Of a stretch of 35,554 nucleotides of DNA, positions 1-35,554 are shown piece by piece (position 1 is the stretch's first letter; the number at the start of each line of letters is the position of its first letter). The notes under the pieces are model-generated. The model worked only from the letters and a program-made list of their open reading frames with translations, was not told the origin of the DNA and did not search any database. The stretch comes from a virus. The stretch is taken from the IMG/VR virus record IMGVR_UViG_3300030328_003592, positions 1 through 35,554 of that record, one strand, 5' to 3'. The translations under genes were made by a program, and so were the position numbers.

Positions 1-137
1 TCCCCATCATTCCCAACATAGAGAGACAATCATGTTCACAATTAAGACAGTAAAGAAGAGCAACGACTGGGGAACCCGTGAAGCGGCGGCAAAGGCGATG
101 AACAAGATGACACAACCAGAGCCGCACTTAGGCGCCC
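1..137. repeat. Terminal redundancy, left copy (shortened)
   Basis: Bases 1-70 equal 35331-35400 and bases 71-137 equal 35488-35554. The left copy lacks 87 bases present in the right copy. The simplest reading is that the sequence comes from a circular or terminally redundant DNA whose overlap was not trimmed. The size difference is either a real variant or an assembly artefact. Confidence 0.95.
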
Positions 138-493
138 CTACTGTGGACCCCATGGTCACACTCCCTAAGCGGCACTTAAAGGGAATCTTTGAAGCACTGT
201 CGGCCTATGTGGTTGACCGGGCGGAAGCACGCGAGTCTGAACTTACTTCGATACACGCTTCTCGTGGGCTAACTGACGAGGAGGCCCATGAATTGAACCT
301 CATAGAGGATGCGTTTGAAGCGCTTGACCTGCTCGGTCCGTATGCTGAGAACGGATCCAGCATGGAGCATCTGGTTTCCTTTGCGCTTGATATCGCGGAA
401 GAGACAAGCCTTGAAGTCGCGTGTCGCTTAGTCGCTACGCAATACGGCGCAAACTGTGATGACTTGCTCTTTATGGCTCGCCTTAACGCCTAA
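32..493 (+). CDS. Hypothetical early protein, shortened allele (153 aa)
   Basis: I do not recognise this family. The ATG follows an AGAGAGACAATC leader also seen before the gene at 35000. The protein begins MFTIKTVKKSNDW and then jumps to GTREAAAKAM. The copy of the same gene at the right end carries 29 further residues between these two segments, including YQILSDGKPLLNKRG, so the full-length protein should be about 182 aa. The C-terminal 100 residues look helical and acidic. It starts the rightward early module and is followed by the acetyltransferase-like gene after a 76-base gap. The deletion is in frame and may remove part of a small N-terminal domain. Confidence 0.75.
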   Translation: MFTIKTVKKSNDWGTREAAAKAMNKMTQPEPHLGAPTVDPMVTLPKRHLKGIFEALSAYVVDRAEARESELTSIHASRGLTDEEAHELNLIEDAFEALDLLGPYAENGSSMEHLVSFALDIAEETSLEVACRLVATQYGANCDDLLFMARLNA

Positions 494-535
494 CCATAAC
501 CATAACCGGGTCCCCCTCGGGCCCTATCACCCTTC

Positions 536-553
536 GCTCGGTCAAGGCCGAGC
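536..553 (+). promoter_or_regulatory. Leader hairpin before the GNAT gene
   Basis: GCTCGG at 536-541 pairs perfectly with CCGAGC at 548-553 around a 6-base loop. It lies just upstream of the GAGAGG ribosome binding site at about 560-566 of the next gene. It has no T-run, so it is more likely a translational or RNA-stability element than a terminator. Confidence 0.5.
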
Positions 554-569
554 TGCCGGAGAGGTACGC

Positions 570-1082
570 GTGGAACTTGTATTCAAGCCGATATCCTACA
601 CTGACAACGTCAAGAAGTGGTTGGGCGAGTCTGGCCACTACCTTCAGAACCCTCCGCCGGGCTGTCTCTATGCTGTCGGGGTATACGAAGGACAGCCGGG
701 TCTATTCGGTGAACTGGTCGCAACGGGTCCTTTGCTGGGCTTGTGTCTGGTCTCTCGACCTGTCGCAAGAATGCTTCCTCAAGACGGCTCTATAGGGGAG
801 ATAACCCGCTTTGTCCTTCTTCCGGGACTACCCTACGGGACCGCTTCAAGGGTCCTTCGGTATGCTGCCGAAGTAGCAAAGACCCGCGGCATGCAAGCGC
901 TTATCTCGTATCATGACCGAACCAAGCACACCGGGACTATCTACAAGAAGGCGGGCTTCAAGAAAGACGGGGTAACCACTCCACCGAAGGGGAGCGGGTG
1001 GGCAAGTCGTAAACGCTCCGAGTCCGCAACAACTAACCAGTTCACATCCAAACGCCGATGGCGCCTAACACTCAACACATAG
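570..1082 (+). CDS. GNAT acetyltransferase-like protein, Mom/XF1762-like (170 aa)
   Basis: The frame is open from 456, but the GTG at 570 is preceded by GAGAGG at good spacing and avoids overlap with the previous gene, so I choose it. The middle of the protein (GEITRFVLLPGLPYGTASRVLRYAAEVA, from about residue 78, written here only as the pattern EITRFVL...YGTASRVL) fits a GNAT fold. The segment RGMQALISYHD followed by YKKAGFKK resembles the C-terminal half of phage GNAT proteins related to Mom and XF1762. Mom acetylates or carbamoylmethylates adenine in DNA to block restriction. Whether this protein modifies DNA is inference. The RKRSES...RRWRL tail is basic, as expected for nucleic-acid contact. 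Confidence 0.6.
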   Translation: MELVFKPISYTDNVKKWLGESGHYLQNPPPGCLYAVGVYEGQPGLFGELVATGPLLGLCLVSRPVARMLPQDGSIGEITRFVLLPGLPYGTASRVLRYAAEVAKTRGMQALISYHDRTKHTGTIYKKAGFKKDGVTTPPKGSGWASRKRSESATTNQFTSKRRWRLTLNT

Positions 1083-1091
1083 GAGAACACC

Positions 1092-1277
1092 ATGTACTCT
1101 ATTCTAAACTCTCAGGTCCCTAACGGGGGACGATACCTAACAAGTCGAGAGACTAAAGCACTAAGGGAGGCCACTAAGGAAAGGACACCGAATAACCTAT
1201 ATGCTCTCGGTTCAGGTCACTATGCCCACTTGTATCACAAGGGCTCGAACTTCGGATTCAAGGTCACTACAAAGTAA
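1092..1277 (+). CDS. Hypothetical early protein (61 aa)
   Basis: I do not recognise it. It starts with ATG nine bases after the previous stop, behind ATAGGAGAACACC, a standard leader in this genome. The protein is basic and contains GSGHYAHLYHKGSNFGFKVTTK near its C-terminus, split here as GSGHYAHLY and GSNFGFKV. There is no membrane segment or zinc site. The good ribosome binding site and the tight packing between genes with the same leader support it as real. Confidence 0.7.
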   Translation: MYSILNSQVPNGGRYLTSRETKALREATKERTPNNLYALGSGHYAHLYHKGSNFGFKVTTK

Positions 1278-1298
1278 ACAACCACATAGGAGAACATT

Positions 1299-1391
1299 AT
1301 GACCTTATACGAACGCTACCTGCTCTATGTAGAAGCCATGCAAGATTTGGGGCTGCCCTGGATTACATTCGACGAATGGCTAAACAAGTAA
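1299..1391 (+). CDS. Short hypothetical peptide (30 aa)
   Basis: This short frame starts with MTLYERYLLYVEAM and ends at TAA 1389-1391. It sits behind the leader CCACATAGGAGAACATT, which is nearly identical to the leaders of its neighbours at 1092, 1414 and 1886. It is rich in aromatic and leucine residues and probably forms one amphipathic helix. The conserved leader and exact fit between neighbours are the main evidence that it is translated. Function unknown. Confidence 0.65.
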   Translation: MTLYERYLLYVEAMQDLGLPWITFDEWLNK

Positions 1392-1413
1392 ACAACCAAC
1401 ATAGGAGACAACT

Positions 1414-1716
1414 ATGGATCGCATTACAATCAAAGTTCTAAAGAATAGAGCGGAACACTTTAACCAAAGATTCGGGACGCCTGCCGAATATTGGGACCCT
1501 GAAACAAAGACTTGTAACGCTGGTCATTATCTTATTGAGGAAGGAAGTAGAACGTACGGGCGCTCTTGGAAGTTATGCCAAGTATGTGAAGGCGGAGGTG
1601 AAAGGATTATCCTAAGCGCCCAGACTGCAAGGGGCCTATTTGACAAGATTCAAGCCTACTGGGTAGGGTTTGAAGCCTGCAGAAGACACGTTTATGAGCA
1701 AGTGGGGACCCTATGA
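1414..1716 (+). CDS. Hypothetical protein with possible zinc site (100 aa)
   Basis: It starts at ATG behind ACATAGGAGACAACT. Cys34, His38 and the pair Cys55-x2-Cys58 (CQVC) could form a treble-clef or zinc-ribbon site, which is inference from spacing only. The C-terminal third looks helical (QTARGLFDKIQAYWVGF). Its TGA overlaps the ATG of the next small membrane gene (ATGA), so the two are probably translated together. I do not recognise a family. Confidence 0.7.
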   Translation: MDRITIKVLKNRAEHFNQRFGTPAEYWDPETKTCNAGHYLIEEGSRTYGRSWKLCQVCEGGGERIILSAQTARGLFDKIQAYWVGFEACRRHVYEQVGTL

Positions 1717-1862
1717 ATTGGTTTGACCTGTTCTGCCTCGTCCTCTTTGGACATGGACTAATCGGATCCGCTTTGCTCTTTATGTGGGCCCTCGGATTCA
1801 ATATTCCTGTCCATCCTTTCATGCTGGCTATCCCTTGGATCGCTGCTCTCTTCATCTACTAA
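1713..1862 (+). CDS. Small two-helix membrane protein (49 aa)
   Basis: This gene is easy to miss because of its size. The ATG at 1713 overlaps the stop of the previous gene as ATGA. The product starts MNWFDLFCLVLFGHGLIGSA and ends HPFMLAIPWIAALFIY. It is almost entirely hydrophobic, with two likely transmembrane helices (about residues 4-26 and 33-49) and a short turn containing NIPVH. Phage peptides of this kind include superinfection-exclusion proteins, holin-like proteins and inner-membrane toxins, but the sequence does not decide between them. The next gene starts after a standard CCACATAGGAGACAATACT leader. Confidence 0.65.
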   Translation: MNWFDLFCLVLFGHGLIGSALLFMWALGFNIPVHPFMLAIPWIAALFIY

Positions 1863-1885
1863 ACAACCACATAGGAGACAATACT

Positions 1886-2491
1886 ATGTCATCAGCTACC
1901 ATCACACTCCCAGCCTACGTTATTAATCAAGTCAGCACCCTATCCAAAGGCGCACCCAAAGAGAATAGGTTTCAAGGCTTTCATCTTGGAATGCGTATCC
2001 TTCCAGAATATGTAGAGTGGACTAACGGCCACCTATTAACGCGTATTCATATGAACCAAACCGAAACAGGAATTCCCGAGGATAATGTCTGGGCTGAAAG
2101 GGTATTCACCTTCAATGGACGCGCTAAAGTAGGCCACACTTACACGTCTCAAGTGCTACCTGATGGCCTGGTTATCGGCTCTCATCCTCTTGTCTGGCAA
2201 TCTGACAAAGGACATATGCTTGCTGGGCAGATTGTAGCGCTGGACAGGTATCCTGATACTTCCCCTATTTGGAAGAATAGAACCTTGAACAATTACAAAC
2301 GAACCACCTTCAAGGCTCAGTATCTTCTAAATGTTGCCAAGCATCTAATGGAGAAGCACGGAAAGGATGCCTCTATGTCTCTTCATCTTGACGGTCCTTT
2401 AGATGTGTCTTTCATCTGCGCAGATATTGAGACCGACAAGGATACCGACAGCGTGATGATTATGCCTGTCAGATCCAATCATTCCAAATAA
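1886..2491 (+). CDS. Sliding-clamp-like (DnaN-like) protein (201 aa)
   Basis: I take the ATG at 1886, behind ATAGGAGACAATACT, although the frame is open further upstream. The protein has the rhythm of a beta-clamp domain: an early strand-turn segment with NGHLLTRIHM, then YPDTSPIWKN, a helix in FKAQYLLNVAKHL, an LHLDGPLDV strand and a final SVMIMPVR. In DnaN the corresponding C-terminal strand typically reads like vvMPmR, and the FPDY-type motif begins a domain. At about 200 aa it is shorter than the three-domain bacterial clamp of about 370 aa. If correct it could encircle DNA as a multimer, or compete with or recruit host clamp partners. The call rests on pattern recognition, not on a search. 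Confidence 0.5.
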   Translation: MSSATITLPAYVINQVSTLSKGAPKENRFQGFHLGMRILPEYVEWTNGHLLTRIHMNQTETGIPEDNVWAERVFTFNGRAKVGHTYTSQVLPDGLVIGSHPLVWQSDKGHMLAGQIVALDRYPDTSPIWKNRTLNNYKRTTFKAQYLLNVAKHLMEKHGKDASMSLHLDGPLDVSFICADIETDKDTDSVMIMPVRSNHSK

Positions 2492-2500
2492 GAGAACACC

Positions 2501-2791
2501 ATGAACTTTATTTGTAGAGCGCGATTCATTCGATACTATGGCGGAGACTTTCAAACGATGCCAAGCATCGACAGAATAGAGCGGTGTAGCTGGCCGATAA
2601 GAGCTGACAGCATAGAACAAGCTTACCAGATAGCAAGCGAGGACGCAGACAGACATTACCTTTCAGACCGTGGGTTTACAATCAAAGACCTGAAGCTTGA
2701 AGCCTTAGAAGATAGACCCCCTCTAAACATAGAGACAAGCGAGCATGACAGCATAATAGACCACATCATTGAATTGATATCTCCGCACTAA
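2501..2791 (+). CDS. Hypothetical protein (96 aa)
   Basis: This is the last gene of the early module. Its ATG lies nine bases after the previous stop, behind AAGAGAACACC, a weaker form of the local leader. The N-terminus is basic (FICRARFIRYYGGDF). The middle contains ADSIEQAYQIASEDADRHYL, split as ADSIEQAY and ASEDADRHYL, and the C-terminus is acidic. I do not recognise a family. A strong intrinsic terminator follows 24 bases downstream. Confidence 0.7.
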   Translation: MNFICRARFIRYYGGDFQTMPSIDRIERCSWPIRADSIEQAYQIASEDADRHYLSDRGFTIKDLKLEALEDRPPLNIETSEHDSIIDHIIELISPH

Positions 2792-2815
2792 ACAGACCCG
2801 ACAGATCCAACTATG

Positions 2816-2852
2816 CCCACCAGCTCCCGAGCTGGTGGGCTTCTTTGTTTTT
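2816..2852 (+). terminator. Intrinsic terminator of the early module
   Basis: CCCACCAGCT at 2816-2825 pairs perfectly with AGCTGGTGGG at 2830-2839 around the loop CCCG. It is followed by the T-rich run CTTCTTTGTTTTT. It lies 24 bases after the stop at 2791 and should end rightward transcription before the convergent terminase genes. Confidence 0.9.
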
Positions 2853-3046
2853 GGGGTACGGATCAAGCCGACCGATCATGGTACCCTGGTCAGGGCACGC
2901 AGCTCCTGTATTCGAGGCTCGAAGAGGGCACGGCGCGAGGGAACCCGGCAGGGTTCACTATCACTCCCGGCTGCTCTCCCGGCTGCTGTTTCGGCCGAGA
3001 CACTGTGTAGTATATATATAGAAGTAATTTTAGAACAGTGTCTCAC
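2853..3046. other. Palindrome-rich non-coding block (origin or packaging candidate)
   Basis: This gap between convergent modules holds several elements: CCCTG-GT-CAGGG (2884-2895), TTCGAG-G-CTCGAA (2911-2923), GAACCC-ggca-GGGTTC (2941-2956), a perfect tandem 12-mer CTCCCGGCTGCT (2964-2975 and 2976-2987), then operator cassette A. The density of short inverted repeats next to terL suits an origin, a packaging site or a bidirectional terminator. The sequence alone does not choose between them. Confidence 0.5.
2996..3045. promoter_or_regulatory. Operator cassette A (inverted 11-mers around TATATATATA)
   Basis: The left site CGAGACACTGT (2996-3006, one mismatch) and the right site ACAGTGTCTCA (3035-3045) flank a 28-base core containing TATATATATA. 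Read leftward, a TATACT -10-like box precedes the left site. The right flank (CAGAGTTATGCAC) matches cassette C near 34460 (CAGAGTTAAGCAC). It lies 13 bases past the terL stop, between two converging modules. Confidence 0.7.
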
Positions 3047-3057
3047 AAAGTACAGAG

Positions 3058-4566
3058 TTATGCACGTTTACGCGTCTTCCCTCTCAAGTCCCAAGGCAGG
3101 CTTCTTTTTGCCCTTCGTGCTCGGGCTTTGGCCTTGTGCTTGTCGATGACGCTGCGTGTCCAGTTCCGCTCAACATGGCTGATGGGAGTGCGATCTAACA
3201 GGTAGTATGCAAGAGCTGCGCTGATCAATAGATCGTCATTGCATCCACGAGGATGGTCAGGTCTGCCATTAATCACTACACACTGCTGGAGTTGCTCTAA
3301 CAGAATCGGGTCGGCTGCTATCAGTGTCCCCTCGTCCACAGCCATTTGCAATCCACCAAACAACAGAGGCCTTGTTGCCGATGTCGTCTTGTATCCGCTG
3401 GCTCTTTCTCTGTAGATGTTTGTGTAGCCAGCAAGCTCGATTCTATCCTGGACAACGAGACCAGAATGTTGGGCCTCCAAGATAATCTTGGGCTGGTAAA
3501 ACTTTGCAGCAATCTGCAAAACAACCTCTGCATATCTGCCTGGTGGGATGTCATTGCTGAGATGGTGATACACCGGCTGCCGAGTTCTACAGCTGAGCAC
3601 CGTGATGGCACTGTAGTCCCCTCCTGAGCCGCTCCCGACATCTATCCCCATGACATACCCATCATTCGGGTCAGGCTCGCTGATGGGGCGATGTTTTCTT
3701 TCGGCTGGACACTTGAGTTCTTGGATTAATTCCAGGCTCTCAGGCTGAAAGAACAACTCAGCTCCACCCATGAATGCCTCAGCAATTGTCTGAGGATACT
3801 CACGTCGGAACTTGGTAGAGCCCATGATGTTGATTTGTTTGCGTCTCCAATACATCTGCTCCCGAGTCAGGTCATGGAGCTTGGCATACTCTTGCTCTCT
3901 GAGATGTAGATCCCCACGCAGCATCTTGGCTTCATAGGATGGATCCCATGACCACGGATAGAACGCAAGCTTCCACTCGCTCTCACCTGCAAGGGCCTGC
4001 TTAACCATGGTGGCAAATAGATCTGCTGGTGTGTTGGGCGTGCTCTCAATGATGATCTGGCCGTCACCTACAGATGCAATGACCTGAGCAAGTAACTCTG
4101 CTGGGTCATCCACAAATGCAAACTCAGAGAGATGTGCTGCGCTGGCAGTAAACGAACGGGTTCCACCCTTGCCTCCTGCAGAGTATGTGCGGATTGCTGC
4201 CCCTGAGTCGGCAAACTTAGTAGCTCGCGGAGTGTTCTGGCTCAGTGCTGGCTTCAATCCCTTGGGCAGATTGCGCTGAAAGTTCTTGTCTATAGAACTA
4301 AGATGCTGCGCAGAATCCCTGGTGTGGCTGATAATGGCGTAAGTAAGGGGCTCTTCAGCCATCTGTGCTTGCAAGTAGTGATATGCTCTGCATACAGTTG
4401 AGATGCCCATCTGCCTGGCCTTGACCACGAGGATGCGATTGTGCTGCTGCATGAGCTGCCAGAGATGCTCTTGGGCCGGATTGGGCTGGAAAAAGTCAAG
4501 CCGCTGCTGGCGCTTGTTGAATATGGTCAGCAGTTTCAGCCACTGGTCAAGTCCGAGGTCCCTCAT
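3058..4566 (-). CDS. terL: Terminase large subunit (TerL, 502 aa)
   Basis: This is the DNA-packaging motor ATPase and nuclease that works at the portal vertex. The N-terminal ATPase domain has a Walker A-like KARQMGIST at residues 49-57, an acidic strand HLSEFAFVDD around 145-154, and the coupling motif STPN at 175-178. The C-terminal RNase H-like nuclease has GIDVGSGSGGDYS (Asp309, Asp317), ILEAQHSG (Glu364) and CNDDLLISAALAYY (Asp444, Asp445). The length fits the family. Its ATG overlaps the stop of the upstream gene (ATGA), implying coupled translation with the putative small subunit. It lies far from the portal gene and is transcribed from its own leftward unit. Confidence 0.97.
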   Translation of the reverse strand: MRDLGLDQWLKLLTIFNKRQQRLDFFQPNPAQEHLWQLMQQHNRILVVKARQMGISTVCRAYHYLQAQMAEEPLTYAIISHTRDSAQHLSSIDKNFQRNLPKGLKPALSQNTPRATKFADSGAAIRTYSAGGKGGTRSFTASAAHLSEFAFVDDPAELLAQVIASVGDGQIIIESTPNTPADLFATMVKQALAGESEWKLAFYPWSWDPSYEAKMLRGDLHLREQEYAKLHDLTREQMYWRRKQINIMGSTKFRREYPQTIAEAFMGGAELFFQPESLELIQELKCPAERKHRPISEPDPNDGYVMGIDVGSGSGGDYSAITVLSCRTRQPVYHHLSNDIPPGRYAEVVLQIAAKFYQPKIILEAQHSGLVVQDRIELAGYTNIYRERASGYKTTSATRPLLFGGLQMAVDEGTLIAADPILLEQLQQCVVINGRPDHPRGCNDDLLISAALAYYLLDRTPISHVERNWTRSVIDKHKAKARARRAKRSLPWDLRGKTRKRA

Positions 4567-4964
4567 TCTTCGTTCTGAATAAGTTCAAGGCGCTTCAAGA
4601 AGGCCTCTGTAGCCTGATCTTCCTTGCCGGCTGTGTCTCTGCGCTCCTTTCGAGCCTCTCTCAGTTCCTTACGGTACGCCAACATCATGCGCAGAATGCC
4701 CTCAATGTCACGAGGTGCCAGCATCTGCAACTGCTCTTCGTTGTTTACTACTCTGTCCATGGCAATGCTGAGCCATTGCTTGAGTGCAGCGTGCGTATCG
4801 CCCCTGGACAAAGCACGGCGCAGAGCGTGGATACGGTCCACTTCTGTCGGCGCATCTTCACAGGGCTCGTAGTTAATCCGAAACGGAACGGGCTTTGGTG
4901 GTGTCGCCTCTTCTTCCTCATCAGACTCAAACAACTGGAAAGGCACTTTTGCTATTTCAGACAT
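4563..4964 (-). CDS. Putative terminase small subunit (133 aa)
   Basis: The ATG at 4964 (MSEIAKVPFQLF) follows AGGAG with an 8-base spacer, so I prefer it to the in-frame ATG at 4985. The N-terminus is acidic (ESDEEEEA). The rest is helical and basic, ending in a likely coiled coil with RKELREARKERRD and AFLKRLELIQ. It lies directly upstream of terL with overlapping stop and start codons, the usual place for TerS, which binds the packaging site and loads TerL. I see no clear helix-turn-helix, so the call rests mainly on position. Confidence 0.55.
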   Translation of the reverse strand: MSEIAKVPFQLFESDEEEEATPPKPVPFRINYEPCEDAPTEVDRIHALRRALSRGDTHAALKQWLSIAMDRVVNNEEQLQMLAPRDIEGILRMMLAYRKELREARKERRDTAGKEDQATEAFLKRLELIQNEE

Positions 4965-4983
4965 ACGATATACTCCTATGGAC

Positions 4984-5012
4984 ACTATACCACGAGATCA
5001 TGATGCTTGACA
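4984..5012 (-). promoter_or_regulatory. Possible leftward promoter for terS-terL
   Basis: On the minus strand TGTCAA (5012-5007) and TATAGT (4989-4984) are 17 bases apart. The -35 box is poor and is the same hexamer as the opposing TTGACA box, so the two promoters would compete for the same DNA. Low confidence. Confidence 0.35.
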
Positions 5013-5035
5013 TGCAGTCATCACCGCAGTACAAA
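5007..5035 (+). promoter_or_regulatory. Sigma-70-type promoter of the replication operon
   Basis: TTGACA at 5007-5012, a 17-base spacer and TACAAA at 5030-5035 form a good promoter. Transcription should start near 5042, exactly at the foot of the GC-rich hairpin 5043-5074. Confidence 0.7.
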
Positions 5036-5042
5036 GAGAGAA

Positions 5043-5074
5043 CCCCCCAGGAGGCGCGAACCAAACCTGGGGGG
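5043..5074 (+). promoter_or_regulatory. GC-rich 5'-terminal hairpin in the helicase leader
   Basis: CCCCCCAGG (5043-5051) pairs perfectly with CCTGGGGGG (5066-5074) around a 14-base loop. It lies between the predicted transcription start and the AGGAG at 5080-5084. There is no T-run, so it probably acts by protecting the RNA 5' end or tuning translation. Confidence 0.65.
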
Positions 5075-5089
5075 CACATAGGAGACATG

Positions 5090-8000
5090 ATGAGATTATC
5101 TGACGCAGATATCGCTGTCAACCTGTTGTCTACAGGTGCAGTACCCACCAAACATTACGTTGCCAGCAGCATTGGATTCGAGCGAACCTCCTACCCTATG
5201 ATCCGTGATTGGCTTGTGGGCGATGGCGTGGACATGAGTTCTGTAGCTGCGATGCTGAGAACACTCAAGAGCCTGCAGCACAGCAACGCTGTGATTATTC
5301 GTGGTGCTCCTCTTGCTCGTCACACTGCCCCAGTGAGACGCAACAATAGGATGTTTGCAGACTGCCCTCGGCGATGGGCATGTATTGATGTGGATGATGC
5401 GCACACTAATGAACCTGATTGGATGCCGGGTAGAGACGCTGAGGCTGACCAGAGAGTTCTGAGCAGATTGGTGCAGGATGTTCTTCCTCGTGAGTGGCAT
5501 GATGTGGGATTTGTTGCTCAATGGAGCGCATCGGCTGGGTTCATTAAGGAGGATGGCCGCTACCACCCAGGATGCGATGGCGGCATCAAAGTGCATCTGT
5601 GGTTCCTGTTGGATGAGCCTGTGGATAGTGCGCTGCTGAGAGAGTACCTCAAAGCCAAGGCTCCTCGTGTAGATGCTATGGTGGCTCGCCAAGTACAGCC
5701 TCACTACGTGGTGAATCCAATTATTGACGTGGACCCCGTTGCCAACAGAGTGGTTGCAGTGTGGGGCGAGGAGAGAGTTGCTCTGAGTGAGCCATTGCGC
5801 CTCATGTCCAGAGAGATGATTGAGAAGCGCGAGGCCCGACAAGCCAATGTCGCTGAGTATGTGAAACTTCTTCCTGGTCTCGATGGAGAGCGTCTTGCTG
5901 AGTACGCTGACCGTCAAGTGAAGCTCGCAGTGAAGCGCTTAGAGCAGATGTCTGCAGGGCCTGACCGTCATGGTGCCATCATCCGCTATGCTCAGCTGCT
6001 GGGTGGCTTGGCTGCAGATCCGCGATGCAATCTGAATACTCGTGCAATCCGCATGGCCATCATGTATGCTGTTCCCGACAAGGAAAAAGGCTCGCTGGAG
6101 CGCGCCATTCGTTGGGGAATTGATCATGCAATTGACCGTTCCAAGGATCTGGTGCAGGCTGGAGGTCCATCTCAGGAGACTGGAGTGCCACAGGGCGCTC
6201 GCTCTATTCGGCTGAAAGAGTCTGATCTGGTGCAGGGTCGGTATCTCCCGGCTGTCGCGCCTACCAGCAATGTCGTTCTAATGCGAGGACCCCAGGGAGT
6301 GGGGAAGACTTACTGGTTGAAAGACACTGCAATGCCTGCGCTGAGAGCGCGCCATCCAGATGCACGGGTTGTGTACATCACGCATCGCCGCTCTATGGCA
6401 TCACAGGGCTGTAAGAGGCTTGGACTGCCAGACTATAGAGACGGCAAGGGATCCATCCACACGGACGTGTCTATCTGTGTAGACTCTCTCTACAGAATCA
6501 ATCTGGAGTGGAACACAGAGCAGAGGTTTATCATCCTGCTGGATGAGTCAGAGCAAGTCATTCGCCATCTTGCGCGTGGTGGAACCATGAACGCAGAGGG
6601 CAGGCTCAGGGCTCATAACGCATGGCGCAGTGTGTTTGACCGAGCTGCCGCTGTTGTCTGCATGGACGCCGATCTGTCCACCATGACCGTCAAAGAGATG
6701 GACTATGCCTGCCCACATCTGGGGCCTTGTGCTGACGAAGCGCAGATGATCCGCGTGGACCTGCCAATGAAGTACGAGTACAAGGTCAGCAACACCAAGA
6801 ATGATGTGCTGGGCAAACTTGTAGAGACCTACGAGAAGGGCAATAAGGTTGCTGTGGCCTGTCAGTCTCGCGCTGATGCAGAGACCATTGCACAGATGCT
6901 GCAGACTCTTGACCCACAACGCAAGGTTGGTCTGGTGACATCCAGGACCCTGCTGCAGGATGAGGGCAAGGTGGCAAATCAGGATCCTACTCGGTACGCT
7001 ACGGAGTGTGAGGCGCTGGTGTATTCCCCCAGCTGGGGCACTGCGGTGTCTGTTGAGGCCTCTGGCTACACAATATTTGGATTCGGATGTATGGGTGTGG
7101 GCACGTCGTCTGACCTGTTGCAGCAACTACATAGGGTGCGCAATCCTGTGACCAGTGAGATTACTGTGTACTTGCCTAAGGGAGGCAAGGCCAACGAGCG
7201 CACTGAACAGGACATCATCAATCAATGCCTGCAGAGAGGAGACTGGACCCAGCGCATGGTGCGGGCTTTCTTGCCGGGCATTGTTCTGAGGAACAGAGTC
7301 CAACTAACTGACCAAGAGATGGCAGAGCGGTATGCTCGTGTCACTGTGCATCAGAGGCACTGGGGCGGAGACGGGGGAATGCTGGGCGATGCGTTCTGTA
7401 CTCTGGTACGCCATCGGGGTGGGCATCTGGACGTTGTTCAAGAACTGACATCCAAGCCAAGGATAGATGTAACCGAGGCCAAGGTTGTCGCTGCGGATCT
7501 ACAGAAGAGCCGATGGAGCAAGGATGTAAGCGCAGCTCCCGTGATAGAGAAAGACATTCAAGAGCCCTCAACATACGAAGAGCAGTGCTCACAAGAGAAG
7601 AAAGAACTGACCGACTTCTATGCACAAGAGGTAACTCCTGATCTGGTGATTCAAGACGCTAACGGCAGGCTTAGAGCAAGGCTTAGGCTGCTCAGTGATG
7701 TGATGCTGGCTCAGGATGCAAAGCATGCCGCCCTGGGCGCGTCAGACGCTCAAACAGTACACAGCGGAGCCATCACCCATCAGAGCTACAGAACTGTCAG
7801 GGCGCTAACAATTGCCAGCGCTGTGAAGGCAGCTGAACTGTGCAACGGTTCTTGGATGAATTGCCGAACAGAGCAGAATGCAAACACAGTCAGGCTTGAG
7901 ATGTGGCTCGATGTACATCGGCAGAAGTTGGATCTGCTGAACATGTCCTATGATGACAAGAGCACTCCCATGAGATGGCTGAGCGGCATCATGAGACGCA

Positions 8001-8170
8001 TGGGCCTGAAACTCATCAGCCGAAGGGTCAGGGTAGAGGGCAAGCAACACCGCATCTATATGCTGGATGAGCAACATCTCTCCGAAAGACTTGGGCTTGT
8101 GTCAAGGTATCATGCGGTCGCCCAAAAGCGTGGTCCTACCGACATTATGGAGTTTAATAAGTCTCTTTAA
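5090..8170 (+). CDS. Primase-helicase: AEP-type primase fused to SF2 UL9-like helicase (1026 aa)
   Basis: The start at 5090 lies 5 bases after AGGAG; upstream in-frame ATGs lack a ribosome site. The N-terminal third resembles an archaeo-eukaryotic-type primase: CIDVDD (Asp100, Asp102, Asp103), KVHLWFLLDEP (His169) and NPIIDVDPVANR (Asp213, Asp215) fit the acidic, histidine and acidic motifs. The middle is an SF2 helicase of the herpes origin-binding (Herpes_ori_bp) type: Walker A GPQGVGKT (400-407), YITHRRSM, the DEAD-like box DESE (485-488) and the arginine-finger motif QQLHRVR (678-684). About 180 C-terminal residues may hold a DNA-binding domain. It probably primes and unwinds at the phage origin. 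No DNA polymerase gene accompanies it, so host polymerase or its own PrimPol activity must extend. Confidence 0.85.
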   Translation: MRLSDADIAVNLLSTGAVPTKHYVASSIGFERTSYPMIRDWLVGDGVDMSSVAAMLRTLKSLQHSNAVIIRGAPLARHTAPVRRNNRMFADCPRRWACIDVDDAHTNEPDWMPGRDAEADQRVLSRLVQDVLPREWHDVGFVAQWSASAGFIKEDGRYHPGCDGGIKVHLWFLLDEPVDSALLREYLKAKAPRVDAMVARQVQPHYVVNPIIDVDPVANRVVAVWGEERVALSEPLRLMSREMIEKREARQANVAEYVKLLPGLDGERLAEYADRQVKLAVKRLEQMSAGPDRHGAIIRYAQLLGGLAADPRCNLNTRAIRMAIMYAVPDKEKGSLERAIRWGIDHAIDRSKDLVQAGGPSQETGVPQGARSIRLKESDLVQGRYLPAVAPTSNVVLMRGPQGVGKTYWLKDTAMPALRARHPDARVVYITHRRSMASQGCKRLGLPDYRDGKGSIHTDVSICVDSLYRINLEWNTEQRFIILLDESEQVIRHLARGGTMNAEGRLRAHNAWRSVFDRAAAVVCMDADLSTMTVKEMDYACPHLGPCADEAQMIRVDLPMKYEYKVSNTKNDVLGKLVETYEKGNKVAVACQSRADAETIAQMLQTLDPQRKVGLVTSRTLLQDEGKVANQDPTRYATECEALVYSPSWGTAVSVEASGYTIFGFGCMGVGTSSDLLQQLHRVRNPVTSEITVYLPKGGKANERTEQDIINQCLQRGDWTQRMVRAFLPGIVLRNRVQLTDQEMAERYARVTVHQRHWGGDGGMLGDAFCTLVRHRGGHLDVVQELTSKPRIDVTEAKVVAADLQKSRWSKDVSAAPVIEKDIQEPSTYEEQCSQEKKELTDFYAQEVTPDLVIQDANGRLRARLRLLSDVMLAQDAKHAALGASDAQTVHSGAITHQSYRTVRALTIASAVKAAELCNGSWMNCRTEQNANTVRLEMWLDVHRQKLDLLNMSYDDKSTPMRWLSGIMRRMGLKLISRRVRVEGKQHRIYMLDEQHLSERLGLVSRYHAVAQKRGPTDIMEFNKSL

Positions 8171-8181
8171 TCACATAAAGT

Positions 8182-8210
8182 TTGACAGTATGTCATGAAC
8201 CAGATACTAT
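8182..8210 (+). promoter_or_regulatory. Strong sigma-70-type promoter
   Basis: A perfect TTGACA (8182-8187), a 17-base spacer and TACTAT (8205-8210, 5 of 6 to consensus) lie just after the helicase stop. Expected start is near 8217, at the base of the hairpin 8218-8234. It should drive the recombination and methyltransferase genes independently of the helicase. Confidence 0.85.
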
Positions 8211-8217
8211 TGTTGGG

Positions 8218-8234
8218 CGGGGAAAATTCCCGCT
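8218..8234 (+). promoter_or_regulatory. 5'-terminal hairpin in leader
   Basis: GCGGG and CCCGC pair around GAAAATT, within which AA and TT can also pair. It starts at the predicted transcription start and ends a few bases before ATAGGAGGA. This is the same promoter-hairpin-RBS order as at 5007-5084. Confidence 0.6.
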
Positions 8235-8251
8235 CACCATAGGAGGAAGAC

Positions 8252-8455
8252 ATGCTGCCTAACTATCTGAGATGCCGCTGCCAAGACCACCACACGGTCT
8301 GCCCATTGCATGAGTTTGATCATCACACGGTAGAGAGCGCTTTAGACAGAGAGATTGCCAAGACTTTTGCACGCAAGAAGACGAACAACTTCGCCAAGGT
8401 TGTTGACAAGTGGGTTGCTGAAGCAGCCGAACTAAACGCAAAACTGAACGCATAG
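8252..8455 (+). CDS. Small Cys/His-rich hypothetical protein (67 aa)
   Basis: The ATG follows ATAGGAGGAAGAC, one of the strongest ribosome sites here. Residues 8-25 carry Cys8, Cys10, His13, His14, Cys17, His20, His24 and His25, which could bind one or two zinc ions. The rest is a likely helix (DREIAKTFARKK, FAKVVDKWVAEAAELNAK). It is the first gene after the promoter at 8182 and lies 8 bases before the annealing-protein gene, so a role in DNA metabolism or regulation is plausible but unproven. Confidence 0.7.
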   Translation: MLPNYLRCRCQDHHTVCPLHEFDHHTVESALDREIAKTFARKKTNNFAKVVDKWVAEAAELNAKLNA

Positions 8456-8463
8456 GAGATACC

Positions 8464-9000
8464 ATGATTAAGAATAGATTCGACACCAACTGCTCAGCCT
8501 GCGGGATCCCCGTCTCTAAGAACGAAGGTTGGGCCATGAACAACGCCGACACGGGAGGCAAATGGAAGAACTTCTGTAAGGACCATGCTCCTAAAGATGC
8601 ACCCACAAGGACAGCGCCAAAAGAGGGCAAAGTCCAAGCTGTTGTAGCAAAAGAGGGCGGGCTCATGTCAGAGCTGCGAGCCAATGGCCACATCTGTAAG
8701 CTTCAGGGAAAAGAGTTCGTGCTCTATTCTGGCCTGCTGTGGCTTGCTCACAAGAACGGACTCCAGTCTATGGAGACCAAGATCACTTACCTCAATGTAG
8801 AAGGTAAAGAGGTTGTGGTCCAATGCACCGCCAGCGGCGAGAGAGGGACCTTCACGGCCCATGGTGACGCATTCCCGGACAACGTGTCTCGCGGCATCGC
8901 TCCCTCTTTCCTGAGGATGGCAGAGACAAGAGCCTGCGCTCGCAGCCTGAGAAGTTACCTGGGCATTGGGATGTGTACTGCTGAAGAGTTGCCATCATGA
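8464..9000 (+). CDS. Rad52-like single-strand annealing protein candidate with zinc ribbon (178 aa)
   Basis: It starts behind ATAGGAGATACC. Residues Cys10, Cys13, Cys38 and His41 form a probable N-terminal zinc ribbon. After a linker, residues 70-178 show the pattern of phage annealing or ssDNA-binding proteins of the Rad52-like group: a compact beta segment, then AHGDAFPDN and RMAETRACARSLRSYLGIG, close to the ETRAxARALR helix typical of that group. Such proteins pair complementary strands during phage recombination and replication. RusA three genes downstream fits a recombination module. The stop overlaps the next start (ATGA). The family assignment is by motif only. Confidence 0.6.
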   Translation: MIKNRFDTNCSACGIPVSKNEGWAMNNADTGGKWKNFCKDHAPKDAPTRTAPKEGKVQAVVAKEGGLMSELRANGHICKLQGKEFVLYSGLLWLAHKNGLQSMETKITYLNVEGKEVVVQCTASGERGTFTAHGDAFPDNVSRGIAPSFLRMAETRACARSLRSYLGIGMCTAEELPS

Positions 9001-9290
9001 GGAAGCGCACCAAGAAAGAGTACCACTATGATCTCCCGGCCCTGATGGGCTGGCTGATTACCCGAGTCAGCAAGGACTTTACTGTCCAGACGCTTCGAGA
9101 GGTCGGAGGCATTTGCAATGTCTGCCCTACACAACTCAGCCGATGGATCAACATGAGGGTCGCGCCTACATGGGATGCAGTCATCAATATGATGATGGAG
9201 GCCAACCAGCAGGCTCAATTGCAGCAGAAGAACTTTCACTATGAACTCAAGGGCATGCCCCCTGAATTGGTGAAGAGGGAGACATCATGA
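8997..9290 (+). CDS. Putative helix-turn-helix protein (97 aa)
   Basis: The ATG overlaps the preceding stop. The N-terminus is basic (MRKRTKKEYHYD). Residues about 29-66 (TVQTLREVGGICNV, then PTQLSRWINMRVAPTWDAV) fit a helix-turn-helix in which SRWINMRVAP resembles the recognition helix and the following turn of Cro/CI-like repressors. The remainder is a glutamine-rich helix. It is the best candidate in the window for a transcription regulator, and might recognise the repeated ACAGTGTCTCA sites, although nothing in the sequence links the two directly. The stop overlaps the next start (ATGA). Confidence 0.5.
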   Translation: MRKRTKKEYHYDLPALMGWLITRVSKDFTVQTLREVGGICNVCPTQLSRWINMRVAPTWDAVINMMMEANQQAQLQQKNFHYELKGMPPELVKRETS

Positions 9291-9535
9291 CGTATGACGA
9301 AATTATTAATGACCTGAATGATGAGATTAACCTCAGCAAGATGCTGCCCGAGCACTTGAGGCCAACCTACTGGGTACGGAAGAACGAAGACAGCCTTGAA
9401 TTGTACTGGAGTATGCAGCCAGACCTTTCCAAAGCGAACGGTCCCTGCGGAGAGAAGATCTTCCTGGACGGCACAAAAGAGCTTATGTTCTTGCCTCCAG
9501 CGAAAGCAGATATTCCTTCTTACACAAAGCTTTAA
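9287..9535 (+). CDS. Hypothetical protein (82 aa)
   Basis: The ATG overlaps the stop of the HTH-like gene and is preceded by GGGAG. The protein is acidic at its start (DEIINDLNDEINLSKML) and contains YWVRKNEDSLELYW, suggesting a small alpha-beta fold. I do not recognise it. It ends 20 bases before the methyltransferase start and shares its transcript. Confidence 0.65.
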   Translation: MTYDEIINDLNDEINLSKMLPEHLRPTYWVRKNEDSLELYWSMQPDLSKANGPCGEKIFLDGTKELMFLPPAKADIPSYTKL

Positions 9536-9555
9536 TCACATTCATAGGAGACAAA

Positions 9556-10377
9556 GTGAATGAGTTGGCATTATTTGCAGGAGCAGGAGGAGGTGTCCTC
9601 GGAGGGCATCTCTTGGGATGGAACACAGTTTGTGCCGTTGAGCGGGAAGACTACGCTCGGAGAGTATTGCTTGCCCGACAGCGGGACGGCATGTTGCCAA
9701 GATTCCCCATTTGGGATGACGTGTGCACCTTCCAGGGAGCGCCTTGGAAGGGGCGTATTCAGGTCATCAGCGGAGGATTTCCATGCCAGGACATCGCCCT
9801 CTGCGGCTCAGGAAAGGGACTGGACGGAGAGAAATCTGGTCTGTGGTCCGAGATGGCGCGGGTTGTTGGGGAGGTTCTCCCAAGATTCGTGTTCATTGAA
9901 AACTCCCCATTACTCACTTCTCGGGGGCTCAAACGAGTTCTCTGGGACCTTGCCCAAATGGGGTATGATGCTCGATGGGGAGTGCTTGGAGCTTACCAGG
10001 CCGGTGCTCCGCATCGCCGCAATAGAATCTGGATCGTTGCTTGCAACCCCGACAGCAACAGCAAACCAGTTGTCCCCCTCCATGATGAAACACCCAGGAT
10101 GCAGGAACTGGCTACCCACTTCAGCAGTGGCAGACTGGTCTCCGACAAACGGGGAAGTTTACAGAACCAAGACGGGCACCCTGCGGCTGAAGAGAGCCGA
10201 CGGAAGAACCAGCAGGATGGGCCTGGAAGCTCATGTTGGTGGAAAACTGAACCCGACGTGGGTAGAGTGGCTGATGGGATGGCCAACAGGATGGACAGAC
10301 TTAAAGCCATTGGCAATGGACAAGTACCGTCAGTGGCAGCTCTCGCTTGGAGGATATTAGCAGCACCATGGATCTAA
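9556..10377 (+). CDS. C5 cytosine DNA methyltransferase (273 aa)
   Basis: It starts with GTG five bases after AGGAG. It transfers a methyl group from S-adenosylmethionine to C5 of cytosine in a target site. Motif I is FAGAGGG (7-13), motif IV GGFPCQD with catalytic Cys77, motif VI ENS (Glu115-Asn-Ser), motif VIII HRRNRIW (153-159). The C-terminus has EPDVGRVADGMANRMDRLKA followed by IGNGQVPSVA (motif X region near Gly253). All key motifs are present, although the target-recognition region (about 165-235) is short. It may protect phage DNA from host restriction or regulate replication. The gene is overlapped over almost its whole length by a second frame (9560-10360) that itself looks like a known phage family. 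Confidence 0.92.
   Translation: MNELALFAGAGGGVLGGHLLGWNTVCAVEREDYARRVLLARQRDGMLPRFPIWDDVCTFQGAPWKGRIQVISGGFPCQDIALCGSGKGLDGEKSGLWSEMARVVGEVLPRFVFIENSPLLTSRGLKRVLWDLAQMGYDARWGVLGAYQAGAPHRRNRIWIVACNPDSNSKPVVPLHDETPRMQELATHFSSGRLVSDKRGSLQNQDGHPAAEESRRKNQQDGPGSSCWWKTEPDVGRVADGMANRMDRLKAIGNGQVPSVAALAWRILAAPWI
9560..10360 (+). CDS. Overprinted frame with phage methylase-associated motif (266 aa)
   Basis: This frame lies inside the methyltransferase gene, shifted by +1, and starts with ATG nine bases after the same AGGAG. It is open for 266 codons. Its product is not random-looking: EDFHARTSPSAAQ, SLLGGSNEFSGTLPKWGMM, SLLATPTATAN and LNPTWVEWLMGWPTGWTDL (residues 230-248) match the order of motifs I remember in phage and prophage proteins often annotated as methylase-like or hypothetical. 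Two explanations compete: both frames are used, or that family is a widespread artefact, a shadow of conserved methyltransferase DNA. I lean slightly to the first because the open frame is so long, but the evidence is indirect. Confidence 0.4.
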   Translation: MSWHYLQEQEEVSSEGISWDGTQFVPLSGKTTLGEYCLPDSGTACCQDSPFGMTCAPSRERLGRGVFRSSAEDFHARTSPSAAQERDWTERNLVCGPRWRGLLGRFSQDSCSLKTPHYSLLGGSNEFSGTLPKWGMMLDGECLELTRPVLRIAAIESGSLLATPTATANQLSPSMMKHPGCRNWLPTSAVADWSPTNGEVYRTKTGTLRLKRADGRTSRMGLEAHVGGKLNPTWVEWLMGWPTGWTDLKPLAMDKYRQWQLSLGGY

Positions 10378-10796
10378 TACCTATTGTAGAATTTCTAATC
10401 CCCTCCCCTATTGTGGGGAAGGGCCGCCCTCGATTGTGCCGCAAGTCTGGCAGAGTCTTCACCCCCAAGAGGACCCGTGACTATGAGCGGAGAGCGAAGC
10501 ACTTGGCGCACAAAGCCATGGATGCTGAGAGCCTTGGACCCCTCAAAGGGCCCGTTGGCATTCGCTTAATCATTGCCTACAAGACACCCAAGAGCAGGAA
10601 GAAAGAGACAGGGCAGTATTGTGCTTCAGGGCCCCCTCACTATGCTGACGTGGACAATGCCTGTAAAGCAGTTCTGGATTCCCTCAATCGTGTCGTATAT
10701 GATGATGATTGTCAGGTGGTGGCTCTATCGGTCTCCAAGAGATTCACAGCTGAGGGGGAAGCCCCCGGTGTTTATGTCCAGGTGTTTGAACTATGA
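10368..10796 (+). CDS. rusA: RusA-family Holliday junction resolvase (142 aa)
   Basis: It cuts four-way DNA junctions formed in recombination or replication, giving linear DNA suited to packaging. I choose ATG 10368, with GGAGG 14 bases upstream and a short overlap with the methyltransferase end; an in-frame TTG at 10347 is the alternative. The family pattern is clear: the N-terminal strand with SPIVGKGRPR, YADVDNACKAVLDSLNR with catalytic Asp94 and Asp96, and VVYDDDCQVV with Asp112-114. The length is a little above the usual 120 aa. The stop overlaps the next start as ATGA. Confidence 0.92.
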   Translation: MDLIPIVEFLIPSPIVGKGRPRLCRKSGRVFTPKRTRDYERRAKHLAHKAMDAESLGPLKGPVGIRLIIAYKTPKSRKKETGQYCASGPPHYADVDNACKAVLDSLNRVVYDDDCQVVALSVSKRFTAEGEAPGVYVQVFEL

Positions 10797-11023
10797 AGAG
10801 AAGCAAACGCAACTACAAGAAAGAATATCTTGAGTACCACGGCAAGCAGAAGCAGATTGATGATCGCAACAAGCGCAACAAGGCACGCCGAAAGATGAAA
10901 CTCAAGAAGGGTGACCCCAGGGAAGTGGACCACAAGAGGCCGTTATCCAAGGGTGGCGGCAACGGAAAGAAGAACCTGCGCGTCACGTCACGCAAGACCA
11001 ACCGCAAGAAGGGCCCCTACTAA
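10793..11023 (+). CDS. Small HNH-like protein (76 aa)
   Basis: It is very basic. The second half has the pattern EVDHKRPLSKGG then NGKKNLRVTSRKTNRKKG, which matches the core of phage HNH nucleases (Asp-His, a conserved Asn and a terminal Asn-Arg-Lys). It lacks the cysteine knuckles of larger HNH enzymes and is very short, so it may be a minimal nicking enzyme or a non-catalytic DNA binder. HNH proteins near packaging genes can assist terminase, but here the neighbour is RusA. ATGA overlap upstream and TAATG overlap downstream tie it to this operon. Confidence 0.75.
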   Translation: MKRSKRNYKKEYLEYHGKQKQIDDRNKRNKARRKMKLKKGDPREVDHKRPLSKGGGNGKKNLRVTSRKTNRKKGPY

Positions 11024-11259
11024 TGAGAGACTTGGATGATAGTGATCTGAAAGAATTCAAGAAGGCTGAGTTGATCAAGCGTTACCTGGAACTTCAGGAG
11101 CAATGCAACACGCTCAAGCGCAGCAACTCCGGCTTTAAGTGCGGCAATGTGCGCCTCAGCAAAGAATTGAAGTATGCCCGCAAGATGTGGGAACAGTGGC
11201 GTAACCGCTATGTGGAGTTGAAAAACACCGGCTTGCCTGAATCAATCCGTAGGCTCTAA
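11023..11259 (+). CDS. Hypothetical coiled-coil protein (78 aa)
   Basis: Last gene of the rightward replication operon. It begins in a TAATG overlap. The sequence is helical and highly charged (DLKEFKKAELIKRYLELQEQ, then KELKYARKMWEQWRNRYVEL), consistent with a coiled coil. I do not recognise a family. Its TAA at 11257-11259 overlaps tail-to-tail with the stop of the leftward transglycosylase gene. Confidence 0.65.
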   Translation: MRDLDDSDLKEFKKAELIKRYLELQEQCNTLKRSNSGFKCGNVRLSKELKYARKMWEQWRNRYVELKNTGLPESIRRL

Positions 11260-11687
11260 AGTTCGCAGTCTTCCCAGTACACAAAGAACCGCTCTAAGAC
11301 CTCGTCAGCATAAGTAGAAGAGCCGTTGTACTTAGTGAGCGCTCCGCGCATGTCACCGCCTGACAGCATCAGGTTAATGTGAATCAACCACGCCCCAGCT
11401 CTGAGGTTCTGGTAAGGGTCCCTGGCGTCTTCCAGGCTATCCCAGGAAAGATCTGTACTCAGCCAGTTCCAGTTATATGGGTGGCTCCATACAACAGGAT
11501 GCAATTGCACGAGCCCAATCTCTCCCTGAGAACCAATCGCTTCATGGTTGCAGCGGGTCTCTTGCACTACCACGGTATTCAATAGCCGAGGGTTGATGTT
11601 GAACTCCTCAGCAGCTTCAATGACCATACCTGCATAGCCTACTGGAGGCTCGAAAGAGCACTGCGCCAGCAAGAACTCAACTAACAT
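11256..11687 (-). CDS. Lytic transglycosylase, SLT-like (143 aa)
   Basis: It would cleave peptidoglycan glycan strands. The ATG at 11687 follows GGAGG at good spacing; the frame is open further upstream but would overlap more of the amidase gene. The SLT signature is visible: AAEEFNINPRLLNTVVVQET with catalytic Glu43, then GSQGEIGLVQLHP, and near the end LRAGAWLIHINLMLSGGD and ALTKYNGSSTYADEVLERF, which match the SLT repeats and the final NGS motif. There is no clear signal peptide. It overlaps the end of the amidase gene by 11 bases, so both hydrolases are made together. It might be virion-associated or a second endolysin. Confidence 0.85.
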   Translation of the reverse strand: MLVEFLLAQCSFEPPVGYAGMVIEAAEEFNINPRLLNTVVVQETRCNHEAIGSQGEIGLVQLHPVVWSHPYNWNWLSTDLSWDSLEDARDPYQNLRAGAWLIHINLMLSGGDMRGALTKYNGSSTYADEVLERFFVYWEDCEL

Positions 11688-12228
11688 AATTGTCCTCCAG
11701 CCATGCAGCCAAAATGTCTCCAGGGCAAACTGTACCGCCAAAGAACTTATGAGGGACTACTGCTGCCTTGGGGTAGCGGCTCTTCCAGACGGCAAGAACG
11801 CTCTTCAAGGATTCCAACTGGCTTGGTGTCGGGTGACCCGTGTAACCCCTGTCAGATGGGTGGAAATTGCCTGCTAAGCACACTCCAAGAGTGTGAGGGT
11901 TCTGATGCCCTACAATGTATTTAAGCGTAGCGTCCATGTCGCCCCACTCAATCTCTCCAGTAGCCTGGATGAAAACGTGGTAGCCGCTGTGCTCTGCTGG
12001 CCATCCGTTGTTCGCGTGCCAGGACAAGACATCTTCTCTTGAGACGTCAGCTCTTGAAGCGCTGTGATGCACGCTCAGGAACTTAATGCTGGCGTTGGGA
12101 GGGTCGCTAAACGGATATACAAGCTTAGGCTGTGGGGCTTGGGCCTCTTTAGATAGAAACCTCTCAACAATCTCCAGCCGATTCATCAGAGAGTTGATTG
12201 CTGATTCCAGTTCTTCAAACTTGTCCAT
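11677..12228 (-). CDS. N-acetylmuramoyl-L-alanine amidase endolysin (183 aa)
   Basis: It would cut the bond between MurNAc and L-Ala and so lyse the host. It starts behind AAGGAGACGCT. After an N-terminal helix (residues 1-28) the amidase-2/PGRP domain begins: FLSVHHSAS (His54, His55), GYHVFIQATGEIEWG (His84), NPHTLGVCLAGNF, and PHKFFGGTVCPGD with the second zinc histidine and cysteine near residues 160-170. Zinc would be bound by the His...His...Cys triad as in T7 lysozyme. There is no signal peptide, so a holin or similar pore is needed. The leader contains a strong three-way-junction RNA fold. Confidence 0.93.
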   Translation of the reverse strand: MDKFEELESAINSLMNRLEIVERFLSKEAQAPQPKLVYPFSDPPNASIKFLSVHHSASRADVSREDVLSWHANNGWPAEHSGYHVFIQATGEIEWGDMDATLKYIVGHQNPHTLGVCLAGNFHPSDRGYTGHPTPSQLESLKSVLAVWKSRYPKAAVVPHKFFGGTVCPGDILAAWLEDNYVS

Positions 12229-12261
12229 AGCGTCTCCTTATGTGCGGTCGGAAGAGGGGTC

Positions 12262-12375
12262 GGGTGACAAGACAGGTTGCAAGGCTAACAATTAGGTCGT
12301 CTGTGCTTTGCCTTTCAGTACGAGTATCAAAGGACCAATTCAATACCGCGCTCTTTGTACTACCTCTTGTCACCC
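12262..12375 (-). ncRNA. Candidate structured leader RNA (three-way junction)
   Basis: GGGTGACAAGA (12262-12272) pairs with TCTTGTCACCC (12365-12375). After a 2-base bulge, GGT (12275-12277) pairs with ACC (12362-12364). Inside, AAGGC (12281-12285) pairs with GCCTT (12310-12314) and AGTAC (12317-12321) with GTACT (12357-12361), giving a compact three-way junction of 114 bases. It lies 34 bases upstream of the amidase start on the minus strand. It could be a leader that controls lysin translation or a separate RNA. Only pairing supports it; the opposite strand could form it too. Confidence 0.5.
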
Positions 12376-12480
12376 AAGCCCGACTCTGTGAGGGTATCCC
12401 CCCGCAGCCTCCACACTGAAAACCCCAGGTTTCCCCAGGGCTGCCAGATCCATTCTTCTTACTGAGTAGTAAGTTGAATG
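12376..12480 (-). other. Rest of the gap between the holin-like and amidase genes
   Basis: Following the holin-like stop, a small hairpin (CTTACT-gagt-AGTAAG, 12458-12473) and a second inverted pair (GCAGCC 12404-12409 with GGCTGC 12439-12444) are visible. Neither has a T-run. CCCCAGG occurs twice in direct orientation. I see no gene or clear promoter. Confidence 0.4.
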
Positions 12481-12822
12481 CTACGGGCGGCCACTACGGT
12501 CGCCCAAAGCCCCTTCTATATAACTCAATCTGCGGTCGATGCCCTCTAACCCAGCCTGAAAAACCTTACGGTCCTCTTTCATTTCAGAAATTAGATTCTC
12601 AACAATCTTTTGATTGCTGTTGATAAGGTCCTTCAAAGCTGTGTTTTGATCGCGCATGCCTTTAGCGTGTATCTCCAGCCCAGCACGGGCAAGAGGAATC
12701 CCATGCTTAATAATAAACTTATAAATGCTGGCCAGGATGGACACGCAGATAGCCAGTCCACTCACAGGCCCCGTGAGCAGCATGACCAATTCACTCAGAT
12801 GTGATGCGCTTTCAGTTTCCAT
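12481..12822 (-). CDS. Holin-like membrane protein (113 aa)
   Basis: The ATG at 12822 follows GGAG at 5 bases; the in-frame GTG at 12828 is too close to it. One hydrophobic segment (MLLTGPVSGLAICVSILASI, about residues 14-33) is followed by a basic patch, then a long charged helix with KGMRDQNTALKDLI and ISEMKEDRKVF. A single transmembrane segment, a cytosolic coiled coil and a place directly upstream of the endolysin genes suggest a class III holin or a related lysis protein. Tail-anchored structural or signalling proteins could look similar. Confidence 0.55.
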   Translation of the reverse strand: METESASHLSELVMLLTGPVSGLAICVSILASIYKFIIKHGIPLARAGLEIHAKGMRDQNTALKDLINSNQKIVENLISEMKEDRKVFQAGLEGIDRRLSYIEGALGDRSGRP

Positions 12823-12824
12823 GA

Positions 12825-13043
12825 TCACTCCACGTTGAGGCCAAGCTCATCAAGGATTTCGTCTACAAGCCCACCAATGGCACTGGCCACAATCTGGGCA
12901 ATCTTACCAGCCTCTTCTGCAGTAATTTTCTTACCACCGTCAGAATCAGCCTTGCGAGCTGCGAGCTCTTTAAGATCCTCACTCATGGCCTGGACCATGG
13001 GAGCGATACGGATAGCTACAGTTAGAATTTGTGCCCACTTCAT
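12825..13043 (-). CDS. Small hypothetical protein, possible lysis partner (72 aa)
   Basis: It begins in a TAATG overlap and ends just before the holin-like start. The N-terminus (MKWAQILTVAIRIAPMVQAM) is amphipathic, the middle is basic and charged, and the C-terminal helix IAQIVASAIGGLVDEILDEL is weakly hydrophobic. It could be a small membrane-associated protein such as an antiholin, but the hydrophobic stretches are short. I do not recognise it. Confidence 0.6.
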   Translation of the reverse strand: MKWAQILTVAIRIAPMVQAMSEDLKELAARKADSDGGKKITAEEAGKIAQIVASAIGGLVDEILDELGLNVE

Positions 13044-13279
13044 TATACACCTCTGATGATGTCGCTGTTTTCAATGCAGTTAATGATCAACTGTCCAAGC
13101 CATTGCGTCAGTTCTTCGGCGTCATTCACGTCATAGCTCCCGGTTGTACTCAACCGAGGAACCATTTCGGACTCTACTGCGGCCAGAAACGATGCCGTGT
13201 CTGTCGTCCCGTAGGTCTGGTACGCCTCGATGACGACCTTGTCGCTGTTTCCAGCATCATAATGTACAACCTTTGCCAT
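13043..13279 (-). CDS. Hypothetical protein (78 aa)
   Basis: I start it at ATG 13279 (MAKVVHYDAGNSDKVV), which overlaps the upstream stop as TAATG, rather than at the upstream in-frame ATG. Its beginning resembles that of the 135-aa protein (MAKVGSF). The protein is mixed alpha-beta with no membrane segment. It lies between fibre-like and lysis genes. I do not recognise a family. Confidence 0.65.
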   Translation of the reverse strand: MAKVVHYDAGNSDKVVIEAYQTYGTTDTASFLAAVESEMVPRLSTTGSYDVNDAEELTQWLGQLIINCIENSDIIRGV

Positions 13280-14667
13280 TAGACACCCCCTGTCGTGTAA
13301 CTCCAGTAGAGTTTGCAACTAATGTTGCTTGCTCCACCAGGACCTGTATTGAGCCGCCCCATATAAATAACCAGCCGAACGTCGTTGTCAGTGGCAAATT
13401 TATCAATAGCGCCTGTAGTGTTGGACGTTGCTATCCTGCTCTCGTTAGTTGACGGAGAAGACCCGTCGTAAAGTTGTGATTGGAGAAACTGAGGTTTCCC
13501 CTCCCCGCTGGCGAATGCACTGAAAGCCACCCTTGCGTTGACTCCGTAGTTTCCGTCACCGCCAGCGGTGAGGCTTCCGTTGGCGTAGCCGCTGAAGTTC
13601 CAGCTTTTGTCTTTGTTAGTGCCGTTGTTGGCAATGTAAACAAACCCGGCAAAGCCCTGGTTGTTTGTAGCGTCGTAATCAGCGCCGTCATATGCGCGCG
13701 AAACAAACCCAACACCAATCATGGCCCTGGCATCAGGGATGGTCTGATCGCTGGTAACCTCAAGGAATAGATTCCATGTGCCGGGCTTGGTGGTGTCTAT
13801 GGAGGACAAGTAACTTGCCGGACTAACGTAACCAAAGCACTCTTCAGGCTGGTTTAGGGAAGAACTTGGCTCATCAGCGTCACTGAACGTGAACACACCA
13901 GCATTCAAGGCAATATTAGCTGCGCCTGTTCCTGGCGTAGACGTACCAAACTGATTCCAGCCAGTCCCAAGCCATGCGTTGTCTGTGCTCTCGCCGGCCC
14001 ATTTTGTCCACCCAGTCAGGTCATCAACCTGCACCAAACTGCCTGCGCTGCTGGTGGTGCCCGTCTTGGCCGTAGACTCAGTAGTTACTGCGGTACTGCT
14101 GTTGTCAGTCACAGTTACGCGAACAGCATGCAAGCCCACGCTGGCAGGAGTGAACGTTGGAGTCGCTGACGTAGTGCTGCTAAACTCACTGGTGCTGGTA
14201 GTGTTGTCTGGCCGAGTGCAGGCCCAAGCGTAGGTTGGGGATCCTGTTCCACCCGTAACATTCACACCAAGCACCTGCCCTGCGAGACTCGCAGAGTTAG
14301 CCAGCCCGGTGATGGCCGGACCCAGAACTGTTCCTACGGTCTTAGCTTGTGTACTGGAGGCCGTTAGAGCCGAGCCAGACGTGCTGTCAGTCACTGTGCA
14401 TGTAACGGCATACAAACCAACCCTGGCGGGCGTGAAGGTCGGGTTCTGGGCTGAGGCGTTGGGCGTGAACTCTGCTGTACTGGCAGAGCCATTGGGCCGA
14501 ATACAGGACCATGCATACGTGTACCCAGCAGTACCGCCAGAAGCGGATGCTGTCAGGTTCTGTGCATTCAGGTCAGCACGAGCAGCGAACCCACCCGCCG
14601 TGAGAGCTAAATCCCCTGTCCCACCACCGCCGCTTGCTGTAGGTCTGAATATGCGCTTGATGCCCAT
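13279..14667 (-). CDS. Fibre or decoration protein with two PKD/Ig-like repeats (462 aa)
   Basis: Residues about 20-205 contain two related units: GGTAGYTYAWSCIRPNGS...NPTFTPARVGLYAVTCTVTD and GGTGSPTYAWACTRPDNT...TPTFTPASVGLHAVRVTVTD, a clear PKD or Ig-like pattern. The C-terminal half is rich in Gly, Ser, Thr and aromatic residues, starting at VDDLTGWTKWAG and ending KLYWSYTTGGV, typical of a beta-sandwich or carbohydrate-binding domain. Such proteins are usually exposed on phage capsids or tails and bind sugars, mucus or the host surface. It lies in the module driven by cassette B, away from the capsid genes. The start overlaps the previous stop (TAATG). Confidence 0.7.
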   Translation of the reverse strand: MGIKRIFRPTASGGGGTGDLALTAGGFAARADLNAQNLTASASGGTAGYTYAWSCIRPNGSASTAEFTPNASAQNPTFTPARVGLYAVTCTVTDSTSGSALTASSTQAKTVGTVLGPAITGLANSASLAGQVLGVNVTGGTGSPTYAWACTRPDNTTSTSEFSSTTSATPTFTPASVGLHAVRVTVTDNSSTAVTTESTAKTGTTSSAGSLVQVDDLTGWTKWAGESTDNAWLGTGWNQFGTSTPGTGAANIALNAGVFTFSDADEPSSSLNQPEECFGYVSPASYLSSIDTTKPGTWNLFLEVTSDQTIPDARAMIGVGFVSRAYDGADYDATNNQGFAGFVYIANNGTNKDKSWNFSGYANGSLTAGGDGNYGVNARVAFSAFASGEGKPQFLQSQLYDGSSPSTNESRIATSNTTGAIDKFATDNDVRLVIYMGRLNTGPGGASNISCKLYWSYTTGGV

Positions 14668-15074
14668 TATTCCCTCCAGGAGACTTCAACAGAGTCCACA
14701 GTCACAGTTCCTGCGTCTGTCTTGTACCAGATGTAGATCTGGTCTGAACTCGAAACATAATCAATCGCCAGGTCATACACCGCAGCTCCGACCGTTGCCG
14801 TGGTTACCCCTGTAGATAAATCTGCCTCGCTGCTGGGAATGATGATGCTGTCACCAGTGGCATCGGTGCTAATCTGGATGCTAAGCTTGGCAGCGCCACC
14901 GGCAATCGTCTTGACCTTGACATAGACGCCACTCAGAATGGCCCCCACGCGAGTAGGGTCTGCTGTGGTTCTGAGCCTGACGCTGCTGTACTTAGCGGCA
15001 TTATAAGAGGTGCCGACAGCGGCCACGTCAGTGGTGCTGGACACTTGATGAAGGAAACTTCCTACCTTTGCCAT
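14667..15074 (-). CDS. Small structural or fibre-like protein (135 aa)
   Basis: It starts behind GGAAGGAGAAGTAGA. It is Ser/Thr/Val-rich with repeated beta strands (KYSSVRLRTTADPTRVGAIL, then GVYVKVKTIAGG, LSIQIS, QIYIWYK), as expected for a small beta-sandwich virion or fibre-tip protein. It is the first gene downstream of operator cassette B on the minus strand and overlaps the PKD protein gene as TAATG. No enzyme motif is visible. A fibre, receptor-binding or decoration role is inference. Confidence 0.6.
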   Translation of the reverse strand: MAKVGSFLHQVSSTTDVAAVGTSYNAAKYSSVRLRTTADPTRVGAILSGVYVKVKTIAGGAAKLSIQISTDATGDSIIIPSSEADLSTGVTTATVGAAVYDLAIDYVSSSDQIYIWYKTDAGTVTVDSVEVSWRE

Positions 15075-15097
15075 TCTACTTCTCCTTCCTGGCTGGG

Positions 15098-15144
15098 TGA
15101 GTCACTGTTGCTAATTACTATATACTATACGACACAGTGTCTCA
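15098..15144. promoter_or_regulatory. Operator cassette B (inverted 11-mers around TATA-rich core)
   Basis: TGAGTCACTGT (15098-15108, one mismatch) and ACAGTGTCTCA (15134-15144) flank a 25-base AT-rich core with two TATAGT-like -10 boxes on the minus strand. The right site includes the TGA stop codon of the 2125-aa gene. It is well placed to start the fibre and lysis transcript at the 15074 gene. Confidence 0.75.
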
Positions 15145-18100
15145 CTCATTAGTTGGTTGACCGGCTGCGTCAGTAACAGGCAGGCTGCTTAGAAGCGACA
15201 AGCGCTTGCGGTAAGCAATGCTCCCAGCAGTAGTTAAATCTACGCCAGGAATCATTGTAGAAGAGGCTGCCATGTAGAGCAACGCACTCTGTCTTCCAGT
15301 CCGCAGATTCTCCATGCCTTCAGGAGCGCCCAGGGCCATGTTTAAGATTTGCGACAACTCTACAACTCCGCGCTCTGCTTTGATAGACTCTGCAATTGCT
15401 GCAAGACTGAATGTCGCCAACTGTGAAGAGGCGTTTCCAAAAACATACTGAGCCCCGTCAAAAGTAGGGTTGTAGGACCTTTCTCGCGCTTCTGCGCCTG
15501 TAACTGGAACCCATCCTAATTTTTCAGCAATTTCGGCAGTGCAGTCAACATCCATTAATCTGGCGCACTGAGCTGCGGCGTTTACATATGTGTGCGGCAC
15601 CCGCATCCCTGGGGCATTAGGATTCCCTCTGCGTTTTGCTTCTTGCATTACAACGTCCATGGCCGTTTGTGCACCAAACCCTGAGGTCATTCTGAACACA
15701 TCGTCAACAGCAGCCATCCGCTGATCAGTAGAATAATATCCACCTAAAGTAGACATGGTGACCAACATTTCTAATCGTGGATCTGACAAACCAAAATCGC
15801 CCAGAGACCCGCCAGGAAAAAGTTCCGCAACATAAGCGCCAATGCGGGATTTGGTGTAATCAGGGAACAAATAACCTTCAAGGCCCTTGTCCATTCCTTC
15901 TTTTGCCCGGATTGTTCTGACAAGGTTCTCTGCTGCTTTACCTCCACTTCCAGCCGCTTTCAGGGTTTCAGCATACATACGGTATCTAAAAGACATAAAC
16001 GCAGCGTTTTTAGCCACCTTATGTCTTAAAACATGAGGCACATCATTGTAGTTAAGCAAAGCTTCATTGGCTAAAATCCGCGCTTCAGACCTGCTGTACC
16101 CACGCATGATTGATTCAAGGAAAACATTTTCGCGGAACACTCTGTCCATAGCGTAGCCGGCTATGTTCAAATAGTTCATAAGATCGCGGTTGCTTGTAAA
16201 CGATTGCCCAATCCGCCGAAGGCCTCCAACAGGCCGAAACAATTTATCGCGCCCAGAGGCTTGTATTACTTGCCTGCCCAACGAATCAGCCAAGTTGAAA
16301 GTGACTTGGTTGGCAAACTCTTCCTCACGCACCATACGAATCAAGTCATAGTTGCTGTACTCCACTCCGGTCGCTGTAGTGTATCGAGGCTGGGTCAACC
16401 CTCCGTAAGTGTTTAAGCCTGGCTGAGTGTTCAGGAATTGATGAATATCCATGCCCTGGCGAGCTGCTTGGGCCTCTGCATTAGCATAATCAGATGTGCC
16501 TAAATCAAGTTCCATCTGAAACTTTGTTGCCCTGGCAAGTTGTTCGTCTCTTATTGCAGCAGCTTTAGCAGGCTCAGCCTCTACCATTCTGCGAGTTGTT
16601 TGACTCATAGAATCTGCATTAATCAAGCGTCGAACCGTCAGAAAATTCAGTCCTCGCGGCAACATTGACAGAAAAGCTGCAGGAATCGCAGATATCACCC
16701 TGGTTGTAAATCCAGGCACTGTGGTAGAACTAAGCATTGGAGCGCCAAGACCGTTAGGCGAAAAGTACCTTGACGTTGGCACCGGTATAAACCCAAGCAC
16801 AAACGAGCCACCCAGCAGCCCGCTTATAATTTGTCTACGGGTCTTGTCAGCAAACGTAAGGAAACCAGAGCCAAGCCGAGTTAGCGGAGTTGTGTCCCCA
16901 TCAGGCAAACTTTTTTGCAGTTTCTGTACAAAGTCAGGGTTTAACATCTTCTGAAAGCCAGCCTGCTGCTGAGGAGTCAGGGGCAAATATTGGTTTGTTT
17001 CTCCAAGTTTCTGCCAAGTAGCCATTAAATTTTCAGCCGACCCTGCCAACTCACCGCCAGTTGTCCCGCTGGTAACAACATACGCGTTCAGATCTCTTAA
17101 AGACTGCCCTGCCCTGCTTTCAATAATCCGCCTTGCTTCTGCCGCCTCAGCGTCTACATCGATCCGATAAGCAGGAATGTCTGTATTTGTGCGAAGCACA
17201 TCAACAGACCCACGCAACCGCTGGCGCTTGTCTTTTAACTCTTGAATTTGCTCATCAACAGTTGCTTGACGCCCCTTTCTTTGCTCAACCAATTGCTCAA
17301 TTTCTTGTTGTTGTGCAGCTTTTTGCTCTTTAAGGCGCCCTTCTCTCTCAACTCTGAGGCCTTTTTTGCCAATTTGTTTTGGCATTTTTTGAGACTTTTT
17401 AAAGTTCTTTGCCTGCTCTTTTAAAGCATCATCGCGAACCTTAAACTGCAGCGCCAATGCTTTCTTCTGATTGTTAGCCTTTACAAGAGCATCTTCAGTC
17501 TTTGCGTCCATCAAGTCTTTAAGAGCTTTTTGTAAATTAGTGCTGCCAGGAGGACGACCCTGCCTTAGTGCTCGCATTTCAGTAACGTAAACTCCAGACA
17601 TCTCCGTCATCATATCGACAGTAGTGTCGTAAAGTTGTCTGTGTTCTTTATTAAGGTTTCGAATGCGCATATCCCTTTTGGCTTGCACGCTGCCAAGAGC
17701 TTCATTGCTTGCTCGATTGGCTTCTTGGATTGCAACTGCCATGGCATCTGCTTGGGATGGGTCTTCACGCATAATTCGCAAAGCGTCTTCAATCACTTCA
17801 TCAGACTTAGCAACAATGTCATCAGCCTCTTTTGTAATCTTCTTTAGATCTTCTTTGGCTGCTGTTGTGTAGGCCTTTCTTACTTTAATGTAGTCGCCGT
17901 GCGCGGATGCCGCTGCAGACCTGTACTCGTTATGAGCCTTTACAGCGTCTTCCGCATTGTTTGGAAAGAAGTCGCGAATCCTTCCAGCCTGCGCCGTAAC
18001 TTCAGTGCTCACTTTGCGAAAGCCGGTAAGAATCCGCATAAAGCTATGGTCATCACTGTTAAAAGCTTCGGCCATGCGCGCAGCTGCTGCATTTTCCATT

Positions 18101-21100
18101 TGCTGTGCTACAGAATCAGAATGCTGCTGCGCTTTAATCGCTGCTGCCTCTCCTTTTTCTTTAGCAAACTCTTGCTCAACCTTCTTTATTTCATCGTCTT
18201 GGACTTTCTTATTCTCTAAGAACAAAGCCCTTTCTGCGTCGCGTTGTTTTTTTATAGACTCTTGATACCGCTTGATGCCTTCACTGTAGCGTTGATTAAG
18301 GTCTTTAATTTTTTCTTGGGTTTCTGCTCGAATCTCTGCGCGCTCAACCTTTCCGGCTTCTCTTTGCTCTGCAATTAACCGCTTCTCTTCATCGGTAATC
18401 TTTCGCAATTCTCTTAAAGAAGCCTCGCTTTCTCGAATCTCAGAAAGAGCCGCCTGCCTTGCATCTTTGTAGTACTTTGCTTCTAAAGAAAGTCTGAGCC
18501 TCTCCTCACCATCTTTGAATACGCGCTTTGCCATTTCATAGGCAATGTCAGAAGTATTTATAGAAGTAGGTAATTCACCACCTCTAAAAATTTGCTCAAG
18601 ATACTGATCAACCATCTGCTTGCTTTTTGCAGACACTACAAGGTCAGGGTTCTCTACAATAAACTCATTGATAATCCGCGCAATAGCAGGCTTTTGAACG
18701 CGTGCCTCTAATATATAAGCCAAAGTCCCTTGAGTGAGAGCCTCTGTTTCTTTAAGGCCAGTGCCAACAAACTCCCGCAGAGCTGAACCGTCTTTGGGCG
18801 CAGAACTTTTAAGGCCAACATAGGTTCTCCGACGAGCACGCAGCCCATCGCGCTCAGCCTGCGTAATGCGAGGGTCTGTGAGAATATCGTCAGCAACAAA
18901 ACGAACATGCTCTAAAGCATCTACATTGTCCGGCACTTTAGTAACGCGCAGCGCATCCTCTAAACTCTTGGGCAATGTCTTGCCGTAGATTGCTTGCATT
19001 ACTGGCAGCATCCCATCAGGATCTGAGTTTATTGTGGCCTTTGCTTCGTTGGCTAAAAGTTGTTGCGGATTAGGTGAGTTCACAACATTCTGCAGAAACC
19101 TGTTTGTTGGGTCTTTAAGCTGTGCTTCAGCATTCTCTGTAAACCTGCGGAAGGCGGTCATTTCCCCACCCCCAACAGGCTCTAAAATCTTGCCACGCGC
19201 ACGCTGCAGTCCCAACGCCAATTCTTTTACCTTGCCCTTACCCAAGACATCCCTGCGGCGCTCAGGAGGCAGTCTGGCGGCTGCGTAGTCTTGGTCCTGA
19301 ATGTACTTAGGCTTTAGTGTTCTCGCACCGTAGGTTGTGCTTAAAATGCCGTCCTGGAGTGCTTCTACTGTGCTGTTATACTCTTTCAAGTTTAATGCGT
19401 CGCCGCCTCGCACTTTGCGAACAACTTTGCTCCAATAAGGAGAGGCCGCAACTTTAGAAGCTCCCAACTCATTCGTCATAATGCGAGCAGCATCGTCACC
19501 ATTGTTTATGCGATACATGCTACCAGTAGCGCCAAACTCAGCACTGACATCAGAGCCTTCTAAATAAGGTCGCAACTCTTGTGACAACAAGTTTCGAGCC
19601 TCATCATAATTTTCAGTGCGCACCATCGTATGCATGTTTAAGAATCGCCAAGCGTCGCCGCCTGTTGCTGCAACAATAGAAGTCTGTATCTGAGGCGTCA
19701 GGTTGCGAGACAAGTACAATTGCTTGAAACGATTGTAATGCACAGAATTGCGAGACAACTCTTTAAGAAACGTAGATGTGGTGGTTGTAAGCGCATTATC
19801 GCCCAGACGTCCAGGTTTATTTTGCAAAGTCCAAAGCACATCTGCGGCAGAACGCTGCAACGCTTTAGGCGCCTTGCCGGTAATCTGAGAAGCATACAAA
19901 GCCAGATTGCTGCGCAGGTCAAATGCATTATTGGTGAAGCCACCTGTTTCTTCAGCATTCTTCAAAGAGCTTGTCAAAGTCTCTTCAGCATTATCAATAA
20001 TACTGGCGTAAATCCTTGTGCCTTCATCAGCCTGCAGCCCCGCTTTCATGCTGGGGTTGTTGACATAGTTGTTAGCCACATTGTCTGCTGCTACAGCGCT
20101 GAGGTTGTTGTCTACTTTAGTAAAGTCATACACTTCATCTACAAGAGGCTCAACAGCTCGGAAGGCATTGTAATTGCGAACTTGCCACAAGGGATGTTGA
20201 ACAACACGGGCAGCCTGAGCCGCCTTTGTGGCACCACGGGCCTCAGCAATTGCTTCTGCTCCTTTTGCTGCACCGCGAACCATAGCAATTGGAACCTTTG
20301 GCGCAACAAATGGGGTAGGGTCAGCAAATGACGCAGCAACACCAACCCAAAGTGGACCGTTGCTATAGCCAAGATCTTCCCACATCTTTGTCATCATGGG
20401 CATACGCATAAACTTAGTGCCTAAGAAATCACCCTTGCGCATGGTCGCACCAGCATCCAACAGCAAGTCTCCTGTAGGAGGCAGCATGGTGGTCTTCTCA
20501 GGGTCAAAACGTTCCTCGGCCTCAAGCGGCATGCCTGCAGTATCAATGGTATTTACAAGAGCTGACCATCGAGCATAGATGTCTCCGCCGTTAGCATAAG
20601 CTTCTTTGAGTTCTTCCTCGCCCCTTTCATAGGCCCTGTAAGCAGGATCTGAAGGGTCCACAGGCTCATACTTTCCAGTCTCTGGATTGTAAACTGTAGC
20701 GTACGTTGCCATATTAGACATGCTCATAGTCACTGAATCCAACAAGCCGCCAATGACGCGCATGTTACGCATAGTGTTGGACTCAACAATACGTGACGGG
20801 TAGCCAACTGCGCCCCCATCTGGAATGCCTAACGCCTTTAACTGAGCTGCTTCTTGTTGCTGCTCTTTCAGTCCTGGAATCTCTTCTTCCAAAGCCTCTT
20901 TGATAATTTCCTCGCGCCGATCAACATCAATGCCTTTCTCTTCCAACATTTCTTGTAGCGGAAAAGTGCCTGCAGCCCGAACGCGCTTTCGAATAGGCTC
21001 CCCTGCTTTAATTTTTTCGGCAATCTTAGGCTGAATTCTTTCAGTAAACTGCGGGTCTTCTGCTAATTCAGGGACTAAGAGTTGTCTTTCCGTTGATCCC

Positions 21101-21519
21101 AACAGATACTTCAGTTGGACATTCATCGGAATGTCTTCACCCTCACGCTTGGGTGGCTGTGTTGTTCGCCGTCTAATCTCTTCTGGCGTAAGCAAGTCTT
21201 CTTTCTTAACTACCTGCGCTCCAAAACCGCCCATTGTTATGGGCCTATACAGAGCCTCCTCAACAAGTTCTTTGCTGACACCGCCTGGACGTGTAGACAA
21301 TCGCCCTGCAGCAAACGCAAGGTCAGCAAAGTTTTCTGGAACCTTTGGCTTTTCAAAACTTTGTTGCGGCAAATCAGTGCTTGCAGCCTGCTCCAGCACC
21401 ATTTCCGCACTTTTAACAGAATCCAACCTTAAATAAAGATCTACTTGGGCTTTTGTTTCTGCCGAAGATTGAGCGTAAGTATCTTGCTGTTGCTTGTTAA
21501 GACTTTCCAGTTCTGCCAC
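15142..21519 (-). CDS. Giant internal virion protein, gp16-like role (2125 aa)
   Basis: This one gene takes 18 percent of the genome. It is the last of three genes (218, 463, 2125 aa) that follow the tail genes in the same order as T7 gp14, gp15 and gp16, which form the DNA-ejection channel. By that analogy it would be packed inside the capsid and injected with the DNA. Residues about 930-1360 are dense coiled coil, with many K/E/R/Q-rich stretches such as EEKRLIAEQREAGKVERAE. A hydrophobic stretch near 1480 (IISGLLGGSFVLGFIPVPTS) could insert in membrane. The N-terminal part is charged and partly disordered. I see no sure enzyme motif. It is much larger than T7 gp16 (about 1320 aa), so extra domains are likely. 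Confidence 0.65.
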   Translation of the reverse strand: MAELESLNKQQQDTYAQSSAETKAQVDLYLRLDSVKSAEMVLEQAASTDLPQQSFEKPKVPENFADLAFAAGRLSTRPGGVSKELVEEALYRPITMGGFGAQVVKKEDLLTPEEIRRRTTQPPKREGEDIPMNVQLKYLLGSTERQLLVPELAEDPQFTERIQPKIAEKIKAGEPIRKRVRAAGTFPLQEMLEEKGIDVDRREEIIKEALEEEIPGLKEQQQEAAQLKALGIPDGGAVGYPSRIVESNTMRNMRVIGGLLDSVTMSMSNMATYATVYNPETGKYEPVDPSDPAYRAYERGEEELKEAYANGGDIYARWSALVNTIDTAGMPLEAEERFDPEKTTMLPPTGDLLLDAGATMRKGDFLGTKFMRMPMMTKMWEDLGYSNGPLWVGVAASFADPTPFVAPKVPIAMVRGAAKGAEAIAEARGATKAAQAARVVQHPLWQVRNYNAFRAVEPLVDEVYDFTKVDNNLSAVAADNVANNYVNNPSMKAGLQADEGTRIYASIIDNAEETLTSSLKNAEETGGFTNNAFDLRSNLALYASQITGKAPKALQRSAADVLWTLQNKPGRLGDNALTTTTSTFLKELSRNSVHYNRFKQLYLSRNLTPQIQTSIVAATGGDAWRFLNMHTMVRTENYDEARNLLSQELRPYLEGSDVSAEFGATGSMYRINNGDDAARIMTNELGASKVAASPYWSKVVRKVRGGDALNLKEYNSTVEALQDGILSTTYGARTLKPKYIQDQDYAAARLPPERRRDVLGKGKVKELALGLQRARGKILEPVGGGEMTAFRRFTENAEAQLKDPTNRFLQNVVNSPNPQQLLANEAKATINSDPDGMLPVMQAIYGKTLPKSLEDALRVTKVPDNVDALEHVRFVADDILTDPRITQAERDGLRARRRTYVGLKSSAPKDGSALREFVGTGLKETEALTQGTLAYILEARVQKPAIARIINEFIVENPDLVVSAKSKQMVDQYLEQIFRGGELPTSINTSDIAYEMAKRVFKDGEERLRLSLEAKYYKDARQAALSEIRESEASLRELRKITDEEKRLIAEQREAGKVERAEIRAETQEKIKDLNQRYSEGIKRYQESIKKQRDAERALFLENKKVQDDEIKKVEQEFAKEKGEAAAIKAQQHSDSVAQQMENAAAARMAEAFNSDDHSFMRILTGFRKVSTEVTAQAGRIRDFFPNNAEDAVKAHNEYRSAAASAHGDYIKVRKAYTTAAKEDLKKITKEADDIVAKSDEVIEDALRIMREDPSQADAMAVAIQEANRASNEALGSVQAKRDMRIRNLNKEHRQLYDTTVDMMTEMSGVYVTEMRALRQGRPPGSTNLQKALKDLMDAKTEDALVKANNQKKALALQFKVRDDALKEQAKNFKKSQKMPKQIGKKGLRVEREGRLKEQKAAQQQEIEQLVEQRKGRQATVDEQIQELKDKRQRLRGSVDVLRTNTDIPAYRIDVDAEAAEARRIIESRAGQSLRDLNAYVVTSGTTGGELAGSAENLMATWQKLGETNQYLPLTPQQQAGFQKMLNPDFVQKLQKSLPDGDTTPLTRLGSGFLTFADKTRRQIISGLLGGSFVLGFIPVPTSRYFSPNGLGAPMLSSTTVPGFTTRVISAIPAAFLSMLPRGLNFLTVRRLINADSMSQTTRRMVEAEPAKAAAIRDEQLARATKFQMELDLGTSDYANAEAQAARQGMDIHQFLNTQPGLNTYGGLTQPRYTTATGVEYSNYDLIRMVREEEFANQVTFNLADSLGRQVIQASGRDKLFRPVGGLRRIGQSFTSNRDLMNYLNIAGYAMDRVFRENVFLESIMRGYSRSEARILANEALLNYNDVPHVLRHKVAKNAAFMSFRYRMYAETLKAAGSGGKAAENLVRTIRAKEGMDKGLEGYLFPDYTKSRIGAYVAELFPGGSLGDFGLSDPRLEMLVTMSTLGGYYSTDQRMAAVDDVFRMTSGFGAQTAMDVVMQEAKRRGNPNAPGMRVPHTYVNAAAQCARLMDVDCTAEIAEKLGWVPVTGAEARERSYNPTFDGAQYVFGNASSQLATFSLAAIAESIKAERGVVELSQILNMALGAPEGMENLRTGRQSALLYMAASSTMIPGVDLTTAGSIAYRKRLSLLSSLPVTDAAGQPTNE

Positions 21520-21522
21520 TTA

Positions 21523-22914
21523 TCACCTCATAGCGTCTTGTACCGCTTCATCTTCTTCTTCAGTAGGTTCTCGCCCACTAAGAGTTTCCCCAAGTTCTTC
21601 AAGAGCTGAATTGTCACTAAGCAACAACGCTGCTTCCGCTGCTTGCAGTCCGGGGTCGCCTGGTTGTGCCACTTCTCCATTTAGCCTGGCTAAACCGTCT
21701 ACATCTTGCATTTCTACTTCGTCCGCTACCAGTTCTCCTGGTGTAGATTTGCCTGCGTTCTGTGTCATTTTAATCTGAGCATACGCTTGTACAATGTCGC
21801 TAACTGTTAAGCCACTGCCTGGAGGGACTGAACTTCTGGCAGCTGCTAAAAGTTCCCCTGCATTGCCCACATCAATCTTAGATGCAACTTCATAAGCTAC
21901 TGCTGTGTTTGCAATTTTGGGTTTACCCTGATTGACATAATCATAAATAATTCCAAACACTTCGCGCTGATTATTGTCCATGCCTTGCATAGCTTGCACG
22001 CGCCCACGCATTGAACGAGCTGTGCGGAACATGCCAGCAAAAGGCCTGTAGCCAGGGCCCAACTCAAACTCTAATTTGTTTGCACGAGAAGCATCAAGCA
22101 CATCTTGAGTATGCTGCATGTCTTTGGCAATTCGATCTAAGTCAGATTTAATCTGCCCTTTAATCTCAGGATCATACTCAGTGCGCTCTGTTTGTATATT
22201 TGTAGTAAGCCCGCGCTCAATCTCTCTTCTTGTAGTTTCTTCAATAGATTGTTTAATTGCCGGGCCGCGAGCAGCAAGTCCTGCAGGCAACTCTGTAAGT
22301 TGATTTAATTGCGGGTTAACTCCACCGTCAGGTAACAGTGCAAAATTCTCTGGTATTCCATGGTTATTCAAAAGATTGTTGTAAGCACCAACAATTTTCA
22401 TCCTGGTTGCAGAATCCATCTCTTTCAAGTCATTGTTCAGCACTCTGGCTTGCGCAACAGCATCGTCAACTTTGCCTTCTGCAAAGCGCTCTACAATAGA
22501 CTCTACCATCTGCCCGGCTATCTTTTGATCTACAATGTTTGCTGCCTGGCCTGGCTGTATGCTGTGTTCAGCGGCTAATTGCTCAACAATAAGAGCATAC
22601 TCGTTTACATTCTTCTGGTAAGAGTTGATGTCAACTTTTCTGCCTGCTCCAGATTTGCCGCCAGAAGCAACAGTAGTGCCAGCAGTAGCAATGTTGGTTG
22701 TTGTGTCTTTCATCGACTGGCGAACACTGGTGCTGTATTCTTCAATCTCGCGGAACTTTGTATACTCGCGAAGAAGCTTAGATCTTTCTTGCTGAAGCTT
22801 AAACAGCCTCTCTTCATAAGATTCTTCGCGAGACTCTTTTTCTTTCAAAGACTTTTCATACATGTCCATGCGTGTCTGCAGATAAGTATTGGTATAAAAG
22901 CTCATATTACGCAT
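21523..22914 (-). CDS. Internal virion protein, gp15-like role (463 aa)
   Basis: It starts at ATG 22914 and overlaps the previous stop by 8 bases; a second ATG at 22905 is possible. The N-terminal 80 residues are a strong coiled coil (YEKSLKEKESREESYEERLF). The middle is helical with an EYALIVEQLAAEHSIQPGQA segment, and the C-terminus is acidic and Ala/Glu-rich (EEDEEAV-like). The position between a small Gly-rich protein and a giant protein mirrors the T7 core-protein cluster. No catalytic motif is visible. I infer a structural role in the ejection core from position. Confidence 0.55.
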   Translation of the reverse strand: MRNMSFYTNTYLQTRMDMYEKSLKEKESREESYEERLFKLQQERSKLLREYTKFREIEEYSTSVRQSMKDTTTNIATAGTTVASGGKSGAGRKVDINSYQKNVNEYALIVEQLAAEHSIQPGQAANIVDQKIAGQMVESIVERFAEGKVDDAVAQARVLNNDLKEMDSATRMKIVGAYNNLLNNHGIPENFALLPDGGVNPQLNQLTELPAGLAARGPAIKQSIEETTRREIERGLTTNIQTERTEYDPEIKGQIKSDLDRIAKDMQHTQDVLDASRANKLEFELGPGYRPFAGMFRTARSMRGRVQAMQGMDNNQREVFGIIYDYVNQGKPKIANTAVAYEVASKIDVGNAGELLAAARSSVPPGSGLTVSDIVQAYAQIKMTQNAGKSTPGELVADEVEMQDVDGLARLNGEVAQPGDPGLQAAEAALLLSDNSALEELGETLSGREPTEEEDEAVQDAMR

Positions 22915-23563
22915 TTGAGAATCCCAATTGTGACATTATAGACAAAGTTTCTGAAGCAGAAGCACCCGCTCCTACATTTTCTTCATCACCTAACTTTGCT
23001 TGAATTGCCTGACTTTCCAGGCTGTAAGCCGCTACAGTTTTACCTAACTCTGTGATGTCAGAGTTTACAGCATCGCTGCGCTCTTGCATCTGCTGAGTAA
23101 GTTGTTGTATGCGCTCTTCTTCGCGGCGAGCTTCTGCAATATCTTCTTGCGCAATGTCTGCTGACACTTGGCGCGCAGCTTTTTGCTGCTGCTCTTCGCG
23201 CCCTAACATCATCCTGGCGGCGATTGCGGCATCATCAACCTGTGGAGCGCCAAGCGCAATTTGCTCACGCATGCGAGACCGCAGGGGGTCCATACGAAGC
23301 TTCTCTTGAGCAGCAATTTCTTCATCCGTTAAGCCCAACGCACCCATCTCTTGACGGCGATTTAGTTCAGCAAGTTCGCTTCTTGTTCCACGCGTTTGAA
23401 ACAGATTGCGCATTGCGCCAACTTGCCCACCAACACCAGCACCAATCAAGGCAAACAAAGGGTTGCCCGTCATCATTCCAAAGGTAGCGCCTTTTGCAGC
23501 TCCCTGCGTATACCCTTGGGCAAGGGCTTGGCGCCGTAGTTGTTTCTCTTGTTCTGTCGCCAT
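22907..23563 (-). CDS. Internal virion protein, gp14-like role (218 aa)
   Basis: I start at ATG 23563 (MATEQEKQLRRQALAQG), which overlaps the upstream stop as TAATG. Residues 20-55 are Gly/Ala-rich and hydrophobic (GAAKGATFGMMTGNP, then LFALIGAGVGGQVGAM), like the membrane-spanning part of small podovirus ejection proteins. The remainder is a charged, Gln/Glu-rich helix ending in SIMSQLGFSNA. Size, order and the glycine-zipper-like segment fit T7 gp14, which makes the outer-membrane pore. Function inferred from context. Confidence 0.55.
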   Translation of the reverse strand: MATEQEKQLRRQALAQGYTQGAAKGATFGMMTGNPLFALIGAGVGGQVGAMRNLFQTRGTRSELAELNRRQEMGALGLTDEEIAAQEKLRMDPLRSRMREQIALGAPQVDDAAIAARMMLGREEQQQKAARQVSADIAQEDIAEARREEERIQQLTQQMQERSDAVNSDITELGKTVAAYSLESQAIQAKLGDEENVGAGASASETLSIMSQLGFSNA

Positions 23564-24315
23564 TACAACCATCCCTCTACTGAGATTGACCAATGCACAA
23601 ACTTCACCTTGGCTCCGTCTGTTTTGCCTACTAAAGCAATTCGCCAAGAGCCAGCAGCCACATTGTTTTTTAGAAACGTACCCATCTTAGGAAAGCGCTT
23701 CAGAATGTTGGCTTTAGAACTGTCCCCTTGACCTGAACTTGTAATGCCAACTCGGTTCTCTTCTACTGTGGCTATGGGCAAAAACTGCTTTCTCACTAAA
23801 TCTGAGCCGTCAGTTTTATTGTTAATGGCATTCATATCTAATGCCTGATTCCACATTACCAATTGTATTGAGCCCTTCGACGTAATATCTCCTGTTCCAG
23901 AGGTATTTAGCGTGTCGTCTTCATGAACAACCTGCATGTGGAAATGCACCATCATAGCGCTTAACTGCCGAGGCACTGAAACAGTCAGCATTGTGTTAGG
24001 TATAAAATTAAACTGCGCATTGCCTAACGTTAATCCACCCGCTGTGTTTCGACATGTGTTGTATCTGCTAAGATATGTGACTAACTCTCTGGGAGCCGTC
24101 CGAACTTTCCCGCCCTGAATACCGCTGATCAAGTTCATTGTATTGGTGACGCCATTGTAGCGCCCCGACATAAGTTGACGATGTGTAACCCAGTCAGCAG
24201 CTACATCTGCATCAACAACCTCACCGTTAATGTACTTGCGCATCCGCTTGAGATTCGTGTTTAAAGTTGCGCCATCAATGACGCCAGCGGTGATTGTTAC
24301 AGGAGAAAAAGCCAT
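23563..24315 (-). CDS. Structural protein, fibre or tail-related (250 aa)
   Basis: I start at ATG 24315 (MAFSPVTITAGV), which overlaps the previous stop as TGATG. The protein is beta-rich and weakly hydrophilic with segments such as NFIPNTMLTVSVPRQL and GSWRIALVGKTDGAKVKF. No enzyme motif, coiled coil or signal is visible. It is the third of three similar-sized, tightly coupled genes (218, 300 and 250 aa) after the nozzle-like gene, probably tail fibre, spike or capsid-surface proteins. I do not recognise a specific family. Confidence 0.6.
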   Translation of the reverse strand: MAFSPVTITAGVIDGATLNTNLKRMRKYINGEVVDADVAADWVTHRQLMSGRYNGVTNTMNLISGIQGGKVRTAPRELVTYLSRYNTCRNTAGGLTLGNAQFNFIPNTMLTVSVPRQLSAMMVHFHMQVVHEDDTLNTSGTGDITSKGSIQLVMWNQALDMNAINNKTDGSDLVRKQFLPIATVEENRVGITSSGQGDSSKANILKRFPKMGTFLKNNVAAGSWRIALVGKTDGAKVKFVHWSISVEGWL

Positions 24316-25217
24316 CAGGACCCCCGCAAGTGCAAAGCACAAAGGTAAACACGCCCCAGTTCAATGGCCGCGTCTGCTGCACCAGAAGGAGCATAGGCAC
24401 CACCGTAATCGGCAATGTATGAAACAGGAGGCGTTGCGCCATTGTTTGTGCTTTGAAAGACTCCACCTAAGACAAGTCTAAAATACCTGTACTGGTAAGC
24501 ACCTAAATTATTTTTATGCAACCACGCGGAGCCACAAGTGTATTTCTCTTTGGATGTGGCTGATCCTGCTGCAGGGTAGGTGTAGACAATGTTAGTGCTT
24601 CCGTCAACATATACTAAAGCGTGTGGAATAGGCATAAACGCTTTTGTTTGTGTGTTTGAAACTGTTAAAAATTCTGTAGACACGCTTCCTACAGTACCTG
24701 CAGAAAAATCGCCTTGCGTTGGAACATTAGACCACGAAACATTGTTAGTTGACCACTGCAACCAAACACCCCAAAAAGTGCCTCCTGGTGAAAAGTTGGC
24801 AGCCCCAGGAATGTAAAAGTCGTTATTCCCTCCAGCTAAAGTTTGCTGGGTAACTTCAACATTCCAATAAACTCGCAAAACATCATGCACAGCCATTGTT
24901 TGTAAAGAACCAATGTCTAAAACAAGATCAGAATTACCGCCTGAGCCGTCGGACTTTTGTATGACATGCGGAGCTGTGCCACTGTTTGCTTTTGAAGGGT
25001 AGTTGTGTGTGAACGCTGCCAGCATTGTGGTTTGCCTACCTGAAGCTTTAACCATTGAAGCCGAAGCGTCTAAGTGCCACAGGTCTATGCCTTCAGAGCG
25101 AACGTTCTCATCGTTAAGTTGGCCAGTCTGCGTCTGCACATCTGTAAACTTTGTATTTGTGTCAGCAACCTGAGCGGTCTCGCCAGCAACAAAGTCACTA
25201 TTTAGGATTGTAGCCAT
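24315..25217 (-). CDS. Structural protein, fibre or tail-related (300 aa)
   Basis: It starts in a TAATG overlap. The N-terminus (MATILNSDFVAGETAQVADT) is followed by a Ser/Thr/Gly-rich beta-sandwich-like body with DFYIPGAANFSPGGTFW and AYQYRYFRLVLGGVFQS. Some segments (weak W/Y-rich strands, NNVSW, SKEKYTCG) look like phage tail or fibre head-binding proteins. No enzyme motif is visible. It is translationally coupled to both neighbours. Confidence 0.6.
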   Translation of the reverse strand: MATILNSDFVAGETAQVADTNTKFTDVQTQTGQLNDENVRSEGIDLWHLDASASMVKASGRQTTMLAAFTHNYPSKANSGTAPHVIQKSDGSGGNSDLVLDIGSLQTMAVHDVLRVYWNVEVTQQTLAGGNNDFYIPGAANFSPGGTFWGVWLQWSTNNVSWSNVPTQGDFSAGTVGSVSTEFLTVSNTQTKAFMPIPHALVYVDGSTNIVYTYPAAGSATSKEKYTCGSAWLHKNNLGAYQYRYFRLVLGGVFQSTNNGATPPVSYIADYGGAYAPSGAADAAIELGRVYLCALHLRGS

Positions 25218-25873
25218 TATCTAAACCTATTTAGCAACAGCATAGAGATGCCGTCAAAAAAGAATTGTGGCGACGCTACGGAGTCGCTTTGTGTTGTCAC
25301 CGTACCCATAGGGCTGAACTTCCAAAGCAGTTTTACGGTAACGTTTCCTTCAGCCACCGGCGTAGATCCCACTAAGTAAACGCTGTTCATAAAGACTGAA
25401 TAGCCCCCAGTCGTCTCAATGACTGGGACGTTGTCAACCGTAACCCGCAAAGTAGCTACTTTAGGAAAGGTAGAAGCGTTTACTGGATTAATATACATGT
25501 AGCCGCGTGCCTCAATTTGAAGCATGCCTTCTTTACATTGTAGGCTTTCGGTTGCTATCTCTACAAATCCAGAGTTGTATTCTTCATAGCGAGCAGCCCC
25601 AAAGCAACGATTACCCGCAGTGTTTGTGTTGTAGCCTTTGTACTCTGCAGTAAAAGTAGCATCAACTTGTGACGCTCTAAAAAAGGGCGTACTTGTTTTT
25701 GCGTTGGTGCTGTCGTAAACATATTCTGAATCACCAATAATGTTTTGCGGTATGTTATCTCGGTCCAACCCACCATTAAGCATTGACTTGTAGGCATTGT
25801 ACTCGTTGTTAAAGCCGTCAACATCTACAGTATTATTGGCGCGGGGCTCTCCTTCTTTCCAGATGTAGCTCAT
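25217..25873 (-). CDS. Structural protein, fibre or tail-related (218 aa)
   Basis: The ATG overlaps the stop of the nozzle-like gene (ATGA). It begins MSYIWKEGEPRANNTVDVDG, then has a beta-rich body with YMYINPVNASTFPKVATLRV and FMNSVYLVGSTPVAEGNVTV. The composition is that of a virion surface or fibre protein. It is the first gene after the nozzle and may therefore attach there. No recognised family. Confidence 0.6.
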   Translation of the reverse strand: MSYIWKEGEPRANNTVDVDGFNNEYNAYKSMLNGGLDRDNIPQNIIGDSEYVYDSTNAKTSTPFFRASQVDATFTAEYKGYNTNTAGNRCFGAARYEEYNSGFVEIATESLQCKEGMLQIEARGYMYINPVNASTFPKVATLRVTVDNVPVIETTGGYSVFMNSVYLVGSTPVAEGNVTVKLLWKFSPMGTVTTQSDSVASPQFFFDGISMLLLNRFR

Positions 25874-28002
25874 GCGCGCCTCCTGGTCGTCGGTACTTCT
25901 TTGCCGTCTCCGACAATCATACCTTGTATACTATAGTCTATATGGTATCCGATGAGAACAATATCGTTGCTGGTAACGAGTTCCCATTGAAAGTATGAGC
26001 ATGCTTTGTTGGGCACAGGAAACCGAAGCTCTGTCAAAAAGCCTTCCTGCCAAGCATCTGTTCCGTAGACCGCTTTGTCATAAACCGCTTGGTCTGGGTG
26101 GTCTGGTCTCTGAAGTTTACGGTCTGTTGTAGATGTGTACTCATAACTATGGTCCAGGCGATACCGAAGCTGAATAGAATTGTCTCCACCAAAAGTCTTT
26201 ACCATCAGGTAAACGTACTTTACAAACTTCTTGCGCGAAGCGTCCCCAAAGTCCAGCATTGGAGACCGGAAGACGCTGTTGTAAGGAGGATTGTCGGTAA
26301 GTTGAAACTCTTCACCGACTGCTTGAAAGCCATATCCTTGCTGGCGAATGCGGCTTACAGCAAACAGCCCGCTTTCCTGGTAATCATTAGATGCGCCAGT
26401 CTTGTGGCCAAAGATGATGTCACCCTTTGCATCTACAGAAACGCTGCCTACAGGAAAATCTTTACGCAAAGACCAGGCAAGTTTGTCTGTATGAAAAACC
26501 AGTCCCAAATTAGGTTTTGGAGCACCGGCTGTGGGCACATAGAAGTGTACCTCTCTCCACTTAGAACTGTAAACAGCCACAGCTCGTCCTAAAGCCTCTC
26601 GGGTAAAGGTCCCTACAGACTTCATAATCGGATCAGAGATGCGCTCCAGCCCAATCTTTGAGCCGCCATCTAAGCTTCCTCGGTACAGGTAAACGCCATC
26701 AGTACCCAAGAACATCACACCATTCAGTTCAGGAACTGTAACAATAGCCTTGGGAGAACGTGACCCTACGCCTTCCATCAGCGTGGCGCTTACAAAGCCA
26801 TTTGAGTAATCCCCAGTTACAACGTCAATACTGCGCTCTCGAAGAACCAGAAGAAGGTCATAGTAAGCGTGCAAGCCTGTGATGCTGCCGCCTGTTCGAG
26901 AGCCAAGTTCAAGGAAGTTTAGCGCTCCATACTGGTCTGGCTGGCCGGGGTTGCTGTAGAACAGCGTGGTGCTCTGCGAGGCCCCTCCTTCCAAGAACAG
27001 ACACCCTTTGAACGCCGCTCCAAACCTTGTGCCAGGGCACGGGAAAGGAACGCTGTCTGTGACTGAGGGAGCCAAACTTGACAACTCAGTATCTCCAACA
27101 GCATCATAAAAGAACGGCTCCTCAGCGTTGTCTATTTGAGCAACAAAATAAAACCCCGTAAAGTCATCGTTTTTGCTTCTATAAAGACGACGCGCAACTA
27201 TGTGCGGATAGTCGCCTGTTGGCAAATCTACCTGCGTAATAAACCTATAGTCTGCAAAAATATTGTCCTCACCATGAGGTGTCAGCCATTCTACTGTGTT
27301 GCTATTGTGACTAATAGGGCTTTCAGACCCGCTATCGCTTACTAATGTAGCAATCCATTGATATGCGTTTGGTGTACCAGCAGAAGAACTTCCAAGGCCA
27401 ATTTCTGCTACATCATCTTCTGTGTCTTCTTTTGTAGCAAAAATAGAGCATGCATCACCATAGTCAGCACGCGTGGAAGGGTAATTATGCACTCTCCAGC
27501 CTACAGGAGCCCCAGGAACTCTGGGAAAACCTAATGAGGAAGACCAGCTTGCAGAATTTGCATTATCTCTGTTTGTGGGCCAGCCTCTAAACTTAATAGC
27601 CCTGTCTTCACCGTTCAGAATAATAAGAAAGTCGCCAAAGGGAACAAAGTATGTCCCGATATCGTTGTTGGCGTACCGGGTTCTGCCGGTATCTACATTC
27701 TCAACTCTGTTGTTTGTTGGGTCCAAGACACTCAGATTGCCTTCAGACTCAAACAATACATATTGCTGCGCTCCGCTGTGTTGCGTCCAGATGTACAGAG
27801 ACCGAATCTGATCCAACTCTCCAAGAATCCCGTACTTTGCCCGTGAGCTGAGGTATTTCTCGTAGCCAAGACGATTGTCCCAACCCTTCGTGGCAGGATC
27901 AACTGTGTAGTTCTCAATTAGAGAAGCACTCAGAGGTGTTGGTGGCTCTTGCTGGTCAATGCCCTGAACAAGATGCGCTGCAAACTTTTGATTGGTGTTC
28001 AT
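25870..28002 (-). CDS. Tail nozzle-like protein (tail tubular B type, 710 aa)
   Basis: The start overlaps the adaptor stop (ATGA). The N-terminal 160 residues match the general pattern of podovirus nozzle or tail-tubular proteins (LVQGIDQQEPPTPLSASLIENY near the start, then YTVDPATKGWDNRLGY and repeated beta-propeller-like strands with VLFESEGNLSVLDPTN). Residues about 215-310 look like an Fn3/Ig-type insertion (YQWIATLVSDSGSESPI, then ARRLYRSKNDDFTGFYFVAQ). The length is close to T7 gp12 (about 790 aa). It would form the end of the short tail. Assignment is by size, order and motif style. Confidence 0.65.
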   Translation of the reverse strand: MNTNQKFAAHLVQGIDQQEPPTPLSASLIENYTVDPATKGWDNRLGYEKYLSSRAKYGILGELDQIRSLYIWTQHSGAQQYVLFESEGNLSVLDPTNNRVENVDTGRTRYANNDIGTYFVPFGDFLIILNGEDRAIKFRGWPTNRDNANSASWSSSLGFPRVPGAPVGWRVHNYPSTRADYGDACSIFATKEDTEDDVAEIGLGSSSAGTPNAYQWIATLVSDSGSESPISHNSNTVEWLTPHGEDNIFADYRFITQVDLPTGDYPHIVARRLYRSKNDDFTGFYFVAQIDNAEEPFFYDAVGDTELSSLAPSVTDSVPFPCPGTRFGAAFKGCLFLEGGASQSTTLFYSNPGQPDQYGALNFLELGSRTGGSITGLHAYYDLLLVLRERSIDVVTGDYSNGFVSATLMEGVGSRSPKAIVTVPELNGVMFLGTDGVYLYRGSLDGGSKIGLERISDPIMKSVGTFTREALGRAVAVYSSKWREVHFYVPTAGAPKPNLGLVFHTDKLAWSLRKDFPVGSVSVDAKGDIIFGHKTGASNDYQESGLFAVSRIRQQGYGFQAVGEEFQLTDNPPYNSVFRSPMLDFGDASRKKFVKYVYLMVKTFGGDNSIQLRYRLDHSYEYTSTTDRKLQRPDHPDQAVYDKAVYGTDAWQEGFLTELRFPVPNKACSYFQWELVTSNDIVLIGYHIDYSIQGMIVGDGKEVPTTRRRA

Positions 28003-29267
28003 GGAATGTGCCTAAGAAGAGGAATAGGTCTCTGGTACATAGAAGTCTGACGCCAATGACCCTTGATAAAGGTGCTTTTTCGCGTTGTCAGGTATCTGTT
28101 CTCAATGTCTTGAAGCCTGCGGTCTGCTTTGGCACGATAAATCTCGCTCTGAGGCAAGTTATTGTGCTTAACAAAGAGCTCTTGGCAGACCCTGTACACC
28201 AAGTAATCGTGATGCTCAGCAGGAAAGATGGGTGCATCAGCATCATCAATAAGCTTAGCAGGCCTGAACAAGTACCGAAGGGTCAGCAAGTAGTCTTGGT
28301 CCTGCCGAGGATACAGCCTGAAGCGCTGATACATGCCTTCGTGCTCAGGCAGCCTGGTACCCTCACTAAGATACTCTGTTGAAAGACCCAGGTTCACAAG
28401 CGCTGTTGTGGTTGCTGTTTGGTCTCCGTTAGAGACTACATAGAAAGCATCGCTCTCAGGGCCACGTAGGTAGATCCTCTTATTCAGACCACTGGTAGAT
28501 GTTGATTGCTGCATAGCCGAAAGGTTGACCTGCTGAAGAGCAACCAGCGTTACAAAAGCACTCACAGGTGAAGGAGCACTCTCGCGGCCACCTCGAACAA
28601 AGGTGTAAGACACGTCATAATCACCAGCTCCTGCTGGGGCGGTGCCGCCTGCTGCTGCTAATACTGGTGCTTTCACCGGGGGTTTGAGCACTTCAGGCGC
28701 AACAATTACCATGTCCGTAGGAGTAGACACTTCGTCCAGACTCAAGTCCAGTGACTCATCTAACCATCGCGTAATGTAACTAAAGGGCTGCGTTGTAGGC
28801 TGATCTGGCTGCCGCAAGCCCAAGGACAGCGTGTCCATATAGTCTTCTGGGAAGTCTACAAAGCGCTGCTTAATAATGCCGCTTAGTCCCAACACTACAA
28901 CGCCAACTAAAGACGAGCCGTCAATAGTGTCAAGGTTGATAACCGTCGTGCTCACAAAGTTGCGAATTACATAGTCACCTTTGTAGGCGCCTGACTTTAT
29001 GGTAAAAACCCGCCCTTCATGCGAGGGGTCAAATGGTGTGCCGGCAACCGCAGTTACTTGGTCCCCAGCTAAGTTGAAAGTTGTTACCTGGATGTCTTCA
29101 TAGACATTAATGTAGGCATCTTTCTGGGCAAACACATAAGGCTTGTCCCCAAACATCTCCATGTATGCCATGTTTACCAGTGACCGAACCTCATTACGGT
29201 AGTCCGATATGTTAGGATTAAAGTCCATTATCGTGCCGCAACGGTCGATGATTTGGCTAAGATTCAT
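27999..29267 (-). CDS. Head-tail adaptor / tail tubular A-like protein (422 aa)
   Basis: I start at ATG 29267 (MNLSQIIDRCGTIMDFN), behind GGAG at 5 bases; the frame is open further upstream through a hairpin, which argues against the earlier start. The N-terminal helices (LSQIIDRCG, RNEVRSLVNMAYMEMFG) look like portal-docking adaptor helices. A possible Fn3/Ig insertion lies around residues 205-310 (DYDVSYTFVRGGRESAPSPV). The C-terminal part (YLVYRVCQELFVKHNN, RAKADRRLQDIENRYL) returns to helices. Order after capsid and before the nozzle fits an adaptor. Adaptors are usually nearer 200 aa, so the insertion explains the extra size. Confidence 0.6.
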   Translation of the reverse strand: MNLSQIIDRCGTIMDFNPNISDYRNEVRSLVNMAYMEMFGDKPYVFAQKDAYINVYEDIQVTTFNLAGDQVTAVAGTPFDPSHEGRVFTIKSGAYKGDYVIRNFVSTTVINLDTIDGSSLVGVVVLGLSGIIKQRFVDFPEDYMDTLSLGLRQPDQPTTQPFSYITRWLDESLDLSLDEVSTPTDMVIVAPEVLKPPVKAPVLAAAGGTAPAGAGDYDVSYTFVRGGRESAPSPVSAFVTLVALQQVNLSAMQQSTSTSGLNKRIYLRGPESDAFYVVSNGDQTATTTALVNLGLSTEYLSEGTRLPEHEGMYQRFRLYPRQDQDYLLTLRYLFRPAKLIDDADAPIFPAEHHDYLVYRVCQELFVKHNNLPQSEIYRAKADRRLQDIENRYLTTRKSTFIKGHWRQTSMYQRPIPLLRHIP

Positions 29268-29280
29268 GACATCTCCAGAT

Positions 29281-29308
29281 ACAAAGAAACCCCCCACCCC
29301 GAGGGTGG
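29281..29308 (-). terminator. Intrinsic terminator between capsid and tail genes
   Basis: On the minus strand CCACCC-tcg-GGGTGG (29308-29294) is followed by GGGGTTTCTTTG. It lies between the decoration-like gene and the adaptor gene, so it probably lets only part of the transcripts continue into tail genes. The T-run is imperfect. Confidence 0.65.
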
Positions 29309-29338
29309 AGTGGAGGGCCATGGAGGGAAAGTTGTAGC

Positions 29339-29812
29339 TTAGAACTGCTTGTGTACAATCACAGTGGCTTGACCACCATCAGGGACAGTAACGCAGTGTG
29401 CAGCAATGGACAGCACTGATGCGGCAGCAGTGTAATCTTCAAGCTTTCCGGAGGTCTGGCCAATCGCCAAAGGTACACCAACACCGCCACCACTGGCAAT
29501 GTTAGCAACGCAAGGGCCTGCTAAGCAAACGTCTACACGGTCACCCAAAGCAGCAGCAGAGTTAAGAGCAACACCAACAAAACACTTAGTAGTGGCAACG
29601 TCGGTGTCAGATTTTTTCACGCGCAAGGAGCGAAGGTTGTCGTCAGTCTGCGAAAGATCAAACGTCACTGCGTCACCTGCAACAATAGCAGCCGAAGCAA
29701 TGAACGTCTCAACCTGGCGACGGTTGGATACATTGGCACCCAAAGATGCAGATGCTCCAAACGCGTCCTCGCCCGTAGACTCAAGGTACTGTAGTAAAGT
29801 ATTAGTAGCCAT
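29339..29812 (-). CDS. Capsid decoration-like protein (157 aa)
   Basis: It starts behind GAGGAGGTAACCC, close to the ideal ribosome site. It is Ala/Val/Gly-rich with a DUF2190-like rhythm (VETFIASAAIVAGDAVTFDL, VALNSAAALGDRVDVCLAG, GVPLAIGQTSGKLEDYT), a fold used by small trimeric capsid decoration proteins. It lies directly after the major capsid gene, 11 bases away. The strong ribosome site and the terminator just after it fit a protein needed in high copy. Function inferred from position and composition. Confidence 0.65.
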   Translation of the reverse strand: MATNTLLQYLESTGEDAFGASASLGANVSNRRQVETFIASAAIVAGDAVTFDLSQTDDNLRSLRVKKSDTDVATTKCFVGVALNSAAALGDRVDVCLAGPCVANIASGGGVGVPLAIGQTSGKLEDYTAAASVLSIAAHCVTVPDGGQATVIVHKQF

Positions 29813-29823
29813 GGGTTACCTCC

Positions 29824-30840
29824 TCAAGTCTCAGCTTGGGTGATGACTCCCTGGGATCCCAGGTGGTCAGTGATTAATTGGCAACGGCACATGATGTGAG
29901 CTGCGCGTGAAGCATAGCCAGAGATGTGCTCAAACTCGCCTACAGAGAAGTTGGCATCAGAATCAACCACAAGCTTCATGAAGTCAGTGTTCAGGAAGTA
30001 CATGCTGACCTGGTTTGCACTCACAGCGCCGGCAGGCATGAAGGGATCGACATACATCTTGGCACCGGCAAAGGCCAGAGCAAGGCGTCCACCGTCCAGC
30101 GTGTCTTCTGGCATGTAGCGCTCTTTCTCAAACAGAGCATTCTTGTACAGCTTGTAACTCGCAGGAGAGGCCAGAATGAGATTTGGCGTACCTGAAGGGC
30201 TAAAGTTTTGACACTGAATGTACAGGTCAGTCATGAAACTGACAGGCCCAGCACCACCAGAAAAGCCACCGCCTGCAGCAGACACCTGGTTGTTGAAGGT
30301 CGTGTAAGTTCCCTTATCAAGACCACCAACCGTGTTGGCTTGTGACCCATAAGCAAGAGCCTCAAGGAACCCAGTGTTGCTTGCCGTTGCATCAGCAGTA
30401 CCGAACAGCGTGTTGAGTTCAGTCAGCACCGTGCTGCTATTAGCAACAATCTGCTTCTCAAACTCACGCTGCAGCATTCCCATGACACTCTTGGTACGAG
30501 CCTCAACGATGGAAATGATGGCGCGCTCGCCACGGTTAGAAAGCTCTTCTTTCTTGGTGATGACGATAGGAGCCACGAAGTCACAGAACTCGAAAGAGGC
30601 GTTCTTCAGGGCGTCAGCCACAGCAAGATTCACAGCCTCATACCCGCTGGAAAGCTGAGTAATAGAACTGTGCTCTGCAAGAATCAGAGCGCGGTCGATC
30701 TTGGAGCCACCGTCGATGACTTCAACGCCGCCGCTGTTACGTACTTCATTAAGGAAAGGGACATTCTTATAAAGGTTGTCCACTTCCCGCTCTGCCAGGA
30801 CTCTTAGAGTCGAAGACAGAATTTCATTGGAAATTGCCAT
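29824..30840 (-). CDS. Major capsid protein (338 aa)
   Basis: It forms the icosahedral shell, hundreds of copies per virion. The size is typical. The N-terminal helix (NEILSSTLRVLAEREVDNLYK) and long central helix (RAIISIVEARTKSVMGMLQR), then PNLILASPASYKLYKNALFE and AGAKMYVDPFMPAG, follow the HK97-fold pattern of E-loop, spine helix and P domain strand. The order scaffold, capsid, decoration is standard. The leader AAGAGAGAACA is purine-rich but has no perfect AGGAG. There is no sign of a cleaved N-terminal delta domain or a protease gene, consistent with a separate scaffold. Confidence 0.85.
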   Translation of the reverse strand: MAISNEILSSTLRVLAEREVDNLYKNVPFLNEVRNSGGVEVIDGGSKIDRALILAEHSSITQLSSGYEAVNLAVADALKNASFEFCDFVAPIVITKKEELSNRGERAIISIVEARTKSVMGMLQREFEKQIVANSSTVLTELNTLFGTADATASNTGFLEALAYGSQANTVGGLDKGTYTTFNNQVSAAGGGFSGGAGPVSFMTDLYIQCQNFSPSGTPNLILASPASYKLYKNALFEKERYMPEDTLDGGRLALAFAGAKMYVDPFMPAGAVSANQVSMYFLNTDFMKLVVDSDANFSVGEFEHISGYASRAAHIMCRCQLITDHLGSQGVITQAET

Positions 30841-30945
30841 TGTTCTCTCTTGGTTGGAAGTGTCCGAGCTTTACCGTGTCCCTCTCGGGGGGTGTTGCTT
30901 TGAGTGTCCCATGGGATTCGCCGCAACAAACTCGTTCTTAGGGTA

Positions 30946-31797
30946 CTAAGATTTTTTCTTGTTTGCAAGGTACTTGTAGATTTCAAAGGCCGAGCCCTGA
31001 CGAACATGGTCAGGGACACCGCGATTGCGACCACGAGACAAACCACCTACTTTGAGTCCTGCTTCACGAGCAGCACTCTTGTATTGGCGCAACTCTTGAT
31101 CTTGATGCTTCATCTTGGCGTCTAACTTCTGGCCTTTGATCAACCAGTAGGCTTGTTCAAGCCGCATCCCTTCATTCTGCTGTAAGACCTCAACAATCTC
31201 ATGCTTGTAGTCCATCATGTCAGGATGGTCTGCCTTGAATTGGGTGAGTTGAGCCTCCCGCTGGCGAACAGCGTACTCATTCTGCATAGGCCGCATCATC
31301 TCTTCGAGACGCTTGGCAACTTCTTGCTCAATCCGGCTCTCTACCGACGATTCGTCCCAAGGATTGAAATCAACCTCTTCAGAAGCCTTGGATTGGAGCG
31401 TTTTATAGTAATCTGACTCCATTAGAGCATCTTTTTGAGCCTGGAGTTCCTTTACTTGGACTTCCATAGCCTTGCGCTGGTCAGATAACTCTTGGCTCTT
31501 CCGCGTATAGTCCGAGCGCATGTTGCTCAGTAGCTTTTTGGCGTCATCATCCAGATTCTGCAGGGTATCTTTGTATTTAATGCCCTTGTAGACCTCATCA
31601 TTGTTCAGAGTTTGGTCTTCTTGCAGCTCCGCATCGGCTCTCAGGGCGTCAATTAGCCCCTGAATTGTATGTTCGCGCTCTTCTGAGGGGTTGTTGGGCT
31701 CAGTTTCTACATCAGGGGGTGGTGCCGAAGCACTCTCCACAGCAGATTCAGTCTCAACAGGTGCATTTTCGACGGGTGGAGTGGTTTCCGTGTCCAT
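30946..31797 (-). CDS. Scaffolding protein (283 aa)
   Basis: Acts inside the growing procapsid and leaves before DNA enters. It has the usual features: an acidic, proline-rich disordered start (PPVENAPVETESAVESA), a long charged coiled coil (SQELSDQRKAMEVQVKELQA, RIEQEVAKRLEEMMRPMQNE) and a basic C-terminal capsid-binding helix (GSAFEIYKYLANKKKS). It lies immediately before the major capsid gene. It carries no protease motif. Confidence 0.85.
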   Translation of the reverse strand: MDTETTPPVENAPVETESAVESASAPPPDVETEPNNPSEEREHTIQGLIDALRADAELQEDQTLNNDEVYKGIKYKDTLQNLDDDAKKLLSNMRSDYTRKSQELSDQRKAMEVQVKELQAQKDALMESDYYKTLQSKASEEVDFNPWDESSVESRIEQEVAKRLEEMMRPMQNEYAVRQREAQLTQFKADHPDMMDYKHEIVEVLQQNEGMRLEQAYWLIKGQKLDAKMKHQDQELRQYKSAAREAGLKVGGLSRGRNRGVPDHVRQGSAFEIYKYLANKKKS

Positions 31798-31809
31798 CTT
31801 CTCTCCAAG

Positions 31810-32304
31810 TTACATGCGCTCCATCATTAGAGCGTCCATATCGGCATCAGCCATAGGTTGCGCTGGCATTTCCGCAGGCTCTTCCATAGGAATTTCTTCC
31901 TCTTCAGGCTCTGTTCCAGCCCTCTCTTGCTGAAGAAACAGCATCAGATTGCGATCCTCCAACATTGCATCGACCTTGCCAGCTAAAATAGTTAAGCCCT
32001 GGTCATCCATCAGATTATCCAGGTCCAAATCAATCTTCAGGCGCGCATCATCACTGATCTGTTGCAGCATCATGAGCGTCCGAGCCATATCTTCAGGCAA
32101 CATATCCATGTCAGTATTGATGTCAGGAATAGGTTCAGCACCAAACACTTGGCGAATCTTGTTTAAGCTTCGCGCTAAACGATCCAAAGAACGCTCTGAG
32201 AAGTCGCCCTCGGGGGTGCTTGCAGCAATCTGCTGACCCATCTGTTGATCTACATCCATGGCCATGCCACGAACCTCACCCTCTAACTCTTCAACACTTG
32301 CCAT
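31810..32304 (-). CDS. Acidic hypothetical virion-module protein (164 aa)
   Basis: The start overlaps the stop of the zinc-ribbon gene (TGATG), and it ends 12 bases before the scaffold. It is acidic and rich in Met, Asp, Glu and Leu, with helical segments (SLDRLARSLNKIRQVFG, ARTLMMLQQISDDARLKIDL) and a disordered, Pro/Glu-rich tail (EPEEEEIPMEEPAEMPAQPM). It may assist scaffold or portal assembly, as inference from position. I do not recognise it. Confidence 0.65.
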   Translation of the reverse strand: MASVEELEGEVRGMAMDVDQQMGQQIAASTPEGDFSERSLDRLARSLNKIRQVFGAEPIPDINTDMDMLPEDMARTLMMLQQISDDARLKIDLDLDNLMDDQGLTILAGKVDAMLEDRNLMLFLQQERAGTEPEEEEIPMEEPAEMPAQPMADADMDALMMERM

Positions 32305-32720
32305 CAGTTCTCCAGAATGCGATCTGCATTATACACTTCCGCCATAGCTTCGCCCTTACTTTGGCCCAGCGCACGGTATTGTTTATAGTTTGCAACATCC
32401 ACTTCATGTTGATCATAGTCAGCTTGGCGCTTCTCTAATCGGTCTTCTGCATAGTTCTTGCCGTAGTCTTCCATGCTCACAACACCCTTGGCTTTCATCA
32501 AGCGCTCTCTGTGCTGTGAGTTCTCTACATATGAACCCAGGCCACGATCATAGTACCCATGCGAGTCGCCCCACTTTGCCGCAGTATTAGCAATCAAACT
32601 AATAGCCTTGTTTGCCAAAGCTCCGCACATGCATTCTAAAATAGCCGGAGCCTCTGAGACCTTGTACAGCTCTTCAAAGCGTCGGTTGCAGCGCTGACAC
32701 TTGTACTCATACAAGGGCAT
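32304..32720 (-). CDS. FmdB-like zinc-ribbon protein (138 aa)
   Basis: The N-terminus MPLYEYKCQRCNRRFEELYK with Cys8-x2-Cys11 and Cys30-x-Cys32 (CMCG) matches the FmdB/CxxC zinc-ribbon family. The rest is a charged helix-rich tail (RERLMKAKGVVSMEDYGKNY). Phages often carry such a gene next to portal or scaffold genes, but its role in assembly or transcription is not settled. It is joined to both neighbours by TAATG and TGATG overlaps. Confidence 0.8.
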   Translation of the reverse strand: MPLYEYKCQRCNRRFEELYKVSEAPAILECMCGALANKAISLIANTAAKWGDSHGYYDRGLGSYVENSQHRERLMKAKGVVSMEDYGKNYAEDRLEKRQADYDQHEVDVANYKQYRALGQSKGEAMAEVYNADRILEN

Positions 32721-34348
32721 TATTGTTCTCCAGGTAGAAAGCCGCCAATGTTCTTAGCCGATGGGTTGGCAATTGCTTGCTCCAGGCTCTTCTCCGTAGG
32801 CAAAACACCCTGCTGAGCAGCCATCTGTTGTTCTTGCATCTGTTGTTGCGGGTCAGGCAAAAAACTCTCCGGCAAATTCAGCACTCGAACAACCTCTTTG
32901 AGCAATTCATACTGCGGAACGCCCATCTGCGCCAGCAAAGGAGCATTTGTCAGCAGCTGTTGCTTGGCCAATTGTTCAGACATCGGGGTCGCCGCTGAGT
33001 CAGAAGCAAACACCTGGAAGTCACCAATCAGGTCATTCGGTTGAATCACCATAGGACCACCATCAATCTTGATAATCACAGGTTTCTTGTCCGTCATATA
33101 CAGAGACCGCATCGGCAAGAAGATCTTCACCAGTTGCTCAATCGCGCCATCACGCTCACGAGCCATCCGCCCCAGTTCCGAAGACGTGTAAGCAGCCAAC
33201 GCCGCAATCTCCGTAGCTGTCGCTTTCGTCGCTTCACCGCGAACAAAAGACGCTGACACTGTACCGCGCTCTCGATCTTCCATGACGGTCCGGGCATATA
33301 ACTCTACCTCCGTAGGCACTTGATTATGCGGAACAGGGCGAATCACACCCTCCAAATCCTCATCCTCAACCTCAATAAACAGACCATCAATACCAGACGT
33401 CACTTGAGCCATTGCCTCTTCATCAAGAACACCTTTCTTCACCAGGTACTGGCGAGACGCTTTCCGAACAGCACCAGCCTGGAAGGAGCGAACAATGTTC
33501 ATCTCAAAGATCTGGTCATAAATCCGTGAGATTGCCGAGTAGCCCATCATTGGGAAGTCCGGCAGCCGCTGGAAGTAGAACGGAGCCAAAGGAACCACTG
33601 GATTGTCTTGCCAGTCACGGAACGGAATCGGACTCTCTTCCGCCAACACCGCATCACCCTCTTGCATTGTTGGAGAGAACATCACCAAGCGATCATTCAT
33701 CAGGTCATAGAACTCAACCACACGAATGTACTCAAACACCGGATTGGGTTGCTCATCTTCATCCAAGCGCTCATAGTCCCGAAAGTAGGTCTCTTTGTAT
33801 GAGCCACTGTAGTCCCGGTCCCCAAACTTCTCTTGGGCCTCAGCCACCGTCATATAATACATGTGCGCCATGTACTTCTGGAGTTCGGGACGCGGAGCAT
33901 CATCGTCCACCATGACCTCCCACGGCGGAACCGATACCGGAACAATCTCCATCCCAGACTTACGCTCAATCGGAATCAACTTCACCCACGAGTGCGGATA
34001 AATCAAAGCCATCCGAGAACAGGTCTCCAGAGTCTGCCGAGCTGTGCGCAAGAACTCATTTGCTAATGCCGTTGCCTTCTTAGCATCACCCAGATTCCGA
34101 ATGCCCTCTTTCAGGACCACAGCCGGGTTCTTCGCAAACAGAGACGCAATCAGCCCCTCTACAAACTCATACGCAATAGGAACCTGAATCGCAATCTGGC
34201 CAGGATCATCTTGAGGTTGCAATACTGAGTATTGATCACGCCAGAACTTGGTCTCATACGCTGCTCTATAGCGAGCCATGTCAGGACGCTTCTGTTCCCA
34301 CATATGATCATGACGAGCCAAGAGCTCTGCGATGTCTGCTTTGTTCAT
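32720..34348 (-). CDS. Portal protein (542 aa)
   Basis: It forms the dodecameric ring for DNA entry and exit. I start at ATG 34348 (MNKADIAELLARHDHMWEQK), behind GGGAG at 6 bases; the frame is open upstream through the operator cassette, which is not coding-like. Features: early helices, PIAYEFVEGLIASLFAKNPA, YPHSWVKLIPIERKSG, FYFQRLPDFPMMGYSAISRI leading to the stem helix, and a C-terminal Gln-rich crown region (DPQQQMQEQQMAAQQG). It is the first gene of the virion operon. Length and pattern fit P22-type podovirus portals. Confidence 0.85.
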   Translation of the reverse strand: MNKADIAELLARHDHMWEQKRPDMARYRAAYETKFWRDQYSVLQPQDDPGQIAIQVPIAYEFVEGLIASLFAKNPAVVLKEGIRNLGDAKKATALANEFLRTARQTLETCSRMALIYPHSWVKLIPIERKSGMEIVPVSVPPWEVMVDDDAPRPELQKYMAHMYYMTVAEAQEKFGDRDYSGSYKETYFRDYERLDEDEQPNPVFEYIRVVEFYDLMNDRLVMFSPTMQEGDAVLAEESPIPFRDWQDNPVVPLAPFYFQRLPDFPMMGYSAISRIYDQIFEMNIVRSFQAGAVRKASRQYLVKKGVLDEEAMAQVTSGIDGLFIEVEDEDLEGVIRPVPHNQVPTEVELYARTVMEDRERGTVSASFVRGEATKATATEIAALAAYTSSELGRMARERDGAIEQLVKIFLPMRSLYMTDKKPVIIKIDGGPMVIQPNDLIGDFQVFASDSAATPMSEQLAKQQLLTNAPLLAQMGVPQYELLKEVVRVLNLPESFLPDPQQQMQEQQMAAQQGVLPTEKSLEQAIANPSAKNIGGFLPGEQ

Positions 34349-34371
34349 ACCACACTCCCGTCCATAAGGTA

Positions 34372-34382
34372 ACAGTGTCTCA
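34372..34382 (-). promoter_or_regulatory. Single operator-like site near portal start
   Basis: ACAGTGTCTCA, read TGAGACACTGT on the minus strand, 24 bases upstream of the portal start. It lies in the predicted leader, downstream of cassette C, and could block elongation or act with the upstream sites. Confidence 0.6.
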
Positions 34383-34401
34383 GCCTGAACCAAAGCCGTA
34401 G

Positions 34402-34452
34402 TGAGACACTGTGTAGAATATATATATATAAATAAAACCATACAGTGTCTCA
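34402..34452. promoter_or_regulatory. Operator cassette C (inverted 11-mers around TATATATATA)
   Basis: TGAGACACTGT (34402-34412) and ACAGTGTCTCA (34442-34452), both perfect, flank a 29-base AT-rich core with TATATATATA. On the minus strand TATTCT is a possible -10 box just before the left site. It is 54 bases from the portal start and therefore the likely promoter of the virion operon. Upstream DNA (CAGAGTTAAGCAC) matches cassette A. Confidence 0.8.
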
Positions 34453-34501
34453 GTAAGTGCAGAGTTAAGCACTCTAAGAGCGTGACATCTGCTCATTGTG
34501 T

Positions 34502-34512
34502 ACAGTGTCTCA
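34502..34512 (-). promoter_or_regulatory. Outlying operator-like site
   Basis: A perfect ACAGTGTCTCA, 60 bases beyond the right arm of cassette C in the same orientation. It may act as an upstream activator or repression-loop site. Confidence 0.6.
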
Positions 34513-34738
34513 GTTGAGTGATGGATGGTAGAATTTTTTGGGGAATATTTTTTTTGAGGCGTATTTTTAGGTGCATATTTAATCATGGGTGTCGGTGCGT
34601 CGTGGCAGGGTACTTGAGGGGTCAGGTCATCCAGGTCTACACATGTAGTCCGTGCGCGCAAGGCGCGTTCATGTTCTTCCGTGCGCGAGCTCATGCGCGA
34701 AAGATGGAATACCCACGCGTGGTTCCTCTCTATGTTTC

Positions 34739-34795
34739 GAGAGGGAAAGGGGAGAGGAGAGGGAGAAGAGAGGGAAGAGGAGAGGGAGAGAGAAG
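34739..34795 (+). repeat. 57-base polypurine tract
   Basis: All A or G from 34739 to 34795, with AGAGGAGAGGGAGA repeated at 34753-34766 and 34776-34789. The complementary strand is C-rich and pyrimidine-only. Possible roles are triplex formation, an origin element or a Rho-loading site on leftward RNA. Confidence 0.85.
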
Positions 34796-34911
34796 CGATT
34801 CTGAGACTATTCTAAAGAATTCTCAACCCCTCCACTTTCCACCATACCAACCCTTCAACCCACAATATCAAGCACTCACCCACTCAATATTCAGAAGATT
34901 ATGCAATTATT

Positions 34912-34941
34912 TTGTTGCGCGATTAGCGATGCCCCCATAAT
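34912..34941 (+). promoter_or_regulatory. Possible promoter of the early module
   Basis: TTGTTG (34912-34917), an 18-base spacer and CATAAT (34936-34941, 5 of 6 to consensus). The expected start near 34948 would put the 34955-34971 inverted repeat at the RNA 5' end. Moderate match only. Confidence 0.45.
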
Positions 34942-34954
34942 CCCTCTTCATGAA

Positions 34955-34971
34955 CTTGGCACGGTGTCAAG
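34955..34971 (+). promoter_or_regulatory. Near-perfect palindrome in the early leader
   Basis: CTTGGCAC and GTGTCAAG (one G-T pair) around a single G. It may be a protein-binding operator or a small 5' hairpin. It lies 29 bases before the 35000 start. Confidence 0.45.
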
Positions 34972-34999
34972 ACAGCAACCCAAACATAGAGAGACAGAC

Positions 35000-35311
35000 A
35001 TGCAGATCTACGAATATATACAATACTCACTAAGCCAACGCGGCATCCGCAACGCAGGACTAAACGCCGAATGGAGTGTATGCGCTTGGAGGGCTGGCAC
35101 TATTGCAGGAAAGGATGCTTGGCTTGTTGACAATGAAGACCCTAACGGGACCTATTCCCTCGTGACTCGTGTTTATCGTGATGACGATAATGACGACATA
35201 GAAGAGATAGCCGAATATCGACCCACTTCAGAAGAGGAAGCCGAAGATATGCTCGCCGATATCTATGGCGAATGTCCTGTGGCATACTACGCCAGCATGA
35301 ACCAAGAGTAA
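35000..35311 (+). CDS. Hypothetical early protein (103 aa)
   Basis: First gene of the rightward early module. I choose ATG 35000 (MQIYEYIQYSLSQRG), which follows the ACATAGAGAGACAGAC leader also used by the next gene; an earlier in-frame ATG at 34901 lacks one. The protein has a basic, aromatic start, a middle with WSVCAWRAGTIAGKDAW, and a strongly acidic region (DDDNDDIEEIAEYRPTSEEE), so it could mimic DNA. That idea is inference from charge only. It resembles no family I can name. Confidence 0.7.
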   Translation: MQIYEYIQYSLSQRGIRNAGLNAEWSVCAWRAGTIAGKDAWLVDNEDPNGTYSLVTRVYRDDDNDDIEEIAEYRPTSEEEAEDMLADIYGECPVAYYASMNQE

Positions 35312-35330
35312 CCCTATCCGGGGGCTACGG

Positions 35331-35554
35331 TCCCCATCATTCCCAACATAGAGAGACAATCATGTTCACAATTAAGACAGTAAAGAAGAGCAACGACTGG
35401 CGAACCTTTGCAAAGGCTGAGAAGCGATATCAGATCCTTTCCGACGGCAAGCCCCTGCTGAATAAGCGTGGAGTAGCACGCACATGGGGAACCCGTGAAG
35501 CGGCGGCAAAGGCGATGAACAAGATGACACAACCAGAGCCGCACTTAGGCGCCC
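35331..35554. repeat. Terminal redundancy, right copy (longer)
   Basis: It matches bases 1-137 except for 87 extra bases at 35401-35487. The extra segment is bordered by the imperfect 9-base direct repeats TGGCGAACC (35398-35406) and TGGGGAACC (35485-35493), which explains how a deletion by slippage or assembly collapse could arise. Confidence 0.95.
35362..35554 (+). CDS. Hypothetical early protein, longer allele, cut by window end
   Basis: This is the same gene as at 32-493 but with 29 additional residues after MFTIKTVKKSNDW (RTFAKAEKRYQILSDGK, then PLLNKRGVARTW). The frame runs on through GTREAAAKAMNKM to the window end. YQILSDGK...NKRGVARTW looks like a small, compact beta-hairpin domain, so the longer form is probably the original one. 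The leader is identical to the left copy. Confidence 0.8.
   Translation, partial: MFTIKTVKKSNDWRTFAKAEKRYQILSDGKPLLNKRGVARTWGTREAAAKAMNKMTQPEPHLGA

Follow-up and report, generated by a model that had tools for sequence, protein, structure and literature searches.

Two-polypeptide C5 cytosine methyltransferases provide the closest described precedents for the locus reported here. In M.EcoHK31I, the larger polypeptide carries motifs I-VIII and X, and only motif IX lies on the smaller polypeptide (PMC3404938). Its beta gene (176 aa) is reported to sit wholly inside the alpha gene in another reading frame (Lee, Kam and Shaw 1995), and M.EaeI is a further two-polypeptide enzyme of the same kind. 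M.AquI is a split C5 methyltransferase whose two polypeptides jointly carry one motif set; it is divided by position, with the smaller subunit made up of the distal variable region and motifs IX-X, and dual use of one DNA stretch is not reported for it in that source (PMC3404938).

Like M.EcoHK31I, the present locus places motifs I-VIII and X on a larger polypeptide (frame 1) and a motif-IX segment on a smaller one (frame 2, residues 228-248). It also shares, as reported for M.EcoHK31I, the nesting of the smaller gene in the larger in another frame, and in distant relatives of the locus the nested frames measure 168-202 codons. It differs in the extent of the overlap, 97% of alpha, and in the position of the beta start, 4 nt downstream of the alpha start. 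Further, the recognition domain is predicted to lie in the larger subunit of M.EcoHK31I (PMC3404938), whereas here the corresponding region is neutral in frame 1 and constrained in frame 2. M.EcoHK31I also belongs to a type II restriction-modification system, but no such partner was recognised here: a Pfam search of ten neighbouring genes revealed no restriction enzyme, although these enzymes often escape Pfam. As in M.AquI, two polypeptides would jointly supply one motif set, but the division would not be one of position.

The locus lies in a stretch of 35,554 nucleotides, hereafter the window, which is an IMG/VR virus record (IMGVR_UViG_3300030328_003592). Its features are collected in Table 1. 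The overlap between the frames amounts to 801 of 822 nt, with frame 2 shifted by +1, and both starts follow the same AGGAG, which in the sequence is spaced 5 nt from the frame-1 GTG and 9 nt from the frame-2 ATG. A frame-2 stop, TGA at 9557-9559, stands immediately 5′ of that ATG. The motifs visible in frame 1 are GGFPCQD, ENS, RRNRIW and GNGQVP, and those in frame 2 are EDFHARTS, FSGTLPKWGMM and LNPTWVEWLMGWPTGWTDL. The DNA encoding the frame-1 linker between motifs VIII and X overlaps a recognition-like region of frame 2 (TPTATAN...). Directly 3′ of the methyltransferase (10368-11020) are genes for a RusA-type resolvase and a small HNH-like protein (weak Pfam match). The longest open reading frame of the window, of 2125 codons, occupies 15142-21519 on the minus strand.

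Table 1. Features of the overlapping methyltransferase locus, in window coordinates.
Feature	Position	Strand	Remarks
Shine-Dalgarno-like AGGAG, probably common to both frames	9546..9550	+	Read from sequence
Frame 1, alpha: C5 cytosine methyltransferase catalytic polypeptide	9556..10377	+	273 aa; GTG start; motifs I, IV, VI, VIII, X
Frame 2, beta: probably recognition/motif IX subunit of the same enzyme	9560..10360	+	266 aa; +1 frame; ATG start
PCQD, catalytic motif IV, frame 1	9781..9792	+	Same DNA encodes frame-2 DFHART; alignment columns invariant or nearly so
Frame-1 linker between motifs VIII and X	10048..10239	+	Residues about 165-228; usual place of the recognition domain
Frame-2 motif-IX-like segment LNPTWVEWLMGWPTGWTDL	10247..10303	+	hhalign to monomers; frame 1 there encodes EPDVGRVADGMANRMDRL
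GNGQVP, motif X, frame 1	10312..10329	+	Sequence and family alignment

Frame 1 is readily recognised as the catalytic part of a C5 methyltransferase. It matches PF00145 in Pfam (E=2.3e-27, residues 5-200) and PHROG_363 (8e-63), and its family profile matches M.HhaI (2e-21). Five C5 motifs occur in order: I, IV (PCQ), VI (EN), VIII (RxR) and X (GNxxxP). The recognition domain and motif IX expected between VIII and X are absent from this frame; the Pfam match stops at residue 200, and the profile match to monomeric methyltransferases at residue 168. An AF2 model predicts a C5 catalytic domain and a motif-X helix (258-269), with residues 176-255 predicted to be disordered (pLDDT below 50 almost throughout), and Foldseek with this model returns DNMT1, M.HaeIII and M.HhaI. 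Because the recognition domain and motif IX are missing, we infer from sequence, without activity data, that frame 1 by itself is likely to be an incomplete enzyme.

Frame 2 is kept free of stop codons far beyond what the frame-1 protein and its codon use predict. Expectations were derived by permuting synonymous codons within each gene, leaving the protein and the codon pool unchanged. The window gene has no frame-2 stop, against a mean of 4.0 in 2000 such shuffles (p=0.0045). When 113 IMG/VR loci were compared by tblastn in each frame separately, the +1 frame aligned over nearly all of frame 1 and the start position was identical in almost every locus, with frame-1 identity of 42-63% for most. 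Among 87 non-redundant homologues, 86 lack a frame-2 stop in the core, and 0.11 stops per gene were seen versus 4.7 expected; the third frame has 15.3 stops versus 12.9 expected. Eighty of these loci (L001-L080) had been chosen by a frame-2 motif, which is a possible selection bias, and further loci were therefore chosen from IMG/VR and GTDB by frame-1 patterns only, as a check on it. In these, frame 2 is stop-free in 79 of 79 IMG/VR loci and 79 of 80 GTDB loci, and the sole exception (L237) has a broken frame 1 as well. Even the first 65 codons of frame 2 contain no stops in 86 genes of the window's clade, versus 53 expected. On this computational evidence, dual coding of the DNA is very probable; translation of both frames remains an inference.

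Substitution patterns point the same way. We compared changes that are non-synonymous in both frames with changes that are synonymous in frame 2 only (dNN/dNS), using 303 pairs from 219 unique genes. The ratio for frame 2 is 0.51 (0.34-0.74) over codons 3-65, 0.51 (0.41-0.64) from there to motif VIII, 0.64 (0.56-0.71) in the linker and 0.20 (0.10-0.36) in the C-terminal segment, the most constrained part of frame 2. The unused third frame, as a control, gives 1.22-1.65. The frame-1 linker between motifs VIII and X is neutral (dNN/dSN 1.07, 0.95-1.19). A smaller gene set gave weaker dNN/dNS values in the same direction, and when transitions and transversions were split the N-terminal intervals became wide and partly included 1. 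The intervals come from column resampling only, and the pairs share ancestry and are not independent. With these reservations, there is strong support for purifying selection on frame 2 over its length.

The start codon of frame 2 is maintained as well. Across 230 distinct loci it is kept in 225 (ATG in 220, GTG in 5), and an SD-like core lies 4-13 nt upstream in 201 of the 230. The second codon of frame 1, where Asn is encoded, is AAT in 215 cases versus AAC in one; elsewhere in the genes AAT occurs 926 times and AAC 1395 times. All five variants with His at this codon use CAT, so the frame-2 ATG survives. The frame-1 start is less fixed, being ATG, GTG or TTG in 188 loci and missing from that position in 42. 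In most loci of the TTA type, frame 1 begins upstream and an SD-like core still precedes the frame-2 ATG. In loci of the CTT type, the codon choice of frame 1 no longer yields MSWL, and a start of the form MSWLISKAL is encoded further upstream, so that the pattern MSWLxSxAL has been rebuilt from upstream DNA; in one locus (L220) the upstream frame-2 start reads MTWLFSRAL in the DNA. From these codon and start counts, we consider selection on the frame-2 start to be very well supported.

The sequence-only reading of the window had described a C5 methyltransferase and a 266-codon +1 frame covering 97% of it from the same ribosome site, and this description held. It had left the choice between a dual-coding gene and an annotation shadow, and dual coding is now favoured. 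The two outcomes it had named as refutations both failed to appear: homologues do not have a freely broken +1 frame and instead keep frame 2 open, and frame-1 constraint does not explain frame 2, given the shuffles, dNN/dNS, the third frame, the fixed start and the monomers.

Those monomers also indicate what frame 2 may be. In one natural indel locus, L106, the frame-1 N-terminus is joined to the frame-2 C-terminus, and a search with this sequence led to monomeric phage methyltransferases, namely Gordonia JKSyngboy gp4, Mycobacterium Martik gp71 and Rothia Spartoi gp40. All of these encode, in one frame, a catalytic domain followed by LSPVFVEWMMGLPRGWVT, LSAVFPEWMMGWPAGWVT or LNPEFSEWMMGLPKGWIT and then GNGVVP, and two of the three contain LPTP or MPTP stretches resembling those of frame 2. 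PF00145 covers two of the three end to end, and the middle segment therefore occupies the motif-IX slot. By hhalign, frame 1 aligns with the monomer catalytic domain (E=2e-40, residues 5-168), and the end of frame 2, LNPTWVEWLMGWPTGWT, aligns with the monomer motif-IX segment (E=6e-10, residues 228-248, 21 columns). The monomers thus share the catalytic domain and a homologous motif-IX segment with our locus, but they carry everything in one frame, have GNGVVP after the motif-IX segment and leave the +1 frame unprotected, with 283 stops versus 301 expected, though most are at 60-70% GC. By this control, the +1 frame is protected where frame 1 lacks motif IX.

Frame 2 matches PHROG_1008 (1.3e-17, in two stretches) and also PHROG_26627 and PHROG_35493, which match its distant relatives too. 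The suggestion in the sequence-only reading that its last motif is common in phage proteins is thereby upheld; that reading gave no identity for frame 2, the C-terminal end of which is now matched to the motif-IX segment of monomers. PHROG_1008 bears no label beyond 'DNA methyltransferase', the function of the other two families is unknown, and no label mentions nesting. No relatives of frame 2 were found in Pfam, NCBIfam or solved-structure profiles. Its structural model is of low confidence over residues 1-190 (mean pLDDT 55.5) and fair to good over residues 191-266 (block means 68-90), and a Foldseek search with this poor model gave no fold match. For the N-terminal two thirds no relatives are known beyond these loci, yet this part is constrained. 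Computation thus shows that frame 2 is maintained and selected as a protein, that its start is kept and that its end is homologous to the motif-IX segment of monomers. Because of that last match, the two products are probably subunits of one enzyme, and frame 2 is likely to be the partner of the frame-1 methyltransferase; translation, assembly and activity are inferred. This subunit reading is limited by the lack of expression, interaction or activity data, and by a motif-IX homology that spans only 21 columns.

Relatives are encoded in at least 597 IMG/VR stretches, and the +1 orientation is found in the window and nearly all homologues. Distant methyltransferases have the short nested +1 frame over their C-terminal two thirds only, on a Methanomethylovorans plasmid and in phages of Stenotrophomonas, Mycobacterium, Synechococcus and Porphyromonas. 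Among 198 Enterobacteriaceae genomes, 13 have PHROG_1008 matches, and the loci compared all place the matching frame at +1 inside a methyltransferase ORF, as do loci of Kluyvera, Citrobacter and Lelliottia. A catalytic-domain tree suggests the order monomer, short beta, full beta, with the short form older than the full one, but does no more than suggest it: the tree has many weak forks and long branches, and its root is arbitrary.

Individual loci vary in form and annotation. A divergent methyltransferase group in Enterobacteriaceae (L297, L338-L347) has a nested PHROG_1008 frame of 223-322 codons from stop to stop, and in many of these loci AGGAG lies 8-9 nt 5′ of an internal ATG. The archaeal plasmid pMETHO01 of Methanomethylovorans hollandica carries the short nested form within an annotated dcm gene (L119:2929-3465). 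In the record of Pseudomonas phage VB_PaD_phPA-G, only frame 2 is called (as hypothetical protein XAI65183.1), and the methyltransferase frame is left out (L117:3001-3729). In Mycobacterium phage Jinglebell the methyltransferase-like match falls in two pieces (L288:3001-3676), over which the minus-strand hypothetical genes 75 and 76 are annotated. A few loci, L105, L106, L092 and L237, break or swap frames. In L106 (2447-3484) and L092 (2501-3397) a frame switch brings the frame-1 N-terminus and the frame-2 motif-IX segment into one ORF, the switch in L092 taking in only the last part of the frame-2 C-terminal segment; these could be either real fusions or indel errors. L105 (2712 onward) has two stops in the N-terminal part of frame 2, with the last 131 codons open and beginning with a GTG behind AAGGAGGGCATAA, and may represent a shortened beta.

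Among alternatives to the subunit reading, the one that survives best holds that frame 2 is a real protein with a role of its own, such as a regulator, inhibitor or anti-restriction factor. Accessory roles are frequent among overprinted viral proteins, and the N-terminal two thirds are constrained (dNN/dNS 0.51) without outside relatives. However, the C-terminal segment, under the strongest constraint in frame 2, shows homology to motif IX of this very enzyme family, and within the Enterobacteriaceae sample the frame-2 family was found only inside a methyltransferase gene. We regard this alternative as unlikely.

Programmed frameshifting from frame 1 into frame 2 would give a monomer-like fusion of the catalytic and recognition/motif IX parts. 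In its favour, the indels of L106 and L092 put the frame-1 N-terminus in frame with LNPTWVEWLMGWP, and monomeric relatives show the same domain order. Such a fusion, however, would not need a conserved start, a preceding SD or the rebuilt MSWLxSxAL of the CTT-type loci, nor would it need the first 160 codons of frame 2 to be stop-free and selected, and on these grounds it is very improbable. Also very unlikely is the proposal that only the C-terminal part of frame 2 (from about residue 55-95 on) is functional, from an internal start, with the first 60 codons passively open. Distant relatives and L105 do retain only the last 131-223 codons, some with an internal SD and start, but codons 1-65 lack the expected stops in the window's clade, dNN/dNS is well below 1 over codons 3-65, and conservation extends to the first ATG and the MSWL motif. 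Finally, an annotation shadow, with frame 2 open and similar only through frame-1 conservation and codon use that avoids +1 stops, can draw on the strong conservation of frame 1 and on the position of EDFHARTS and FSGTLPKWGMM over motifs IV and VI-VIII, but is rejected by the synonymous shuffles, third-frame control and monomer control, and is all but excluded once the linker (constrained in frame 2, neutral in frame 1), the start fixed through synonymous codon choice and the expected +1 stops of monomers with comparable catalytic domains, even at 60-70% GC, are considered.

We therefore return to the two-subunit explanation, which as a whole we judge likely, although translation of both frames, assembly, subunit roles, activity and purpose are all inferred. 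One DNA segment would supply both polypeptides of a two-subunit C5 cytosine methyltransferase. Alpha would provide the domain for SAM binding and catalysis, with motifs I-VIII and X, and the C-terminal part of beta would provide the recognition region and the motif IX missing from alpha. Both would be translated from one ribosome-binding site, starting at GTG 9556 and ATG 9560, and tandem starts 4 nt apart could set the alpha:beta ratio. Once assembled, alpha and beta would be active in cytosine methylation of phage DNA, presumably as protection against host restriction.

We speculate further, and far more tentatively, that the enzyme is divided by reading frame and not by position. On this bolder reading, the recognition part of an ancestral monomer may have moved into the +1 frame and become beta, with the alpha linker left as its overprinted shadow, and beta may have been extended upstream over the catalytic domain until both starts had one ribosome-binding site. 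In beta, the N-terminal two thirds are overprinted and probably disordered, and they may have acquired an additional function.

In the literature searched, which was open-licence only, we came across no account of this overlap in phages. Three features are new relative to M.EcoHK31I: the overlap is nearly complete, the starts lie in tandem and the arrangement is widespread in phages. At 266 codons, the gene seems to rank among the longest and most widely conserved cases of same-strand dual coding in DNA phages, and the arrangement is kept in hundreds of phages and prophages from several phyla. Gene finders call one frame only, and the records therefore lack one of the two products, the catalytic polypeptide or its probable partner. 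The monomer, short-beta and full-beta forms represent a testable series for the origin and growth of overlapping genes. If the pairing is true, many orphan phage methyltransferases cannot function in their annotated form, and both methylome predictions and cloning with frame 1 alone, or with a recoded frame 1, would fail. Such a pairing would also provide a new supply of naturally split methyltransferases.
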